Source of the DNA: Pyxidicoccus parkwaysis | GTDB lineage: Bacteria > Myxococcota > Myxococcia > Myxococcales > Myxococcaceae | Direction: 5' to 3' | DNA length: 64,000 bases | Assembly (NCBI RefSeq): GCF_017301735.1 | Contig: NZ_CP071090.1 | Coordinates: 4,082,001 to 4,146,000, forward strand | Shown here: positions 1-64,000 of the stretch, in pieces | Layout of the letters: each line of letters begins with the position of its first letter | Numbering within the stretch: the first letter of the stretch is position 1 | Made by a program: the position numbers and the translations under genes | The notes under the pieces: generated by a model | Told to the model about the DNA's origin: nothing | The model's database searches: none | The model's input: only the letters and a program-made list of their open reading frames with translations

Positions 1-1
1 G

Positions 2-85
2 CCGCACGAGCAGGCCGGTGTCCTGACCGCCGCGCTGTCGCCCATGGGCGGCGAAGGCCCGCCGAAGGGCGCTGGGAAGGACTGA
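2..85 (+). CDS. 3' end of a gene cut by the window edge
   Basis: An open frame enters from the left edge and stops at the TGA at 83-85, giving the last 27 residues of a protein (ending GGEGPPKGAGKD). The tail is Gly/Pro/Lys-rich and has no recognisable motif. It lies 11 bases before the next gene on the same strand, so the two may be co-transcribed. The function cannot be stated from this fragment. Confidence 0.5.
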   Translation, partial: PHEQAGVLTAALSPMGGEGPPKGAGKD

Positions 86-96
86 GTCCACCGCGT

Positions 97-999
97 ATGC
101 GCAGCCTCCGGAGCCGGCTGTTCGAGCTCTATCTGAAGCGCAGGACGTCGCGCGGCCGGGGCGCCACGCTGGCGGAGCGACGCCAGTGGCTGGACGCCAT
201 GAGCGGGCGGCTGCCGTTGCCACGCGGTATGGACGTGGAGCGACTCACCGTCGCGGGCCGGCCCTCGGAGTGGCTGCGCCCGCGCGGTGGTGATGCGAGA
301 CGCGCGGTGCTGTACCTCCACGGCGGTGCGTACACGGCGGGCTCGCTCGCTTCGCACCGGGCGCTGGCGGCGGGCGTCGCCGTGGCCAGTGCATGCCCGG
401 TGCTGCTGCTCGACTACCGGCTCGCGCCGGAGCACCCCTTCCCCGCCGCGCTCGATGATGCGACGGCGGCGTTCGAGTGGCTGTGCTCATCGACGGTGGG
501 CCTGGCTCCGGGGTGCGTGGCGGTGGTGGGAGACTCGGCGGGCGGAGGGCTGAGCGTGGCTACTGCACTCAAGCTGCGGGACGAGAGACGTCCCCTGCCC
601 GGCTGCGTGGTGGCGCTGTCTCCCTGGATGGACCTGGAAGTCTCGGGCGAGTCCGTCACGTCTCGAGCATCGGTGGACCCGTTCTTCCCGTTGCCGGATG
701 GACTTCGGGAGTCCGGGCGCATGTACGCGGCGGAGACGTCGCTGCGCCATCCGTATGTCTCGCCCGTGCACGCGGAGCTGCACGGCCTGCCGCCGCTCTA
801 CTTGCAGGTGGGCGACCACGAAATCCTGCTCAGTGACTCGGAGACGGTGGCGCGAGGCGCGCGCGCGGCGGGCACGGACGTCACGCTCGAGGTGTGGCCC
901 GGCATGTGGCACGTGTGGCAGGCGCTCACGAGGTACGTGCCGGAGGCGCGCCGCGCGATGAACCAGGTGGGCGCCTTCGTGCGCGCAAGACTCGGCTGA
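97..999 (+). CDS. alpha/beta hydrolase, HSL-type esterase/lipase
   Basis: A 300-residue cytoplasmic esterase of the hormone-sensitive-lipase family, expected to cleave short-chain esters. The oxyanion-hole motif HGGAY is at residues 75-79 and the nucleophile elbow GDSAGG at 145-150 (Ser147). The family block DYRLAPEHPFP lies between them. The acid is probably the Asp in VGDHEILLSDSE near residue 250, and the His is in WPGMWHVWQ near residue 270. There is no signal peptide. It starts 11 bases after the preceding frame. Family assignment is firm; the substrate cannot be inferred. Confidence 0.9.
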   Translation: MRSLRSRLFELYLKRRTSRGRGATLAERRQWLDAMSGRLPLPRGMDVERLTVAGRPSEWLRPRGGDARRAVLYLHGGAYTAGSLASHRALAAGVAVASACPVLLLDYRLAPEHPFPAALDDATAAFEWLCSSTVGLAPGCVAVVGDSAGGGLSVATALKLRDERRPLPGCVVALSPWMDLEVSGESVTSRASVDPFFPLPDGLRESGRMYAAETSLRHPYVSPVHAELHGLPPLYLQVGDHEILLSDSETVARGARAAGTDVTLEVWPGMWHVWQALTRYVPEARRAMNQVGAFVRARLG

Positions 1000-1134
1000 C
1001 GCGAGACTTCGTGGCATGACGCTCACACGTCCGTCCTCGAATCGTGGCGGACTGTTGACGTCATGGACTCATCCAGGAGTTGCAAGGTGCGCGCGCTTTA
1101 CGCCTCTTACCTGCTTCAAGGAGCCGTGCGCTTC

Positions 1135-2406
1135 ATGACTCCGACGAGACTGATGACTCTCGCCGCGGTGACCCTCTCCGCGTGCCTCGCCTCCCCTTCC
1201 GTCGTGTCCGCGAAGGACAACGACCTGCGTCCTTCGCGCCGCATCAACGTGCAGGTGGGCCCGCGCCCGTACTACCTCGTCGAGGACATGGACGAGAGCC
1301 CGTTGAAGCGGAAGCTCCAGCAGTGCTCCGAGGGCCCATTCTACAAGACGGAGTTCTCCATCGCCCACCGTGGCGCCCCACTCCAGTTCCCCGAGCACAC
1401 GAAGGAGTCCTACGAGGCCGCGGCGCGCATGGGCGCCGGCATCCTCGAGTGTGACGTCACCTTCACCAAGGACCGTCAGCTCGTGTGCCGTCATTCGCAG
1501 TGCGACCTGCACACGACCACCAACATCCTCGCGATTCCGGCGCTGGCTGCGAAGTGCACGCAGCCCTTCCAGCCGGCGAATCCCGCCACGGGCCGCGCGG
1601 CCTCGGCGCTGTGCTGCACCAGCGACATCACCCTCGCCGAGTTCAAGCAGCTCTGCGGGAAGATGGACGCGTCCAACCCCGCCGCGACAACGGTGGCGCA
1701 GTACCTCGGCGGCACGCCGGACTGGCGCACGGACCTGTACTCCACCTGCGGCACGGTCCTCTCCCACAAGGAGAGCATCGAGCTCTTCAAGACGCTCAAC
1801 GTGAAGTTCACGCCCGAGCTCAAGGCGCCCAGCGTGCCGATGCCGTACCAGGGCGAGTACACGCAGCAGATGTACGCGCAGCAGATGATCAACGAGTACA
1901 AGCAGGCGCGCGTGGACCCGGACGACGTGTGGCCGCAGTCGTTCGACCTCAACGACGTCCTCTACTGGATTGAGCACGAGCCGCGCTTCGGCAAGCAGGG
2001 CGTGTACCTGGACGGCCGCTACGAGATTCCGGGCACCATCTTCGACCCGAACAATCCGACCACGTGGATTCCGAGCATGGACGAACTGGTGGGCTCGGGC
2101 GTGAAGGTCATCGCGCCGCCCATCTATGTGCTGCTGACGCTGGACTCGGCGGGGAGGATTGTTCCCTCCGCGTACGCGAAGGCGGCGCGGGCGGCGGGCC
2201 TGGAGATCATCACCTGGTCCTTCGAGCGCGCCGGTCCGCTGAAGGACGGTGGCGGCTTCTACTACCAGTCCGTCGCGCCGGCGATTAACAACGATGGCGA
2301 CATGTACGTGGCGCTCGACGTGCTTGCTCGCCAGGTTGGCGTCATCGGCATCTTCAGCGACTGGCCCGGTAGCGTGACGTACTACGCGAACTGCATGAGC
2401 CTGTAG
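1135..2406 (+). CDS. secreted glycerophosphodiester phosphodiesterase family protein
   Basis: A 423-residue exported enzyme of the GDPD family, which hydrolyses glycerophosphodiesters to glycerol-3-phosphate and an alcohol. The frame is open further upstream, but ATG 1135 has AAGGAG at 1118-1123 and begins a clear signal peptide ([19 protein letters not shown], then a cleavage region near VVSAKD). Family motifs follow in order: HRG, then FPEHT (the PENT block), then LECDV with the metal-binding Glu and Asp, then a His in CRHSQCDLH. Several Cys pairs fit a periplasmic or secreted location. It is longer than minimal bacterial GDPDs because of insertions in the central region. The GDPD fold is well supported; the substrate is not. 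Confidence 0.87.
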
Positions 2407-2460
2407 ATGCCGCGCTGGCGGTGAATGTCAGACCCCTCCGTAGACTCCCGCCCTGGCAGG

Positions 2461-2490
2461 TTGACTCCCCGTTGCGTCGGGTGCCATACC
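2461..2490 (+). promoter_or_regulatory. candidate sigma-70-like promoter upstream of the first Uma2 gene
   Basis: TTGACT at 2461-2466 is one base from the consensus -35 box. After 18 bases comes CATACC at 2485-2490, a weak -10. It lies about 40 bases before the Uma2 start at 2528. The second Uma2 copy lacks this sequence, so the pair may share one transcript. This is prediction by eye only. Confidence 0.35.
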
Positions 2491-2527
2491 AGCAACCTGT
2501 CAGGTCGTTTCTCCGGGAGGCGTGAGC

Positions 2528-3121
2528 ATGGGGCAGGACAAGGGGAAGAAGCCGGTTTCCTACGAGGACATCGAGGCACTTCCGCCGGGATGGGTGGGGG
2601 AAATCGTCGCGGGTGAGCTGTATGCATCACCTCGGCCCGCGGTCGGGCACCTGAAGGTCTCCATGTGGCTCGGCGCGCTCCTGGCCACGCAGTTCGAGAT
2701 GACGCCGACCGGGCCGGGAGGATGGTGGTTCCTGACCGAACCGGAGCTGCACTTCGAGCCGAACATCGTGGTGCCGGACATCGCGGGATGGCGCCGCGAG
2801 CGGGTTCCAGCGCCGCCCGACCCGGAGACGCCATGGCTCACGATCGCACCGGACTGGCTCTGTGAGGTGCTGTCCCCTTCCACGCGCACGGTGGACCGCG
2901 TGCGGAAGATGCCGCTGTACCACCGCGAGGGTGTGCAACACGCGTGGCTCATCGACCCCGTGCGCCGCACGTTGGAGGTGTATGGGCGCGGGAAGAACGG
3001 TTGGGTGCGGACGGCGCTGTACGGTGGGAACACGGTGATTCGCGAGGCGCCGTTCGAAGACGTCTCGCTGGACCTGGGGCGGCTGTGGACGCCCGGGCCG
3101 AGCGGCACTGCCCACCCCTAG
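2528..3121 (+). CDS. Uma2 family (DUF820) nuclease-like protein, copy 1
   Basis: A 197-residue Uma2-family protein with a predicted PD-(D/E)XK restriction-endonuclease-like fold. The core is visible: VVPDIAGW supplies the Asp, EVLSPSTRTVDR the Glu, and KMPLYHREGV the family Lys/Tyr block, followed by AWLIDP. An upstream GTG at 2522 is in frame, but GGGAGG at 2515-2520 is only one base from it and seven bases from ATG 2528, so the ATG is chosen. Biological roles in this family are poorly defined; a nuclease fold does not prove nuclease activity. A near-copy follows 61 bases downstream. Confidence 0.88.
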   Translation: MGQDKGKKPVSYEDIEALPPGWVGEIVAGELYASPRPAVGHLKVSMWLGALLATQFEMTPTGPGGWWFLTEPELHFEPNIVVPDIAGWRRERVPAPPDPETPWLTIAPDWLCEVLSPSTRTVDRVRKMPLYHREGVQHAWLIDPVRRTLEVYGRGKNGWVRTALYGGNTVIREAPFEDVSLDLGRLWTPGPSGTAHP

Positions 3122-3182
3122 GCTTCCCTGGAAGAAGACGCACTCGAAAACCTTTCAGGTCATTTCTCCGGGAGGTGTGAGC

Positions 3183-3776
3183 ATGGGGCAGGACAAGGGG
3201 AAGAGGCCGGTTTCCTACGAGGACATCGAGGCGCTTCCGCCGGGATGGGTGGGGGAAATCGTCGCGGGGGAACTGTACGCATCACCGCGGCCTGCGGCCG
3301 GGCATCTGCGCGCCTCGTGGAAGCTGGGCGCGTTTCTGGCTACGCAGATTGAGGAGGCCTCGACGGGACCGGGAGGTTGGTGGTTCCGCGCCGAGCCGGA
3401 GCTGCACTTCGAGCCGAATGTCGTCGTGCCGGACATCGCGGGATGGCGCCGAGAACGGGTTCCGGAGCCATCCGATCCGGAGACACCGTGGCTCACAGCG
3501 GCGCCGGACTGGCTCTGTGAGGTGCTGTCCCCTTCCACGCGCACGGTGGACCGCGTGCGGAAGATGCCGCTGTACCACCGCGAAGGCGTGCAGCACGCAT
3601 GGCTCATCGACCCCGTGCGCCGCACGCTGGAGGTGTACGGACGCGGGAAGAATGGCTGGGTGCGGACGGCGCTGCACGGTGGGAACACGGTGATTCGCGA
3701 GGCGCCGTTCGAAGACGTCTCGCTGGACCTGGGGCGTCTGTGGACGCCGGGCCCGGGTGGTGCGGCTCACCCCTAG
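3183..3776 (+). CDS. Uma2 family (DUF820) nuclease-like protein, copy 2
   Basis: A paralogue of the preceding gene with the same length (197 residues) and the same putative catalytic residues (VVPDIAGW, EVLSPSTRTVDR, KMPLYHREGV). The two proteins are almost identical over the first 40 and last 90 residues. They differ mainly around residues 41-70 and 96-110, before and after the metal-binding Asp. ATG 3183 is preferred over GTG 3177 because GGGAGG at 3170-3175 is spaced correctly only for the ATG. The concentrated differences could reflect divergence in substrate contact or simple drift after duplication. Confidence 0.88.
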   Translation: MGQDKGKRPVSYEDIEALPPGWVGEIVAGELYASPRPAAGHLRASWKLGAFLATQIEEASTGPGGWWFRAEPELHFEPNVVVPDIAGWRRERVPEPSDPETPWLTAAPDWLCEVLSPSTRTVDRVRKMPLYHREGVQHAWLIDPVRRTLEVYGRGKNGWVRTALHGGNTVIREAPFEDVSLDLGRLWTPGPGGAAHP

Positions 3777-3794
3777 ATGAAGGTTGCCGTGTGC

Positions 3795-4259
3795 CTATTT
3801 CGCGAGCTCCACCGTCACCTTGACGGAGCCCGGTACGTTCAGCGCATCCACTCCGGAGTCGAGCGCGCCCATCGTGATGATGCCGCTGTCGATGAACTGA
3901 CCGTCGTGGCGATAGAAGATGGCCACATCGGGACCGGGCGGCCAGTACACGAAGTCGCCCACCTCGTAGGTATGCGTCCGCCCTCCTCCTTGCGAGATGG
4001 CCCTGGGCAGGTGCGCGAACTTCTCCCGCTTGAACAGGTCGTTCATCGTCAGCGTGAGCGGGAGCAGCGATACGAAGTCCCGAGAAGTCTCATTGTCGCG
4101 CAGCGTGGCGGTCAGGACCTTGTCTCCGACTTTCAGGCGAATCTTCATGGTGCGTGCTTCGGTGGGGGTACGTTGCCGCGCGTGGACGAGAAGCGCCGGC
4201 AAGGCCATGCCGATGGCGAGCGTGGCCACGACAGCCACACGCGGGTTCAATCCAGACAT
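3795..4259 (-). CDS. exported cyclophilin-like fold protein
   Basis: A 154-residue protein with an N-terminal hydrophobic segment (about residues 8-26) that looks like a signal peptide or anchor. It is followed by a compact domain starting at [16 protein letters not shown]. Features such as [37 protein letters not shown] and the later DSGIITMG match the bacterial cyclophilin-like family, which has the fold without proven prolyl isomerase activity. It is the last gene of a four-gene minus-strand operon, 31 bases after the CMD gene. Similar small proteins often sit beside cupin and CMD genes in oxidoreductase operons; the role is unknown. Confidence 0.78.
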
Positions 4260-4290
4260 CTGTCGTTACCTCATGAGGAAGTCGCTGCGC

Positions 4291-4626
4291 TCAGGGAGCC
4301 TTCTTCCCCAGGAGCTCCTTGGCGCGCGAAATGGCGGACATGGCGTTGGGCCAGCCGACGTAGAACGCCAGGTGGGTGATGAGCTCGACGAGCTCCTCCT
4401 GCGTCACGCCGTTCTCGATGGCGCGAGGAAAGTGGAAACCCATCTGCTCCGTCTTGCCCGTCGCCACGAGCGCGGCGCAGGTGATGAGGCTGCGGTCGCG
4501 CTTGGACAACTGCGGCCGCTCCCAGATGTCTCCGAAGAGCACGTCGTCGGTCAGCTCGACGAGCTTGGGAGCGAAATCGCCGATGGACTTCTGTGCAGCG
4601 GTGGCGGGCTTGTCGGTGGTGCTCAT
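4291..4626 (-). CDS. carboxymuconolactone decarboxylase (CMD) family protein
   Basis: A 111-residue all-helical protein of the CMD/AhpD-like superfamily. The motif run [31 protein letters not shown] and [16 protein letters not shown] is characteristic. Only one Cys is present in the usual redox position, so it is more like the decarboxylase/unknown-function branch than a CxxC AhpD. ATG 4626 is chosen because AAGGAAA lies just upstream and the family N-terminus begins here; the open frame continues upstream without homology. It is 14 bases after the cupin gene and probably translated from the same mRNA. Confidence 0.9.
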
Positions 4627-4640
4627 GGTGCGTTTTCCTT

Positions 4641-5171
4641 TCAAGGCTGCGCGCCGTACTGCGCGTCGGTGACCTTCTCCATCCACTCGACGACCTTGCC
4701 GTCGAGCGCCTCCTGGATGGCCAGGTGGGTCATGGCGGTGGTGGGTGAAGCGCCGTGCCAGTGCTTCTGGCCGGGCGGAATCCACACCACGTCGCCGGGG
4801 CGAATCTCCTCGATGGGCCCACCCCACGCCTGCACGCGGCCAACGCCCGCCGTCACGACGAGCGTCTGCCCCAGCGGGTGGGTGTGCCATGCCGAGCGGG
4901 CACCCGGCTCGAAGGTGACGTAGGCGCCCGAGGTGCGCGCGGGAGCGTTCGCCGGAAACAGCGGGTCAACGCGCACGGCGCCGGTGAAGTTCTCGGCGGG
5001 CCCCCTGGCGGACGGCTGCGAGCCGTTGCGTGTGATGCGCAGCGAAGGTGCCGCACCGTGCGATACGGCCGTGGGAGTCCCCGCGTCGGGGCTCGTGCCC
5101 CGGCCGTGGGCCTGGGCCAACACGACGCCGAGCAACGGGAATGAGGCGAGCGCGGTTGCGAGCATCTTCAT
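4641..5171 (-). CDS. exported cupin-domain protein
   Basis: A 176-residue protein with a signal peptide ([21 protein letters not shown]) and a C-terminal cupin barrel. The metal-binding motif is visible: [11 protein letters not shown] gives two His and the Gln/Glu-type ligand, and [13 protein letters not shown] gives the third His. Two in-frame ATGs exist. GGAGG directly abuts the one at 5177 and is six bases from the one at 5171, so 5171 is used. It belongs to the operon headed by the alcohol dehydrogenase gene. Cupins of this kind are often annotated as quercetin-dioxygenase-like, but the reaction cannot be read from sequence. Confidence 0.88.
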
Positions 5172-5230
5172 GGTCATCCTCCGTATTCAGTGCCAGGTGG
5201 CGGCGCAGGTCCGCGAAGGCTGCGAGCGCA

Positions 5231-6247
5231 CTACGGGCGCAGCAGCGCCTTGATGGCGCGGCGCTCGTCCATGGCGCGATAGCCCTCGGCGACCTGCGCG
5301 AGCGGCAGCGTCAAATCAAAGACCTTGCCGGGGTCGGCCTTTCGGCTCCACACGAGCTCAATCAGGTCTGGCAGGAAGCGGCGCACGGGAGCAGGGCCAC
5401 CGTGAAGATGAACGTGGGTGTAGAACAGGCTCTGCCCATCGAGCTTCACGTCATGCGGGACGCCGACGTAGCTCACGAACCCGCCCGGTCGCGTGGCGCC
5501 GATTGCCTGCTGCATCGATTCCTGCGTGCCCACGCACTCGAGGACCGAGTGCGCGCCGAGGCCTCGGGTCAGTTCCTTGATGTGGGCAATGCCCTCGGCG
5601 CCGCGCTCGGTCACGATGTCGGTCGCACCAAACTCACGAGCGAGCTTCTGCCTCGACGCATGGCGGCTCATCGCGATGATTCGCTCCGCCCCCATCTGCT
5701 TCGCGGACAGGACGGCGAGCAGACCGACGGCGCCATCGCCGACGACGACCACGGTCGTTCCCGGCTTCACGTTGGCCGCATCGGCCGCGAACCACCCGGT
5801 GCCGAAGACGTCCGAGACCGCGAGCAGGCTGGGAATCAGCGCGTCTGGCGGAACCTCGGGCGTGGCCACCAACGTCCCGTCCGCGAGCGGCACGCGAACC
5901 CTGGGGGCCTGCGCGCCAACGACGGGCTCACGGTGCTGGCAGGACGACTGGTAGCCAGCCTGGCAATGCGGACACGTGTTGTCGGAAGCGAAGAACGAGC
6001 CGATGACGAACTGCCCGCGCTTGACCGAGGTGACGGCGCTTCCGACCTCCTCGACGATGCCGCAGTACTCGTGCCCCATCGGAATCGGCTGCTTGACTTC
6101 ATTGATGCCGCGATAGGTCCACAGGTCGGAGCCGCACACGCAGGTGGCGGACAAGCGAATGATGGCGTCGGTAGGCTGGAGAATCTTCGGTTCGGCGCGC
6201 TCCTCGAAGCGCACGTCGCCGGGGGCGTGGATGACGGTTCCTCGCAT
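5231..6247 (-). CDS. zinc-dependent alcohol dehydrogenase family protein
   Basis: A 338-residue medium-chain dehydrogenase/reductase, expected to oxidise alcohols or reduce aldehydes with NAD(P). Catalytic-zinc ligands appear in CVCGSD and GHEY. The structural-zinc loop TCPHCQAGYQSSC has three Cys rather than four, as in a subset of the family. The Rossmann motif is VVVGDGAVGLLA. The start is set at ATG 6247, where the family N-terminus (MRGTVIHAPGDVRFEE) begins and AAGGAG lies 10 bases upstream; the 30 preceding codons are leader. It is the first gene of the operon running to 3795 and is divergent from a LysR gene likely to control it. Confidence 0.93.
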   Translation of the reverse strand: MRGTVIHAPGDVRFEERAEPKILQPTDAIIRLSATCVCGSDLWTYRGINEVKQPIPMGHEYCGIVEEVGSAVTSVKRGQFVIGSFFASDNTCPHCQAGYQSSCQHREPVVGAQAPRVRVPLADGTLVATPEVPPDALIPSLLAVSDVFGTGWFAADAANVKPGTTVVVVGDGAVGLLAVLSAKQMGAERIIAMSRHASRQKLAREFGATDIVTERGAEGIAHIKELTRGLGAHSVLECVGTQESMQQAIGATRPGGFVSYVGVPHDVKLDGQSLFYTHVHLHGGPAPVRRFLPDLIELVWSRKADPGKVFDLTLPLAQVAEGYRAMDERRAIKALLRP

Positions 6248-6601
6248 GGGGTGTGGACTCCTTCTTTCTGTTCGTGCCGTAGGCCTGCTCTCTCGGCCGC
6301 CTCTGCTCGAGCACCGCGGCGAGTGCTGTAGACCCACAAGAGGTACGCCTCAGCCCCGCACGGCACTAGAGGGCCAGCGGCTAATGAGCTGTTAAGCCCC
6401 GATTGAGAATGCCGCGCCTTCCCATCTGCGCCGTCCCACGGCCCGAGCAGACGGCCGGGCCGCGTTCCACGTGTACGCATGGGGCTCCAGGCTCACGACG
6501 AGAAGTACGCGCCAGGCAGAAGGCCAACTGGACAGCCGGTGAGCAGATGGGCTCTTAAGCGTTACTTGAAAGTCGAGCGTGGCCTCGTAGGAGCAATCGC
6601 G
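6248..6601. promoter_or_regulatory. divergent promoter region between dehydrogenase operon and LysR gene
   Basis: This 354-base gap separates two divergent starts and should hold both promoters. It is less GC-rich than its surroundings, with AT-rich patches around 6382-6408 and 6550-6575. The best operator candidate is listed separately. I see no convincing gene in it, although the LysR frame remains open back to 6479. Confidence 0.6.
6382..6394. promoter_or_regulatory. candidate LysR-type operator (T-N11-A)
   Basis: TAATGAGCTGTTA fits the T-N11-A consensus of LysR-type regulators and has TAA/TTA dyad ends. It lies 135 bases upstream of the dehydrogenase start and 208 bases upstream of the regulator start, in the shared divergent region. 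The motif is short and could occur by chance. Confidence 0.4.
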
Positions 6602-7507
6602 ATGAAGACGGTCCTCCTCCCGCAGTTGCAGGTGTTCCTCGCGGTGGCACGAATGCGCAGCTTCAGCGGTGCGGCGCGTGAGTTGGGCGTGTCCACGGCC
6701 GCGGTGAGTCAGTCCGTGCGCCTGCTCGAGGAACACCTGCGGGTGGTGCTCCTCACGCGCACGACGCGCAGCGTTTCGCTGACAGAGGCCGGGCGGCGAC
6801 TGGTGGAGGGCGCGGGCCCGGGACTCGGCCAGGTGCTCTCCGCCCTCCACGAGGTCTCCGCCCAGCCGGGGGAGGCGGTGGGGCATCTCAAGCTGTCGGT
6901 GCCGAGGGCAGCGGTGCCCTTTCTCATCACCCCGGTGCTTCCCACCTTCCGTGAGCGCCATCCACGCGTGGAGGTGGAGGTCGTCATCGAGGAGCGCTTC
7001 GTGGACATCGTGGCCGAGGGCTACGACGCCGGAGTGCGGCTGAGCGAGGCCATCGAGCGCGACATGGTGCAGGTGCGCCTCACCGAGGCCTTCCGCTTCG
7101 TGGTGGTAGGCGCCCCGAGCTATCTCGCGCGACACGGGACGCCCGAGCGCCCCGAGGACCTGCTGCGCCACGAGTGCATCACCTTCCGCTCGCAGACGAC
7201 AGGGGCGCTCTACGCATGGGAGTTCGAGCGTGGGCGCAGGACCTGGCGCGTGCCGGTGCGCGGTGGCGTCGTCACCAACGACAACCTGACCAGCGTCACC
7301 TTGGCGTCCGAAGGCCTGGGCCTGGCATACACGCTTGATCCGGCGGTGAAGGAACAGCTGCGCGCGGGGTGCCTCGTGAGGGTGCTCGAAGAGTACGCGC
7401 CCACCGTGCCCGGCTTCTTCCTCTACTTCCCCAGCCGAGCACAGCGGTCCACACCCCTGCGCCTCTTCGTCGAGGCGGCACGCGAGCTTGCCGCCAGGGC
7501 TTTGTGA
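6602..7507 (+). CDS. LysR-family transcriptional regulator
   Basis: A 301-residue LysR regulator. The N-terminal winged helix-turn-helix occupies about residues 5-65 (LQVFLAVARMRSFSGAAREL, then VSTAAVSQSVRLLEEHL), followed by the substrate-binding domain. LKLSVPRAAVPFLITPVL marks the start of the effector domain. ATG 6602 is the family N-terminus; the frame is open further upstream without homology. It is divergent from the alcohol dehydrogenase/cupin/CMD operon, the classic arrangement for a LysR activator and its target. The effector is unknown. Confidence 0.93.
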   Translation: MKTVLLPQLQVFLAVARMRSFSGAARELGVSTAAVSQSVRLLEEHLRVVLLTRTTRSVSLTEAGRRLVEGAGPGLGQVLSALHEVSAQPGEAVGHLKLSVPRAAVPFLITPVLPTFRERHPRVEVEVVIEERFVDIVAEGYDAGVRLSEAIERDMVQVRLTEAFRFVVVGAPSYLARHGTPERPEDLLRHECITFRSQTTGALYAWEFERGRRTWRVPVRGGVVTNDNLTSVTLASEGLGLAYTLDPAVKEQLRAGCLVRVLEEYAPTVPGFFLYFPSRAQRSTPLRLFVEAARELAARAL

Positions 7508-7519
7508 AGGAGCCGCTCA

Positions 7520-8161
7520 CTACGGGGCGGCTTCGACGCGCTCGGAGTACGCGTCGAACGTCTTCCTCCACGCCGGGCGATCGGTGCAGCGCTTGCGGTA
7601 GGCGAGGATGTTCGCGTGCGGCGCGAGCAGAGACGGATCGGTGCCGCCGCCCAGGACGTGCGTCATCAGGATATCCGCGACGGTGAAGTCGTCGGTCGCG
7701 ATGAACGCGCGGTTCGCGAGCCACGCATCGAGCTGCTGGAGGCGCATCGCGGACCAGCCACGCAGCGCCTCGCTCGGCCTGGTGCCCTTGCCGCCGCTCA
7801 TGTCGACGAACCACAGCGTCAGCACCGGCACTTCGATCGTGTTGAGCGCGGCCACGGACCAGCGCAGGACCTGCGCTTCGCCCGCGAGGTCCCGCGGCAT
7901 CAGCTTGCCGCTCTTGCGCGCGAGGTAGAGCAGGATCGCGCCCGACTCGGTGACCACGACGCCGTCGTCGTCGATCACGGGAATCTGCCCGAACGGGTTC
8001 TTCGCGCGGAACTCCGGCGAGTCCAGATCGTGGTTGGGGTGATCCATGCCGACGATCTCGTACGGCATTCCGATCTCTTCGAGCGCCCAGAGGACGCGCA
8101 GGTCACGGGTGTTGCCGCGCGCCATCTTGTTGACTCGCGAGAAGCTGTAGACCTTGAGCAT
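7520..8161 (-). CDS. glutathione S-transferase family protein
   Basis: A 213-residue cytosolic GST. The thioredoxin-like N-terminal domain shows NPFGQIPVIDDDG (cis-Pro loop) and TESGAILLYL (glutathione gamma-glutamyl contact). The helical C-terminal domain contains FIATDDFTVADILMTHVL, the N-capping-box region. The start codon at 8161 has no ribosome-binding site in the adjacent sequence because a group II intron ends only a few bases upstream. Expression may therefore depend on splicing or on a promoter inside the intron. The gene lies in the same direction as the dat, peptidase and methyltransferase genes on the far side of the intron. Confidence 0.92.
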   Translation of the reverse strand: MLKVYSFSRVNKMARGNTRDLRVLWALEEIGMPYEIVGMDHPNHDLDSPEFRAKNPFGQIPVIDDDGVVVTESGAILLYLARKSGKLMPRDLAGEAQVLRWSVAALNTIEVPVLTLWFVDMSGGKGTRPSEALRGWSAMRLQQLDAWLANRAFIATDDFTVADILMTHVLGGGTDPSLLAPHANILAYRKRCTDRPAWRKTFDAYSERVEAAP

Positions 8162-8163
8162 TG

Positions 8164-8250
8164 GTAGATGGGTGGCGCGGTGACGCTCAGGCGTTCCGTT
8201 TCCACCCGCCTCCTTTCAAACCGTGCATGCGGATTTCCCGCACACGGCTT
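8164..8250 (-). ncRNA. group II intron domains V and VI
   Basis: Domain V (8217-8250, 34 nt) folds into the standard hairpin with an AAGCCGTGTGCGG 5' arm, a GAAA-type loop and a CCGCATGCACGG 3' arm. Domain VI follows, with GGGTGG and CCACCC arms at its base and ATCTAC at its 3' end. These are the most conserved ribozyme parts and show that the catalytic core is intact at this end. Confidence 0.85.
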
Positions 8251-9623
8251 AACGATGGTTGTTCACGATGCAGCTTGCACGGCTTGGGGTAGCGGATGGT
8301 TCCGCGCAACCGGTGCAGGCCATGCCCCTCAAACCACTCACGCGTCCAGTGCTTCGCCTGTCCGGGCCGCAACTTGCGCCCATATCGGCGGACCATGAAG
8401 CGTGTCAGCCTCCGCTCCACGTACTTGTCGAGCTGGGCGAATTTCCGGGCCGCGTTCCCGGTGCGGAAGTAATTGCCCCATCCTCGGAGCACAGGGTTCA
8501 GGGCAGCAATGACCACTCGCACGTCCTTCACCCCGCCGTGCTTCGCGTCCGTCAGCTCCTTCGTCCTGGCTCTCACCCGCACCATGCTTCTCTTCGAGGG
8601 CCACCGTTGAAGGTAGAAGCGGCGTATCCGCTTCTGCTCCCACAGCTTCCCCGACATCCGCTTGTGCAGGTGGCAGCCCAGGAAGTCGAAGCCTTCCTTC
8701 CCGTCGCTTAGCCCCACCCTCCGCGTCTTCTCCGGGTGCAGCGTCAGCTTCAACCGCGCGAAGAGACTTCTGACTCTCCGCTCGGCCTCCTCGACTGCCT
8801 CGCGGTCCTTGCACAGCACCACGAAGTCATCCGCGTACCTCACCAGCTCGCCCACCCGCGCGTGCTGGCGCTGCCATTCGGAGTCGAAGTCGTGCAGGTA
8901 GATGTTGGAGAGCAACGGGGAGATGACTCCTCCCTGCGGCGTCCCAGAGACTGTCTCGGAGTGCCGGCCCTCCTCCATCACCCCTGCGCGGAGCCAGCCA
9001 CGCACCAGCTTGAGGACCCTCCGGTCGCAGACACGCGCTTGCACCCGCTCCATCAGCAGCCCCTGGTCGAGGCTCCCGAAGTAGTCGCGGATGTCTGCAT
9101 CCAGCACGAAGTCCCACCCGCCATTGGCCTTCTCGCGGATGACCTCCAGCGCCTGCAACGTGCCGAGGCGAGGCCGGAAGCCGAAGGAGACGGGCAGGAA
9201 GTCCGCCTCGAATATCGGCTCCAGCACCCACTTCGCCGCCATCTGCGCGACGCGGTCCTTGACCGTCGGAATCCCCAACGGCCGCAGCTTCCCGTCCGCC
9301 TTGGGGATGTACCGCCTGAGTACCGGCGGGGGCCGGTACCTGCCTGCGTGGAGCGCGTCTTGAAGCTCGCTCAGCAACTTCTCGACGCCGTACTGCGCCA
9401 CCGCCTCCAGCGTGACGCCATCCACGCCAGCGGCGCCCTTGTTGCGTTGCACCCGCCTCCACGCTTCCCACAGGACGTCACTCCGGTGGATTCGGTCATA
9501 CAGCGCATGGAAGCGGCGTCCCTTCTGCTGCTTGGCTGCGACGTAGAGCTTCCTCTGGAGTCGTCGGACTTTCTCATCCGGCCCTGGCCGGACGGGGTGG
9601 TTGGGCCCGTGTGTCCGGACCAT
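8187..9623 (-). CDS. ltrA: group II intron reverse transcriptase/maturase (LtrA-like)
   Basis: A 478-residue intron-encoded protein that should splice the intron RNA and copy it into DNA. Reverse-transcriptase blocks are clear: RYIPKADGKLRPLGIPT, ADIRDYFGSLDQ, GTPQGGVISPLLSNIYLH and the catalytic YADD followed by FVVL. The maturase (X) domain covers about the last 130 residues, ending LKGGGWKRNA. No HNH/En zinc motif is seen, so it probably lacks the endonuclease domain. The start is set at ATG 9623, where homology begins; the open frame continues upstream through the structured RNA to 10187. No frameshift is apparent, so it looks active. Confidence 0.93.
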   Translation of the reverse strand: MVRTHGPNHPVRPGPDEKVRRLQRKLYVAAKQQKGRRFHALYDRIHRSDVLWEAWRRVQRNKGAAGVDGVTLEAVAQYGVEKLLSELQDALHAGRYRPPPVLRRYIPKADGKLRPLGIPTVKDRVAQMAAKWVLEPIFEADFLPVSFGFRPRLGTLQALEVIREKANGGWDFVLDADIRDYFGSLDQGLLMERVQARVCDRRVLKLVRGWLRAGVMEEGRHSETVSGTPQGGVISPLLSNIYLHDFDSEWQRQHARVGELVRYADDFVVLCKDREAVEEAERRVRSLFARLKLTLHPEKTRRVGLSDGKEGFDFLGCHLHKRMSGKLWEQKRIRRFYLQRWPSKRSMVRVRARTKELTDAKHGGVKDVRVVIAALNPVLRGWGNYFRTGNAARKFAQLDKYVERRLTRFMVRRYGRKLRPGQAKHWTREWFEGHGLHRLRGTIRYPKPCKLHREQPSLSRVREIRMHGLKGGGWKRNA

Positions 9624-10195
9624 GCCCTCGCCCTTACCTCCCGTTGAAGCGTCACCAAAGCAGGGCCCCTTCCCTCCGGAGGCGTTATTCGTCGCCTCCC
9701 TCCTCGGTACTACGAGCCCCTCGGACTCCCGCTGCGCTCCGCTCGCTTTCGCCTTCGGCTTATACGCGCGGCCCTCGCCGGACGTCGGCTGCGCAGACGG
9801 GCCTCTCGTGTTCCGCACCCTTCCTTCAACGCGTGCTGCGCCCTCTACCCCGCCGAGACTCCGCGCGTATCCGGACTTGCCCGCGCTTCGCATGGCCTTC
9901 GCCGCGACATGCTCGGCTCGGCTCTCGGATTGTGAGTGTGACGAGGCGGCAGGCTTCACTTCGTGTTGCGGCCCGCGTTGTTGCTCCCCTCCCACGGCTT
10001 TCGCCGTGGAGGGCTTTTGACACCACGCTTCACCTTCGGGCCTCTCGACCCTCGGTGGTGGTCTGCTACCGGGCTCTCCGGCGATTACCCGTACGGGACT
10101 TTCACCCGCTGGAACGGTGCAGCATGGCACGCCTTCTTCGTCGGGACTCCCCGTCGGAACTACGGCTGTGCCTTCACGACGCACCATGCGCCCAC
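9624..10195 (-). ncRNA. group II intron 5' ribozyme region (domains I-III)
   Basis: This 570-base stretch has no independent gene. On the minus strand it shows several hairpins and the GGGTGAAAGTCCC block near 10095-10107, consistent with domains I to III. The maturase reading frame happens to stay open through it, which should not be read as protein. Confidence 0.75.
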
Positions 10196-10284
10196 CCTAC
10201 TTCGCGCGGGCCCCCGCAGCCAGCCACCGCTCTCGAGCTTCGGGAATACTTCAACTCGCAGTCGTAGGCATCGTGTCCTTCAAC

Positions 10285-11145
10285 TCACGGCGGCGCTTCC
10301 AGCCCCATGCGCTGAATCAGTGCCCGCTGGAGCGCGAGCGTCATCGGCCCCGGTGTCCCCTCCCCCACCTTCGCTCCGTTCACCGCGACCACGGGCTGCA
10401 CATCCGTGGTCGTCCCGGCGAGGAACACCTCCTGGTATCGGCCGCGGTCATTCACCGCCACCGCCTGCTCCTTCACCGTCATCCCCAGCTCGCGGGCCAG
10501 TGACAGCACGAGGTCTCGCGTGACGCCGGGCAGGATGCGCTGGTTCTTCGGGTGCGTGTGGAGCACGCCATCCATCACGACGAAAACGCTCGTGGACGCG
10601 CCCTCGGTGAGGACGCCGTCGCGCACCAGCAGGGCCTCGAACACTCCGGCCTCTCGCGCCTGTTGCTTGGCCATGATGTTGGGCAGCAGGTTGACCGTCT
10701 TCAAGTCACACCGAGCCCAGCGCAAATCCGGAAGCATCAGCGCGCTCACGCCCTCCTTGCGCTGCGTCCACGGCACCTGGAACGGTGAGGTGGACAGGTA
10801 GAGCGTGGGCGGAGTCCCCGCCGGCGGAAAGGCATGGTTGCGCGGCGCAGCGCCTCGGGTGAGCTGCAGGTACACCGTCGCTTGCCGCCCCGTCAGCCCG
10901 TTGGCTTCCAGCAACTGCTGACTGATGTCGCGCACCCGCGCCCGCGTGAAGCCCTCGGGCGTCGGCAGCTTCAATTCCTTGATGCCACGCTGGAGCCGCT
11001 CCCAGTGCTCGGCCTCCGCGAACAGTCCGCTCGGGAGCACGCGCGTCACCTCGTACACGCCGTCCCCGAAGAGGAAGCCCCGGTCCTCCACCGACACGCG
11101 GGCCTGCTCCAGCGGGAGGAACTCTCCATTCAGGTAGACGTGCAA
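10285..11145 (-). CDS. class IV PLP aminotransferase, D-amino acid aminotransferase-like
   Basis: A 286-residue fold-type IV PLP enzyme, most like D-amino acid aminotransferase. It opens with HVYLNGEFLPLEQARVSVED and GFLFGDGVYEV, contains the catalytic Lys in DLKTVNLLPNIMAKQQA, and the cofactor-binding stretch VLTEGASTSVFVV. The start is a TTG at 11145: it lies exactly at the family N-terminus with GGAGG about five bases upstream, and no ATG or GTG fits. It follows the DmpA-type peptidase gene by 23 bases. The family also contains branched-chain aminotransferases and ADC lyase, so the D-specific call is probable, not certain. Confidence 0.88.
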   Translation of the reverse strand: MHVYLNGEFLPLEQARVSVEDRGFLFGDGVYEVTRVLPSGLFAEAEHWERLQRGIKELKLPTPEGFTRARVRDISQQLLEANGLTGRQATVYLQLTRGAAPRNHAFPPAGTPPTLYLSTSPFQVPWTQRKEGVSALMLPDLRWARCDLKTVNLLPNIMAKQQAREAGVFEALLVRDGVLTEGASTSVFVVMDGVLHTHPKNQRILPGVTRDLVLSLARELGMTVKEQAVAVNDRGRYQEVFLAGTTTDVQPVVAVNGAKVGEGTPGPMTLALQRALIQRMGLEAPP

Positions 11146-11168
11146 ACGCGCCTCCGAGTGCTCGTGCC

Positions 11169-12365
11169 TCAGGGTGTCACGGGCTGCCCGACTCCATGCT
11201 GGCGCAGCACCTCGCGCACCCTCGCTAGCGGAATGGCCTCCACCTTCTGCCCATTCCCGCTCACCGTGCTCGCCATGAAGAGCGAATTGTAGATGGCCTC
11301 CTCCGTTGCCTCCACCACCGCCTGGAACAGCGGCGACAGCGTGTCGTTGCCCAGCGTCTCCGCCGTCATCCGCTCCGCATTGAAGGCCCGGCGCACCGAG
11401 GCCGCCGTGGAGAACGCGATGACGTAGTCCCCCGAGCCGTTCGATGCCGACGAACCCGTGCGCCCCAGTCCCAGCGTGGCGCGCTCCGCGAGCCTGCGCA
11501 GGTTCCGATGGTCCACCGGCGCGTCCGTGGCCACGACCATCATGATGGACCCGTCGCCCCGCTCCACGACGTCCTTCTGGTACGCGTAGCGCCCGAGCGC
11601 CTTGCCCACCGGCGCGCCCATCACCTGCAACACTCCACCGAAGTTGGACTGCACCAGCACGCCCACCGTGTAGCCACCGAGCTTCTTCGGCAGCACGCGC
11701 GACGACGTGCCGATACCGCCCTTCCAGCCGAAGGCCACCGTCCCCGTCCCCGCTCCAACGCTTCCCTCCACCACCGGCCCCGAGGAGGCCTGCGCGAGCG
11801 CGGCCCGCACCTCCTTGTCGCCCACCGGCCGCGTGTGGATGGCATTGAGGCGCCCGTCGTTCGTCTCGCCCACCACCGGATTGATGGAGCGCACGTCCTC
11901 CATGCCGGGCTGCTCCAGCATCCACCCCACCAGCGCATCCGCCACGCGCCAGACGCACAGCGTGCAGGTGAGCAGCACCGGAGACTCCAGCTCTCCCAAC
12001 TCGTTCACCTGCGTGCTGCCGAGCAACTTGCCGAAGCCGTTCATCACGTGGATGGCCGCCGGCACACGCTCGCGGAACAGGTTGCCTCCGTGCGGGAGGA
12101 TGGCCGTCACTCCCGTGCGCACCGAGTCACCCGCAATCACCGTGGCGTGTCCCACCCGCACGCCGGACACGTCCGTGATTCCATTGTGCGGCCCCGGCAT
12201 GAAGATGCCCGGCGCCACCCCGAGCTCCCGGGCCCGCACGCGCTTCTCCTCCGGAGCGGGAGCCTTCTTCTCGTCCGCCATCTTCTCCTCCTTCGGGGCG
12301 AGCGCATGCGCCGGCCCGCACAGCAGCAGGCCCAGCGCGCACCACGCCAGTGCATCGGGGTGCAT
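11169..12365 (-). CDS. P1/S58 family peptidase (DmpA-type aminopeptidase), exported
   Basis: A 398-residue N-terminal-nucleophile hydrolase of the DmpA family, which removes N-terminal residues and often accepts D-amino acids. A signal peptide covers about residues 1-22 (CALGLLLCGPAHALA). Family motifs include GPHNGITDVSGVRVGHATV near the start and NPVVGETNDG in the middle. The autocleavage region GRTGSSASNGSGDY carries the Gly-Ser bond expected to release the catalytic Ser. It begins 12 bases after the methyltransferase gene and precedes the D-aminotransferase-like gene, suggesting D-amino-acid or peptide salvage. Confidence 0.9.
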   Translation of the reverse strand: MHPDALAWCALGLLLCGPAHALAPKEEKMADEKKAPAPEEKRVRARELGVAPGIFMPGPHNGITDVSGVRVGHATVIAGDSVRTGVTAILPHGGNLFRERVPAAIHVMNGFGKLLGSTQVNELGELESPVLLTCTLCVWRVADALVGWMLEQPGMEDVRSINPVVGETNDGRLNAIHTRPVGDKEVRAALAQASSGPVVEGSVGAGTGTVAFGWKGGIGTSSRVLPKKLGGYTVGVLVQSNFGGVLQVMGAPVGKALGRYAYQKDVVERGDGSIMMVVATDAPVDHRNLRRLAERATLGLGRTGSSASNGSGDYVIAFSTAASVRRAFNAERMTAETLGNDTLSPLFQAVVEATEEAIYNSLFMASTVSGNGQKVEAIPLARVREVLRQHGVGQPVTP

Positions 12366-12377
12366 CCACCACCTCCC

Positions 12378-13157
12378 CTACGGAAATGGCCCCAGCCGTC
12401 CCCAGATGACATCCGTGAAGCGCGAGCCAGGCTCCGGCTCGAGCCCCAGCTTCTTCAAGTCATCCGAGTACCGCGCGCCCTTCACCACCACCCAGCGACG
12501 CGCCACGCGGCGCCCTTCCGCCAATGTCTCCGCCGTCAGCGGCGCGTGCTCGGCGAAGCGGCGCAGCACCTCGAACGCGGGCTGCGCCTTCTTCGGCTTC
12601 GCGAACATCGGGTCGAAGAACACGACGTCGAACGCGCCGGACGGCAGCGTCTTCAGGTACTCGCGCGCGTCCGCGTGCACCACCTCGATGGGCCCCGAGT
12701 CCGGCCCCAGCTCGTAGCGCCGAAGTCCCTCGCCGGCCACCACGCTCAGCGCCAGGCTCTTCTCCAGCCCCACCACGCGCCCCGAGGGCCCCACCATCAG
12801 CGACGCCACCAGCGCGTCCTGCGCGAGCCCCAGCGTGCAGTCCAGCACCGAGTCCCCGGGCCGCAGCTCCGCCACGCGCACGAAGGCATCCGGCTCGCCG
12901 TCGCGCACGCGCATGCGGCGCAGGTGCGCCATGCCCGCGTGGAACCCGAACGAGCCCTCCCCGTCCCACAGCGTGACGCCGTCCCCGCCCACCACCAGCA
13001 GCGCGTCCGCCTTCACGCCGAACCACGGAGCGATGCCTTCCTTCGGACGCCGGGGAAGGAACGGCAGGCCCCAGCGCGAAGCCACGGCCCGCGCCTCGCG
13101 AATCTGGTCCGCGTCCACCTTCGTGCTGGTCGTCACCGCGAGCGGAATCGGAGCCAT
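12378..13157 (-). CDS. class I SAM-dependent methyltransferase, YpiP/RsmJ-like
   Basis: A 259-residue methyltransferase related to the YpiP/RsmJ group (rRNA guanine-N2 methyltransferase type). SAM-binding elements are visible: DSVLDCTLGLAQDALVAS is motif I and GRVVGLEKS motif II. The catalytic block DVVFFDPMF is a D/N-P-P-like motif. The N-terminal VTTSTKVDADQIREAR and HAGMAHLRRMR are also typical of the group. ATG 13157 is the natural start; earlier codons have no homology. It heads the operon with the peptidase and aminotransferase genes, with no obvious functional link. The RNA target is unproven. Confidence 0.85.
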   Translation of the reverse strand: MAPIPLAVTTSTKVDADQIREARAVASRWGLPFLPRRPKEGIAPWFGVKADALLVVGGDGVTLWDGEGSFGFHAGMAHLRRMRVRDGEPDAFVRVAELRPGDSVLDCTLGLAQDALVASLMVGPSGRVVGLEKSLALSVVAGEGLRRYELGPDSGPIEVVHADAREYLKTLPSGAFDVVFFDPMFAKPKKAQPAFEVLRRFAEHAPLTAETLAEGRRVARRWVVVKGARYSDDLKKLGLEPEPGSRFTDVIWGRLGPFP

Positions 13158-13389
13158 GTCCGCCGCGCATCCTGCCCGACACCGCGCCCGTGGCAACGCC
13201 TCCGTCGAGCAGAAATGACGCCTTGCAACAAGCCGCTCGACGCGCCGCGTTCGCCGTCGCGCACCCGACAGGGCCAAACCTGCTTACCGAAATTCATAGG
13301 AATTCTTATCGACTCAGCTAAAACCCGACTTACTTCGGACGATGGAGAATGTGCCTCCATCGCGCGGAGTGGCTCGCTGAGGAGAAACC

Positions 13390-15648
<2,259 letters not shown>

Positions 15649-15658
15649 CGCGTAGCGG

Positions 15659-15698
15659 CACGGAGTCCGCCCTGACAGGGAGCGGGGCGGGCTCCGTG
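15659..15698 (+). terminator. hairpin terminator between convergent genes
   Basis: Inverted repeat CACGGAG-T-CCGCCC paired with GGGCGG-G-CTCCGTG, about 13 paired bases with one mismatch. It lies 10 bases after the DHOR stop and before the end of the convergent diguanylate cyclase gene. There is only a short T tract, so termination may be weak or two-way. Confidence 0.65.
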
Positions 15699-15742
15699 GT
15701 TTCAGCTCACCTCAACACCGTTGCCGCCATTGACCTCTACGG

Positions 15743-17908
15743 TCAGGACGCGTCCGCCACCTGGAGCTTGCGGCCGCCCTGCATCTTCTCCACCGTGACG
15801 GACTGGTTCCGCCCGTTGCGCTTCGAGTGGTACAGGCACTGGTCCGCGAGGTCGATGAGCTGCTGCTTCTCCATGCCGTGGTCGGGGAACGTGGCGATGC
15901 CCAGCGACATGGTGATCTTCAGCGGGCCCATCTCGGTCTGGAAGGTCTCCGCCTTCACGGCCTCGCGGATGCGCTCGGAGATGGTGAAGGCGCCCTTGGA
16001 GTCCGTCTCCGGCATGATGATGACGAACTCCTCGCCGCCGTAGCGAGCCACCACGTCGGTGTCGCGCGCCAGCGACTTGATGATGCGCGCCACGCCCTTG
16101 AGCACCTGGTCTCCCGTGGGGTGGCCGTAGGTGTCGTTGACGCTCTTGAAGTGGTCCACGTCGGTGAGGACGACCGAGCACTTGCGCTGGTAGCGCCGCG
16201 CCTGCGCGAGAATCTCGTCCGCCTTCGCCTGGAAGGTGCGGTGGTTGAACAGGCCGGTGAGGCCGTCCGTGGTGGCCATCCGCTCCATCTGCTCGAAGAG
16301 CTGCGCGCGCAGCACCGCCTGGGCGGCCTGGATGGCGATGACCTCGATCATCCGCAGCACGTCCTGATCGAAGACGGCCTTCTTGCGCGAGCCCGCGACG
16401 AGCGTGCCGAGAATCCGGTCCCCCGCCACCAGCGGGAAGATCTTCAGCGCGCCGAGGCCGCGAATCTGCGTCTCGTCGTCGAAGATGATCTGCCGGTCCA
16501 TCGCCTTGATGTCGCGGCCCGGCAGCGGCGCGCCGTAGCGCACCACGTTGGCCACGAGCCCGTTGTTGTCCGGGAAGAACTGGCCCTCCAGCGCCTGACC
16601 CTGCGCCGTGACGCCGGACATGCGCACCACGCGGTGCATGCGCTTGCCGTCGACCTCGGACACCAGCGTCACCGCGCAGAAGTCCAGGCCCGCCAGGTGC
16701 CGCGTGCTCTCCAGCACGGCGACGAAGACCTGGTCCGGGCTGCCCGCGCGGTTGAGCTCCTCAATCGCGCGGAAGAACCGGTCCTTCTCGTCGCGCGTCT
16801 TGCGGATGTAGCTCATCACCCGCTCCACCTCGATGGAGCGCAGCACCTCGCCGGCGATGATGGACAGGAGCTTCTCGTCCTGGTCGCTGAAGGGCTCGTT
16901 GCCCACGCGGTCCGCCACGAGCACGCCGCGCACGAGGCCGCTGCCCTCGATGATGGGCACGGCGAGCAGCGCCTGCACCGTGGGGCCGCCGCTCTCGTAG
17001 TACGTGACGCCCTTGAGCCCCTGCGGCGAGTTCATCCGCACCGGCGCACGGCGCTTGAGCACGCCGCCGATGATGCCCTCGCCTGCGGAGAAGCGCTCGC
17101 GCTGCACGCGCTCGGAGCCGGAGCGGCAGTCGTACAGCTTGAGCTGGCGGTCATCCGACGTGAGCAGGAACGCCGCGCAGGTGTACGTGCGCAGGCCCGT
17201 CTCGGCGATTTCGAGCGCCGCCTGCACCGCGCCCTCGACCTCCTTCACCGAGGCGACGAGCCACTTCTCGTCGCTGCTCATGCCGCTGAAGCTGTCCGCC
17301 GTCCCGGAGGACACGAGGCGGAAGGTGCGCGCGCGCTCCTCCACCTCGCGGATGCGCTTCTGCACCGCGTCGCTCTCCGCCCGGCGCGCCGCGGCCATGC
17401 GCGTGGCCAGCACCAGGTGGTACAGCCCGGAGAACAGCGCCAGGAAGGCCGCGTGCGTGGCGAAGCTGGGGAGGTTGGGCGCGTGCCCGCCGAGCGTCAC
17501 CAGCGCGTCGAACACCAGCGCCACGCCCAGCAGCGTGAGGCCCGCGTTCCGGGGGAGGAACGCCACCAGGAAGGCCATCAGCAGATACACGATGGGGAAC
17601 AACTCACCGCCGCCGATGGCCACGACGATGAAGGCCGCGGCGATGAGCCCGCCGCCCAGTTCCAGGTCATCGCGCAAGTCGATGACGGCGCCCACCGAGC
17701 CGCGCATGGCGCGGCGCCACGCGGCCACGGCGATGCCCACGAGGAGGAAGCCCACCAGGGCAGCCTCGGTCCACTCCAGCGTGTGCAGGCCGCGGAAGCC
17801 TCCGCGCGCAAGGTGGATGAACACGGCGAGCGCCGCCGCCGGGGGAATGGCCCTCACGACATGACGCAGCAACCTTCCGGGAGACGGAAACGCGGTCAGC
17901 GACGTCAT
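15743..17908 (-). CDS. dmxA: membrane diguanylate cyclase with two GAF domains (DmxA-type)
   Basis: A 721-residue c-di-GMP synthase. About five or six transmembrane helices fill the first 165 residues, followed by a short coiled stretch, two GAF domains (roughly 205-350 and 375-530) and a C-terminal GGDEF domain. The active-site loop reads GGEEF and is preceded five residues upstream by RDTD, an RxxD inhibitory site, so product inhibition is expected. This architecture matches Myxococcus xanthus DmxA, a cyclase that acts at the division site; orthology is my inference from architecture. The ATG at 17908 overlaps the stop of the FtsB-like gene by four bases. Confidence 0.85.
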   Translation of the reverse strand: MTSLTAFPSPGRLLRHVVRAIPPAAALAVFIHLARGGFRGLHTLEWTEAALVGFLLVGIAVAAWRRAMRGSVGAVIDLRDDLELGGGLIAAAFIVVAIGGGELFPIVYLLMAFLVAFLPRNAGLTLLGVALVFDALVTLGGHAPNLPSFATHAAFLALFSGLYHLVLATRMAAARRAESDAVQKRIREVEERARTFRLVSSGTADSFSGMSSDEKWLVASVKEVEGAVQAALEIAETGLRTYTCAAFLLTSDDRQLKLYDCRSGSERVQRERFSAGEGIIGGVLKRRAPVRMNSPQGLKGVTYYESGGPTVQALLAVPIIEGSGLVRGVLVADRVGNEPFSDQDEKLLSIIAGEVLRSIEVERVMSYIRKTRDEKDRFFRAIEELNRAGSPDQVFVAVLESTRHLAGLDFCAVTLVSEVDGKRMHRVVRMSGVTAQGQALEGQFFPDNNGLVANVVRYGAPLPGRDIKAMDRQIIFDDETQIRGLGALKIFPLVAGDRILGTLVAGSRKKAVFDQDVLRMIEVIAIQAAQAVLRAQLFEQMERMATTDGLTGLFNHRTFQAKADEILAQARRYQRKCSVVLTDVDHFKSVNDTYGHPTGDQVLKGVARIIKSLARDTDVVARYGGEEFVIIMPETDSKGAFTISERIREAVKAETFQTEMGPLKITMSLGIATFPDHGMEKQQLIDLADQCLYHSKRNGRNQSVTVEKMQGGRKLQVADAS

Positions 17909-18186
17909 GGGGACTCCAGGTGGAAGACAATCTCGCCCGGCTTCACGTAGCCGAGCTCCTCGCGCACGGCCCGCTCCAGGGCGGCCGGGTCCTTGCGCAG
18001 GGCTTCGATCTCCTGCCGCAGGGCCTCGTTCTGCTCGGCCAGCGTGCGGTTTCGCTCCTGCAGCGCGTCCACGTCCTGGCGCAGCGCCATGTAGCGGCGG
18101 AAGCCCTTGGCGTCCGCCACGGACAGCAGGCTCAGCGCCCCCGCCACTCCCACCGCCACCACCAGGAACTTTGGCCGCGCCGTCAT
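17905..18186 (-). CDS. ftsB: FtsB/DivIC-like septum formation initiator
   Basis: A 93-residue bitopic membrane protein. One transmembrane helix (about residues 7-25, FLVVAVGVAGALSLLSVA) is followed by a leucine-zipper-like coiled coil (residues 38-65) and a short C-terminal domain ending in LGYVKPGEIVFHL, typical of FtsB/DivIC. It would connect the divisome's FtsQ and FtsL. ATG 18186 gives a normal FtsB length; the frame continues upstream to 18258 without membrane or coil features. Its stop overlaps the diguanylate cyclase start (ATGA), implying coupled translation of a division protein and a c-di-GMP enzyme. Confidence 0.85.
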   Translation of the reverse strand: MTARPKFLVVAVGVAGALSLLSVADAKGFRRYMALRQDVDALQERNRTLAEQNEALRQEIEALRKDPAALERAVREELGYVKPGEIVFHLESP

Positions 18187-18348
18187 GAACGCGCCGAAGG
18201 TACCAGTCACCCCCTGCCCCGCAAGAAATCCGCTCCAGGCATGTAGCAGGCGATCCATCCAGCCCCGTCTCGCACAATCTGTCCGAGGGGACGTGGGCCC
18301 TGCTGCGTGGGTCCGCTCCCACTCCGTTTCGACGCCTGGAGCTCCAAC

Positions 18349-20802
18349 ATGAACCTCATCCCTGAACCAAGGCTCCGTGGGCGGGCCGCACCACTGGCCG
18401 TCCTGCTCCTGCTCACGGCCTGTGATGGCGGAAACGCCGCGTCCGTCGTCCCCGCTCCGTCCCTACCCGCGGTGAAGCTCGCGGAGACGGGTGGGTTCTC
18501 CGCCACCATCCGCCGCACGTCCCACGGCATTCCCCACGTGCTGGCCGGCGACTACGCCAGCCTGGGCTACGGGTACGGCTATGCCTTCGCGCAGGACAAC
18601 CTGTGCGAGCTGGCGGAAGTCGTGGTCACCGTCAGCGCGGAGCGCTCGCGCTACTTCGGGTCGGACGCGGCGTACCCCGCCACGCTGGGCGGCACCATCA
18701 ACAACCTGAAGAGCGACTTCTTCTACCAGTCCATCAACGACGCGGGCACGGTGGAGGCGCTGGTGGCGCAGCAGCCGCCGCGCGGCCCGTCGGAGGAGAT
18801 GCGCGAGCTCGTGCGCGGCTACACGGCCGGCTTCAACCGCTACCTGCGCGAGACGGGCGTGGACGGACTGCCGGACCCGCGCTGCCGGGGCGCGGCCTGG
18901 GTGCGCCCCCTCACCGAGAAGGACCTGTACCGGCGCTACTACCAGCTCGGGCTTCTGGCCAGCTCCACCGCGTTCCTCGCCAACATCGCCGACGCACAGC
19001 CGCCCGGGCCGCTGCCGGATGGCGCCCTGCCGGTGCCCGTCACCCTGCCCGACGTGCTCCCCGCGGGCACGATTCCGACGCCGAAGGACCTGGGCCTGGG
19101 CAGCAACGCCATTGGCCTGGGCCGCGAGGGCACGCGAAACGGGCGCGGCATGGTGCTGGGCAATCCCCACTTCCCGTGGCAGGGCTCCGAGCGCTTCTAC
19201 CAGGTCCACCTCACGCTGCCGGGGCAGCTCGACGTGAGCGGAGCCAGTCTGCTCGGTGTGCCGGTGGTGCTCATCGGCCACAACGCGCACCTGGCCTGGA
19301 GCCACACCGTGTCCACGGGCTTCCGCTTCACGCCTTACGAGCTGAAGCTCGTCCCGGGCAGCCCCACCTCGTACGTCTACGACGGCCAGATTCAGCAGAT
19401 GACGCCGAGGCCCACCACGGTGCTCGCGCGCAAGGCGGACGGGACGCTGGAGCCGCGCTCGCACACGTTCTACTGGACGCGCTTCGGGCCCATGTTCGAG
19501 TTCCCGGACGGATACATGACGTGGAACCAGCTCACCGGCTACGCGTTCCGCGACGTCAACGCGACGAACTTCCGCATCCTGGACCAGTACCTCGCCATGA
19601 ACCGCGCGAGCAGCGTGGACGAGCTGCGACAGGCCCAGGACTACTGGCAGGGCATCCCCTGGGTGAACACGGTGGCGGCGGACGACCAGGGCCGCGCGTT
19701 CTACGCGGACTCGGCCATCGTCCCGCACGTCACGGACGAGAAGGTGGCTCGCTGCGTGGTGTCTCCCGTGGCGCTGCTCGTGTATCAGTCCGCGCACCTG
19801 CCGGTGCTCGACGGCACGCGCTCGGATTGCGAGTGGGGCTCGGACGCGGACGCGGTGCTGCCCGGCATGTTCGGCCCGGGCCGGATGCCGCACCTCGTGC
19901 GCGCGGACTACGTGGAGAACTCCAACGACAGCTACTGGCTGTCCAACCCCGCGCAGCCGCTCACGGGGTATGACCGCATCATCGGCGATGAGAACACCGC
20001 GCGCAGCCTGCGCACCCGGCTGGGGCTGAAGCTGGTGCAGGGGCGGCTCGCGGGCACGGACGGGCTGGAGGGACAGCGCTTCACGCTGGAGCAGCTCCAG
20101 ACGGTGATGTTCAACAACCGCAACCACTCCGGCGAGCTGCTGCGCGACAGCGCCGTGGCCCTGTGCAAGCGCAACCCGTTCATCGTCGCGGAGGACGGGC
20201 GGCTGGTGGACGTGCGCGCCGCGTGCCCGGTGCTGGAGAAGTGGAACCTGCGCGGTGACCTGGACAGCGCGGGCGGCCTGCTGTGGCGCCTGTTCATGAT
20301 TCGCCTGGTGCCCGTGACGGGCGGCCCGTACCTCGTGCCCTTCCTGCCCACGGACCCGGTGAACACGCCGCGCGGCCTCAACACGCTGCACCCGCAGGTG
20401 GTGCAGGCGCTGGGCGGCGCGGTGCAGGTGATGCGGGACCGCGGCCTCCCGCTGGACGTGGCGCTCGGCACCGTGCAGCACGTGCCCCGCAACGAGGCGC
20501 GCATCCCCTACCACGGCTGCTACGACGCGGAGGGCTGCTTCAACCAGATGGGCGGGCTGCTCCTGCCGGACTACACGTACAGGCCGTCCCTCGGGACGAG
20601 CTTCGTCATGGCGGTGTCCTTCACGGACGCGGGCCCGGTGGGCCGCTCGCTGCTGGCCTACTCGCAGTCCAGCAACCCGGCCTCGCCGTACTTCGCGGAC
20701 CAGACGTGGATGTTCTCCCGCAAGCAGTGGGTGGACATGCGCTTCACCGAGGCCGACATCGCCAGCGACCCGGAACTGAGTGTCACGATGTTGCAGGAGT
20801 AA
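18349..20802 (+). CDS. penicillin acylase family lipoprotein, PvdQ/AHL-acylase-like
   Basis: An 817-residue Ntn hydrolase of the penicillin-amidase (S45) family. The signal peptide ends in lipobox LLTAC, so the enzyme is probably a lipoprotein. The alpha-chain region contains YGYAFAQDNLCELAE. The maturation site is LGSNAIGLG, where cleavage before the Ser frees the catalytic N-terminus. NPHFPWQGSERFYQVHLT and LPGQLDVSGASLLGVPVV closely resemble PvdQ, QuiP and aculeacin acylase, which remove long acyl chains from amides including N-acyl homoserine lactones. The start is ATG 18349, the beginning of the signal peptide. A natural substrate cannot be assigned, but quorum-signal or lipopeptide cleavage is plausible. 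Confidence 0.9.
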   Translation: MNLIPEPRLRGRAAPLAVLLLLTACDGGNAASVVPAPSLPAVKLAETGGFSATIRRTSHGIPHVLAGDYASLGYGYGYAFAQDNLCELAEVVVTVSAERSRYFGSDAAYPATLGGTINNLKSDFFYQSINDAGTVEALVAQQPPRGPSEEMRELVRGYTAGFNRYLRETGVDGLPDPRCRGAAWVRPLTEKDLYRRYYQLGLLASSTAFLANIADAQPPGPLPDGALPVPVTLPDVLPAGTIPTPKDLGLGSNAIGLGREGTRNGRGMVLGNPHFPWQGSERFYQVHLTLPGQLDVSGASLLGVPVVLIGHNAHLAWSHTVSTGFRFTPYELKLVPGSPTSYVYDGQIQQMTPRPTTVLARKADGTLEPRSHTFYWTRFGPMFEFPDGYMTWNQLTGYAFRDVNATNFRILDQYLAMNRASSVDELRQAQDYWQGIPWVNTVAADDQGRAFYADSAIVPHVTDEKVARCVVSPVALLVYQSAHLPVLDGTRSDCEWGSDADAVLPGMFGPGRMPHLVRADYVENSNDSYWLSNPAQPLTGYDRIIGDENTARSLRTRLGLKLVQGRLAGTDGLEGQRFTLEQLQTVMFNNRNHSGELLRDSAVALCKRNPFIVAEDGRLVDVRAACPVLEKWNLRGDLDSAGGLLWRLFMIRLVPVTGGPYLVPFLPTDPVNTPRGLNTLHPQVVQALGGAVQVMRDRGLPLDVALGTVQHVPRNEARIPYHGCYDAEGCFNQMGGLLLPDYTYRPSLGTSFVMAVSFTDAGPVGRSLLAYSQSSNPASPYFADQTWMFSRKQWVDMRFTEADIASDPELSVTMLQE

Positions 20803-20818
20803 CGAGACATCAAGAACC

Positions 20819-20848
20819 GCCGCTCCGCCTGTGCCGAGGCGGAGCGGC
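20819..20848. terminator. bidirectional hairpin terminator
   Basis: An 11-base perfect stem (20819-20829 with 20838-20848) and 8-base loop lie between the convergent acylase and thioredoxin-like genes, ending at the last base of the thioredoxin-like stop codon. There is no T tract; the symmetry would serve both transcripts. Confidence 0.7.
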
Positions 20849-21369
20849 TACGGCTCGGCCAGCAGCTTCTCGATGGCCTTCGCCACGTCCGTGTGCCCTT
20901 CCACGCCCTCCCAGCCGGCGACGGCACGGCCCCGCTTGTCGAGGAGGATGGTGGTGGGCAGCGCGCGGATGGGGCCGAAGGCCGTATGGCCGTCGCGCAG
21001 GGCGTCGTTGGCCACCAGCACCGGGTAGCGGAGCGCGAAGTGGTCCGCGAAGGGCTGGAGCACCTTCTCGCCCTCCAGGTCCATGCCCACGGACACCACC
21101 TGGAAGCCCTTCGCGCCGTAGTCGCGCTGCAGGGCCTCCAGCGTGGGCATCTCCGCGAGGCACGGGAAGCACCATGTCGCGAAGAAGGAGACGAGCACCA
21201 CCTTGCCGCTCAGGCCGCGCGCGTCGTGCCGCGTGGGGCCCACCGACGGCAGGGCCAGCGCGTAGAGGAAGGCGGGCCCCGCGTCCACCGGCCTCGTGCC
21301 CCGGCCGCAGCCGGCCAGGGCCAGCACGAGCAGCGCCGCGCACAGCCGCACTCGGGCGGCCGGCCTCAT
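20848..21369 (-). CDS. TlpA-like thioredoxin-fold lipoprotein
   Basis: A 173-residue membrane-anchored thioredoxin-fold protein. The N-terminal signal ends in lipobox LAGC, and the active site is WCFPC within FFATWCFPCLAEMPTLE. Cis-Pro appears in RALPTTILLDKRG. Such proteins reduce or isomerise periplasmic thiols, for example in cytochrome c maturation. Its ATG overlaps the stop codon of the Fur-family gene by four bases, so the two are translated together. Start 21369 is set by the signal peptide. The partner protein is unknown. Confidence 0.9.
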   Translation of the reverse strand: MRPAARVRLCAALLVLALAGCGRGTRPVDAGPAFLYALALPSVGPTRHDARGLSGKVVLVSFFATWCFPCLAEMPTLEALQRDYGAKGFQVVSVGMDLEGEKVLQPFADHFALRYPVLVANDALRDGHTAFGPIRALPTTILLDKRGRAVAGWEGVEGHTDVAKAIEKLLAEP

Positions 21370-21851
21370 GCCGCCGTCGTCGGCGCGACGCCCGTGGCGC
21401 GCTGGCAGTCCTTGCACAGGCCGTACAATTCCATCTTGTGCGACGTCACCTTGAAGCCGTGCTTGCGCGCCACCGCGTCCTGCATGGCCTCGATGCGGTC
21501 GTTCTCGAACTCGACGATGGTGCCGCAGCGGGTGCAGATGAGGTGGTCGTGGTGGTCCCTCCCCGCTGCCGCCTCGTAGCGCGTCTGCCCGTCGCCGAAG
21601 TTGCGCGCGTGGGCCAGGCCGCACTCGTTGAGGAGCTTCATGGTGCGGTACACGGTGGCAACGGACACCTTGGTGTCCTGCTCACGCACCTTGTTCCACA
21701 ACTCCTCCACCGACAGGTGGCCGCCGACGGAGAAGAAGGTGTCGATGATGAGGCTGCGCTGGCGGGTGCTCTTCAGCCCGTGCTGCGCCATGTAGCGGGC
21801 GAGCACCTCGTCCTTCGACTCATCATGCTCATGGCTGTGGCCGTGGCTCAT
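21366..21851 (-). CDS. Fur-family metal-responsive regulator
   Basis: A 161-residue Fur-superfamily repressor. The winged-helix region shows RQRSLIIDTFFSVGGHLSVEEL and VATVYRTMKLLNECGLA. The C-terminal half carries HHDHLICTRCGTIVEF and CKDCQ, giving a four-Cys structural zinc site and His-rich metal ligands. The N-terminal MSHGHSHEHDES is His-rich. ATG 21851 is preferred to 21890 because the His-rich N-terminus starts there. Whether it senses iron, zinc, manganese or peroxide cannot be decided. It is translationally coupled to the TlpA-like gene, hinting at a redox or metal-stress unit. Confidence 0.92.
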   Translation of the reverse strand: MSHGHSHEHDESKDEVLARYMAQHGLKSTRQRSLIIDTFFSVGGHLSVEELWNKVREQDTKVSVATVYRTMKLLNECGLAHARNFGDGQTRYEAAAGRDHHDHLICTRCGTIVEFENDRIEAMQDAVARKHGFKVTSHKMELYGLCKDCQRATGVAPTTAA

Positions 21852-22244
21852 GTCCGTTCCTTCAAACGCCCCATGGGTCCGCACCTGCATCCAGCTCCCT
21901 CGGAAGGCAATCGACCCCGTCCGCCCTCCGCTCCTGTTGTAACCGGTTCAGGGGGCCACTGCGACCCGCTCCATTCCCCACCACAACCCTCCCCCCTGTC
22001 GAAGAATCCACTACCGCCGACTGTTGCTCTTCGAACGCGGGGGGCGAAATACCCCCGCCCGCTCCGGCTCGCAACGTCTGGCGGCCGGCGACAGGTGGCG
22101 TCCGCTCTCCTGCCCGCCCGTCCCCTCGACTTGCACTCGCCGGTGGCTGTTTAGATTGGAGTCGGACTGGCTCATTGACACCCGTCTGGCGGCGAAGATA
22201 GAGGCATCCGCCCTCGTAAACGAGCATTTTTCGGCGACTTTCCA
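21852..22244. other. 393-base divergent intergenic region
   Basis: Between the Fur-family gene and the hypothetical gene at 22245. It is comparatively C-rich in its first half and more AT-rich after 22140. Apart from the candidate promoter at 22175 I see no gene, repeat or clear Fur box. Confidence 0.5.
22175..22204 (+). promoter_or_regulatory. candidate sigma-70-type promoter
   Basis: A perfect -35 hexamer TTGACA (22175-22180) is followed after 18 bases by TAGAGG (22199-22204) as a weak -10. The start codon at 22245 is 40 bases downstream. The -35 match is notable in such GC-rich DNA. Confidence 0.45.
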
Positions 22245-23480
22245 ATGACCAGCCCCTGGCAGAGACGACGACAGCCCGATGACGTTCCCACCCCCGTGGC
22301 GGTTGCCGTCTCGGATTTCTGCCGCCGCGCGAAGTCCCCGGCCCCGGCCCCCGAGGTGCGTGAAGCGCTCGCCCTCCTGGCCGAGGACGATGACTTCCGC
22401 GTCCGCGCCCTGACGGATGCCGAGCCGGAAGCCTCTCCGCTCGGCCCCTTCGCCGTGGTGGACATCCTCCGCGGCACCGCGCCCGCCCTGGCCGCCCAGC
22501 GGCAGGCCTGCGGCTTCTACGACGTGGCCCGCGAACTGGCCCATGTGCGCGAGGAGAAGACACCTCCGCCGGCGCCCGCGCCCACCGTGCCCGTCTTCGC
22601 CACGCCGCCCGCCCCCGCCGCCTCCGAGGACGGCGATGGGAAGGCCGGCAAGAAGGCGGGCAAGGCCGCGAAGCAGGAGGCCGCCGTCCAGGAGCGCATC
22701 GCCCCGAAGAAGCGCGCCACCCCCGAGGCCGACGCCACCAGCGCCGCCCCGCAGGACCTCGACGAGGGCGAGGAGCTGGGCTTCCTCCGCCGCGACCTGC
22801 CCCGTCCCCGCGGCCGCTTCACCCGCGTGGAGGCGCCCCGCTCGTCCTTCATGGAGCTGACGCGCCTGGGCACCAAGCCGGCGCTGGAGGCCGCCCTGGA
22901 GGGCGCCGAGCACCGCTTCGCGCTGCTGCGCAACCTGTCCCAGCGCTACAACGGCTCGCGCGGCGAGCTGACGCTGGTGGACCTGGAGAACGTGCTCAAG
23001 GACCACGGGCTCCTGGAGGGCTTCACGGACAAGGAGAAGCGCCAGGTGCTGGCCGCGTACTCGGATCAGCGCGGCGCCTCCGGCCGCGTGGGCTGGTCCC
23101 TGGGGCTGAGCCCCTCCGAGCTGCAGCGGCTCGTCGCGGTGCTGGGGCTCGAGGAAGAGGTGGAGGCCCTGCGCGAGCGCTTCCGCCGCGAGGCCCTGGC
23201 CACCTCGCACCTGACGCACCGGTTGGATCTGCTCGGCCGCGAGAAGTACCTCGCGGACCTGGGCATCCAACGGAAGTTCTCTGACTCACTCCGCAAGGAG
23301 CTGGAGCGCCTGGTGGCCGACGAGCTGCCGGACGCCACTGAAATTCACGGGCTGGCGGAGGCCGTGGGCCGCAAGCACGGCGCGCCCGCCGAGCTCGTCT
23401 TCCGCGCTTTCGAGCGCCTGGGCCTGGCGGAGGGGCTGCGCAAGCGGCTCCTTGCCGGCGCCCCCCAATCAACACCCTGA
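22245..23480 (+). CDS. hypothetical protein with low-complexity Ala/Pro/Lys linker
   Basis: A 411-residue soluble protein I do not recognise. Residues 1-105 form a small helical region. Residues about 105-185 are a low-complexity Pro/Ala then Lys/Ala/Glu linker. The C-terminal 220 residues are strongly helical and charged (for example TLVDLENVLKDHGLLEGFTD, and EEEVEALRERFRREAL). No signal peptide or membrane segment is present. It is followed after 16 bases by the FmdB-type gene on the same strand, so they are probably co-transcribed. The two-domain-with-linker layout suggests a scaffold or DNA/RNA-associated protein, which is speculation. Confidence 0.8.
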   Translation: MTSPWQRRRQPDDVPTPVAVAVSDFCRRAKSPAPAPEVREALALLAEDDDFRVRALTDAEPEASPLGPFAVVDILRGTAPALAAQRQACGFYDVARELAHVREEKTPPPAPAPTVPVFATPPAPAASEDGDGKAGKKAGKAAKQEAAVQERIAPKKRATPEADATSAAPQDLDEGEELGFLRRDLPRPRGRFTRVEAPRSSFMELTRLGTKPALEAALEGAEHRFALLRNLSQRYNGSRGELTLVDLENVLKDHGLLEGFTDKEKRQVLAAYSDQRGASGRVGWSLGLSPSELQRLVAVLGLEEEVEALRERFRREALATSHLTHRLDLLGREKYLADLGIQRKFSDSLRKELERLVADELPDATEIHGLAEAVGRKHGAPAELVFRAFERLGLAEGLRKRLLAGAPQSTP

Positions 23481-23496
23481 CGAGGCACCGCGAACC

Positions 23497-23817
23497 ATGC
23501 CCATCTACGAATACGCCTGCGCGAGCTGTGGAAAGACCATCGACGTGCTGCAGAAGATCTCGGACCCGGCTCCGGCCGTGTGCTCCGAGTGCGGCGCCCA
23601 GGGCTCGCTGTCCAAGGTCGTCAGCCGCTCCAGCTTCGTCCTGAAGGGCGGCGGCTGGTACTCGGACCTGTACAGCTCCACGAAGAAGGACGGCTCGTCC
23701 TCCAGTTCTTCTTCCAGCTCCAGCTCCTCCTCCAGCTCCAGCGACTCGTCGTCGAGCAGCTCGTCGTCCACGAGCAGCACCTCGACGTCCGCCGCGGCGT
23801 CTGGCGACAAGAAGTAG
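23497..23817 (+). CDS. FmdB-family zinc-ribbon protein with polyserine tail
   Basis: A 106-residue protein. Residues 1-45 are an FmdB-type zinc ribbon (MPIYEYACASCGK, then CSECGAQG), giving two CxxC pairs for one zinc. Residues about 66-100 are almost entirely serine with a few Asp and Thr. FmdB proteins are called putative regulators, but their job is unclear. Start 23497 is where the family begins; codons before it belong to the leader. The Ser tract is longer than usual for the family and is encoded by mixed AGC/TCC/TCG codons, so it is under protein-level rather than simple DNA-repeat constraint. Confidence 0.88.
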   Translation: MPIYEYACASCGKTIDVLQKISDPAPAVCSECGAQGSLSKVVSRSSFVLKGGGWYSDLYSSTKKDGSSSSSSSSSSSSSSSSDSSSSSSSSTSSTSTSAAASGDKK

Positions 23818-23876
23818 GACTCGAGGGGCGGCCGAAAATTCGCTCCGGGCACGGGAGCGGCGCACACTTGCGCCCC

Positions 23877-24083
23877 GTGCCCTTCCCTCCTTCGAAACGT
23901 CCTCCCCGCCACTGCGCTCTGTGCGGTCACCCGGAGCTGACGGATGCGCGCGGGCTCGGCCGGTTCCTCCTCGTCGCGGACCCGCTGGGACGTGGCCCCG
24001 TGTGTCCTCCCCAGCGCGGCTGCCGTGGCGGCAGCAAGCGCGAGGAGCATGCGCCGTCCCCGCTGACGCAGGCCGCCCGCTGA
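23877..24083 (+). CDS. small zinc-ribbon-like protein
   Basis: A 68-residue frame starting with GTG at 23877. It has a CALCG pair near the N-terminus and CPPQRGC in the middle, which could bind one zinc. The spacing RFLLVADPLGRGPVCPPQRGC is loosely reminiscent of YlxR-type RNA-binding proteins, but the match is weak. No good ribosome-binding site is visible. It lies in the gap between the FmdB gene and the next lipoprotein gene. Codon bias looks normal. Treat as a probable, unproven gene. Confidence 0.5.
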   Translation: MPFPPSKRPPRHCALCGHPELTDARGLGRFLLVADPLGRGPVCPPQRGCRGGSKREEHAPSPLTQAAR

Positions 24084-24125
24084 GCTAAGCAGACGCCTCC
24101 CGCGCACGTGTCTCGCGGAGGTGCC

Positions 24126-24881
24126 ATGCCGCTCAACCGACTTCGCTTCTCCTCCCTCGCCGTCGCCCTCGTCCTCACCGCGCTCGCCTCGGGCTGCGCC
24201 TCGTACACCAAGATGCCGCCCGAGGCGCGGACGTCGCTGAACAACACCCTCACCGGGCCGGAGGCGGTGCAGTACCTGCGCGTCTCCAGCCACGTCACGC
24301 CCTTCTTCGGTGACGCCTCCAAGCGCCTCCTCACGCCGTACGAGCCCGAGGACGTGCGCCTCCTGGACGACACGAAGGGCAAGCCCATCAACCCCGGCGC
24401 GGTGGAGCGCACCCTCCCCGCCGGCACGAAGCTGCGCATCACCAAGGTGGAGTTCCCCACCTCGTGGGTGGTGGCCGAGCGCGTCCTCTACACCCCGCGC
24501 ACCTGGCCCTGGGTGTACCTGGCGGAGGAAGGCGCCAGGCCCGAGGCGCCGCCGCTGGTGCTGGTGCTGCCGCCCAACCTGGAGCGCCCGGAGGACTTCC
24601 GCGCGGAGCTGGAGAAGTACCTCGCGCCGCGAGACTTGAAGGCACAACTGGACGCCCTGCCCCCGGCGGTGAAGGACGCCGTCCGCGAGAAGCGGCTGGT
24701 GCCCAACATGACCATGGACGCGGTGCGCATGGCGTGGGGCCCGCCGGAGCGGGTGCTCCGCACGCTGGACGGCTCGTCGAAGAACGAGGAGTGGACGTAC
24801 CCGGGCGGCCGCCGCAAGGCCTTCCTCACCGACGGCCGGCTCGTCCGCGCCGAGGAGGCCGGCAAGCCGCTCTTCCCGTGA
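24126..24881 (+). CDS. lipoprotein with BamE/SmpA-like C-terminal segment
   Basis: A 251-residue lipoprotein: the signal peptide ends in lipobox LASGC. GGAGG lies four bases before ATG 24126, which favours it over an in-frame GTG 18 bases earlier. The mature N-terminal 190 residues are unassigned. The C-terminal piece (NMTMDAVRMAWGPPERVLR, then EEWTYPGGRRKAFLTDGRL) resembles the BamE/SmpA fold in which small outer-membrane lipoproteins recognise partners. An envelope role is likely; a BAM-complex role is not shown. Confidence 0.8.
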   Translation: MPLNRLRFSSLAVALVLTALASGCASYTKMPPEARTSLNNTLTGPEAVQYLRVSSHVTPFFGDASKRLLTPYEPEDVRLLDDTKGKPINPGAVERTLPAGTKLRITKVEFPTSWVVAERVLYTPRTWPWVYLAEEGARPEAPPLVLVLPPNLERPEDFRAELEKYLAPRDLKAQLDALPPAVKDAVREKRLVPNMTMDAVRMAWGPPERVLRTLDGSSKNEEWTYPGGRRKAFLTDGRLVRAEEAGKPLFP

Positions 24882-24893
24882 GGGAGGCTTCCT

Positions 24894-24909
24894 CTTCCCG
24901 TGAGGGAAG
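24894..24909. terminator. small hairpin between convergent genes
   Basis: CTTCCC-GTGA-GGGAAG sits between the lipoprotein stop (24881) and the convergent PHP gene end (24922). TTCCCGTGAGGGA also occurs once just before it, overlapping the lipoprotein stop codon. The stem is only six bases with no T tract. Confidence 0.35.
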
Positions 24910-24921
24910 ATGCTTTGGAGA

Positions 24922-25647
24922 CTACCGGCGGCGGCGCTGCTTGCCGCCCCGGCCCCCGCCGCCGCCCTTGCGCGCGGCCTGGGCCTCGCCGGGGCGGGTG
25001 AGGCGCGGCAGCTCGCCGGCCATGACGGGCCAGAACTCACCCTTGAGGAGCTCCGCCACCAGCTCCGGCTGCGTCTTGATGTCGCGCTTGAAGAACGTGG
25101 CGCCCCGGCCCACCTCGTCCAGCGAGCCGCGCGCGTCGCTGCCCCCGGTGCACGGGAGCTTCAGCGCCTCGGCGGCCTCCACGGCCAGATCATTGGACGT
25201 CTGCTTCACCCGCGCGTTGTAGCCCTCCACCGCGGAGAGCAGGTTCAGCGAGCGGATGAAGTCCATGGCGGGGTTCTGCGAGTCCCTGTCATACGGACGC
25301 GCCGCGACGATGGCCGCCCCCAGCGACTTCAGCTTGGGCAGACACTCGGCGGCGCTCCATGGCTTGTCGCGGTTGCTGCCCCACAGCTGCACCGGCTCCG
25401 GAGCCAGCTCCGGCTTCGGGAAGAAGCAGAGGTACTGGCCCCTGTCCGTCAGCAGCTCCAGCCCGACGAAGACCTTCAGCTTCGCCTTCGCACCCAGGTC
25501 GAACAGCTCATCACAGCCGTCCTGGGTGTTCGTCTCGGTGAAGGCCACCCCGTCCAGGCCGAACATCGCGGCCCGCTCCAGCACGTTGCGAGGGTCCAGA
25601 TCGCAACCCTTGGACAGGTAGGAATGGGCGTGGAGGTCGATGAGCAT
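24922..25647 (-). CDS. PHP-domain phosphoesterase with Gly/Arg-rich tail
   Basis: A 241-residue PHP-superfamily protein. The first metal-binding motif is DLHAHSYLSKG, followed by FTETNTQDG and a later CTGGSDARGS. PHP proteins hydrolyse phosphoesters such as histidinol phosphate or nucleotides. ATG 25647 is chosen because the first PHP motif starts four residues in. The last 17 residues form a basic, glycine-rich tail (ARKGGGGGRGGKQRRRR) that resembles RNA-binding RGG tails and is not part of the usual PHP domain. The substrate is unknown; an RNA- or nucleotide-related one would fit the tail. Confidence 0.85.
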   Translation of the reverse strand: MLIDLHAHSYLSKGCDLDPRNVLERAAMFGLDGVAFTETNTQDGCDELFDLGAKAKLKVFVGLELLTDRGQYLCFFPKPELAPEPVQLWGSNRDKPWSAAECLPKLKSLGAAIVAARPYDRDSQNPAMDFIRSLNLLSAVEGYNARVKQTSNDLAVEAAEALKLPCTGGSDARGSLDEVGRGATFFKRDIKTQPELVAELLKGEFWPVMAGELPRLTRPGEAQAARKGGGGGRGGKQRRRR

Positions 25648-25707
25648 GTAGGCGCCGCTCCCTAACAGGCCTCCCCGGGCCTGTCGAGCCTGCCGCGCCC
25701 CCACGCC

Positions 25708-25977
25708 TCAGGCGAAAGCGTAGGACTGGAAGGTCCCCTGCCGGGCCTGCGTGTTCTTCTCCTCGTACGTGCGGATGAGGTACCCCATCAGCATCAGCGA
25801 GGACGTGTTCTCCAGCACCCGGGAAGGGTCCTTGGAGATGAGATTCGCGCTGTAGTTGAGGAAGAACTGGGCCAGCTCCTCGCCCGCTTCCTTCACAATC
25901 AGCGCGTTGAGCGCGGTGGGCTCCATCGTCCGAATCGTATTGATGAAGTCTACCGCGAGGTCCTTCTTGGTCTTCAT
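25708..25977 (-). CDS. small conserved-looking hypothetical protein
   Basis: An 89-residue, mostly helical soluble protein (KDLAVDFINTIRTMEPTALN, then GEELAQFFLNYSANLI). No known family is recognised. The start is ATG 25977; GTG 25983, which has GGAAGG three bases upstream, is a close alternative. The frame continues upstream to 26145 but that part looks like leader. It lies 60 bases upstream of the PHP gene in the same direction and may share its transcript. Codon use is normal. Confidence 0.65.
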   Translation of the reverse strand: MKTKKDLAVDFINTIRTMEPTALNALIVKEAGEELAQFFLNYSANLISKDPSRVLENTSSLMLMGYLIRTYEEKNTQARQGTFQSYAFA

Positions 25978-26211
25978 GTCCACGGGCCTTCCCCCTTCCC
26001 CACCGCCGCCTTCACTCGCGGCCCCTGCCCCGAGCGCCCCATTCACCAGGTGCGACTCGGGCAATCTAGGCACGCCGCCCGCCCTGCAAACCCCCGCACC
26101 GGCAGGATCAACTTCCAGGTGCCAGGGAAGCCGGGTTTTTGACACCTCTGGAAATAGCGTGCCATAACCCCCTATTGTCCTTTGTCAGTACCGCACAAGG
26201 AGTGGCAGGCG

Positions 26212-26424
26212 ATGTTCACGGGCGTGAAGGTCTTCTCCGCCACCAAGGCGAAGGAGCGCGAGGAGCTGGGTGAGAACGTCACCCGTTGGCTGAAGAGCAA
26301 CGCGGATCTGGAAATCGTGGACCGCGTCGTCTGTCAGTCATCCGACAACGAATTCCACTGCTACACCCTCGTGCTCTTCTACAAGCACGGGAAGAGCCAG
26401 CAGCAGCCGCCGCAACAGCCGTAG
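26212..26424 (+). CDS. small hypothetical protein
   Basis: A 70-residue soluble protein with an alpha/beta look: helical EREELGENVTRWLKSN followed by strands VDRVVCQSSD and CYTLVLFYKH, ending in a Gln/Pro tail. ATG 26212 has AAGGAG nine bases upstream, which favours it over upstream codons. It resembles small stand-alone proteins annotated as hypothetical in myxobacteria. No function can be assigned. Confidence 0.75.
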   Translation: MFTGVKVFSATKAKEREELGENVTRWLKSNADLEIVDRVVCQSSDNEFHCYTLVLFYKHGKSQQQPPQQP

Positions 26425-26505
26425 TCCGGATTCACCACGCGCCGCCGGTGGAAGGAAGGGACAGCCTCCCCTCTCGACCGACGGCCCTGACAGCAGTCGC
26501 TCGCG

Positions 26506-28674
26506 CTACGGTTGGGAACCCGCTCCCGGCACGTAGACGGAGACACTGCGCGGCGGCAGCTCCACCACCGTCGCGGTCCCCTCGAGCTTCAGCTCGCGGC
26601 CACTGAAGATGTCCTTGTACGTCGCGTTCCTCGCGGCGAGGCTTCCCACCAGGTCGATTTCCAGCGGCGGCCGGCTCACCGTGCCCCGGTTGATGACCAC
26701 GATGGCGCCCCGCCCGTCCGGCAGGCTCCGCTGGAAGATGTAGAGGTCGCTCTCCACGCGCAGCGTGTGCCGAGCGCCCGTCTGCAGCGCCTCGTTGTCC
26801 GCGCGGGCCTTGCCCAGCTTCTGGACCAGCTCCAGCAGCTCCGCCTCCAGGGGCTCCAGCTCGTTGCCAAAGCGCATCATCCGGCGGTTGTCGGGGTCTC
26901 CCGCGCCCGGCATGCCCATCTCGTCGCCGTAGTACACGAGCGGCACGCCGGGCTGGGTGAGCAGGAAGGTGAAAGCGTACTTCGCCTTCTCGAAGGCGGC
27001 CGGGTCCGTCACCGTGGCGGGCGGGCGCTGATTGCTGAACGGGTCGCCGCCCGACCCTTCGAGCTGCTTCGCCGCCTGGGACATGAAGCGCGCCACGTCG
27101 TGGTTGCCGAGGAACGGCGAGTTGAGCGTGCCCGGCGCGTAGAAGACCTCGTTGGCGCGCACGGCGGTGTCCACGACGCCCAGCGGCTCGCCGTCCGCGA
27201 AGGCGCGGCGGATGGGCCAGTACAGGGGGAAGTCGAACTGGCCGTCCAGCTCGCGCGGGCTGATGTAGCGGGCAATCTGCGGGCGGCCGTCCTCGCCGAC
27301 GAACGTCTCACCGACGAGGTAGAACTCGGTGCCCGTCATGGCGGTGATTTCCTTCAGCCGCCCGCGCAGCGTGCGCCCCGCCACCTGGTCCATGTGCTTC
27401 ACGGCGTCCATGCGGAAGCCGTCGAAGTCCGCCTCCTCCAGCCACCACAGCGTGTCGGAGATGAACTGGTCCACCATCTCCGACGAGCGCCAGTTGAAGT
27501 CCGGCAGATAGTCGGTGAACTTGCAGGTGAGGCGCTTCTCCTCCCAGTCGCAGTCCTGGGTGCCGCACACGCAGCTCGCGGAGGTGTTGAACCAGCCGTC
27601 CTCGCGGTGCTGAATCCAGTACGGGTGCTCCTGGTGGACGTGGTTGAGCACCAGGTCCGCAATCACGCGGATGCCCTGCTTGTGGGCGGCGGCGGTGAGC
27701 GCGCGCAATTCCTCCAGCGTGCCGAAGCGGCGCTGCGTGGTGCGCGGCTTGGAAGGCCAGTAGCCGTGGTAGCCCGCGTAGTACTTGCCGCCCGTGCCGA
27801 TGAACCGACCCTCGGGGTTCTGGTCCACCGGGGAAATCCACAGCGTCTTCACGCCGAGGTTGGAGAAGTAGCCCTCCTCGAGCTTCTGGGTGATGCCGGC
27901 GAAGTCACCGCCCTGGTAGTTGGCGATGGGGTCCACGTCGGCCACCGGGCCGTCGTTGTCCGCCCGGGCGTTGCTGAAGCGGTCGGTGAAGGCGAAGTAC
28001 ATCAGCCCCGACTCCCAGCGGAACTTCTTCGGCTCCACCCAGAAGGGCAGATAGAGCGGCGCGGCCTCGCGGCCTTGCGCGTCCTTCGCCGTCACCTTCA
28101 CGTGGTGCTTGCCCGCGGAGACGGAGGCGTCGAGCCGGAACAGGCCCGTGCTCCGGTCGAACGCGTCCGGCTTCGCCTCGCCGTCCAGCGTGAGGACGAC
28201 GTCTTCCTTCGCGGGGCCGGACTCATCGGTGCCGTCGAGGTAGGCCACCTCCACGTCCACCTTGCCGTCGCTGCCCACCGCGAAGCGCCGCAATTCCAGC
28301 GCCGGCTGGCGGCAGTCCGGCACCGTCAGCTTCGAGTACTCCTCCGCGCGCACCCAGCGGGTGTACGGGTTCTGGGGGTCCATGAGCTGCTTGTCCCCCT
28401 GCACGAAGCGGTAGCCGTACTCGCGCGGCTCCAGGCCCTCCAGGCGCGCCGTGAAGACGCCGTCGCCCCGGTCCTGCAGCTTCAGCATGCTGGTGGAGGA
28501 GAAGCCGTCCCACTCGCCGATGACGGACACGGTGCCCTGCACGGACTGCTGCGGGGCATAGGTCAACTTCACCTCGCAGGTCCGGACGGGGATGGAATCT
28601 TCGGTGTCACCGCAGCCGGCAGCGAGCAGCAGCGCCGGAAGCGCGAGGGCGCGGGGAAAGCGGGAGTGCGTCAT
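26506..28674 (-). CDS. alpha-amylase family (GH13) lipoprotein
   Basis: A 722-residue surface or periplasmic glycoside hydrolase. The signal ends in lipobox LAAGC. An N-terminal CBM48-like starch-binding region (about residues 35-120) and a second beta-domain precede the catalytic barrel. GH13 regions are intact: I DLVLNHVH, II GFRMDAVKH (nucleophile Asp), III VGETF (acid/base Glu) and IV FLGNHDVARF. A paired-Cys insertion (CVCGTQDCDW) may hold a disulfide or calcium site. Its C-terminal beta-domain ends near VYVPGAGSQP. It should cleave alpha-1,4-glucans or maltodextrins. Confidence 0.93.
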   Translation of the reverse strand: MTHSRFPRALALPALLLAAGCGDTEDSIPVRTCEVKLTYAPQQSVQGTVSVIGEWDGFSSTSMLKLQDRGDGVFTARLEGLEPREYGYRFVQGDKQLMDPQNPYTRWVRAEEYSKLTVPDCRQPALELRRFAVGSDGKVDVEVAYLDGTDESGPAKEDVVLTLDGEAKPDAFDRSTGLFRLDASVSAGKHHVKVTAKDAQGREAAPLYLPFWVEPKKFRWESGLMYFAFTDRFSNARADNDGPVADVDPIANYQGGDFAGITQKLEEGYFSNLGVKTLWISPVDQNPEGRFIGTGGKYYAGYHGYWPSKPRTTQRRFGTLEELRALTAAAHKQGIRVIADLVLNHVHQEHPYWIQHREDGWFNTSASCVCGTQDCDWEEKRLTCKFTDYLPDFNWRSSEMVDQFISDTLWWLEEADFDGFRMDAVKHMDQVAGRTLRGRLKEITAMTGTEFYLVGETFVGEDGRPQIARYISPRELDGQFDFPLYWPIRRAFADGEPLGVVDTAVRANEVFYAPGTLNSPFLGNHDVARFMSQAAKQLEGSGGDPFSNQRPPATVTDPAAFEKAKYAFTFLLTQPGVPLVYYGDEMGMPGAGDPDNRRMMRFGNELEPLEAELLELVQKLGKARADNEALQTGARHTLRVESDLYIFQRSLPDGRGAIVVINRGTVSRPPLEIDLVGSLAARNATYKDIFSGRELKLEGTATVVELPPRSVSVYVPGAGSQP

Positions 28675-28768
28675 GCGAGGCCCCTTTCTACGGGAGCCCC
28701 GCTCGCTTTTCCAAGCCCCCGGGCCCGAAGGACTTGACTCAGTGCGTCGTGAGCCGTGTGGCTCCGGG

Positions 28769-31240
28769 TTACGGGCGGGCCTCGTACTCCTGGAGGACGC
28801 GGATGACCTTGCTGGCGTGGGGGTGGTCCGCGGGGGCCAGTTCCAGGAAGCGGCGGTAGTGCTTCGCCCCCTCCTCCACGTTGCCCAGGCGGGCCTCCAC
28901 GGAGCCGAGCAGCAGGTGGCACTCGGCGTTGAGGGGCTCGTCGGCCACGCACTTCCGGGCCTCGGCGCGCGCGGCCGCGAGCCGGCCCGCCTTGAAGAGG
29001 GCCTGTCCCTGGGCGAGCGACGTGTGCGGTCCGGACTCCTCGGGCGCGGCCTCCGGGGCTTCTTCGGCCTTGGTCCCGGCCGCAGGTGTCACCTTCTGCC
29101 TCGCGGCGACGGAGCCCCGGGGGAGCGCCTGCACGCGGAAGGCCGCGGTGCCGCGCTCCGCGAAGGGCCGGGACTTCTCCACGCGCACCCGCACCGCGCC
29201 GTCGTTGTCGGAAGGGTCATCGTCGATGAAGCCGCAGTGCAGGCCGCGCACGCCGGTGACACGCGCCTCCTCGCCCTGGGACAGGAGGAAGCGCAGCGCG
29301 CGGTCCGGCGGCAGCTCCTCCGAATCCACCTGCTGGACGCAGGCCACCGTGGGGGACGGGCCATGCTCGCGGGCGCGCATGAAGGCGCCCTCGCCCACCG
29401 GCTCCACCGTCAACCGGTAGGTGTCCTCCGGGGCCAGCCCGGAGAGGACGAGCGCGCGGTCCATGGATGCCGTCATCCACTCCGGGTGGACGGTGTAGCG
29501 CTGCACCTCGCCCGTCTTCACGCGCGTTGCTGTCACGGTGCGCTCGGGCAGGTCGTCCTTCGTCGTGGGCAGGCCGAGCGTGAAGAGCATCACTCCAGAG
29601 GCCCCGTGGATGACCTCCGGCTTGCGTGACACGGTGCCCAGCGCCGCATGGGCGTCCACGTCCTGTCCCGTGAGGAGGAAGAAGAGCGTGGGCATGGAGC
29701 GGCCCCGGTCCGCGTCCGTCACGAGCGTGGTCTCCGCGAGGCGCCAGTCCGACTGGGAGTCCAGCATGCCGAGCGCGGCGAGCGCGGGCGAGACGCGGAA
29801 CACGTGCTGCCGGGCCTCGAGCTGGAAGCCGTCCACCGGCCACATGACGACAGTCGGGGCCCCAGTCGCCTCCGTCGTCCGGCCCTTCTGCGGCGGAGCC
29901 ACCGGAGGCGCTTGCACGGAAGTCTGTGTGGCCTTCGGCGTCGTGGGCGGTGGAGGCGTCTGGGCCGCCTGCTCTTCCATCCAGTCCGCCTGGAGCCAGG
30001 GGAAGGCCAGCCACACCAGCGCGGCGATGGAGAGCACCGCCACGACGCCCACCACCGTCGAGGGACTGATTCCGCCCTGACGGGGGATGGCCTCCGCCGA
30101 CACGGTGGGGGGCTCCTTGTCCGCGCGCGGGAGGGGCGCGAGGGCCTTCGGCTCCTCCGTGTAGTGCTCCAGCGTATGGGGCTCGGTGTCGAGCTGCGGC
30201 ACGCCCGGCTCGGTGGGACGGGGCAGCGGCGGCTCGGCCTTCCAGACGGACAGCTCCTCCACGAAGGACGGCGGCACCTGGGTGTCGCGTCCCTCGGCCG
30301 TCATGTCCTCGCGAAACAACTCGCGCAGCAGGTACGCGACGGACATGGACGAGAAGCGCGGCGCGGACGTGTAGAGGAAGCCGGCCAGGGCGTCGCCCAG
30401 TGCGTGCGCGGACTCGAAGCGGTCCTCCTTCTTCAGCGCGAGCGCCTTCTGGATGATGGCGTCCAGGCGCGCGGGCACGTCCGGCCTCACGTCGCGGGCC
30501 CTCGGCAGCTCCTGCCGGCTCACCAGCTTGCGCATCACCACGTACTCGGGCCCTTCCAGCGGCAGGCGCCCGCACGCGAGCAGGAAGAGCAGCACGCCGG
30601 TGGCCCACACGTCCGTGCGCGCGTCCACCTCCTCACCGCGCGCCTGCTCCGGTGAGAAGAACAGGTACTTGCCCTTCACCACGCCCGGCGCCGTGTCGAA
30701 GCTGCGCAGCGAGCGCGCCTTGGCGATGCCGAAGTCGACGATCTTGACCTGGCCCTCGTAGCTGACGAGCACGTTGTCCGGAGAGATGTCCCGGTGGACG
30801 ATGCCCAGCGGCCGTCCCTTCTCGTCCGTGCGCGTGTGCGCGTAGTGCAGCCCCCGGCACAGCTCCAGGGCGATGAAGGTGGCCACGGGCGCGGGCAGGC
30901 ACGAGAAGCCGGAGCGCACCGCGCGCTTCAGGATGTGGTGGAGCGGCTTGCCGTCCACGTACTCCATGGCGAGGAAGTAGTCCCCGTCCACCTGACCGAA
31001 GTCGAAGATCTGCGCGATGTTGCCGTGGGACAGCGAGGCGGAGATGCGCGCCTCGCTGATGAACATGGAGATGAAGGCCTCGTCACCGGCGAACTCCGGC
31101 AGCACCTTCTTGATGAGCACGGGCTTGGTAACACCGGCGGCGCCCATCAACCGGGCGCGCCAGGCCTCCGCCATTCCCCCTCGGCCAATACGCGCCTGCA
31201 GCTCGTACCGGCCGAAATGTCTTCCCTGCTCACTTGCCAT
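28769..31240 (-). CDS. Ser/Thr protein kinase with transmembrane segment and TPR tail (paralogue A)
   Basis: An 823-residue eukaryote-like kinase. The N-terminal kinase domain (about 10-270) has the glycine loop IGRGGMAEAW, catalytic Lys in VLIKKV, HRDISPDN, DFG in KIVDFGIAKA and SPEQARG. A basic/proline-rich linker leads to one transmembrane helix near residue 400 (VVGVVAVLSIAALVWLAF). The extracytoplasmic region includes CGFIDDDPSDN, and the end carries one or two TPR-like repeats (KCVADEPLNAECHLLLGSV). It is 73 bases downstream of a paralogous kinase gene, and both are divergent from an FHA-domain sigma-54 activator. Confidence 0.95.
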   Translation of the reverse strand: MASEQGRHFGRYELQARIGRGGMAEAWRARLMGAAGVTKPVLIKKVLPEFAGDEAFISMFISEARISASLSHGNIAQIFDFGQVDGDYFLAMEYVDGKPLHHILKRAVRSGFSCLPAPVATFIALELCRGLHYAHTRTDEKGRPLGIVHRDISPDNVLVSYEGQVKIVDFGIAKARSLRSFDTAPGVVKGKYLFFSPEQARGEEVDARTDVWATGVLLFLLACGRLPLEGPEYVVMRKLVSRQELPRARDVRPDVPARLDAIIQKALALKKEDRFESAHALGDALAGFLYTSAPRFSSMSVAYLLRELFREDMTAEGRDTQVPPSFVEELSVWKAEPPLPRPTEPGVPQLDTEPHTLEHYTEEPKALAPLPRADKEPPTVSAEAIPRQGGISPSTVVGVVAVLSIAALVWLAFPWLQADWMEEQAAQTPPPPTTPKATQTSVQAPPVAPPQKGRTTEATGAPTVVMWPVDGFQLEARQHVFRVSPALAALGMLDSQSDWRLAETTLVTDADRGRSMPTLFFLLTGQDVDAHAALGTVSRKPEVIHGASGVMLFTLGLPTTKDDLPERTVTATRVKTGEVQRYTVHPEWMTASMDRALVLSGLAPEDTYRLTVEPVGEGAFMRAREHGPSPTVACVQQVDSEELPPDRALRFLLSQGEEARVTGVRGLHCGFIDDDPSDNDGAVRVRVEKSRPFAERGTAAFRVQALPRGSVAARQKVTPAAGTKAEEAPEAAPEESGPHTSLAQGQALFKAGRLAAARAEARKCVADEPLNAECHLLLGSVEARLGNVEEGAKHYRRFLELAPADHPHASKVIRVLQEYEARP

Positions 31241-31313
31241 GGAGTGTCTACGGTACTGCCGTAGTGGGGTGGTTGCTAAGCCCCTGTTCTCACCAGCACC
31301 GGGGAGGATTCAT

Positions 31314-33803
31314 TCACGGGGGGCGCTGGGACTCGGGGTTGTGGGCTCGCGCATAGGCCTCCAGTATCTGTCGCACCGCCGGCGCTCGAGGATGGTCCGG
31401 GTGGTGCTCGATGAAGCGCCGGTACCGGCTCGCCGCATCGTCCTTGCGATTCAGGCGGGCCAGGGTTGAGCCGGAAATCAGCAGGCAGTCCGCATGATCG
31501 GGTACGAGGCCCAGACAGCGGTTCGCCATGTCGAGTACCTCTGAGAGAGTCGCCGTGGACGACCTACCCCCTCTCAGCAACTCCTTGGCGAACAAGGCCA
31601 TCTGGTTGGCCTGCTCCAACCTGCGGGCATCGTTGACCAGGCGCTGCGACGATGGCCGGTCCTGGCCACTGCGGCCGACCGGCACGACGCGCACCGCCAT
31701 GAGGCCCACGTTGTCCGAGGGGTCGTCGTCGACGAAGCCGCATTTCAGCGCCTCGACTCCCTCGATGAGCACCTCGCGGAACTGATCGAGAATGAACGCC
31801 ACGGGCCAGCCCGCGGAGGCATCTTCGGCCGGCGCGGAAGGCGACCATTGGATGCAGGCAATCCGACGCTCGAGACCGCGCCCCGGTCCATGGATGAGCG
31901 TCGGCACGCCGCCCGAGCTCGTCAACGTCACGGAATACGTGGTCGAGGGGCTCAGTCCCGCGAGCAACGCGGCCGTGTCCAGGGACGCGCTTCGGGCCTT
32001 CGGGCGGAAGTCGAGCTCCTTCTCCGAACCAACCTGCGTGCTCGCGAGCTGGATGGTGCGCGGGAGAGGACTCCCCGGGGAGGGCGGGCTCAACGTGAAG
32101 AAGGAGATGTCCGAGGCCCCAACGAAGAACGAGACGTTGCGTTTCACCTCCCCGAGGGAAGTCCCCTCGGGCACCCCCGGGCCCGAGAGCAGGTAGAAGA
32201 TGGGCGGCACATTGAACGCGGAAGGCTTGAGGACCCGCACCGGAGACGGATCCAGACGGAGATCCCTGGAGATTTCCGAGACCTCGTACTTCATGGCCGG
32301 TGTCAGCCCCGTGGCGGCGACGAAGCTTCGAGGCACCAGGATGACATCCCGCCGGGCCTCCAACTGGAAGGTCATCCCAGGGGCGGTGTTCTCCGCCGTG
32401 CCCGCGTCTGGTGCCTCGCGCGCGGAGGCCGTCGTCGCGGTGGCCTCGGCGGGCGCGACGACCGCCGCCTGTTTCGGTGCTTCCACGGGTGCGGCAGGTG
32501 CCTCGACGGCGACCTGCTTCAGCACCCGCGCCGGTAGCGGCTGCGGTGACGACGGGTCATGCCCCGGGGGGGACGTGATCTCGAGCCAGGTGGACATCAG
32601 CACGGCGGCGGCGCCGAGCGACAGGAGGAGGCCCGCGCCACCCGCAACGAGGGCTCCCCGTGAGACACGTGGCGAGGACGCTGGCTTCGCCTCGGGTTTC
32701 GTCTCGTGCGTCGGCGCGTGCGCGATGGCCGTCTGCCGCGCCTTCCGGCCGAGAGGTGGAGGCCCGCCCCCACTCCGTCCCTGGTCGGAGTGGGGAGCGG
32801 TACTTCGCCAGAGGGCCAGCTCCTCCTGGAACGAAGGCGGCACCGGCAGCTCGCGTCCCTCCTTGGCCAGCTCCTCGCGGAACAACTCCCGGACGAGGTG
32901 CGCCAGGTTCATGGAGGAGAACCGGGGAGCGAAACCGTAGAGGAAGCCCGCCAGCGCATCGCCGAAGGCGTGGCTGGACTCGAAACGTGCCGACAGGTCC
33001 ACCGCCAGCGCGCGCATGACGAGCGCATCCAGCGCGGCGGGGAGGTCTCCGCGCAGCTCCCGGGGCGAAGGAAAGTCGCCGCGCGCCATCCGCATCATCA
33101 CCGTCTGCGGTAGACCCGTGACAGGGCGCTGACCGCACAGCAGCTCGTACAGCACCAGGCCCGTGGCCCACACGTCCGTGCGCGCATCCACCTCCTTGCC
33201 GCGCGCCTGCTCCGGCGAGAAGAACAGGTACTTGCCCTTCACCACCCCAGGCTCGGTGTTGAACGTTCGCAGCGAGCGCGCCTTGGCGATGCCGAAGTCG
33301 ACAATCTTGACCTGGCCCTCGTAGCTGACGAGCACGTTGTCCGGGGAGATGTCCCGGTGGACGATGCCCAGCGGCTGCCCCTTCTCGTCCGTGCGAGTGT
33401 GCGCGTAGTGCAGGCCCCGGCACATCTCCAGCGCGATGAACGTCGACAGGGGGATGGGCAGCGCCGTCAGGCCGCCGCGCGCCGCGCGCTTGAGGATGCG
33501 GTGGAGCGGCTGCCCGTCCACGTACTCCATGGCCAGGAAGTAGTCCCCATCCACGCGGCCGAAGTCGAAGACCTGGGCGACGTTGCCATGCGACAGCGTG
33601 GCGGAGATGCGCGCCTCGCTGATGAACATGGAGATGAAGGCCTCGTCACCGGAGAACTCCGGCAACACCTTCTTGATGAGCACGGGCTTGGTGACGCCGG
33701 CATCGCCCACCAGCCGGGCGCGCCACGTCTCCGCCATACCGCCTCGACCGAGCCAGGACACCAGCTCGTAGCGGCCGAACCTGTCTCCGGGTTGCAAGGA
33801 CAT
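31314..33803 (-). CDS. Ser/Thr protein kinase with transmembrane segment and TPR tail (paralogue B)
   Basis: An 829-residue paralogue of the kinase at 28769. The kinase domain is almost identical in its motifs (LGRGGMAETW, HRDISPDN, KIVDFGIAKA, FFSPEQARG). The linker is more divergent, with a transmembrane helix near residue 400 (GALVAGGAGLLLSLGAAAVL). The outer region keeps CGFVDDDPSDN and a terminal TPR-like repeat (RCLGLVPDHADCLLISGST). The kinase cores have changed little while the sensor portions have diverged, as expected if the two respond to different signals. Transcribed divergently from the FHA/sigma-54 activator 64 bases away. Confidence 0.95.
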   Translation of the reverse strand: MSLQPGDRFGRYELVSWLGRGGMAETWRARLVGDAGVTKPVLIKKVLPEFSGDEAFISMFISEARISATLSHGNVAQVFDFGRVDGDYFLAMEYVDGQPLHRILKRAARGGLTALPIPLSTFIALEMCRGLHYAHTRTDEKGQPLGIVHRDISPDNVLVSYEGQVKIVDFGIAKARSLRTFNTEPGVVKGKYLFFSPEQARGKEVDARTDVWATGLVLYELLCGQRPVTGLPQTVMMRMARGDFPSPRELRGDLPAALDALVMRALAVDLSARFESSHAFGDALAGFLYGFAPRFSSMNLAHLVRELFREELAKEGRELPVPPSFQEELALWRSTAPHSDQGRSGGGPPPLGRKARQTAIAHAPTHETKPEAKPASSPRVSRGALVAGGAGLLLSLGAAAVLMSTWLEITSPPGHDPSSPQPLPARVLKQVAVEAPAAPVEAPKQAAVVAPAEATATTASAREAPDAGTAENTAPGMTFQLEARRDVILVPRSFVAATGLTPAMKYEVSEISRDLRLDPSPVRVLKPSAFNVPPIFYLLSGPGVPEGTSLGEVKRNVSFFVGASDISFFTLSPPSPGSPLPRTIQLASTQVGSEKELDFRPKARSASLDTAALLAGLSPSTTYSVTLTSSGGVPTLIHGPGRGLERRIACIQWSPSAPAEDASAGWPVAFILDQFREVLIEGVEALKCGFVDDDPSDNVGLMAVRVVPVGRSGQDRPSSQRLVNDARRLEQANQMALFAKELLRGGRSSTATLSEVLDMANRCLGLVPDHADCLLISGSTLARLNRKDDAASRYRRFIEHHPDHPRAPAVRQILEAYARAHNPESQRPP

Positions 33804-33819
33804 TGAGGTCTGGAGCCTA

Positions 33820-33830
33820 CCTTATAAACC
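33820..33830. promoter_or_regulatory. candidate divergent promoter core
   Basis: An isolated AT-rich patch (CTTATAAACC) lies in the 64-base gap between the divergent kinase and FHA-activator genes. It reads TATAAG on the minus strand and TTATAA on the plus strand, so it could serve as a -10 for either. No -35 or -24/-12 element is convincing. Confidence 0.3.
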
Positions 33831-33867
33831 GGGAATTCCAGGCCATGCGCCTCGCCGGCCCCGTGGT

Positions 33868-35250
33868 ATGTTCCGCGCCGTGTCGAGTCTGGGTGACGAG
33901 GACGACGGGGACGAGCTGGTCCGAACCGATGCCATTCCGGCCATCCGCGCCCCTCGCGTCCGCATGCGTCTGGTGGTGCTGACGGGGCCGGATGCCGGCA
34001 AGGCCTATCCCCTGCTCCCGGGGCGCTACCGCATCGGCTCCGAGGCGACCTCGCACATCGTGATTCCGGACCGGGCCGTGTCGCGTCAGCACCTCATCCT
34101 CGAGGTGCGGGAGGACAGCGTACGCGCGGTGGACCCGGGCTCGCGCAATGGCTCGTTCTGCGAGGGCATGCGCTTCTCCGAGCTGGAGGTCCGCCCCGGC
34201 GCCGTCCTCACCCTGGGCACCACCGAGCTCAAGTTCGTCCCCGAGAACGAGAAGTCCCGCTCCATGCCGCTGTCCACGCGCGGCAGCTTCGGCGGGCTCG
34301 TCGGCAACAGCCGGCGCATGCGCGAGGTCTTCACCCTGCTGGAGCGGCTCGCCGCCGGTGAGTCGGACGTGCTCATCCAGGGCGAGACGGGCACCGGCAA
34401 GGAACTGTGCGCGGAGGCCATCCACGCGCACAGCCCTCGGAGCAAGGGGCCCTTCGTCATCGCGGACCTCGCGGGCATCGCCCCGTCGCTGCTGGAGAGC
34501 GAGCTGTTCGGCCATGTGAAGGGCGCCTTCACCGGCGCCAACACGGACCGCGCGGGCGCCTTCGAGCGGGCCCACGGCGGCACCCTCTTCCTCGACGAGG
34601 TGGGTGAGTTGCCGTTGGAAGTACAGCCGCGCCTGCTGCGCGCGCTGGAGCGCCGGCAGGTGAAGCGCGTGGGCGCCAACGACTACCGCACCGTCAACGT
34701 GCGCGTGGTGGCGGCGACGCACCAGGACCTCGAGGGCGCGGTGAAGAACGGCCAGTTCCGCGGGGACCTGTTCCACCGGCTCGCGGTGCTGCGCGTGGTG
34801 CTGCCTCCGCTTCGCGAGCACCTGGAGGACATCCCGCTGCTCATCGACACCGTGCTGGAGCGCATGGGCCGTCCGCCCAGCGCCCTGTCGGACCAGACGC
34901 GCGCGCTGCTGGCGCAGTACCCGTGGCCGGGCAACGTGCGTGAATTGCGCAACGTGGTGGACCGCGTGGTGAACCTGGGTGAGGAGGCGCTGCCGGACAT
35001 CCCGGACGTGCCCGTGCACGCGCCCATGTTCGCGGACGACGACCCGGAGAACACGGTGCCCATGTCCCTGGACCTCCCCTTCAAGGAGGCCAAGGAGCGG
35101 CTCATCGAGGGCTTCGAGCGCGACTACCTGCGCACCCTGCTGGAGCGCTGCGAGGGCAACGTGTCCCGCGCCTCGCGCGAGGCCGGCATCGACCGCGTCT
35201 ACCTGCGCAAGCTGCTGCGCAAGCACGGCCTGGACACGTCCTCCAGCTAG
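33868..35250 (+). CDS. FHA-domain sigma-54-dependent activator
   Basis: A 460-residue enhancer-binding protein. An N-terminal FHA domain (about 35-110; YRIGSEATSHIVIPDRAVSR, SRNGSF) binds phosphothreonine in place of a receiver domain. The AAA+ domain has Walker A GETGTGKE, the sigma-54 contact loop GAFTGA, Walker B GGTLFLDEVGEL and GDLFHRLAVLR. A Fis-type HTH ends the protein (CEGNVSRASREAGIDRVYLRKLL). It should activate sigma-54 promoters in response to Ser/Thr phosphorylation, and two such kinases are divergently encoded next door. ATG 33868 is used; an in-frame GTG ten codons... later is less likely because no ribosome-binding site precedes it. Confidence 0.93.
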   Translation: MFRAVSSLGDEDDGDELVRTDAIPAIRAPRVRMRLVVLTGPDAGKAYPLLPGRYRIGSEATSHIVIPDRAVSRQHLILEVREDSVRAVDPGSRNGSFCEGMRFSELEVRPGAVLTLGTTELKFVPENEKSRSMPLSTRGSFGGLVGNSRRMREVFTLLERLAAGESDVLIQGETGTGKELCAEAIHAHSPRSKGPFVIADLAGIAPSLLESELFGHVKGAFTGANTDRAGAFERAHGGTLFLDEVGELPLEVQPRLLRALERRQVKRVGANDYRTVNVRVVAATHQDLEGAVKNGQFRGDLFHRLAVLRVVLPPLREHLEDIPLLIDTVLERMGRPPSALSDQTRALLAQYPWPGNVRELRNVVDRVVNLGEEALPDIPDVPVHAPMFADDDPENTVPMSLDLPFKEAKERLIEGFERDYLRTLLERCEGNVSRASREAGIDRVYLRKLLRKHGLDTSSS

Positions 35251-35483
35251 AGACCGTCATCCACCTGCCACTCCCGGAGCACCCTGGGGAGGGCATATGC
35301 CACGCGAGCGGCGGCCCTTCGGTACGAGCGCACTGCTCTCCAGTCCGTCCTCATTCGACACTCCGGGACGGCTGCGCAAGTCACGGAGGAATGACCGCAT
35401 CACATGAAGGCCGCTGGGGGCTTGCCCGCGAGGGGTGTGCGCCTTGAGGTCGTGGCTCGCGTGCACAGCGTTCGGGGGCTGCC

Positions 35484-36749
35484 ATGCTCCCTCCCTCGTT
35501 CCGACCCATCCTCGCGGCGCTGTCCCTCGTCGCCGCGCTCCTGTCCACCGGCTGCGGCTCGCGTGCTGGCGATGAAGCTCCCACGGGCCCCGTGCCGCGC
35601 ATCTGGACGCTGCGGCTGCTGCGCGAGCACCTGGCTCGCACGTCCACGCAGCCGGAAGGGCTCGCCAACCTCGGCGTCGGTGAGCCCATCACCCTTCGCG
35701 GACACCGCCTGCCGCAGTGGTCGCCGCCGTACCACCGGCTCGAGCGGCTCCAGGCGCGGAGCCAGGACGGCTTCAACGTCCTCCCCGCCTTCAGCGAGGG
35801 ACGGCCCGCGGCCTTCACGGTGCTCGAGGTCTGGGAGCACGTGCCCGAGGTCTGGGTGCAGCCCTGGTACGTGCTCGTCACCGAGTACGACGCGGCCCAT
35901 CCGGACGCGCACCGGCTGAAGGGCGCACTGCCGCTGGTGGACATCGGCGACGACAGCGTCTTCTACAGCCCGTTCTGGGAGGTGACGTACGTCGAAGTCC
36001 CGAAGGACACGCCGCCGGACCGCTACCGCAGCGCCACGGAGCTCTACGCGTCGGGGTTGCCCATGCACCGGGGCGGCGGCCTGCTGGCGCCCCTGGCGCC
36101 GTCGGACCTGACGCCCGCGATGGCGGAAGGCAGCGCGACGCCCCTGCGCCCGCTTTCCGGCGACGGCGTGGGCGTCCCCGAGCGGGGCGAGGTCTGGCTG
36201 CGCGGACGGCGCGTGAGCTACCTCGACTTCGGCACGCGGGCCTTCACCTGGAACACGTCGGCGGAGCACAACGGCGTGGTGGACGAGGCGCCCCTCTACC
36301 TCTTCGCCACGGCGGACGCGGCGGGACGCCCGGTGCCGCTGGGCCTGCCACCGGTGCTGGGCCCGGGCACTCGCACCGGACGGCCCCACTCCGGAGCGCC
36401 GCGCACCGGAGCGCTGATGCGCCCGCACCTGGTGCTGCTACCGCCCGGCGCGGGCCCGTTCATTCCCTCCGAGCTGACCCAGCTCAAGGCCTCGCTGCGC
36501 GAGCGCGGCGTCAACGTGGTGGACGCACACCCGACGGCGGAACAGCTCGCCGAGGCGAAGGACTACGTGCTGCGCGTGGCCCTCAACCCCGAGTGCTTCC
36601 AGGATCTGACGCGCTTCCCCCAGGCCTGCCGGTGGCTGGACTCGCGAGCGGCGGTGGAGGCCCACGTGGAGCCTGCCGCCGTCCTGCCGCAGGACGTGCT
36701 CTTCACCGCGCCCATGCTCTCCCTCGCCGGATGGCAGCCGGGCTCATGA
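35484..36749 (+). CDS. hypothetical lipoprotein
   Basis: A 421-residue lipoprotein: the signal peptide ends in lipobox STGC. The mature part is unassigned; it contains Trp/Tyr-rich strands (VWEHVPEVWVQPWYVLVTEY, VFYSPFWEVTYVEVP) suggesting an extracytoplasmic beta-rich protein. Two Cys near the C-terminus (PECFQDLTRFPQACRWLDS) may form a disulfide. It begins 233 bases after the FHA activator and may be a separate unit. No family is recognised. Confidence 0.82.
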   Translation: MLPPSFRPILAALSLVAALLSTGCGSRAGDEAPTGPVPRIWTLRLLREHLARTSTQPEGLANLGVGEPITLRGHRLPQWSPPYHRLERLQARSQDGFNVLPAFSEGRPAAFTVLEVWEHVPEVWVQPWYVLVTEYDAAHPDAHRLKGALPLVDIGDDSVFYSPFWEVTYVEVPKDTPPDRYRSATELYASGLPMHRGGGLLAPLAPSDLTPAMAEGSATPLRPLSGDGVGVPERGEVWLRGRRVSYLDFGTRAFTWNTSAEHNGVVDEAPLYLFATADAAGRPVPLGLPPVLGPGTRTGRPHSGAPRTGALMRPHLVLLPPGAGPFIPSELTQLKASLRERGVNVVDAHPTAEQLAEAKDYVLRVALNPECFQDLTRFPQACRWLDSRAAVEAHVEPAAVLPQDVLFTAPMLSLAGWQPGS

Positions 36750-36858
36750 CGCGCGATGACGGCGCTGTCGGCTGGTCGTCACATGCGGGGCACCGGATGG
36801 AATCACCGCCACGGGCTCTGCTAACCCTGCGGGCCGCACACCTGCCTCCCCCGCGCTC

Positions 36859-38634
36859 GTGGCCCTCCCCCTCTCTTCGCCCTCACCGCAGCAGCGGCTC
36901 CCCGCGCTCGTCGCGGAGGGCGTGTGCGTCATCGCGCTGCTGCTGGCGTGCGTGAAGCTGGGGCGCGGCGTCGAGGGCGTGCTCGACCTGGGGCTCTGGG
37001 ACGAGGCGGACTACCTCTACCGCGCGCTGCTCATCCCGGAGCGCGGGCTGCCGGACGCGGAGTGGGGGCCGCTGTACTCGCTCTGGTACCTCGGGCTGTC
37101 GCGTCTGTGGCCGGACCCGGTGGAGGCCTTCTACGCCAACACGCGGCTCCTGCTGCTGCTCACCTCCGTGGCGGGCTACGCCTTCCTGCGGCGCGTCGGT
37201 GCGAGGCCGTGGCTCGCGCTGGCCGGTGCCTCCTTGTACCTGCTGTCCATGGCGCCGCACGTGCTGCCGCGTCCCACGCTGCTCGCGCTCTTCGTCATCG
37301 TCACCGCGCTGCTCCTCGCGTTCGCGGCCCGCACGAAGGAAGAGGCCTGCGTGCGCGTGGGGCTCGGCCTGCTCGTCGCGTCGTTCGCGCGCCCCGAGTA
37401 CTTCCTGTCCTTCCTGCTCGCATCCGGGGTGCTGGGCGCGCTGCTCATCCGGGGCGTCGCGAAGGAGCGCACGCGCGGGCCCTGGGCCGTGCGCACGGGC
37501 GCGGCCTATGCGCTGGGCGTCCTGGCCCTCATGGCGGTGCTGGGCAACCCGCTCGGCAACACCCGCAACCGGCGCTTCTTCGCCTTCTGCCAGCACTTCG
37601 CGGACAACTACGTCCGGCGCACGGGCCTGCCGGTGAGCCCGTGGGGCCAATGCGAGACAGTCATCCAGTCCGTGTTCGGCGACGTGGACTCGCTGGGCGA
37701 CGCGGCGCGCGCCAACCCGGGCGAATTCCTCGCGCACCTCTGGCAGAACGTGCGGCGCTACCCGCTCGAATCGCTGCGCATGTTCGCGGCCAGCCACGGC
37801 GGCGAACTGCCCCTTCCCGGACGCAGGCCGTGGACGCGGGAGCAGGCGGGGCACCTGGGCCTCATCGCCGTGGCGGTGGGCTTCCCGCTCGCGAGGCTCA
37901 TCCGCAACGGGCGCAGAATCCCGAGGGCCCTGCGGAGCCGCCGCGTGTCGGCGACCCTGGCCGCGGCGTTCGTGGTGCTCCTGCCCGTGCTCGTGACGGT
38001 GGCGCTCATCCAGCCGCGCCACCACTACCTCGTGATGCAGGGGCTCATGGGCCTCGCCGTGCTCGCCGCGCTGGCATCGGCGGCGTGGACGCCCCGGCGG
38101 AGTGACGCACTCCTCAACATGAGCCTCGGCCCGAGGCCCACGGGGCTGGTGCTGGCCGCGATGGTGGCCGGCGTGCTGGTGCTGTCTGTGCCGGACCTCG
38201 TGCAACGCCAGGGCGGGCTCACGGCGGTGAAGAAGGAGCAACTGCTGCGCGTGTATGCGCTGCGCGCGCTCGGGCTGCCGTCGCGCATCGAACCGGGTGG
38301 GACCATCAACGTGCTGGACGCGCAGGGCGGCCTCTCCGTGTACCTGGGGCCTCCGTTCCGCCGCATCCCCACGTGGACGAAGCACACGTGGGAGCCGCTC
38401 GCGTCCTTCCTGCGCCGGCAGCGCGTCGACCTCGTCATCCTCGACGAGGGACTGCGCCAGGACCCTCTCCTCTCGGCCGACCCGGCCCTCGAGGACTTCC
38501 TCTCCGAGCCGGGCGCGTTCGGCTACGTCACGTGGCGCATTCCGGGCGTGGACCTGCTCTTCGCGGTGCCTCAGTCGTGGACGTCGCGGGACACGCGGTA
38601 TCCGGCGGTGTCGCGGCCCTCGCCTCGACGATAG
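36859..38634 (+). CDS. polytopic membrane protein, GT-C glycosyltransferase-like
   Basis: A 591-residue protein with roughly ten to eleven transmembrane helices in its first 440 residues and a soluble C-terminal domain of about 140 residues. After the first helix the loop reads DLGLWDEADYLYRA, with acidic residues placed as in GT-C enzymes that use lipid-linked sugars (PMT/ArnT type). The start is GTG 36859, which gives a short cytoplasmic N-terminus; no strong ribosome-binding site is visible. The call of glycosyltransferase is by topology and the acidic loop only. It follows a lipoprotein gene by 109 bases. Confidence 0.75.
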   Translation: MALPLSSPSPQQRLPALVAEGVCVIALLLACVKLGRGVEGVLDLGLWDEADYLYRALLIPERGLPDAEWGPLYSLWYLGLSRLWPDPVEAFYANTRLLLLLTSVAGYAFLRRVGARPWLALAGASLYLLSMAPHVLPRPTLLALFVIVTALLLAFAARTKEEACVRVGLGLLVASFARPEYFLSFLLASGVLGALLIRGVAKERTRGPWAVRTGAAYALGVLALMAVLGNPLGNTRNRRFFAFCQHFADNYVRRTGLPVSPWGQCETVIQSVFGDVDSLGDAARANPGEFLAHLWQNVRRYPLESLRMFAASHGGELPLPGRRPWTREQAGHLGLIAVAVGFPLARLIRNGRRIPRALRSRRVSATLAAAFVVLLPVLVTVALIQPRHHYLVMQGLMGLAVLAALASAAWTPRRSDALLNMSLGPRPTGLVLAAMVAGVLVLSVPDLVQRQGGLTAVKKEQLLRVYALRALGLPSRIEPGGTINVLDAQGGLSVYLGPPFRRIPTWTKHTWEPLASFLRRQRVDLVILDEGLRQDPLLSADPALEDFLSEPGAFGYVTWRIPGVDLLFAVPQSWTSRDTRYPAVSRPSPRR

Positions 38635-38793
38635 GCGTCCGCCCAATTCGTATCTGTATTTCTTCAGTCACGCTGAACCCGCTGCGTTCAGAAATCCGCA
38701 GTGTGAAGCCGTGGCCGTTTGGCCCCATGGCGGGTCAATTCCTGCCAAAGGGGCTCGATATGGCCAGGAGCCCTGCTGGAGTGCATCGATTCC

Positions 38794-39759
38794 ATGACCC
38801 TGATTTCACGCCTTCGCTCGAGCTTCGCTGCCCTGTTGACCGTCGCGCTGCTGCCCGTCCTGGGCTGCGGCGGCGGTGAGGGCAAGGTCACGGTGCTGAT
38901 GACCGACGCGCCGGGCGACAACCTCAAGACCGCGGTCGTCACCATCTCCGAGATCTACCTGCAGGGCGACGGCAGCGACGACAACGGCGACACCGAGAAG
39001 TCCAACGGCGACAAGGGCGGCCGCGTGGTGCTGCTCGACGAGCCGGTGACGGTGAGCCTGCTGGACCTGGCCAACAAGACGTCCGAGCTGGTGTCCGACG
39101 CGGTGGTGCCCAACGGCGACTACCACGAGCTGCGCTTCGTCATCACCGGCGGCTACATCGAGGTGAAGAACGCGGACGGCTCCACGTCCATCTTCGCCAC
39201 CTCCAACGACTACGCCGAGCTGCCCGAGGCCGCCAAGGTCGACGGCGCCCTGCACATGCCGAGCTACGGAAGCTCCGGCCTGAAGGTGAAGTTCTCCGAG
39301 ACGCTGAGCATCGAGGGCGAGCAGAAGGTCCTCCTGGTGGACTTCGACGTCGCGCAGAGCTTCGGCAAGGAGGCGGGTGGCTCGGGTCGCTGGGTGATGA
39401 GCCCGGTCATCAAGGGCGCCGAGGTGACAGCGTCCGGCAGCATCAACGTGACGCTGACGAAGGGCACCGACGTGTCGCTGCCGGTGGTGGATGGCCACCA
39501 GGTGACGCTGGGCGACTTCCGCGCGGTGATGGTCAACGAGGCCGGCAGCCGCGAGGAGCTGGCACTGACGGACACTGACGGCAACGGCACCTTCGAGGCG
39601 AGCTTCAAGTTCCTCATCCCGGGCACCTTCTCCGTGAGCATCGCGGGGCCCGCGGGAGTCACCTTCACCACCTCGCCGGGTGCACCGGTGACGGTGTCGC
39701 TGGGGTCCGGTAAGGACCTCACTCAAGGCTTCACGCTCACCGGCGCGCAGAAGCAGTAG
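38794..39759 (+). CDS. DUF4382-type lipoprotein
   Basis: A 321-residue lipoprotein with lipobox VLGC. The first mature domain (GKVTVLMTDAPGDNLKTAVV, ISEIYLQ, LLDLANKTSELVSDAVVPNG, YHELRFVI) matches DUF4382, a beta-sandwich common in envelope proteins of diverse bacteria. The last 80 residues look like a carboxypeptidase-regulatory or Ig-type beta domain (GTFEASFKFLIPGTFSVSI). ATG 38794 is chosen by the signal peptide. A strong intrinsic terminator follows. Possible roles are surface binding or adhesion; no function is proven for the family. Confidence 0.85.
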   Translation: MTLISRLRSSFAALLTVALLPVLGCGGGEGKVTVLMTDAPGDNLKTAVVTISEIYLQGDGSDDNGDTEKSNGDKGGRVVLLDEPVTVSLLDLANKTSELVSDAVVPNGDYHELRFVITGGYIEVKNADGSTSIFATSNDYAELPEAAKVDGALHMPSYGSSGLKVKFSETLSIEGEQKVLLVDFDVAQSFGKEAGGSGRWVMSPVIKGAEVTASGSINVTLTKGTDVSLPVVDGHQVTLGDFRAVMVNEAGSREELALTDTDGNGTFEASFKFLIPGTFSVSIAGPAGVTFTTSPGAPVTVSLGSGKDLTQGFTLTGAQKQ

Positions 39760-39808
39760 CGCGGGCGAGCGACAGATTGCAGTCGGGTCGGCGCGGGGCC
39801 GACCCAGG

Positions 39809-39847
39809 CGAGGCGTCGGGGCGTGCTCCCCGGCGCCTCGTTTTTTT
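39809..39847 (+). terminator. rho-independent terminator
   Basis: A hairpin at 39809-39840 (CGAGGCG and CGCCTCG outer arms, CGGGG and CCCCG inner arms) is followed directly by seven T at 39841-39847. It is about 50 bases after the DUF4382 stop and is the clearest intrinsic terminator in the window. Confidence 0.92.
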
Positions 39848-39950
39848 GTTCCGGCAGCCCGTCACGCCGCGTGTGTCCATGAACGAGAACGGGCCCGGAG
39901 CAACGCTGGCTCCGGGCCCTGCTCACTTCGGACGCGTGAAGGAGACGCCC

Positions 39951-40922
39951 TCAGTAAACGACGAGCGGATGAGGCGTGTGGTAGCTGACGATGGTCAGCA
40001 CGGGGATGCGAGGCGCCTCGTCATCCGTGTCGCCGCCACCCGAGGTGACGCGCATGCCGTCGAACCGCGCCAGGATGACGTAGTCGCGGCGCGTCTCCAG
40101 GAACGGGTCCTCGCGCGGCAGCCGCCCCAGGGCCTCGCGCCCCGTCTCGTCGGAGATGTTGTCGTAGTTCTTCCGCGTGAGCGTGCGCTCCGAGCGCTGG
40201 CGCGACTGCACCGTGCCGCCAATCCGCCCCACTCCGGTGAGCTGCGTCTGCCCGTCCAGGTCACCCGAGTAGGACGACAGCGAGTCCATGCGCTCGCTGT
40301 AGCCCACCGGCGCGTCCGACTCCACCGGCGTCAGCGTCTGCTCCACCAGCCACACCGTGGAGCGCTCGCCCTCCGTGCGCTGGTCCGCCACGCGCGCGCG
40401 CAGCAGCACATAGCGGCCCTTGTACGTGTCCGGCCGGTCCATGGCCGACGACAGCGAGAAGATGGGGATGCGCCGCTCCTGGAGCGTCTGGATTTCCCCC
40501 GACACGGCGCCGCCGCGCTGGGCCACCACACGGGCGATGAGCGAGGCCCCCTCGGGCCGCTCGCTCAGGTCCTTCGCCCAGGCGCGGCCGAGCAGCGCGT
40601 TGAGCTGCGTGAAGGGCGTGTACTCGATGCAGGCCTTGAGCGCGGCCCAGCCTTCGTCGCGGGACTCGGACTGCTGCACCCGGCGCGCGGCGGCCTCGCA
40701 CAGCGAGGGGTTCGGGAAGCGCGCGGCGAAGGCCTTCGGGTCCGCGACAGCGCTCGGCGCGGCGGGCTCGGGCGGAGCCGGGGGCGACTTCTCCGCCTCC
40801 GCGACGACCTCCTGACGGGGCGGTGGATCCTGCCACGTCACGTGCGAATGGGCCGTGCCGCAACCGGCGGCGAGCGAGCCCATCAGGGCCCAGGCAGGGA
40901 GCATCCAGGGATGGCGGTGCAT
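39951..40922 (-). CDS. hypothetical lipoprotein
   Basis: A 323-residue lipoprotein; the signal peptide ends in lipobox LAAGC. A Pro/Ala/Glu-rich stretch follows (about residues 32-60). The mature domain has a helical part (CEAAARRVQQSESRDEGWAA) and a later beta-rich part (KGRYVLLRARVADQR). No family is recognised. ATG 40922 has AGGAG upstream and starts the signal peptide. It is the last gene of a minus-strand run with a Cys-rich secreted protein, a metallophosphoesterase and a patatin; the preceding gene ends 10 bases upstream. Confidence 0.8.
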   Translation of the reverse strand: MHRHPWMLPAWALMGSLAAGCGTAHSHVTWQDPPPRQEVVAEAEKSPPAPPEPAAPSAVADPKAFAARFPNPSLCEAAARRVQQSESRDEGWAALKACIEYTPFTQLNALLGRAWAKDLSERPEGASLIARVVAQRGGAVSGEIQTLQERRIPIFSLSSAMDRPDTYKGRYVLLRARVADQRTEGERSTVWLVEQTLTPVESDAPVGYSERMDSLSSYSGDLDGQTQLTGVGRIGGTVQSRQRSERTLTRKNYDNISDETGREALGRLPREDPFLETRRDYVILARFDGMRVTSGGGDTDDEAPRIPVLTIVSYHTPHPLVVY

Positions 40923-40932
40923 GAAGGGACTC

Positions 40933-41628
40933 CTAGAGCGAGGCGGAGCCAGACTGCGTGGAGCGGCCGTGCTCCCGCACCGTGGGCGCGGACCGCGAAC
41001 CGGACGACTGCGACGGCAGCACCATGGAGCACGCATCCGAGCACCGGTCGCTCATGCACGAGGCCGCCGCGGGCGGAGCGAACTGCTGCGAGACATCCGA
41101 GTAGCACTGGTCCCCGCGGCTGCCGGGGCACCCCGCGCGCGCGGCGCACTCGCAGCACGGCGAGGCCACCGTGGCCATGAACTGCACCTCCTGCAGCACG
41201 GCGGACAGGGCGCGGTAGCAGCCGCGAGCCCCCGGTGCGAAGCGGCCCTTGGCATCGACGATGGACGTGGTGCCCTCCAGGCCGCACTGGTCCACGGCGG
41301 TGGTGAAGCGGCGCTGGCACAGGCTGGTGAGCGCCGAGTCCGCGCGGCCGTCACGGAGCGTGCCCACCGCTTCGGAGCAGAGCGCCTTCGCCACGTCCTG
41401 GAGCATCTTCTTGTTCGCCGTGTCCTGGCTGTCGCTGGGTGCGCCGGAGGACTGGTCGGCCTCGAAGACACACTCCTTGCCCGCGCGGAGGGTGTCGACG
41501 GTGCACGCCCACGCGGTAGGCGAGTCGTCCGCGACGGGCGGCGCCGCGAGCGCTTCAGGAGGAAGGGCCGGCGCATTTCCGTCCGGCGCCGAGCCCAACA
41601 GGAACAGGGAGACGAGGAAGGCCTTCAT
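40933..41628 (-). CDS. secreted cysteine-rich hypothetical protein
   Basis: A 231-residue protein with a short signal peptide (MKAFLVSLFLLGSAPDG) and 14 Cys, 13 of them after residue 50, including CCECAARAGC and CMSDRCSDAC. An even Cys count and secretion suggest a disulfide-stabilised exported protein. The central part is helical (ANKKMLQDVAKALCSEA). No family is recognised. It is packed tightly between two genes (12 and 10 bases), so it is probably part of one operon with the metallophosphoesterase. Confidence 0.78.
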   Translation of the reverse strand: MKAFLVSLFLLGSAPDGNAPALPPEALAAPPVADDSPTAWACTVDTLRAGKECVFEADQSSGAPSDSQDTANKKMLQDVAKALCSEAVGTLRDGRADSALTSLCQRRFTTAVDQCGLEGTTSIVDAKGRFAPGARGCYRALSAVLQEVQFMATVASPCCECAARAGCPGSRGDQCYSDVSQQFAPPAAASCMSDRCSDACSMVLPSQSSGSRSAPTVREHGRSTQSGSASL

Positions 41629-41640
41629 GGACTCGGCAGG

Positions 41641-43449
41641 TTAGGACGTCGCGCCTCCCGGCACAAACGCGCTCGCGCGCAAGTGTTCCGTCCTCCCCTT
41701 CCCTACCTTCGTGGGTGGGGCCTTCGTCTGACTCACGACGATGGGTTCCTCGATGAGCTCCGGCGGAGTGGCCGCGCGGTCCTTCGGGTCCGCCACCCAC
41801 TCGGGCTCGCGCACCGTGTCACCGGCCTTCCACGCCCGAGGCACGCGCCGGATGCCCACCGGGTACACCGTCAGCTGCCCGTCCCTGTCTATCTTCAGAC
41901 GGAGGAAGTTCTTCCAATCCGGAATCGCCAGGGCCGAGAACGCCTCGTTGGGGTGACACCCGAACACATTGAGGGAGATGAGCAGGTACACCCCCATCAG
42001 CGTGGGCCCGACGAGGAAGCCACCGGCGAACAACAGCAACCCGCTGGCGACATCCCTTCGGAGCGTTTCCCCGCCCCCCAGCAAGGCCCCCGATATCGCG
42101 GAGGCGAGCCACGTCAGCAACAGGGCCGCCACCACGTGCGCGCAGCCATGGAGGATGCCGGCCACCCTCCGCCACCAGGCCCCCCGGCGCCCATCCGCGA
42201 AGCCGAACATCCCCATCACCAACAGCGCCGAGAGGAGCAGCGAGCCGCTGTTCGAGATGAGCCCCGACAGCACGTTGACGAACGTGTGCGACGGCCCGGT
42301 GGCATTCAGGTCCGCGACGATGCCCCAGCCGAGCAGCGCGTAGAGGATGCCGGTGAGCACGCCGAACCACGGGTTGTGACCGAGGAAGCCCAGGTTGCGC
42401 CACGTCAGGCGGCGCGACACCTCGGGCTTCGGGAAGCTCTCCTTCAGCTCGTAGCCATCCGGTCGCGAGTCCACGCGAGGCAGGTGCGTGGGGTGCATGA
42501 AGGCGCCGCCGCCGCCCGCGACAATCTTCTGCCGGCCCTCCTCGTTCTCGTGGCGCCGGTAGTGGTGCAGGTCTCCCGCGAGGAAGACGCTCACCTTCTT
42601 CCCCAGCACCAGCTGCTCGAGGAAGGCGATGTTGTTGTCGAGGAACTCGCGGCCCGCGTGGGGCTTCACCTGCTGGTAGATCCACTCGGGCTCCGCATTG
42701 CAGAGGATGACGCGGTCTTCGTCGCTCATCTGCTTCGCCACGTTCTCGAAGAACTCCACCTGCGCGGCGTCGATGTCGGACTCCAGTTGAATGTCCGTGC
42801 CCAGCAGCCACCACCTACGTGGCAGCTTGATCGCGAAGTAGCTGCGCCGCTGGTGGGTGCGCCAGGCGACGGACTCGCGGCCCTGGCAGAACAGGCGCAG
42901 GAAGGACACCAGCCCGTCGTACCAGTCATGGTTGCCCGGTACCGCGAACAGGTGCGGCCGCTGGCGGCCATGGCGCATGGCGGCCTCGTAGGGGCGCACC
43001 GTGCGCGCCTGATACTCGTCCACGCTCGCGGTGGGGTACACCTCGTCGCCACCGAAGACGAGCACCTCTCCGCCCTTCGTCACGTGCGTGGTGCCCGTGG
43101 GGCCCTTGAGAGACAGTTCCGCCTGCGAGACGGCGAGCGCCACGGCGTACGTGCTGTCCCAGCCGTCGCCCAGGTCGGCCACGTAGTCGAACCAGAGCTC
43201 CTCCCGCTCGCGCCCCGCGTCGTCCCGTGTGAGGTCGAAGAAGAGGTGCTGCGGCGAGGCCACCGCGTCCAGCAGCCGCCGGTCGGCCTGCTTGCCGATG
43301 GTGCCTGACAGCAGCGCCTTCACGCCCGCCTTCGCGAGGACGCTCGGGTTGAACCAACACACCATCTTCCGTCCAGGGGGAGCAGTCGGCTGGGGTGCGA
43401 CTCCCCTGCCGGGAATGGCATGCACATCGACAGTCCGGGTCTGGGCCAT
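41641..43449 (-). CDS. metallophosphoesterase with C-terminal transmembrane domain
   Basis: A 602-residue membrane enzyme. The calcineurin-like metal site is visible in the first 350 residues: DLGDGWD-type loop, FGGDEVYP, VPGNHDWYDG, CNAEPEW and LAGDLHHYRRH. Four to six transmembrane helices follow (about residues 395-540; LTGILYALLGWGIV, GSLLLSALLVMGMFGFA, VASGLLLFAGGFLVG) and a cytoplasmic tail ends the protein. The start is ATG 43449; upstream codons have no homology. Fusing a metallophosphoesterase to a multi-helix membrane domain is less common than the free enzyme. The substrate is unknown. Confidence 0.88.
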   Translation of the reverse strand: MAQTRTVDVHAIPGRGVAPQPTAPPGRKMVCWFNPSVLAKAGVKALLSGTIGKQADRRLLDAVASPQHLFFDLTRDDAGREREELWFDYVADLGDGWDSTYAVALAVSQAELSLKGPTGTTHVTKGGEVLVFGGDEVYPTASVDEYQARTVRPYEAAMRHGRQRPHLFAVPGNHDWYDGLVSFLRLFCQGRESVAWRTHQRRSYFAIKLPRRWWLLGTDIQLESDIDAAQVEFFENVAKQMSDEDRVILCNAEPEWIYQQVKPHAGREFLDNNIAFLEQLVLGKKVSVFLAGDLHHYRRHENEEGRQKIVAGGGGAFMHPTHLPRVDSRPDGYELKESFPKPEVSRRLTWRNLGFLGHNPWFGVLTGILYALLGWGIVADLNATGPSHTFVNVLSGLISNSGSLLLSALLVMGMFGFADGRRGAWWRRVAGILHGCAHVVAALLLTWLASAISGALLGGGETLRRDVASGLLLFAGGFLVGPTLMGVYLLISLNVFGCHPNEAFSALAIPDWKNFLRLKIDRDGQLTVYPVGIRRVPRAWKAGDTVREPEWVADPKDRAATPPELIEEPIVVSQTKAPPTKVGKGRTEHLRASAFVPGGATS

Positions 43450-43519
43450 GGGACGCCTCCGCTGAGACCGAGTGGCGGAGTTGGCGACGTGACGCCAGTG
43501 TCGGCCGCACGGTTTCTCT

Positions 43520-45610
43520 TCAAGCCGGAGGCGGAGGAGCCACCGCTCCCGGCGATTCGATGGCCAGCTCGCTCGCGAGGTGCGGCCTCGCGGCGGGCGC
43601 ATAGCGGTCCCACAGCGGCCCGAGGAAGAAGCGCCCGAAGCGGTCCATGGCGGACAGCCCCGCGCTTCCCTGGCGGGCCGGGTGCATGCTGGAGATGACT
43701 TCGAGAATCTGCGCCACGCCGAGCGACAGCACCCCGGCGCCCACCACCGGGCCGCGCGCATCCGGGCCTTCGTGGAGCTCGCAGAGCAGCCGCGTGGTGT
43801 CCTTCCACAGCGTGGCGGCGGAGGTGTAGCGGACGGCGCGGGTGCCTTCGAGGAAGTACTCGCGGCCCTCGTGGGCGAAGCGCAGGCCGTAGGTCATGAG
43901 GCGGGTGCGTGCGTCCTCGCGCGACTGGAAGAGGTTGAAGCTGCCGAGCCGCACGGGGATGTCATCACCGAAGGGGGCATAGCGGATTCGAGCCACGAGC
44001 CTCGCGGTGTGGCGGATGTCGCTGACGAACGCGTCCACGTCATCCACGCCGATGGTGAGGTGCAGAGTGAGGGGCCGCGCATCGGGATGGAGGGCGCCGG
44101 CCATCGGGTCCGTGGGGCCGAGGGCGAAGGGCCCTGTGATGGACTCGCGGAAGGTGAGGTCGGGGGCGGGCTCGGTGGTGAGGGTCATCTCGGGCGTGAG
44201 CGGCAGGCCCTGCTCGCCGCGCACCGTGAGGTACCGCCACGTGTCCGAGTAGCCCATGTCGATGAGCGAGTCCGTGGTGACGCGTCCGTCGTAGACGTCG
44301 GTGTCGAGGGGCAGCGGGCGCTCGGGCTTCACGAGATGGACGGCGATGGGGCGACGGTGGCCGAAGACTTCCTCGCCCGCGAGGATGCGCTCGTTGATTT
44401 CACGGACGCGCTCGAGCTGCTCGAAGAGGGCGCCGTTGGCGCTCAGTTCCATCAGATGGGTGTACTGCTGGAGGAGGCCTCGGCCATAGCGAGGCGTGTT
44501 GCCGATGCACCAGAGCACCCAGATGACCTCCGCGCCCCGGCGCACGGCCTCCATCAGGTTGCCGTCCTGAATCCAAAGCGAGTCGGTGTAGAGCGTGCCG
44601 TCCCGATTCACGGGAGGCATGAGGACGGGCGGTGAGACGGCGGCGACCAGCAGGTCGAGGTCCACACGCTTGTGCGGGATGACCTCGTTGACCTTGCGGG
44701 CGAAGTCACAGACGTTGAAGGTGCCTTCGAGTTGCCTGTTGAGGCGGATGGCCCGCACGTCCACGCCCAGATGCGGAAGGACGCGATGCACGAGTGCCTC
44801 GGCGTCTCCGAGCGCCTCCACATCGAGCAGGTCCTCCGGCTTCCGTGACGCCGCGAACGAGAGGAAGTCCTTCACGGGGAGCGTCCTCCACCGGTCGCAG
44901 ATTTCCTGGGGGGACAGGCCGGAGAGCAGCATGGCCAGGTTGAGGACGCCGCTCGACGTGCCGTCCACGTGCCGGAAGACGACGCCCGCGTCCGCGAGGG
45001 CGCGCATGGCGCCGGCCTGCCATGCCGCGCGAATGCCTCCGCCTGCGAGGATGAGTGAGCGCTTCCGGCCATCCCTGCTGCCGACGAGTGTGTCGGGTGT
45101 GGCAGCGGATTGTGCACGGCCACGTCGCTTCTTGTCGGCAGTGGGCCGCGCTTTGGTAGCGGACTCCGTTCGTCGCCAGGAACCGGTGCGCGACCGCGTC
45201 GTGGGAGCGGAATCAACACGGGACGAGGCCGCGATGGACGGCCGCGCTTCGGGACCGAACTCTGTGCGTCCTGAAGCAGCGCCGCCGCCGGTCGCGAGCT
45301 CCTCACGTCGCGAACCAACGGGCGCTCGCCCCCTCCTGCCCTCTTCGGATTGAACCCCACCGCCGCGCCGCAGGCCCCTGCGCCTGAGCGCGAGGTAGCC
45401 GAATGACAGCGCGCCTCCAATCAGGTTCCCCGCGACCATGCCCAGCGCGAGCGGAGACAATCGCTCACGAACCGCAGGCGGAAGCACCTGCCCCCTGCCC
45501 GGCTCCCCGTCCCCGGTGGCGGGGACAGAGCCCGTGGGCTGTCCGTCGCTCCCTTCACGGCGCTTCGGGGCTTCACCTTCGAGAGGAGTGCTGGACGGTT
45601 CGGCTGGCAT
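43520..45610 (-). CDS. patatin-like phospholipase
   Basis: A 696-residue patatin. A first segment of about 170 residues is low-complexity and basic and contains one possible transmembrane helix (ALGMVAGNLIGGALSFGYLAL). The patatin domain has the oxyanion GGGIRAAW, the nucleophile in GTSSGV and the acid in the WIQDGN motif. It should hydrolyse acyl esters of lipids. It is the first gene of the run to 39951, with the metallophosphoesterase start 70 bases downstream. A long disordered N-terminus on a patatin is unusual and may direct it to the membrane. Confidence 0.9.
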   Translation of the reverse strand: MPAEPSSTPLEGEAPKRREGSDGQPTGSVPATGDGEPGRGQVLPPAVRERLSPLALGMVAGNLIGGALSFGYLALRRRGLRRGGGVQSEEGRRGRAPVGSRREELATGGGAASGRTEFGPEARPSIAASSRVDSAPTTRSRTGSWRRTESATKARPTADKKRRGRAQSAATPDTLVGSRDGRKRSLILAGGGIRAAWQAGAMRALADAGVVFRHVDGTSSGVLNLAMLLSGLSPQEICDRWRTLPVKDFLSFAASRKPEDLLDVEALGDAEALVHRVLPHLGVDVRAIRLNRQLEGTFNVCDFARKVNEVIPHKRVDLDLLVAAVSPPVLMPPVNRDGTLYTDSLWIQDGNLMEAVRRGAEVIWVLWCIGNTPRYGRGLLQQYTHLMELSANGALFEQLERVREINERILAGEEVFGHRRPIAVHLVKPERPLPLDTDVYDGRVTTDSLIDMGYSDTWRYLTVRGEQGLPLTPEMTLTTEPAPDLTFRESITGPFALGPTDPMAGALHPDARPLTLHLTIGVDDVDAFVSDIRHTARLVARIRYAPFGDDIPVRLGSFNLFQSREDARTRLMTYGLRFAHEGREYFLEGTRAVRYTSAATLWKDTTRLLCELHEGPDARGPVVGAGVLSLGVAQILEVISSMHPARQGSAGLSAMDRFGRFFLGPLWDRYAPAARPHLASELAIESPGAVAPPPPA

Positions 45611-45904
45611 GACGCGGGCCCCACGTCTCGACTCGAACAGGCCTGTCGTGTGAGGACTGCTTCGCGAAGGGCCTGCCCCCCTCCGGCACGTCGTCAGCCA
45701 GGGGAACCTGCGACAAACCTGGGGAGCATCCGCGTGGCGTGCAACCCTCGCCAGCTCGTCGCGACCAGCCAGTGAGGCCAGCGAACGTCACCACGTCGCG
45801 CACCCGGCATTCATCCACGCGCTCCCAGCACTCCACGTCTCCACGCTTCAACGCCCTGGATTCGAGCAAGATGTTCCCCGCAGGCTCTCGCGCGAGGTGC
45901 ACCG
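45611..45904. other. 294-base divergent intergenic region, nothing identified
   Basis: It lies between the patatin start and a small gene on the other strand. I find no RNA gene, strong hairpin or convincing promoter. Confidence 0.4.
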
Positions 45905-46246
45905 ATGAGCACGGATTGGAAACCCTACGAGGACGGAAGCTCGCTCGGATGGATGGGCTCGCAGGGCGGCACGATTGCCCGCGACGAAGACCTCGCCGGC
46001 CAGGTGCGCCTCACCTACGAGCTCGACGACTCGCGCTCCTTCCACGCCATCACCTGCTCCGTGACGGGCTGGCTCCTGCACCACCGCTTCTTCGACAATG
46101 CCGAGGCCGCTGCCGCCGCCTTCGACGCCATGAAGCCCGCGCTGGAAGAGCTCCAAAGCCAGCTCACCGAAGGCGGCCCGAAGTCCCCCGCCGAGGCCCG
46201 TGCCGGAGGTCCGCTCCTCGCCGCGTTCATGGCCCGGTTCTCCTGA
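45905..46246 (+). CDS. small hypothetical protein
   Basis: A 113-residue soluble protein. The N-terminal half looks beta-rich (GGTIARDEDLAGQVRLTYEL, FHAITCSVTGWLLHHRFF) and the C-terminal half helical (AAAAFDAMKPALEELQSQL). No signal peptide. I do not recognise the family. It stands alone, with a 104-base gap to the next gene. Confidence 0.75.
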   Translation: MSTDWKPYEDGSSLGWMGSQGGTIARDEDLAGQVRLTYELDDSRSFHAITCSVTGWLLHHRFFDNAEAAAAAFDAMKPALEELQSQLTEGGPKSPAEARAGGPLLAAFMARFS

Positions 46247-46350
46247 CGTGCCGCGTCTGAGGGCCCGGGTCATCCGAGCCCCTGCGCGAGCATCCGGACG
46301 TCCGCGTTAAGGTGCCGGCTCTCCGCACTTCTGCGTTCCGGATTGTCCCC

Positions 46351-48552
46351 ATGCATCCATTCCGCATCACTGCTCCGGTGTGTCTCCGGGCGTGCGCCGT
46401 GCTGCTCACCCTGCTCTGCGCGCGAGCCCATGCCCAGGCCCAGCCGACGTCGGTCACCATCGTCGGCACCTTCCAGTCCGAGCTCGGCTGTCCCGGCGAT
46501 TGGGATCCCGCGTGTAGCTCCACCGGGCTGGAGCTCAACGCCACAGACGGTGTCTGGCGAAAGCTCTTCACCGTCCCGGGAGGCCCGCAGGAGTTCAAGG
46601 TCGCCCTCAACGGTTCGTGGGACGAGAACTACGGAGCCCATGCACAGCGCGATGGCGCCAACCTCTCCTTCAGCCACACCGAGGAATTCATCGGCGTGAA
46701 GTTCTTCTACGACCCGGTCTCGCACTGGGTGACGAACTCCTCGCTCACGTCCATCGCCGTGCTCGCGGGCTCGCTCCAGTCCGAGCTGGGCTGCCCGGCT
46801 GACTGGGACCCGGCGTGCATGATCACGTGGCTGAAGGACATCGACGGAGACGGAGTGCAGGAGCTCCGCATCCCCTCGCTCCCCGCGGGCAGCTACGAGC
46901 TGAAGGTCGCCCACCACGAGAGCTGGGATGAGAACTACGGCCTGAACGGTGAGTACAACGGGGCCAACATTCCCCTGTTCGTGCCCGCGGAGGGACAGGC
47001 GGTCCGCTTCTCGTACGACACGCCGAGCCACATCCTCACCATCCTCGTAGCCGCGCCCACCGCCACCGCGCTCACGGTGACTCCGAATCCGGCGGGCATC
47101 GGTGAGACGGTGACGCTCACCGCCTCGGTTTCGATTACGGAGGGTTCGGGCATTCCCACGGGTGCTGTGACGTTCCGCGTGGACGGCGAGGAGCTGGGCT
47201 CCGCACCGGTGGGCTCGAACGGCGTCGCGACGATGACCTCGAGCATCAAGCTCGGAGGAACGCTCACCTTCACCGCCGAGTACCACGGAACCTACGACCC
47301 GAGCATCTCCGTGCCCGTGGTCATCCAGACGGGTCACCGGACGACGACGACGTTGAGTGTCGCGCCGGAAGGTCCCTCGTCCTACGGGGAGCAGGTCACC
47401 CTTTCGGCCAACGTGGCGCCGGTGGATTCGAGCGCTGGGGCCGCGACGGGCGAGGTCGTCTTCCAGAGCGGGGAGACGGAATTGGGCACCGTGCAGGTCG
47501 ACGGCTCCGGGAATGCGGCCCTCTCGCTCACGACGCTGGCCGTGGGTGAGCACGTGCTCTCGGCCCGGTTCGTTCCGCAGGGGCAGTTCCTGACCTCGCG
47601 CGACGAGGCCTCGCACACCGTCAACCTCGCGGCGGCGCAGGTGGTGCTGGAGTCGTCCCGCAATCCCTCGGACAACGGGCAGTCGGTGACGTTCACCGCG
47701 CGAGTGTCCGCAGTGACGCCCGCGGCGGGCACGCCGAGCGGGAGCGTGACGTTCCTGGATGGGAAGGAGCAGCTCGCGAAGGTGGAGGTCAATGCGCAGG
47801 GCGAGGCGAGCTACACCACCGCGACGCTGGAGCCGGGCGAGCACAGCATCACGGCGTCGTACTCGGGTGACACGAACTTCGAGTCGAAAACCTCCGCATC
47901 GGTGACCCAGGTCGTGAGGAGTCCCGAGACGGACGCGGGCACGGGCGACATGGACGGTGGCTCCGCGCCCGATGCGGGCACGTCGTCGGACGGTGGAACC
48001 ACGGAGACTGATGCGGGTTCCGGCGACATGGATGCGGGTCCGGCACCGGATGCAGGCTCTGGTGACGTGGATGCAGGCTCGGGCAGCACCGATGCTGGTT
48101 CGGGTCCCACGGACGCGGGCTCTGGCCCCACGGACGCAGGTTCGGGCAGCACCGACGCTGGCTCTGGTCCCACGGACGCAGGTTCAGGCAACACCGACGC
48201 AGGCGCCGGCAACACGGATGCCGGTACCAGTGACACCGACGCGGGCTCGGGCAACACCGATGCAGGTTCGGGTGCCACCGACGCAGGCTCCGGCAACACG
48301 GACGCCGGCACCGGTGACACCGACGCGGGCTCCGGCAACACGGATGCCGGCACCACACCGGGCACCGACGCTGGTACGCAGCAGCGCCCGGACGCGGGAA
48401 CCGGCACTGACGAGATCCCGCCTGACGGTGCCTCAGGCTGCGGCTGCGGCGCGGGCTCCAGCGGAGGCTCTCCGCTGCTCCTGCTCGGAATGTGGATGGC
48501 CCTCACCGCCATCCAGTCGCGCCGTCGCGCCAGCCGTCAGTCTCGCGGCTGA
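46351..48552 (+). CDS. MYXO-CTERM surface protein with two X25 domains and Ig-like repeats
   Basis: A 733-residue secreted protein. After a signal peptide come two copies of the X25 domain found in amylopullulanases (VGTFQSELGCPGDWDPAC and AGSLQSELGCPADWDPAC, each followed by SWDENYG). Three bacterial Ig-like domains follow (about residues 225-520; GAVTFRVDGEELGS, GEVVFQSGETELGT, GSVTFLDGKEQLAK). A long Asp-Ala-Gly repeat follows. The C-terminus has GCGCG, a hydrophobic helix and an Arg-rich end, the MYXO-CTERM sorting signal that should anchor the protein at the surface. X25 suggests starch or glucan binding; no catalytic domain is present. Confidence 0.88.
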   Translation: MHPFRITAPVCLRACAVLLTLLCARAHAQAQPTSVTIVGTFQSELGCPGDWDPACSSTGLELNATDGVWRKLFTVPGGPQEFKVALNGSWDENYGAHAQRDGANLSFSHTEEFIGVKFFYDPVSHWVTNSSLTSIAVLAGSLQSELGCPADWDPACMITWLKDIDGDGVQELRIPSLPAGSYELKVAHHESWDENYGLNGEYNGANIPLFVPAEGQAVRFSYDTPSHILTILVAAPTATALTVTPNPAGIGETVTLTASVSITEGSGIPTGAVTFRVDGEELGSAPVGSNGVATMTSSIKLGGTLTFTAEYHGTYDPSISVPVVIQTGHRTTTTLSVAPEGPSSYGEQVTLSANVAPVDSSAGAATGEVVFQSGETELGTVQVDGSGNAALSLTTLAVGEHVLSARFVPQGQFLTSRDEASHTVNLAAAQVVLESSRNPSDNGQSVTFTARVSAVTPAAGTPSGSVTFLDGKEQLAKVEVNAQGEASYTTATLEPGEHSITASYSGDTNFESKTSASVTQVVRSPETDAGTGDMDGGSAPDAGTSSDGGTTETDAGSGDMDAGPAPDAGSGDVDAGSGSTDAGSGPTDAGSGPTDAGSGSTDAGSGPTDAGSGNTDAGAGNTDAGTSDTDAGSGNTDAGSGATDAGSGNTDAGTGDTDAGSGNTDAGTTPGTDAGTQQRPDAGTGTDEIPPDGASGCGCGAGSSGGSPLLLLGMWMALTAIQSRRRASRQSRG
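47931..48400 (+). repeat. coding tandem repeat (Asp-Ala-Gly linker)
   Basis: About 470 bases encode some twenty degenerate copies of a six- or seven-residue unit, T-D-A-G-S-G or close variants. Third positions vary between copies, so selection is on the protein. Such stretches can expand or contract. The unit probably forms a flexible stalk before the membrane-anchor signal. Confidence 0.88.
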
Positions 48553-48562
48553 GCCACACCCA

Positions 48563-48589
48563 GAGGGCTCGGCTACACGCCGAGCCCTC
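48563..48589. terminator. bidirectional hairpin terminator
   Basis: A perfect 10-base stem (GAGGGCTCGG / CCGAGCCCTC) with a 7-base loop lies between the MYXO-CTERM gene and the convergent gene that ends at 48588. No T tract; it is symmetric enough for both strands. Confidence 0.7.
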
Positions 48590-50468
48590 ACGCCGTCTCG
48601 CGCAGTCGAGACACGATGAACCACAAGACCAGGCCCACGAAAAGGAACACTCCGCAGATGGTGGCCAGGGACCGGAGCGATTTCTCGCGGGCCCGGTCGC
48701 TCGCGACCTCCTCGATGAGCAGCTTCGCGGCGGCGTTGCTCGAGTCCAGCGCGAGCGCGCGCTCCGCGTAGATACTCCGGTCCCATTGCTCGGCTCCCCC
48801 GATGGCCTCCATGTAGATCCGGGCAAGCTCGGGGCGAGCCGACGCACTCACCCGCGCCTCGACACGCTCGAGCTGCGACTCCACACGTCGGTCCTTCCAG
48901 AACGACATGACGATTCGAGCCAACTCCGTCAGCTCCGGCTCCAGGTCGGCGGACCGCTCGCGCCCCTCCTGTGGCACCTCGATGCCTTCGAGCGCCTTGT
49001 CCACCACATCCATCGCTCGCGCCCTGGCGGCAGCCTGCGCCACTCGCACGCGCGCCACGGTCAGCTTCGCGCGCTGCTCGCGGCCCTGCGTCTCCCCGAA
49101 CGTCTTCTCCAGGAGCGCCAGCGCCGCATCGAACTGTTCCTCACGAACCGCACCGTCCACCGCGTCCAGCTTCTCCTGAAGAGCCCCAACGCGCTCCGAG
49201 CGCAGCCGCGCATGGAGGGCGCGCGCCAGCGCCTCCGTGTTCGCCGCATCCACTCGAGGCTTCAAATTCGAGGCCCGGGCCCGCAGGCCTGCCTGCACCG
49301 CCGTGCTCCGGGCCGCGAGCAGGGCGAACACGGTCTCCTCCAGCGGGCCCAATTCCGCTCCCAACACTCCCACCAACGCGGCGTTCGTCTCCTTCTGCGG
49401 CATCGCGGAGAGGCAGGCCTTCAGGTCCACACCGGCCACGCCCGCCGTCCCCAACCCCACGATGAGCGTCACGGCCTCTGGAGCGCGGCTCGCGCAGAGC
49501 ACCCGAAGCGTCTCCTCCGCCCCGGACTTGCGCAGCAGGTCCACCAATTCCACCGGCGTCCACTTGCGCAACAATCCCCGCGCAAGGCTCCGGTGCGGCC
49601 CTTCCTCGTACGCCACCTTCACGAGCGCCGGGGCGGCCTGCACCGGATCCAGGTCCCTCACCGCATCCTCCACCACCCGCTCCAGCGTCGCGCCCGAGGC
49701 GAACAGGTTCGACATCGGGTGGCCGGGAAGCTCCGTACGAAGCGCCGTGATCGCATCCAGTGATTGCGACCAGTCCTTGCGGGACTCCAGCACGGAGAGC
49801 AGCAGGGGCACGTCCTCACGTGTCCCCACTCGGCCCAGCAGGCGCAGCGCGTACAACGAGGGGATGCCCTTCCCGACCTCCCCGATGAGCTTCAGGGGCC
49901 CGCCAGCCACCAGGGCACGCACCTGGTCACGAACAGGCGCCGCCTCCGGCCCCAGTGAGTCGAGCGTGTTCGCCGCCACGGCCAGGTCCACGAGCCCCTT
50001 GGAGTTGGACAGCAGGAACAGGGCCCGGGTGAGGCCCGGAGTCTTGGCTGGATCCGCCGCCAATCGATAGCTGACGATGGCGGCCGTCGGGCGCTCCTGC
50101 ACCGCCGGGATGCGAGGCTCGTAGATGAGGTTGACGGGGGTCGGACCGCTCGCGTTGAAGACGAGCCAGGAGTCTTCCCGCCTCACCACGTGCACGTCCT
50201 GGTCCAGGCCGAGATAGCCCAGCTCGAGCTTCACACCAATCAGCTCCAGGTCCAGGCCGTTGTACACCGTGACGGTCTGCTCGTAGATCTCCTTCCGGCG
50301 AGCACGACTGTGCTCCCGCGTCGCGGAGTTCCTTCCCGAGATCTCCGTGACACGGACATAGCCCTCATTGACCTGCGTGTACCGGGAGGGCGTTTCGTCC
50401 ACACTGGCGGCCCGAGAGCCCGGCGGAACGACGAGGAGCAACACCACCAAGATGAAGCACGCGCGCAT
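48588..50468 (-). CDS. exported HEAT-like repeat protein with C-terminal membrane anchor
   Basis: A 626-residue protein. A signal peptide (residues 1-20) precedes a beta-rich region (EIYEQTVTVYNGLDLELIGV), then a long helical part of HEAT/TPR character (about 150-590) and a C-terminal transmembrane helix (TICGVFLFVGLVLWFIV) with a short positive tail. It lies 10 bases downstream of a histidine kinase gene and is likely transcribed with it and the response regulator. A link to the sensor, such as a periplasmic input partner, is possible but not shown. No known family name fits. Confidence 0.8.
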   Translation of the reverse strand: MRACFILVVLLLVVPPGSRAASVDETPSRYTQVNEGYVRVTEISGRNSATREHSRARRKEIYEQTVTVYNGLDLELIGVKLELGYLGLDQDVHVVRREDSWLVFNASGPTPVNLIYEPRIPAVQERPTAAIVSYRLAADPAKTPGLTRALFLLSNSKGLVDLAVAANTLDSLGPEAAPVRDQVRALVAGGPLKLIGEVGKGIPSLYALRLLGRVGTREDVPLLLSVLESRKDWSQSLDAITALRTELPGHPMSNLFASGATLERVVEDAVRDLDPVQAAPALVKVAYEEGPHRSLARGLLRKWTPVELVDLLRKSGAEETLRVLCASRAPEAVTLIVGLGTAGVAGVDLKACLSAMPQKETNAALVGVLGAELGPLEETVFALLAARSTAVQAGLRARASNLKPRVDAANTEALARALHARLRSERVGALQEKLDAVDGAVREEQFDAALALLEKTFGETQGREQRAKLTVARVRVAQAAARARAMDVVDKALEGIEVPQEGRERSADLEPELTELARIVMSFWKDRRVESQLERVEARVSASARPELARIYMEAIGGAEQWDRSIYAERALALDSSNAAAKLLIEEVASDRAREKSLRSLATICGVFLFVGLVLWFIVSRLRETA

Positions 50469-50478
50469 TCAACCGATA

Positions 50479-51993
50479 CTACCCACCCGTCACCTCGCCC
50501 TCCATGCTCACTTCGAGTCCGCCGTACTCCGATGGCAACAGTGACAGCGTCCACCCATGCACCTGGGCTACATGCTGGGTGATGTGCAGCCCCAGCCCCT
50601 GCCCTTCGAGCCCCCGCGTCCGAGCGGCATTGCCCCGGAACCTGCGCTCCATCAGCCGCGAGCGCTCCTCCTCGGGAATGCCCGGCCCGTCGTCGATGAC
50701 CCGCAGGTGGAAGCGGCCCTGGCGCGTGCTCTCCAGCACCACCGCCACGTGCCCATCCTCGTGCCCGTGATGGATGCCGTTGAAGACGACGTTGCTCACC
50801 GCCTGCTCGATGAGCGTGACGTCGCCGTTTACCCAGACGGGCGCCTCGGGCACGCCACGCTCCAACGAGATGCGCCGCTGCCGCGCGATGGGCTGGTGCC
50901 GCCCGATGACGCGAGCGATGACCGAATTCAAATCCACCGGCGCCCGTTGTACCTGCGGCGCCCCCGCTTCGAGCCGAGCGGCCGCCGCGAGGTTGTGGAC
51001 CAATGAGGCGATGTAGTGGGCCTCGCCCATCGCGGACGCCAGCACCGCCGGCTCCGTGGCATCACCTCGCCCGGTGCGCTGCTCGAGCGTGGACAGGTGT
51101 CCCTGGAGCACCGTGAGCGGCGTCATCACGTCGTGCATGGTGTTGGCGAGGAAGTCCCGCAGCGCCTGCTCGCGCGCCTCCTGCTGTGACAACTGGCTCT
51201 GGATCTCCGCGCGTGCCTCCTGGAAGGCCCGCGCCAGCTCCGCCACTTCATCGTTGCCGCGCACGGAGACGGGCTGCTGATAGCGGCTGACGGCGGATGC
51301 ACGCACCTCGCCGGTGAGCTGGCGGACGCGGCGGACGACGGGCCCCAGCGCCACCACCACCGCGACCAGGGACAGCAGTGGAACGAGCAGCACCTCTGGA
51401 GGCGGCACGCCCTCGATGTGCCCACCCGGCCCTTCCACACGTCGCGCGAGGATGAACGCGCACGGCCCGCCCTCCCAGGGCATGCGCAGCAGCACCTCCA
51501 GGGCAGGCCGCCCGTCATACGTCGAGCGGCGGATGACCACGCCCTGTCCCGAGCGAAGCTCCTGCTGGACATCCTCGGAGATGACGGGCGCGGACGTGTT
51601 CCGCGAGACGAGCCGGTCGTCGTAGGGGAAGTACGAGAAGCTCGGAGGAGGCCGCCCGAGCTTTCCCGGCGGCAGGTCGGGAGGAGGCCCCATGTCCGGA
51701 CGGGGCCCCGAGGGCGGGGGCCCTCTCCGCTCGGGCTCGGAGCTGTTCGGAGGCGGTGACTCCCCCGGCTTCCGGGGCATGTCGCGCGGAGGCGGTCCAC
51801 GCCGCGGAGTCCAGGAGTCAGGAGCGGCCTCGCAGCGCTCCTTCTCACCCGCCTGCATCTGCGCGAGCGTGGAGGCTTGGAGCACCTCCTCCTGGATGCG
51901 CAGCCGCAACGAGCGCTGGGCCAGCGTCAATCCCGCGACGACGGGAACCGTCACCGCCACCACCGTGAGCGCCAGGCGCAGTCGAAGCTTCAA
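50479..51993 (-). CDS. sensor histidine kinase
   Basis: A 504-residue kinase. An N-terminal membrane helix is followed by a periplasmic part that is very Pro-rich (about residues 60-115, many PPP). A second helix and HAMP-like linker (VVRRVRQLTGEVRAS) lead to the HisKA box HDVMTPLTVLQGHL. The HATPase domain has NVVFNGIHH, DDGPGIPEEE and GQGLGLHI. The start is TTG 51993, overlapping the response-regulator stop as TTGA; no ATG fits this N-terminus. The signal is unknown; the Pro-rich sensor is unusual. Confidence 0.9.
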   Translation of the reverse strand: MKLRLRLALTVVAVTVPVVAGLTLAQRSLRLRIQEEVLQASTLAQMQAGEKERCEAAPDSWTPRRGPPPRDMPRKPGESPPPNSSEPERRGPPPSGPRPDMGPPPDLPPGKLGRPPPSFSYFPYDDRLVSRNTSAPVISEDVQQELRSGQGVVIRRSTYDGRPALEVLLRMPWEGGPCAFILARRVEGPGGHIEGVPPPEVLLVPLLSLVAVVVALGPVVRRVRQLTGEVRASAVSRYQQPVSVRGNDEVAELARAFQEARAEIQSQLSQQEAREQALRDFLANTMHDVMTPLTVLQGHLSTLEQRTGRGDATEPAVLASAMGEAHYIASLVHNLAAAARLEAGAPQVQRAPVDLNSVIARVIGRHQPIARQRRISLERGVPEAPVWVNGDVTLIEQAVSNVVFNGIHHGHEDGHVAVVLESTRQGRFHLRVIDDGPGIPEEERSRLMERRFRGNAARTRGLEGQGLGLHITQHVAQVHGWTLSLLPSEYGGLEVSMEGEVTGG

Positions 51994-52664
51994 GAGCCAT
52001 CTCCTGGCACGAGCCGGTAGCCCACGCCCCACACCGTCTCCACACCGTGCATCGGCCCCAGCTTCCGCCGCAGCCGCGACACATGCACGTCCAGCGTCCG
52101 CTCCGTGCCCTCGCGCTCCGGGTCCAGCACGTGCTCCACCAGCCACTGCCGCGTCACCGCCTCGCGCGGGCGCCGGGCCAGCGCCGCGAGCAACGCGAAC
52201 TCCACCCGCGTCAGCTCCACGGGCTGTCCCTGCACGGAGACCTCGCGCGTCTGGAGGTCCACGCGCAGGGGCCCCAATTCGACGACGGCCTCCGCCTTCT
52301 GGAGCGAGGGCCGGCGCAGGCGCGCGCGCACCCGCTCGATGAGCTCCTCCGGCCAGAAGGGCTTGGTCATGTAGTCATCCGCCCCGAGCTTCAGCGCCCG
52401 CACCTTGTCGAGCGTGTCGTTGCGCGCGCTGAGGATGAGGACGGGCACCTCGGAGAAGGTCCGGAGGGCCTTGAGCATGTCCAGGCCATACGTGCCCGGC
52501 AGCATCAGGTCGAGCACCACGAGGCTCACCTCGGGCAGTCCCTCGGGCGTCAGGAGCCGGCCCTCCTTCCACCACGTGGGCTCGAAGCCCGCGCTCCTCA
52601 GGTGCTCGACAATCTGCGCGCCGAGCTGGGCGTCGTCCTCGACGAGCAGGATGCGTTCCCCCAT
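51990..52664 (-). CDS. OmpR-family response regulator
   Basis: A 224-residue regulator. The receiver domain shows the acidic pair VEDD, the phospho-acceptor in VLDLMLPG and the switch Lys in MTKPF. The winged-helix output domain includes ELTRVEFALLAALARRPREA, RTLDVHVSRLRRKLG and VWGVGYRLV. ATG 52664 has AGGAG nearby and matches the family start. Its stop codon overlaps the TTG start of the histidine kinase, so the pair is coupled. Confidence 0.95.
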   Translation of the reverse strand: MGERILLVEDDAQLGAQIVEHLRSAGFEPTWWKEGRLLTPEGLPEVSLVVLDLMLPGTYGLDMLKALRTFSEVPVLILSARNDTLDKVRALKLGADDYMTKPFWPEELIERVRARLRRPSLQKAEAVVELGPLRVDLQTREVSVQGQPVELTRVEFALLAALARRPREAVTRQWLVEHVLDPEREGTERTLDVHVSRLRRKLGPMHGVETVWGVGYRLVPGDGS

Positions 52665-52799
52665 GGTCCCGTGTCTCCTCACCCGTGCCGGAGCGCCGTG
52701 CCCGCGACCGGTGCCAGGAAGCTCCTGCTCCGGCCAGTACGCACGTCGCTCCCGGGAATCAAGTCACCCGTCGGCACGAATGATGGAAGTGCTCACCGC

Positions 52800-53810
52800 T
52801 CACCCGGCATCGGGGCGAGGCGGCGGCATGCCCCCATCCCAGCCAGGCGGCGGGCCCATGCCACCGTCACCACCCGGAGGCGGGCCACCCGGGCCACCGC
52901 TGCCGCCCGGCACCGCGCACGTCGCCGCGTCCAGCGACGAGCGGATGACCAGCGTCTTCCAGGCCAGCATCGCGCCATCCGCCATGCGCTGCGTCTGGAA
53001 CACGTAGTCCGCCACCGAGTCCGCGGAGATGACGCTGTCGTTACTGTTCGTCGTGTCGCGAGGGCCGCGCGCGTTGTAGAGCGGCTGCGTGTTGACGATT
53101 TCGTCATCCAGCGTGTCGTCGAAGAAGAGCTGGGAGGTGACGTACTCGTTGCCGTTCACCCGGACGGTGAAGTGGATGTGGATGGTGCGGCTGCTGTACC
53201 AGCCGGGGAAGCAGGTATCGAACTCCACGCGGCCGTTCGCATCCGTCGTCTGCACGCCTCGGAACCAGCGCGCGGCCCGCGCCGTGGCATCGCCGGAGGT
53301 GCAGAAGTCGCTCGCGTCGTCGCCGGAGTAGAGGCCCTCGGGCGCGGCATGCCAGATGTCGACGGAGGCGCCCGGCACCGGCTGGCAGGCCTCGTTCACC
53401 ACCAGGAACGCGATGCGCACCGGCAGGCCGTCATGGCCCTCGCTGATGTCCTTGCGCTCGAGGGTGTTCGCATAGCAGGGCCCCAGCGTCGCCTCGCACG
53501 TGAGGTTGCACGCGGTGCCGATGCCCGAGGCGAACGGATTGGGATACGCGGCGGCCATTGTCATCGCCGCGGTGCCACCGGTGGCCCACGCCGTGGCGGA
53601 GCCCGTGCCCGAGTCCGTCTCCGTGCCCGCGTCAGTCACAGGATCCGTGCCCGCGTCGGTGCCGGTGTCACCACCCGTGTCGTCCCCCTCGCCGCAGGCG
53701 ATGACGAGACGTGCGAGTGGAAGGGCCGCGAGCGCCATGCCCATACCGCGCAGCACCTTCCGGCGCGTCACGACCTCCGCGATGGGGCTCTTCTTGGCAT
53801 CGTTGTTCAT
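52800..53810 (-). CDS. Tat-exported intradiol ring-cleavage dioxygenase
   Basis: A 336-residue dioxygenase. The N-terminus has a twin-arginine signal TRRKVLRGMG and hydrophobic stretch ending IACGEG, which may be a lipobox. An Asp/Thr/Gly linker follows (about 42-75). The catalytic domain has the family ligands: Tyr in EGLYSG, Tyr in FPGWYSSR and two His in IHIHF. It should cleave catechol-type rings using Fe(III). The last 40 residues are Gly/Pro-rich (GGPGGPPPGGDGG). Tat export suits a metalloenzyme folded in the cytoplasm. The aromatic substrate is unknown; an extracellular ring-cleaver is less usual than the cytoplasmic kind. Confidence 0.88.
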   Translation of the reverse strand: MNNDAKKSPIAEVVTRRKVLRGMGMALAALPLARLVIACGEGDDTGGDTGTDAGTDPVTDAGTETDSGTGSATAWATGGTAAMTMAAAYPNPFASGIGTACNLTCEATLGPCYANTLERKDISEGHDGLPVRIAFLVVNEACQPVPGASVDIWHAAPEGLYSGDDASDFCTSGDATARAARWFRGVQTTDANGRVEFDTCFPGWYSSRTIHIHFTVRVNGNEYVTSQLFFDDTLDDEIVNTQPLYNARGPRDTTNSNDSVISADSVADYVFQTQRMADGAMLAWKTLVIRSSLDAATCAVPGGSGGPGGPPPGGDGGMGPPPGWDGGMPPPRPDAG

Positions 53811-53964
53811 CCAGGTCCTCCGGAGTGCCGGTTCAGTTCCACCCAGGCCTTCGGGCGTGACGCTGCTTGTCGCGGAAAGACCTTAAGGAAACCTTGAGGG
53901 CTTCCCGGCCCCAGGAGGACGACGGTCGGCTATCGTCTCCGGGCCATCAGCCGTGGACGGCGCC

Positions 53965-54852
53965 ATGCGAATGAGAAGGCTCATGTGGGGACTCGGGGTG
54001 GTGTTGCTCGCGGCGGTGGGAGTGCTGGGGCTCAAGGCCTTCCGGACGTACCGCTACCAGGCGGCCGTGCTGCACCCCGCTCCCTCGTCCGCCGTGGTGC
54101 CCGAGGAACTGAAGGACCCGAGGCTGCGCGACGTGACGCTGACGACTCCGCGGGGGCTGGAGATTCGCGGATGGTACATACCGCCCACGCGCGGCTCGGC
54201 CATCGTCTTCCTGCACGGCTCACCGTCCACGCGACTCGACCTCGCGCGCGAGGCGGCGGCGCTGTCACGGCACGGGCATGGCGTGCTGCTCATCGACATG
54301 CCGGGCCACGGTGAGAGCCAGGGGCCGCCCACCTGGGGCGCCGAGCACCGTGCCGCGCTGGAGAGCGCGCTCGACTTCCTCTCACACCAGCCCGACGTGG
54401 ATGCCTCGCGCATCGGCGTCTTCGGCTTCTCCATGGGCTGTGCGGTGGCGGTGCGCGTGGCCGCTGGCGACCAGCGCATCGCGGCCCTTGCGCTGGCTGG
54501 TGCCTATACGCGACTGGAGGACCAGCTCCGCTACGAGTTCCGCTCGTGGGGTCCTGTGACGTACCTGCCGGCCATCGCCGCCAATCGGGACGCGGGGCTA
54601 CCGGTGGACGAGCTTCGCAACGAGGACTACGTGCCCCACCTATCGCCGAGGCCGGTGCTCTACATCGCGGGGACGGCGGACCAGGCTGTGCCGCCGTCCA
54701 TGGCGGAGCGGCTCTACGCGCTCTCCGGCGAGCCGCGGGAGCTGTACCTCGTCCAGGGCGCGGGGCACGGGCACTACGCGGACGCGGGCGGAGACGCGTA
54801 CCTCGCCAAGGTGTGCGCCTTCTTCGACAAGGCGCTGGCACCCCACGCATGA
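53965..54852 (+). CDS. membrane-anchored alpha/beta hydrolase
   Basis: A 295-residue hydrolase. An N-terminal transmembrane helix (LMWGLGVVLLAAVGVLGL) anchors an alpha/beta-hydrolase domain with the HGSPSTRLD oxyanion region, DMPGHGESQG, the nucleophile elbow GFSMG and a C-terminal HGHYADAGGD with the catalytic His. It resembles the BEM46/FrsA-like group. GTG 53953 and later ATGs are also possible starts; ATG 53965 is used because it begins the Arg-flanked helix. It ends three bases before the convergent hydrolase gene. Substrate unknown. Confidence 0.82.
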   Translation: MRMRRLMWGLGVVLLAAVGVLGLKAFRTYRYQAAVLHPAPSSAVVPEELKDPRLRDVTLTTPRGLEIRGWYIPPTRGSAIVFLHGSPSTRLDLAREAAALSRHGHGVLLIDMPGHGESQGPPTWGAEHRAALESALDFLSHQPDVDASRIGVFGFSMGCAVAVRVAAGDQRIAALALAGAYTRLEDQLRYEFRSWGPVTYLPAIAANRDAGLPVDELRNEDYVPHLSPRPVLYIAGTADQAVPPSMAERLYALSGEPRELYLVQGAGHGHYADAGGDAYLAKVCAFFDKALAPHA

Positions 54853-54855
54853 GAC

Positions 54856-56730
54856 TCAGCCGAAGTTCGTGGTGATGAACTCGAGGATGAGGCTGGCCAG
54901 GTAGACCTGGGACCAGAGCGGCGTGAAGGTGTGGTCGGGGCCTTCCACCACCTCCATGCGGAAGTTGGGCTTGTGCGCGAGCCTCCGCCCGCGAGGCCCG
55001 AGGTAGCGCTCGATGACGTCCAGTCCACCGTCGTTGGCGCTGTACACGAGCAGGGACTTCACACCCCGGTCCACGAGGTCGGAGAAGGAGCGACGGACGG
55101 CCAGGTGCTCGCGCTGCTCGGAGCCCTGGAGCGGACCGGGCAGCGGCAACGTCTGGGCGCGCTTCACGGCGCGGGAGAGGAGCTCGCGCGCGATGCGGCG
55201 CACCTGGATTTCCCCTCGCAGTAGGCGGCGCCACGTTTCCTTGCGGAGGACGGCGCCGCGGTAGAAGCGCGTGGACTTGAAGGACGTCTCGTAGGCGGGC
55301 CGCTGCTCGCGCTGCTTGATGACGAGCGAGTCGCCCGTCCGCCAGACGAACGTCTGCGGGTTGATGAGGACCTGACCCGCGACGCGCTCGTCCTGGACGC
55401 TCGCGTGGAATGTGAGGAACGCGCCGGAGCACAGTGAGGCGACCACGTAGCGCCGCATCCCGTAGGCGTTGCCCAGCCAATCCATGGCCTCCTGGATGTC
55501 GCGGACGGAGGCCTTCGAGTACAGCGGGTGCTCACGCCCACCCGGAGCGGGCGGGCTGTCGCCGACGCCAGCGATGTCGAGCCGCATCGCTACATAGCCC
55601 CGGCCCGCCAGCTCGCGAGACAGCGTCACGTGCATCCGGTTGGGACCGGTGCGGTGGTTGGCGCCCACCGAGACGAACAGCACGCCCACCCGGTTCGGGG
55701 AAGGCGGTTCCGAGGAAGGCTCGGCGACGATGCCGAAGAGTCGCCCGTCCTTCCCGAAGCGCACCGCCCGCTCTCGCACCACGGCCCCACCGGGAGCAAC
55801 GCAGGCCAGGACGCTTTCAGATGCACCCGCGGCGGCGGAAGTCGCCTTCGACGCGGGAGCGGAATCCTCGGCGGCATCCGCGTTGCGCAGCCACTCCACC
55901 ATCGTGCCGAGCGCCGCCTCCGGCAGTTCCGTGAACTCCGCATCCCGCATCGCGGCGGAGTAGCCCGGAACCGATGGCACGGAGACCTCCACGCCACAGG
56001 CCGTCAGGTGCTTCGAAATCTGGGCCTCCGCGCCGGGCAGGTCATCCCGCCCGATGAGCAACGCCCGTCGCACCGCGCGCGTCGGAGCATCCAGTGGTCG
56101 AAGACCCGACAGATTCTCCGCCGTGTCAGGACGCAGCAGGTACCCCGCAATCTCCTCGCCCGGCGTGGGGGTCTCGCGCGGAGGACCGACGGAGTCCTTC
56201 TCCTTGAGCTGCCGGAACGCGCGCAGCTCGCGCACGTAGGTACGGCCCGTGGCCGGAGCGGCCCACAGCATCAGGGCCCGCACGTCCTCGCGCTCCGACG
56301 CCGTGGTGAGCGCGAACAGTCCGCCCAGCCTCAAGCCGAAGAGACAGACATTCGAAAATCCCGAGCGCCGCTTCAGCTCGTCGATGGCGGTGCCGATGCT
56401 CGCGCGCCAGGTCGCAACACGGTCCGGCTCGTCGTCGTAGCCACTCGAATCACCGGTGCCGTCGTAGTCGAAGCGAAGGACCGGGAAGCCGGCATCGGCG
56501 AGCCGGGCCGCGAGGTGGCGGTACGTGCGGTGCGCCGGCATTGCCTCGTAGCCGAGCGGGTTGCACAACACGACGCCCAGGTGGCGTGGCGTCATCTCGC
56601 GAGGAGCGTGGTACCAGCCGAAGAGGCGGCGCACCTCGGGACCAAAGGCGATGGCCTGGGGCAGGCTGCTCTCCGTGACACCGGGCTCCGGAACCACGAC
56701 GGAAGCCTGTCGCGCGACGTTGACGCTCAT
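54856..56730 (-). CDS. double alpha/beta-hydrolase protein
   Basis: A 624-residue protein made of two alpha/beta-hydrolase domains (about residues 25-285 and 320-620), similar to the exosortase-associated hydrolase types 1 and 2. Both carry the DYDGTGDSSG / DIAGVGDSPP strand-turn. The nucleophile elbows are not standard: the first reads FGLRLGG with no Ser, the second ASLCSGA with Cys in place. The C-terminal DHTF and earlier Asp could complete a triad in the second. It is the last gene of the seven-gene operon, 14 bases after the GH2 gene. A Cys nucleophile would fit thioester chemistry on the carrier protein; this is inference. Confidence 0.85.
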   Translation of the reverse strand: MSVNVARQASVVVPEPGVTESSLPQAIAFGPEVRRLFGWYHAPREMTPRHLGVVLCNPLGYEAMPAHRTYRHLAARLADAGFPVLRFDYDGTGDSSGYDDEPDRVATWRASIGTAIDELKRRSGFSNVCLFGLRLGGLFALTTASEREDVRALMLWAAPATGRTYVRELRAFRQLKEKDSVGPPRETPTPGEEIAGYLLRPDTAENLSGLRPLDAPTRAVRRALLIGRDDLPGAEAQISKHLTACGVEVSVPSVPGYSAAMRDAEFTELPEAALGTMVEWLRNADAAEDSAPASKATSAAAGASESVLACVAPGGAVVRERAVRFGKDGRLFGIVAEPSSEPPSPNRVGVLFVSVGANHRTGPNRMHVTLSRELAGRGYVAMRLDIAGVGDSPPAPGGREHPLYSKASVRDIQEAMDWLGNAYGMRRYVVASLCSGAFLTFHASVQDERVAGQVLINPQTFVWRTGDSLVIKQREQRPAYETSFKSTRFYRGAVLRKETWRRLLRGEIQVRRIARELLSRAVKRAQTLPLPGPLQGSEQREHLAVRRSFSDLVDRGVKSLLVYSANDGGLDVIERYLGPRGRRLAHKPNFRMEVVEGPDHTFTPLWSQVYLASLILEFITTNFG

Positions 56731-56744
56731 GAATGAAGACCCTC

Positions 56745-59291
56745 TCAGGGGCTGGCCGCCTCGGCGGGGGCCAGCTCGATGCGCACCGGTGTGGCGGCGT
56801 TCAGCGCGTGGACGAAACCACGGAACGCGCGAGCGGATGGACGTGGCCGCAGGACCACTGTTCGCTCATCGCCAGGTGCGAGGTGGAAGTAGTTGTCGTC
56901 CGGCACGTGGCCGGGAGTCTCGAAGGAAACGGCCTGAACGAACCGCTTCGAGCGAAGGCGCACGGTATGGCTGCCATCCGCGCCGGGGAAGGCCACCGCC
57001 TCCAGCCCGACGTCCCCACGCCGCGAAGCCATGGCCGCGTGCGCGAAGTGGAAAGCGCGCTGCAACAGCCGGCCGGAGGCCCGCTCGAACAGCGAGGCCA
57101 CCGCCAGTTCATGCCCCGGAGGGCCGAAGCGGTACGCATACGTCGAGTCCACGAAGTGGCCCGCCATCGCCTCGGCGGAGAGCTTCACTCCGCCGCGAGC
57201 AGGCACGACTGCCTGCGCCCGCCCCTTCGCGACAGGCACCTCACCGTCACGGTAGAAGGCCACCTCCAGCTCCACGTCCAGCGCCGAGCCCGTGTCGTTG
57301 GTGACGTTCACGTCCAGCCCGTCGAGCCCCTCGTCGGACAGCGAGAGCAGGACGTTGGAGGAAGCACACTTCAGGCCGTAGTACGCGGCTTTCGGAAGCC
57401 CCGTCGAATCCACCACGCCCCATCCGGCCCCGGGCCACAGGTCTCGGAAGAACCACACCAGGGCCCCGTGGCACGTGGAGCCGGGACGACGGAACTCAGA
57501 AAGAGTCGCGGCCATCACCTCGCTCGAAGTCACGCGCCCGAGCGCCAGATAGCGAGCCGTGTCCGAGTACCGGAGCCGAGCGGGCTCCACACCGAACAGC
57601 AGGCCCACGTAGTGGTCGCGCACGTCCTCGAAGTCCCAGCCCGCGCCGGGGTCTCTCGGGACGCGAGCCTTCCACTTCGGATGGTGAGCGGGCGCCTCGC
57701 CATCGGCCAGCATGCGCTCGATGGTGGCGTCCTCGGGAACGTTCGCGAAGGCCAGGCACTCGGAGGCGAAGCGAACGCCCGCGCGGCGCGCATCCTCCAT
57801 CGGCCGCAGGTACGCGCCCACGCCGTAGTAGTGCGTGACGCCGGTGCGCGTGTGGAACGGCATCGCGCCGCCGCTCGGAGACGAGCGCCAATACGGCACG
57901 TCCGGACGCAGCGAGGCACCGGCCTCGGGCAGCACCTTCTCGAACAACGGGCCGGTCCACATCGAGGGCGCCATACCCATCATCGCGGCCTGCTGCTCCG
58001 CCTCGCTGTTGCCACACAGCACCGTCAGCGAGGGACACGCCTGCACGCGCGACAGGAACTGCTCCGCCTCGCGCCGCACGTTGGCGGTGAAGGCCGCGTC
58101 CTCGGCGGGGTAGTCCATGTTGGCGAACATGAAGTCCTGCCACACGAGGATGCCCCGGGCGTCGCACGCCTCGTAGAAGCGGTCGTCCTCGTAGACCATC
58201 GTCCCGCCCACGCGGACCATGTTCATGCCCGCCGAGCGCATCAACTCCAGCGCCTCCGCGTAGTCCCGCTCCGTGCCACCGAGCGACACCACATCCAGCG
58301 GGGTCCAGCACGCGCCCCGGCAGAACACCGGCACGCCGTTGATGGACAGCGCGAAGCCTCCCTCCGCCGTAGAGAGCTCCACCGTGCGGAAGCCCACCTG
58401 CCCCGCATCGAGCGAGACGGCAGCACCGCCCTCCAGCGCCACGTCCAGGCGCACGGGATACAGCCGGGGCTCGCCATGCGTGTGCGGCCACCACCGCTCC
58501 ACGGACTCCAGTCGCGCCTCACCGTGCAGACGCCACACGCCCTCGCCCACGGCCTCACACGTCAGGGACGCACTGCCCTCCCCCACGCGCACCGTCGCGG
58601 AGCGCACCGGGCTCCAGGCCCGCACGCGCATGTCCACGGAGACAGCGCCGCCCGCACCCACCACGGAAGAACGCAGGTCCGCGCTCTCCACGGACATCCC
58701 TGCATGATGCTCCACGCTCACGGGCCGCCACGGCCCCACGGGAGGCACCTGCGGACACCACCCGGGGATGTGCCCGAGCAGCGTGGTGCGGAACCAGCGC
58801 AGGTGCGGAGCATCCACCAGCCGCGTCTTCCAGCGAGGCCGCGCCCGCCGCTCCTGCAACGCCGTTGCAAGCGAGCGGAACCGCAGCGCCAGCCTCCGAG
58901 TCCCACCGGCCCACCGCGTGACGTCCACGGAGTGCGCCAGGAACATGTTGTCCGAGCGCAGCACCGGCTCGTCGTCCAGCCACACCTCCGCGAGCGTGGC
59001 CAGCCCATCGAAGCGGAGAAACACCGCGCCGCCCTCGGCGGCGGGCAATGCCACCTCGGTGCGGTACCACCAGTCCCGCGTGTCCAGGGGCGGAGGCCGG
59101 TCGATGTCGAACGGCCCGGCCGCGCGAAGCAGCGAGGCCGCCGTACCGGGAACGGGCGCGGACAACCACGCCAACGCCCGCTCCGAGAGCCGGGAGGGAT
59201 GGTCCACCGCACCGGGCTCCACGGCGACGGCCTGCCAGCCCGTCTCCAGCGGCGTCACCCGGTGCGAGCTGACGTTGCGAATGCGCGCCAT
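56745..59291 (-). CDS. glycoside hydrolase family 2, beta-mannosidase-like
   Basis: An 848-residue GH2 enzyme. A jelly-roll sugar-binding domain (about 1-190; WWYRTEVALP, EVWLDDEPVLRSDNMF) and Ig domain precede the TIM barrel. The acid/base Glu is in CGNSEAEQQ and the nucleophile Glu in RFASECLAF, both present. Beta-mannosidases have this layout. There is no signal peptide, so it is cytoplasmic. The start is ATG 59291; upstream codons have no homology. It lies 19 bases after DUF1839 in the carrier-protein operon, an unexpected place for a glycosidase. Confidence 0.9.
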   Translation of the reverse strand: MARIRNVSSHRVTPLETGWQAVAVEPGAVDHPSRLSERALAWLSAPVPGTAASLLRAAGPFDIDRPPPLDTRDWWYRTEVALPAAEGGAVFLRFDGLATLAEVWLDDEPVLRSDNMFLAHSVDVTRWAGGTRRLALRFRSLATALQERRARPRWKTRLVDAPHLRWFRTTLLGHIPGWCPQVPPVGPWRPVSVEHHAGMSVESADLRSSVVGAGGAVSVDMRVRAWSPVRSATVRVGEGSASLTCEAVGEGVWRLHGEARLESVERWWPHTHGEPRLYPVRLDVALEGGAAVSLDAGQVGFRTVELSTAEGGFALSINGVPVFCRGACWTPLDVVSLGGTERDYAEALELMRSAGMNMVRVGGTMVYEDDRFYEACDARGILVWQDFMFANMDYPAEDAAFTANVRREAEQFLSRVQACPSLTVLCGNSEAEQQAAMMGMAPSMWTGPLFEKVLPEAGASLRPDVPYWRSSPSGGAMPFHTRTGVTHYYGVGAYLRPMEDARRAGVRFASECLAFANVPEDATIERMLADGEAPAHHPKWKARVPRDPGAGWDFEDVRDHYVGLLFGVEPARLRYSDTARYLALGRVTSSEVMAATLSEFRRPGSTCHGALVWFFRDLWPGAGWGVVDSTGLPKAAYYGLKCASSNVLLSLSDEGLDGLDVNVTNDTGSALDVELEVAFYRDGEVPVAKGRAQAVVPARGGVKLSAEAMAGHFVDSTYAYRFGPPGHELAVASLFERASGRLLQRAFHFAHAAMASRRGDVGLEAVAFPGADGSHTVRLRSKRFVQAVSFETPGHVPDDNYFHLAPGDERTVVLRPRPSARAFRGFVHALNAATPVRIELAPAEAASP

Positions 59292-59310
59292 GTCCCCTCC
59301 CCGCTGTCTC

Positions 59311-60291
59311 TCAGCCCGCGACCCGCGTGAGCAGGTCGATGCCACGCTGCCAGCCCGACTCCATGGTCCCCAGCAGCTCGCTGAAGTCCGCCGGCTTCTT
59401 CGCCGCCACCGAGCGCGCGCCCTTGAGGATGAGCGTCTTCGCCGCCGAGGAGATGGACTCGAAGTCCGCCGCCGCGCGAGTCAAATCCCCCTCGGAGCCA
59501 CCAGCGAGCCAGCGCAGGTACGCCGCCGTCAGCTCGAAGTTCGAGCCGAGCTGTCGCAGCGTGGCGAACGCGTAGATGTGATACGCGTCGATGCCCTTCG
59601 CGCGCAGCCCCTCCAGGTCCGAGGCGAACCGCTTCGCGAACCGCGTGCACGGGCTGATGGCCGGACGGCGGCGCAGGTAGCGGGCCAACAGCGCGCGCGA
59701 GCGCTCGCGCAGCACGTCCTCGGAGGGCCGCTCCAGCCGCTCCAGCCCCACCCACTCCGCGAACAGCGGCAGCACGTGCGGCTCCCACGTCCCGGCTGTG
59801 CGGAAGACGCCGTCGAAGTCCTCGCCCTCCAGCGTGTAGTAGCCGGTGTTGTGGAAGTAGCCCAGCTTGCGGCCCTCCACGTCGAGCGTCTCCAGCGCAA
59901 TCGTCGTCTTCGTGTGCTGCCGGCGGTAGTCCGTACCCGCCGTGTCCGGCAGGAAGAACGCGTCGGACTCGGTGAGGATGAGCCGCCCCTCGGACAGGTG
60001 CGCCACGGCGTGCTCGGCCAGGGGGCGGTAGACGTTCAGCTCCTGCACCTCCAGGCCGTAGAGCGTGTTCAGGTCGTCGTGCGACGGCTTGTAGAACGTC
60101 CACTGGTCGCCCACGAAGTCGAGCGCGACGGTGAAGGCCAGCAGCGGCAGCGGGTTGAGCCGCTGCGCGTGCAGCACTTCAATCCACACGTCGGCGTAGC
60201 AGTTCTTCTCCACCCACAGCGCGCTCTCGGCGTGCAGGGTGTGCTTGACGTAGGAGCCTGGGGCGATGCCCAGAACGGAGATGACGCTCAT
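59311..60291 (-). CDS. DUF1839 family protein
   Basis: A 326-residue soluble protein of the DUF1839 type, recognised from its N-terminal block (VLGIAPGSYVKHTLHAESA, then VEKNCYADVWIEVL) and its location. It contains FVGDQWTFYKPSHDDLN, GYYTLEGEDF and LPLFAEWVGLE. No enzyme motif is obvious. DUF1839 genes are commonly found beside the aminoacyl-carrier-protein ligase. Its ATG overlaps the ligase stop codon by four bases, so they are made together and may form a complex. Confidence 0.88.
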   Translation of the reverse strand: MSVISVLGIAPGSYVKHTLHAESALWVEKNCYADVWIEVLHAQRLNPLPLLAFTVALDFVGDQWTFYKPSHDDLNTLYGLEVQELNVYRPLAEHAVAHLSEGRLILTESDAFFLPDTAGTDYRRQHTKTTIALETLDVEGRKLGYFHNTGYYTLEGEDFDGVFRTAGTWEPHVLPLFAEWVGLERLERPSEDVLRERSRALLARYLRRRPAISPCTRFAKRFASDLEGLRAKGIDAYHIYAFATLRQLGSNFELTAAYLRWLAGGSEGDLTRAAADFESISSAAKTLILKGARSVAAKKPADFSELLGTMESGWQRGIDLLTRVAG

Positions 60292-61196
60292 GGCCAGAGC
60301 ACCTTGCGGACCTCGGCCGGCCACTCGGCGGGCACGTAGCCGTGGTGGCGGAACAGGGCCATGGTGACGCGCTCCAGGCCGAAGCCCAGGCACGCGGTGT
60401 GGGCCACCTGCCCGTCCGCCGTCTTGATGTCGAAGAGCAGGCCGAAGTGGTCCTGGTGGTAGTTGAACGAGCACACGGCGGTCTGCTTCGCCGTGGACAG
60501 CACCGGCACCAGCACCTCGAACTTCAGCTTCTGCATGCGCTGGTTCGCGGCCAGCATGCGGCCGCCACGGCCGAAGAACGGATCCGACGCCGTCTCCGGC
60601 TCGGCGGGCAGGCCCAGCCGCCGCAGCAGCGAGAGGCCGCGCTCCAGCCACATGTCACGCCAGTCCGCCACCTGCTCCGGCCTGCCGGCGCGCACCATCT
60701 CCCGGATGCGGAAGGACTGCATGCGCGTGGGCTCGGGCGACGGCTCGTGACGGAACACCCAGTTCTGCACGTCCACCAGCCGCCCGTTCTCCGGCAGCGT
60801 GCCGGTGAGCTGCGGGTAGATGGGGTAGCAGGCCGCGGGCGCGAGCACCACGTCCGTCATCTGCTGGTACTGCCCCCAGGGCTTGCCCTCGTGGACGCAG
60901 TTCATCATCTCCCGGTGCTGGGTGTCGTTGCCCATGAAGCTGAAGATGGTGCCGGCCAGCTGCGGGAAGGACTCCAGGTAGTCGCTCTTCTCGAAGACGC
61001 GCCGGGCGATGACGGGCGGGAAGAGCATGTGCTCCGCGGTGTCGTTCTTCGCGGCCTCGGTGACGAGGTCGCCGAAGCGGCGCAGCACGTCCTCGAACAC
61101 CGGCCCGCGGCCGAACGCGCCGGGCACGCCGACGGGGATGATGAGCTTGTGCGCGACGAGCGCGTCGTGGAAGTCCTGAGCGGAAATGTCAGTCAC
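60288..61196 (-). CDS. amino acid--[acyl-carrier-protein] ligase (SerRS-like)
   Basis: A 302-residue relative of seryl-tRNA synthetases that lacks the tRNA-binding arm. Known members activate a small amino acid with ATP and load it on the phosphopantetheine of a carrier protein. Class II motif 2 is FRHEPSPEPTRMQSFRIRE and motif 3 GFGLERV. Cys123, Glu166 and Cys269 are spaced as the zinc-ligand set of the characterised Bradyrhizobium enzyme (Cys/Glu/Cys). VFEKSDYLESFPQLAGTIFS is also typical. A carrier-protein gene is two genes upstream. The accepted amino acid (often glycine or alanine) cannot be read here. Confidence 0.93.
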   Translation of the reverse strand: MTDISAQDFHDALVAHKLIIPVGVPGAFGRGPVFEDVLRRFGDLVTEAAKNDTAEHMLFPPVIARRVFEKSDYLESFPQLAGTIFSFMGNDTQHREMMNCVHEGKPWGQYQQMTDVVLAPAACYPIYPQLTGTLPENGRLVDVQNWVFRHEPSPEPTRMQSFRIREMVRAGRPEQVADWRDMWLERGLSLLRRLGLPAEPETASDPFFGRGGRMLAANQRMQKLKFEVLVPVLSTAKQTAVCSFNYHQDHFGLLFDIKTADGQVAHTACLGFGLERVTMALFRHHGYVPAEWPAEVRKVLWP

Positions 61197-61277
61197 GGCA
61201 AGGGGCTCCGAAAAGAATGCGAAGAGGTGCCATGCGCCCCGGTGACACGGCGGAGCGCGGGATGGAACACGCGGCTG

Positions 61278-62468
61278 TCAGTCCTCCTTGAGGACCAGCA
61301 GCAGCGACGCGTTGGTGGCGAGGATGCGGTCGTTGCCAATCATCAGCGCCGCGGAGTGCGCGTCGCGCAGGTAGCGGCCGAGCGAGAACGGCGAGTCGTT
61401 CTTGTAGCCCTGGATGCCGCAGATGAGCAGCGCGCGGTGGACGATGTCCGCGACGAGCGTGGAGGCGGACACCTTCAGGTTGTTCATCTTCAGCGAGAAG
61501 CTGATGGAGGACAGCGCCTCCGGGTCGCTCGCGGCCATGCGGCGGCCGGCCTCGGCGGACACCTCGTGCACGCTGGCGCGCATCGTCTGGAGCAGGTTGT
61601 GCACCTCCGCGAGGCGCGACGCGGTGGGCGGCACGGTGCCCGGCTTCGCACGGGCCTGCTGGCGCACGAAGGCACGAGCCCGGGCCACGGCGCCGGCGGC
61701 GATGCCCAACCACACACTGCCCCAGAGGACGTGCGACACCGGCACCATCGTCTGGCTGGCGATGTCCGCGAAGGCCACGGGGAGCACGTGCTCGGAAGGG
61801 CCGGTGGAGCGGACCTTGAAGCCCGGGCTGCACGTGCCGCGCATGCCCATCGTGTCCCAGTTGCTCGTGCGCTCCAGGGTGAAGCTCCCCTTGCGCAGCA
61901 GCACCAGCGACTGGTCATTGCGAGGCGCGTCCGGCGCGCGGCGCGCAGTGGCCAGCAGGTCATCCGCGTGCTCGCCGTAGGAGATGGTGGTCGCGTCCTT
62001 GTCCAACGAGAAGCGCCCGTCGCGCTGCTCCACGGCGGTGACGCTGGCGCGCATCTCGCCGCCCACGCCCACCTCGGAGGTGACGGAGGCGATGAGGAGC
62101 TGCTTCTCGTTCAGCTCCGTGAGGTAGGCGCGCAGCATGGGAGACGCCATGCCATGCCGCGCCAGGCACGCCACTTGGATGTGGTGCATGGCGAAGACCA
62201 TGGCGGTGGACGCGCAGTGGTGGGCCAGCGCCTCGCACATGGAGGCCACCTGGTCCAACGGGACTTCCGGCCCCCCAAGCGAGGCGGGGACGAGCAGACC
62301 GAGCATCCGCGCGCGCTTCAGCGCTTCCATCGCTTCCACGGGGAAGCGGCCCTCGCGGTCCACGGAGTCCGCATGGACGCGGGCCACCTCCGAGGCAATG
62401 CGTGTGACGGTCTCCAGCGGGCTGGCGGCCGGGGTGGAGACATCGCCCTGAGGCGCGGCGGTGGTCAT
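61278..62468 (-). CDS. acyl-CoA dehydrogenase-like flavoprotein
   Basis: A 396-residue flavoprotein of the acyl-CoA dehydrogenase fold. Signs include VPASLGGPEVPLDQVASMCE near residue 60, the flavin-binding SVTSEVGVGG, WDTMGMRGTCSPGF and GRYLRDAHSA near the end. Where the usual catalytic Glu sits (YEGT-type), this protein reads MIGNDRI, so the standard base is missing. It may act on the aminoacyl thioester of the neighbouring carrier protein rather than on acyl-CoA. It lies four bases after the carrier gene and 81 bases before the ligase gene. Confidence 0.9.
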   Translation of the reverse strand: MTTAAPQGDVSTPAASPLETVTRIASEVARVHADSVDREGRFPVEAMEALKRARMLGLLVPASLGGPEVPLDQVASMCEALAHHCASTAMVFAMHHIQVACLARHGMASPMLRAYLTELNEKQLLIASVTSEVGVGGEMRASVTAVEQRDGRFSLDKDATTISYGEHADDLLATARRAPDAPRNDQSLVLLRKGSFTLERTSNWDTMGMRGTCSPGFKVRSTGPSEHVLPVAFADIASQTMVPVSHVLWGSVWLGIAAGAVARARAFVRQQARAKPGTVPPTASRLAEVHNLLQTMRASVHEVSAEAGRRMAASDPEALSSISFSLKMNNLKVSASTLVADIVHRALLICGIQGYKNDSPFSLGRYLRDAHSAALMIGNDRILATNASLLLVLKED

Positions 62469-62472
62469 GGCT

Positions 62473-62715
62473 TCACTTCCCCGCCGTGAGCTCTTCCACC
62501 GCCTCGCGGATGGACGAGACGCTCTGGAAGACGGTGCGCTTCAGCATGCGGTCGGGGAACTCCACGTCGAAGCTCGCCTCCAGCGCGAGCATGACATTCA
62601 CGCTCGCGTGGGACGTCATGCCAGCCTGATAGAGGTCCGCCGTGTCCGACAGGGTGGTGATGTCCGTGGACAGACGCGCGTGCTCTTTGAGGATGTTGCG
62701 GATGGATTCAATCAT
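62473..62715 (-). CDS. stand-alone carrier protein of the aminoacyl-CP type
   Basis: An 80-residue acyl-carrier-protein homologue. The phosphopantetheine site is Ser35 in LYQAGMTSHAS rather than the usual DSL of fatty-acid ACPs. Helices VNVMLALEASFDVEFPD and VSSIREAVEEL follow, as in the carrier proteins paired with SerRS-like ligases. Its ATG overlaps the AcpS stop codon by four bases. It is expected to hold the activated amino acid as a thioester. ATG 62715 is the natural start; the longer frame upstream is not homologous. Confidence 0.92.
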   Translation of the reverse strand: MIESIRNILKEHARLSTDITTLSDTADLYQAGMTSHASVNVMLALEASFDVEFPDRMLKRTVFQSVSSIREAVEELTAGK

Positions 62716-63119
62716 GGGCGTACGTGGGGTTGAGTCTGTTGGGCGATAACGACCGCGGAGGCGTACTCCGCCTCGTGGGTCAAACTGACGGAGAAACCAA
62801 AGAGGCCCCGAGCGTCGGCGACGCTCCGGGCCTCGGCGTGAAGGGCCAGCTCGCAGAAGCCCTCCGGCGAGCGCACCACCTCGATGGAGCGCCACGGCAC
62901 GGGGACCTCGTGGACGCGCAGCACCTTGATGGTGGCTTCCTTCGCCGCGAAGCGCGCCGCGAGCCGCTCCGGTGCGGCATGCGCGTCCTTCAGGCAGTAG
63001 GCCAGCTCACCGGGGGTGAACAGCCGCTCCAGATAACGCTGGCCGAAGCGCTGGACGGAAGCCGCCACCGCGGAGACCTGAACCAGGTCCGTCCCGACCA
63101 CGATTGAGCTTGCTGCCAT
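62712..63119 (-). CDS. acpS: holo-[acyl-carrier-protein] synthase (AcpS-type)
   Basis: A 135-residue 4'-phosphopantetheinyl transferase that adds the prosthetic arm from CoA to a carrier Ser. The motifs GTDLVQVSAV, FAAKEATIKVL and SVSLTHEAEYASA are all present. It is the first gene of the operon and overlaps the carrier gene (ATGA), so it is likely dedicated to this carrier, although the cell may also use it for others. No clear ribosome-binding site precedes ATG 63119; a hairpin lies in the leader. Confidence 0.93.
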   Translation of the reverse strand: MAASSIVVGTDLVQVSAVAASVQRFGQRYLERLFTPGELAYCLKDAHAAPERLAARFAAKEATIKVLRVHEVPVPWRSIEVVRSPEGFCELALHAEARSVADARGLFGFSVSLTHEAEYASAVVIAQQTQPHVRP

Positions 63120-63132
63120 GCCGCGACGACCC

Positions 63133-63152
63133 CCGCCGTCGCTGAACGGCGG
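63133..63152. promoter_or_regulatory. hairpin in the leader of the carrier-protein operon
   Basis: A 7-base perfect stem (CCGCCGT / ACGGCGG) with a 6-base loop lies 14 bases upstream of the acpS start. It could form in the mRNA and affect initiation, as no Shine-Dalgarno sequence is visible. It may also be chance in GC-rich DNA. Confidence 0.35.
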
Positions 63153-63318
63153 CGACGCAGTATTCCCATAGGACCGTGAAGACTTCCAGTGACGGTCGAG
63201 GAAATGACAGTTGCAACCCGAAGACGCAGTCGAGTTCGCGAACTCTAGCTGTTGAGAGAAATTGGGGTAACCACGGACCCGGAGGTCGCTGGTGGTGCGG
63301 GCGTGCAGGCGCCGCGCC

Positions 63319-63918
63319 CTACTCTCCGGGTGCCAGCTCCCGCAGCAGGTCGCCCAGCTTCTCCAGCGCCAGCCGCGCCCGCGTCTTCACGGTGCCGAGC
63401 GGGTCGCCCGTGCGCTCCGCGATTTCGCGCTGCGAGAGCCCCTCGAAGTAGGCCAACTCCACCACCTCGCGCTGCTCGCGTGGCAACTGCTTCAGCGCGG
63501 CCAGCACCCGCTGGCGGTTCTGCCCCTGCGCGCTGGCCTCGTCCGGTGCGGGCGGCTCGGCGCTCACCGGAGGCGGCTCGTGGGTGGCGCCCTCCACCAC
63601 GCGCGCCGCGGTGCCCATGCTGCGCAGCCGGTCGATGGCGCGCGTGCGGGCGATGGTGGCCACCCACGTCTCCAGCCCGCCGCGCGCCGGGTCGAACTCG
63701 CGCGCGCGGCGCCACACGTCGAGGAAGGTCTCCTGCAGCACCTCCTCCGCGTCGGCGCGGGACGGCAAGAGCCGCAGCGTGACGGCGAAGGCCTTCGAGC
63801 CACAGCGCGCGTACACCTCGCGCATCGCCGCGGCGCTGCCGAGAGCCACCTGCTGGAGGAGGGCTCTGTCAGCCGCCGGGTCGCTCGCTCGGGGGACGGA
63901 GGGTGGAGGAGGCGCCAT
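63319..63918 (-). CDS. ECF-type RNA polymerase sigma factor
   Basis: A 199-residue ECF sigma factor. Region 2 is SRADAEEVLQETFLDVWRRA and region 4 is LPREQREVVELAYFEGLSQRE with GTVKTRARLALEKL. ATG 63918 is used; a TTG at 63963 would add 15 residues, and neither has a good ribosome-binding site. No anti-sigma gene follows; the 199 bases to the carrier operon hold none. It may transcribe the downstream operon in the same direction, which is untested. Confidence 0.9.
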   Translation of the reverse strand: MAPPPPSVPRASDPAADRALLQQVALGSAAAMREVYARCGSKAFAVTLRLLPSRADAEEVLQETFLDVWRRAREFDPARGGLETWVATIARTRAIDRLRSMGTAARVVEGATHEPPPVSAEPPAPDEASAQGQNRQRVLAALKQLPREQREVVELAYFEGLSQREIAERTGDPLGTVKTRARLALEKLGDLLRELAPGE

Positions 63919-64000
63919 GCAAGTCCCGGATACCGCAACCGACGGGGCAGATCCCAGCTTCAAGTAACACGGTAGGCGGCTCGCAATCCCGTTCCTAACG

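Follow-up and report, generated by a model that had tools for sequence, protein, structure and literature searches.

What does a bacterium do with an amino acid that has been loaded onto a dedicated carrier protein? The biochemistry of amino acid:[carrier protein] ligases was described between 2010 and 2013. According to a review of 2022, the biological role of the aminoacyl-carrier was still unknown (PMC9437257). The seven-gene operon described here, located on the minus strand at positions 54856-63119 of the window, i.e., the whole 64-kb stretch of the Pyxidicoccus parkwaysis genome that was analysed, narrows this question down to a few enzymes in a set order, with a chemistry that can be predicted for each step. 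The answer we favour, with about even confidence, is a dedicated aminoacyl-carrier-protein pathway by which an oxidised small amino acid would be attached to a cell-surface glycan precursor.

Layout and conservation of the operon

All seven open reading frames were found, and the initial annotation was exact in describing them as running in one direction with gaps or overlaps of at most 81 bases: in the order of transcription the junctions measure -4, +4, +81, -4, +19 and +14 bases. The genome that bears them consists of a single contig of 13.2 Mb, and among named organisms, Pyxidicoccus caerfyrddinensis and Citreicoccus inhibens have the operons nearest to it. A further alpha/beta hydrolase gene, convergent with the operon (53953..54852, plus strand) and encoding a protein whose N-terminus appears hydrophobic on inspection, may be an accessory; it is retained beside the operon at loci L002, L003, L059 and L060, and a weaker homolog lies directly upstream of the carrier gene at L061.

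The same annotation would have been refuted by genes that no relative keeps together, and it passes this check; the wide core consists of five of them. Carrier, ACAD-fold (acyl-CoA dehydrogenase-fold) flavoprotein, ligase, DUF1839 and GH2 genes are contiguous in this order at 15/15 randomly drawn Pseudomonadota DUF1839 loci, from 398 genomes of that phylum, a degree of synteny that rules out a chance run of genes. The order recurs in intact myxobacterial loci and on plasmids of Azospirillum, Rhizobium, Shinella, Phyllobacterium, Mycetohabitans, Caballeronia, Burkholderia and Methylobacterium. Wherever the flanks of a DUF1839 locus are intact, the GH2 gene is present as well, and if the ligase is there too, the flavoprotein gene stands between it and the carrier gene; at L064 no ligase is found between the flavoprotein and DUF1839. 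DUF1839 is present in 15 of the 398 Pseudomonadota genomes, in 11 of 195 Myxococcota genomes and in 3 of 369 from the class of L004, a gammaproteobacterial MAG. Its distribution is patchy within the genus of the window, where 3 of the 27 listed genomes have the ligase, and a search of viral_contigs for further relatives found none.

The AcpS-type 4'-phosphopantetheinyl transferase gene (62712..63119, minus strand; PF01648, 2.4e-14; TIGR00516, 67.5 bits over a cut-off of 59.8) has a narrower distribution. It is joined to the operon in six Myxococcaceae genomes only and is absent from the proteobacterial operons; within this operon type it is thus confined to a subgroup of the Myxococcaceae and stands outside the wide core. 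Beyond this operon type, AcpS genes accompany the ligase loci of Priestia and Tsukamurella.

Proposed loading and oxidation of the amino acid

The ligase gene (60288..61196, minus strand, GTG start) encodes a protein of 302 aa whose similarity to type-2 SerRS is limited to the C-terminal catalytic part, without the tRNA-binding domain. It scores above the equivalog cut-off of NF005479 (429.9 vs. 357 bits) and aligns over the whole catalytic core with the Bll0957 structures 3mey/4h2w (E 3e-74). Residues C123, E151 and C269, which we take to form a zinc site as in the Bll0957 structures, are invariant among 26 homologs. The neighbouring carrier protein (62473..62715, minus strand; PF00550) belongs to the partner model NF005480 (110 bits, cut-off 72), of which it is the sole member above cut-off in the genome, and it is the predicted cognate carrier of the adjoining ligase. 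Its phosphopantetheine attachment residue, Ser35 in the motif GMTSHAS, is invariant in 28 homologs. Judged by sequence, the enzyme counts as a genuine amino acid:[carrier protein] ligase, and the tethering of an amino acid to this carrier, as first proposed for the operon, is supported by the ligase score and the adjacent NF005480 member. Ordinary fatty-acid metabolism was ruled out as the function of the operon, the ligase being a homolog of aminoacyl-tRNA synthetases and the ACAD-fold protein lacking its base.

That the tethered amino acid is then oxidised was part of the initial annotation too, and two chemistries have to be weighed for this step. The flavoprotein (61278..62468, minus strand) has Acyl-CoA_dh domains without the catalytic Glu: in an alignment with 46 relatives, the MCAD-type position is occupied by I, V or Y and the IVD-type position by S, A, T or C in 46/46, the reference ACADs in the same alignment having Glu at one or the other known position. 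Residues H246, W249 and W253 are invariant across the 46. Because the catalytic Glu of acyl-CoA dehydrogenases is missing, oxygenation appears likelier than dehydrogenation; on sequence and by analogy the protein is probably not a dehydrogenase, and oxygenation, most likely on nitrogen, is the best reading of its role. Oxidation on the carrier is supported by comparison, with its nature shifted towards a probable N-oxygenation. Some genuine ACAD-fold dehydrogenases use other bases, and the loss of Glu is therefore no proof of oxygenation.

The analogy draws on ChmG of chalkophomycin biosynthesis, an ACAD-like enzyme with Met in place of Glu that N-oxygenates ACP-bound proline (PMC10849742), and on L-alanosine biosynthesis, where an ACAD-like enzyme has been proposed for N-hydroxylation (PMC11705231; PMC7347517). 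The operon itself has no flavin reductase gene; two more distant Streptomyces relatives of the flavoprotein have one in the same cluster, and one Agrobacterium relative has a formyltransferase in its cluster. Residues H95 and S163 were considered as signatures of monooxygenases and dropped, as canonical ACADs share H95 and comparable residues, and an AlphaFold model built on a three-sequence alignment reached a pLDDT of 34.

An oxidase or dehydrogenase would instead take two or four electrons from the amino acid on the carrier and present an imine, a dehydroamino acid or an alpha-keto/glyoxylyl thioester for transfer. The ACAD-fold Pfam domains agree with this, RedW, AnaB and Bmp3 are examples of ACAD-family oxidases that act on carrier-bound amino acids (PMC10849742), and in the profile search the N-oxygenase structures DnmZ and KijD3 scored no higher than dehydrogenase structures. 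However, the prolyl oxidases retain the Glu that all 46 relatives lack at either catalytic position, glycine has no beta carbon for an alpha,beta-dehydrogenation, and on NCBIfam ACAD models the operon enzymes score no more than about 108 bits, vs. 268 bits for a canonical ACAD whose gene accompanies another ligase in a related myxobacterium. We consider this chemistry unlikely.

Putative transfer enzymes and the link to polysaccharide genes

The DUF1839 protein (59311..60291, minus strand; PF08893, 8e-107, 357.6 bits over a cut-off of 22.5) is a putative aminoacyl transferase. A papain-like fold and a C(T/S)H triad have been reported for the family, for which a JBC survey of 2023 suggested a glycan-related role (PMC10318531). 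C33, T119 and H149, numbered from a start at 60297, are invariant in 25/25 sequences and are candidates for the published triad. A profile search of DUF1839 against the PDB gave chance matches only and no relative by sequence.

The GH2 protein (56745..59291, minus strand) resembles beta-mannosidases, whose structures it matches with a best E of 9e-59 (5n6u). It retains the two catalytic Glu typical of retaining GH2 enzymes: E430 (conserved in 23/24) and E511 (24/24) fall, in the alignment with beta-mannosidases, into the acid/base and nucleophile regions. No TM-like segment was seen in the protein. GH2 proteins of the operon form a group with about 44-50% identity to that of the window, the next plasmid relatives at comparable coverage having at most 29%.

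The last gene (54856..56730, minus strand) encodes a fused double alpha/beta hydrolase, a TIGR03101-like half followed by a TIGR03100-like half. The usual nucleophile is missing from domain 1, while domain 2 has a Cys434-Asp567-His600 triad that is invariant in 19/19 sequences, the Tsukamurella homolog included. Related myxobacteria have the two halves as individual genes, side by side and following NRPS genes, an arrangement consistent with action on acyl groups held by a carrier. At L025 and L086 the hydrolase is fused to a Wzx-type (Polysacc_synt_3) flippase, and L088 shows the same long-ORF architecture.

A passage of the acyl group to a glycan, suggested at first by the GH2 gene, gains support from these fusions and from the neighbourhoods of relatives. 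Polysaccharide genes were matched in the 20-kb windows around 9 of the 15 Pseudomonadota DUF1839 loci and in 4 of 40 control windows from the same genomes (Fisher p = 3e-4; 5/40 and p = 8e-4 with all queries used), an enrichment to be read as that of a small sample, with same-genome windows not fully independent and a query set, drawn from unrelated loci, that was picked after related loci had been seen. Among these neighbourhoods, L085 has Bac_transf, ManC and Wzc together with the hydrolase, L087 has GT2 and Wzx together with the hydrolase, and L091 has Wzy_C, GT4 and an export protein; at the myxobacterial L061, Bac_transf lies immediately upstream. An exopolysaccharide cluster of Tsukamurella contains ligase, carrier, PPTase and a homolog of the hydrolase. 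The same queries found no match anywhere in the 64-kb window, and in P. parkwaysis the acceptor would therefore be made elsewhere.

This absence agrees with another reading, in which the product is a soluble small molecule, such as an amino-acid antimetabolite, a piece of a metallophore or a glycoside, and the glycan neighbours are restricted to certain lineages. In Priestia, AcpS, carrier, ACAD and ligase genes stand among those for alanine racemase, alanine permease, Ddl, ATP-grasp, a transporter and comX, with no DUF1839, GH2 or glycan genes, and the module can accordingly also serve a small-molecule pathway. Flavoprotein relatives of Streptomyces and Agrobacterium likewise occur in clusters with adenylation or AMP-binding, carrier and condensation genes, and the separate hydrolase-2 and hydrolase-1 genes that follow NRPS genes in related myxobacteria point the same way. 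Nevertheless, the Priestia, Streptomyces and Agrobacterium clusters all lack DUF1839 and GH2, whereas GH2 accompanies DUF1839 at all loci with intact flanks, 9 of the 15 have polysaccharide genes, and the hydrolase can be fused to a polysaccharide flippase. A soluble product therefore seems doubtful to us, if still plausible. AcpS, carrier, flavoprotein and ligase would thus seem to form a portable unit for producing an oxidised amino acid, with DUF1839, GH2 and the hydrolase apparently confined to the surface-glycan version of it.

The weakest alternative, a transfer of unoxidised glycine or alanine to a glycan in the manner of D-alanylation, with the flavoprotein acting on another substrate, could account for the Tsukamurella cluster, which adds glycosyltransferases and has no ACAD gene, and for L004, whose ligase and carrier came without an ACAD in the DNA examined, but it is improbable given the flavoprotein gene between carrier and ligase at all intact-flank DUF1839 loci with the ligase and the same gene in the Priestia module.

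Proposed pathway and known systems

Gene order, protein families, residue conservation and the association with polysaccharide genes in relatives are observed; from them we infer which amino acid is used, that it is N-oxygenated, what accepts it, and what DUF1839, GH2 and the hydrolase do. In the pathway that we propose, AcpS would place phosphopantetheine on the carrier to give its holo form, and the SerRS-like ligase would adenylate a small amino acid with ATP, most likely glycine and possibly alanine, and load it as a thioester. The flavoprotein, proposed to oxygenate because it is without the base needed for dehydrogenation, would then use reduced flavin and O2 on the tethered amino acid, likely at the amino nitrogen. 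DUF1839, the Cys-triad half of the hydrolase, or both, would hand the acyl group over from the carrier to a sugar, or release it, and the GH2 enzyme, presumed to be cytoplasmic, would produce or trim the sugar acceptor.

In its most specific form, which we put forward tentatively and think less probable than the general pathway, an N-oxidised (e.g., N-hydroxy) glycine or alanine delivered by DUF1839 and the Cys-triad hydrolase would decorate an exopolysaccharide precursor, a new type of decoration. If true, this would be the first biological role for this family of aminoacyl-carrier ligases, and the operon may add another example of an N-oxygenation carried out on a carrier protein. A literature search combining N-hydroxyglycine, polysaccharide and carrier protein found no paper.

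The idea of such a pathway is older than this analysis. A note in proof (Biol Direct 2010, 5:48) predicted from gene neighbourhoods that the ligase system serves to link an amino acid with a sugar of the cell surface, named the conserved ORF Atu2574 as the transferase and considered monooxygenation of the aminoacyl group by the redox enzyme probable (PMC2922099). The initial annotation knew of no described product of such a cluster; none was found in the literature consulted, whereas the pathway itself had been predicted in that text, of which its inference is a correct rediscovery. Sixteen years old, the hypothesis is now specific enough to test; the present analysis adds tests of residues, counts for the synteny and for the enrichment of neighbouring genes, the fusion to a flippase, the Cys triad and the module seen in Priestia. 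From the gene order, Atu2574 would be the DUF1839 gene, an identity that the portion of the 2010 text considered here does not spell out, nor does it spell out a role for the hydrolase. Agrobacterium is thus a possible genetic system: an uncharacterised glycan cluster with members Atu2577 to Atu2592 is needed there for phenazine tolerance (PMC9790009), and judging from the locus numbers only, Atu2574 would lie adjacent to it.

Several known systems resemble single parts of the operon. Bll0957, the Bradyrhizobium ligase 1, has a homologous catalytic core, with the zinc-site residues retained in the myxobacterial enzyme, whose operon differs in carrying its own AcpS; Bll0957 and the neighbouring acd gene bll0958 appear together in a phaR table (PMC10888616). 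ChmG, compared here by its description, is likewise ACAD-like without the catalytic Glu, and its gene has those of a carrier and an amino acid-activating enzyme as neighbours, although there an adenylase activates the amino acid, the substrate is proline and a companion dehydrogenase, ChmH, is present. The two halves of the double hydrolase match the exosortase A system-associated hydrolases 1 and 2 (TIGR03100, TIGR03101) in the order 2 then 1, but they are fused in one protein and score below the curated cut-offs (133.1 vs. 168.45 and 95.9 vs. 202.75 bits). BtrH, the acyl-carrier-protein:aminoglycoside acyltransferase of butirosin, is comparable to DUF1839 by the papain-like fold reported for both (PMC10318531) and by a proposed role in passing a carrier-bound aminoacyl group to a sugar; DUF1839 differs in forming its own Pfam family, with a C(T/S)H triad. 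A system comparable in its make-up is the StRS-like/Atu2574 system predicted in 2010, whose parts are ligase, carrier, redox enzyme, conserved ORF, glycosidase and liposaccharide genes; the window has no polysaccharide match, whereas in P. parkwaysis ligase, carrier, redox enzyme, DUF1839 and glycosidase are clustered as in that set, with the double hydrolase included and AcpS within the operon.

Genes flanking the operon

An alpha/beta hydrolase gene (window 53953-54852, + strand) is convergent with the operon, and its operon-adjacent position is retained in four of the loci compared from other genomes and plasmids (L002, L003, L059 and L060), while in the myxobacterial locus L061 a weaker homolog lies immediately upstream of the carrier gene. 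This hydrolase may represent an eighth operon member. At the opposite end, an ECF sigma factor gene (window 63319-63963, - strand) is located about 200 bases upstream of the operon on the same strand, a position at which it was found only in L002 and L060, the two nearest relatives.

Altered operon copies and dispersed homologs

Decayed copies of the operon were recognized in Rhizobium acidisoli FH23 (L042, 10864-13377), where the GH2 gene is split into four pieces, and in R. johnstonii 3841 pRL10 (L052, 11714-13146), where only the carrier and ACAD-fold flavoprotein genes were found; nif genes occur near both. A variant operon (L064, 9539-16605) comprises carrier, flavoprotein, DUF1839, GH2 and hydrolase genes, with no ligase between the flavoprotein and DUF1839, and in its GH2 enzyme Asp replaces the acid/base Glu.

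In the pseudomonadotal locus L085 (7401-13494), a single polysaccharide cluster contains a second DUF1839 gene, divergently transcribed, situated past GH2 and adjoining ManC. The two halves of the double hydrolase, TIGR03101-like and TIGR03100-like, are separate genes behind NRPS genes in L152 (8244-16342), and both are present in all 16 genomes listed for one Myxococcaceae genus.

Ligase and flavoprotein genes in other settings

In a B. diazoefficiens phaR mutant under low oxygen, the ligase (bll0957) and flavoprotein (bll0958) genes were both up-regulated (PMC10888616). On a Priestia aryabhattai plasmid (L041, 7148-15707), AcpS, carrier, flavoprotein and ligase genes adjoin those for a transporter, an ATP-grasp protein, a hydrolase, an alanine permease and an alanine racemase. 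Genes for Ddl, cysteine desulfurase and ComX lie nearby, and the whole looks like an alanine-analogue cluster with self-resistance genes. On an Agrobacterium salinitolerans plasmid (L047, 2864-13885), a flavoprotein relative is grouped with an AMP-binding protein, a carrier, a formyltransferase, a condensation domain and a MATE exporter, possibly an N-formyl-N-hydroxy amino acid cluster.
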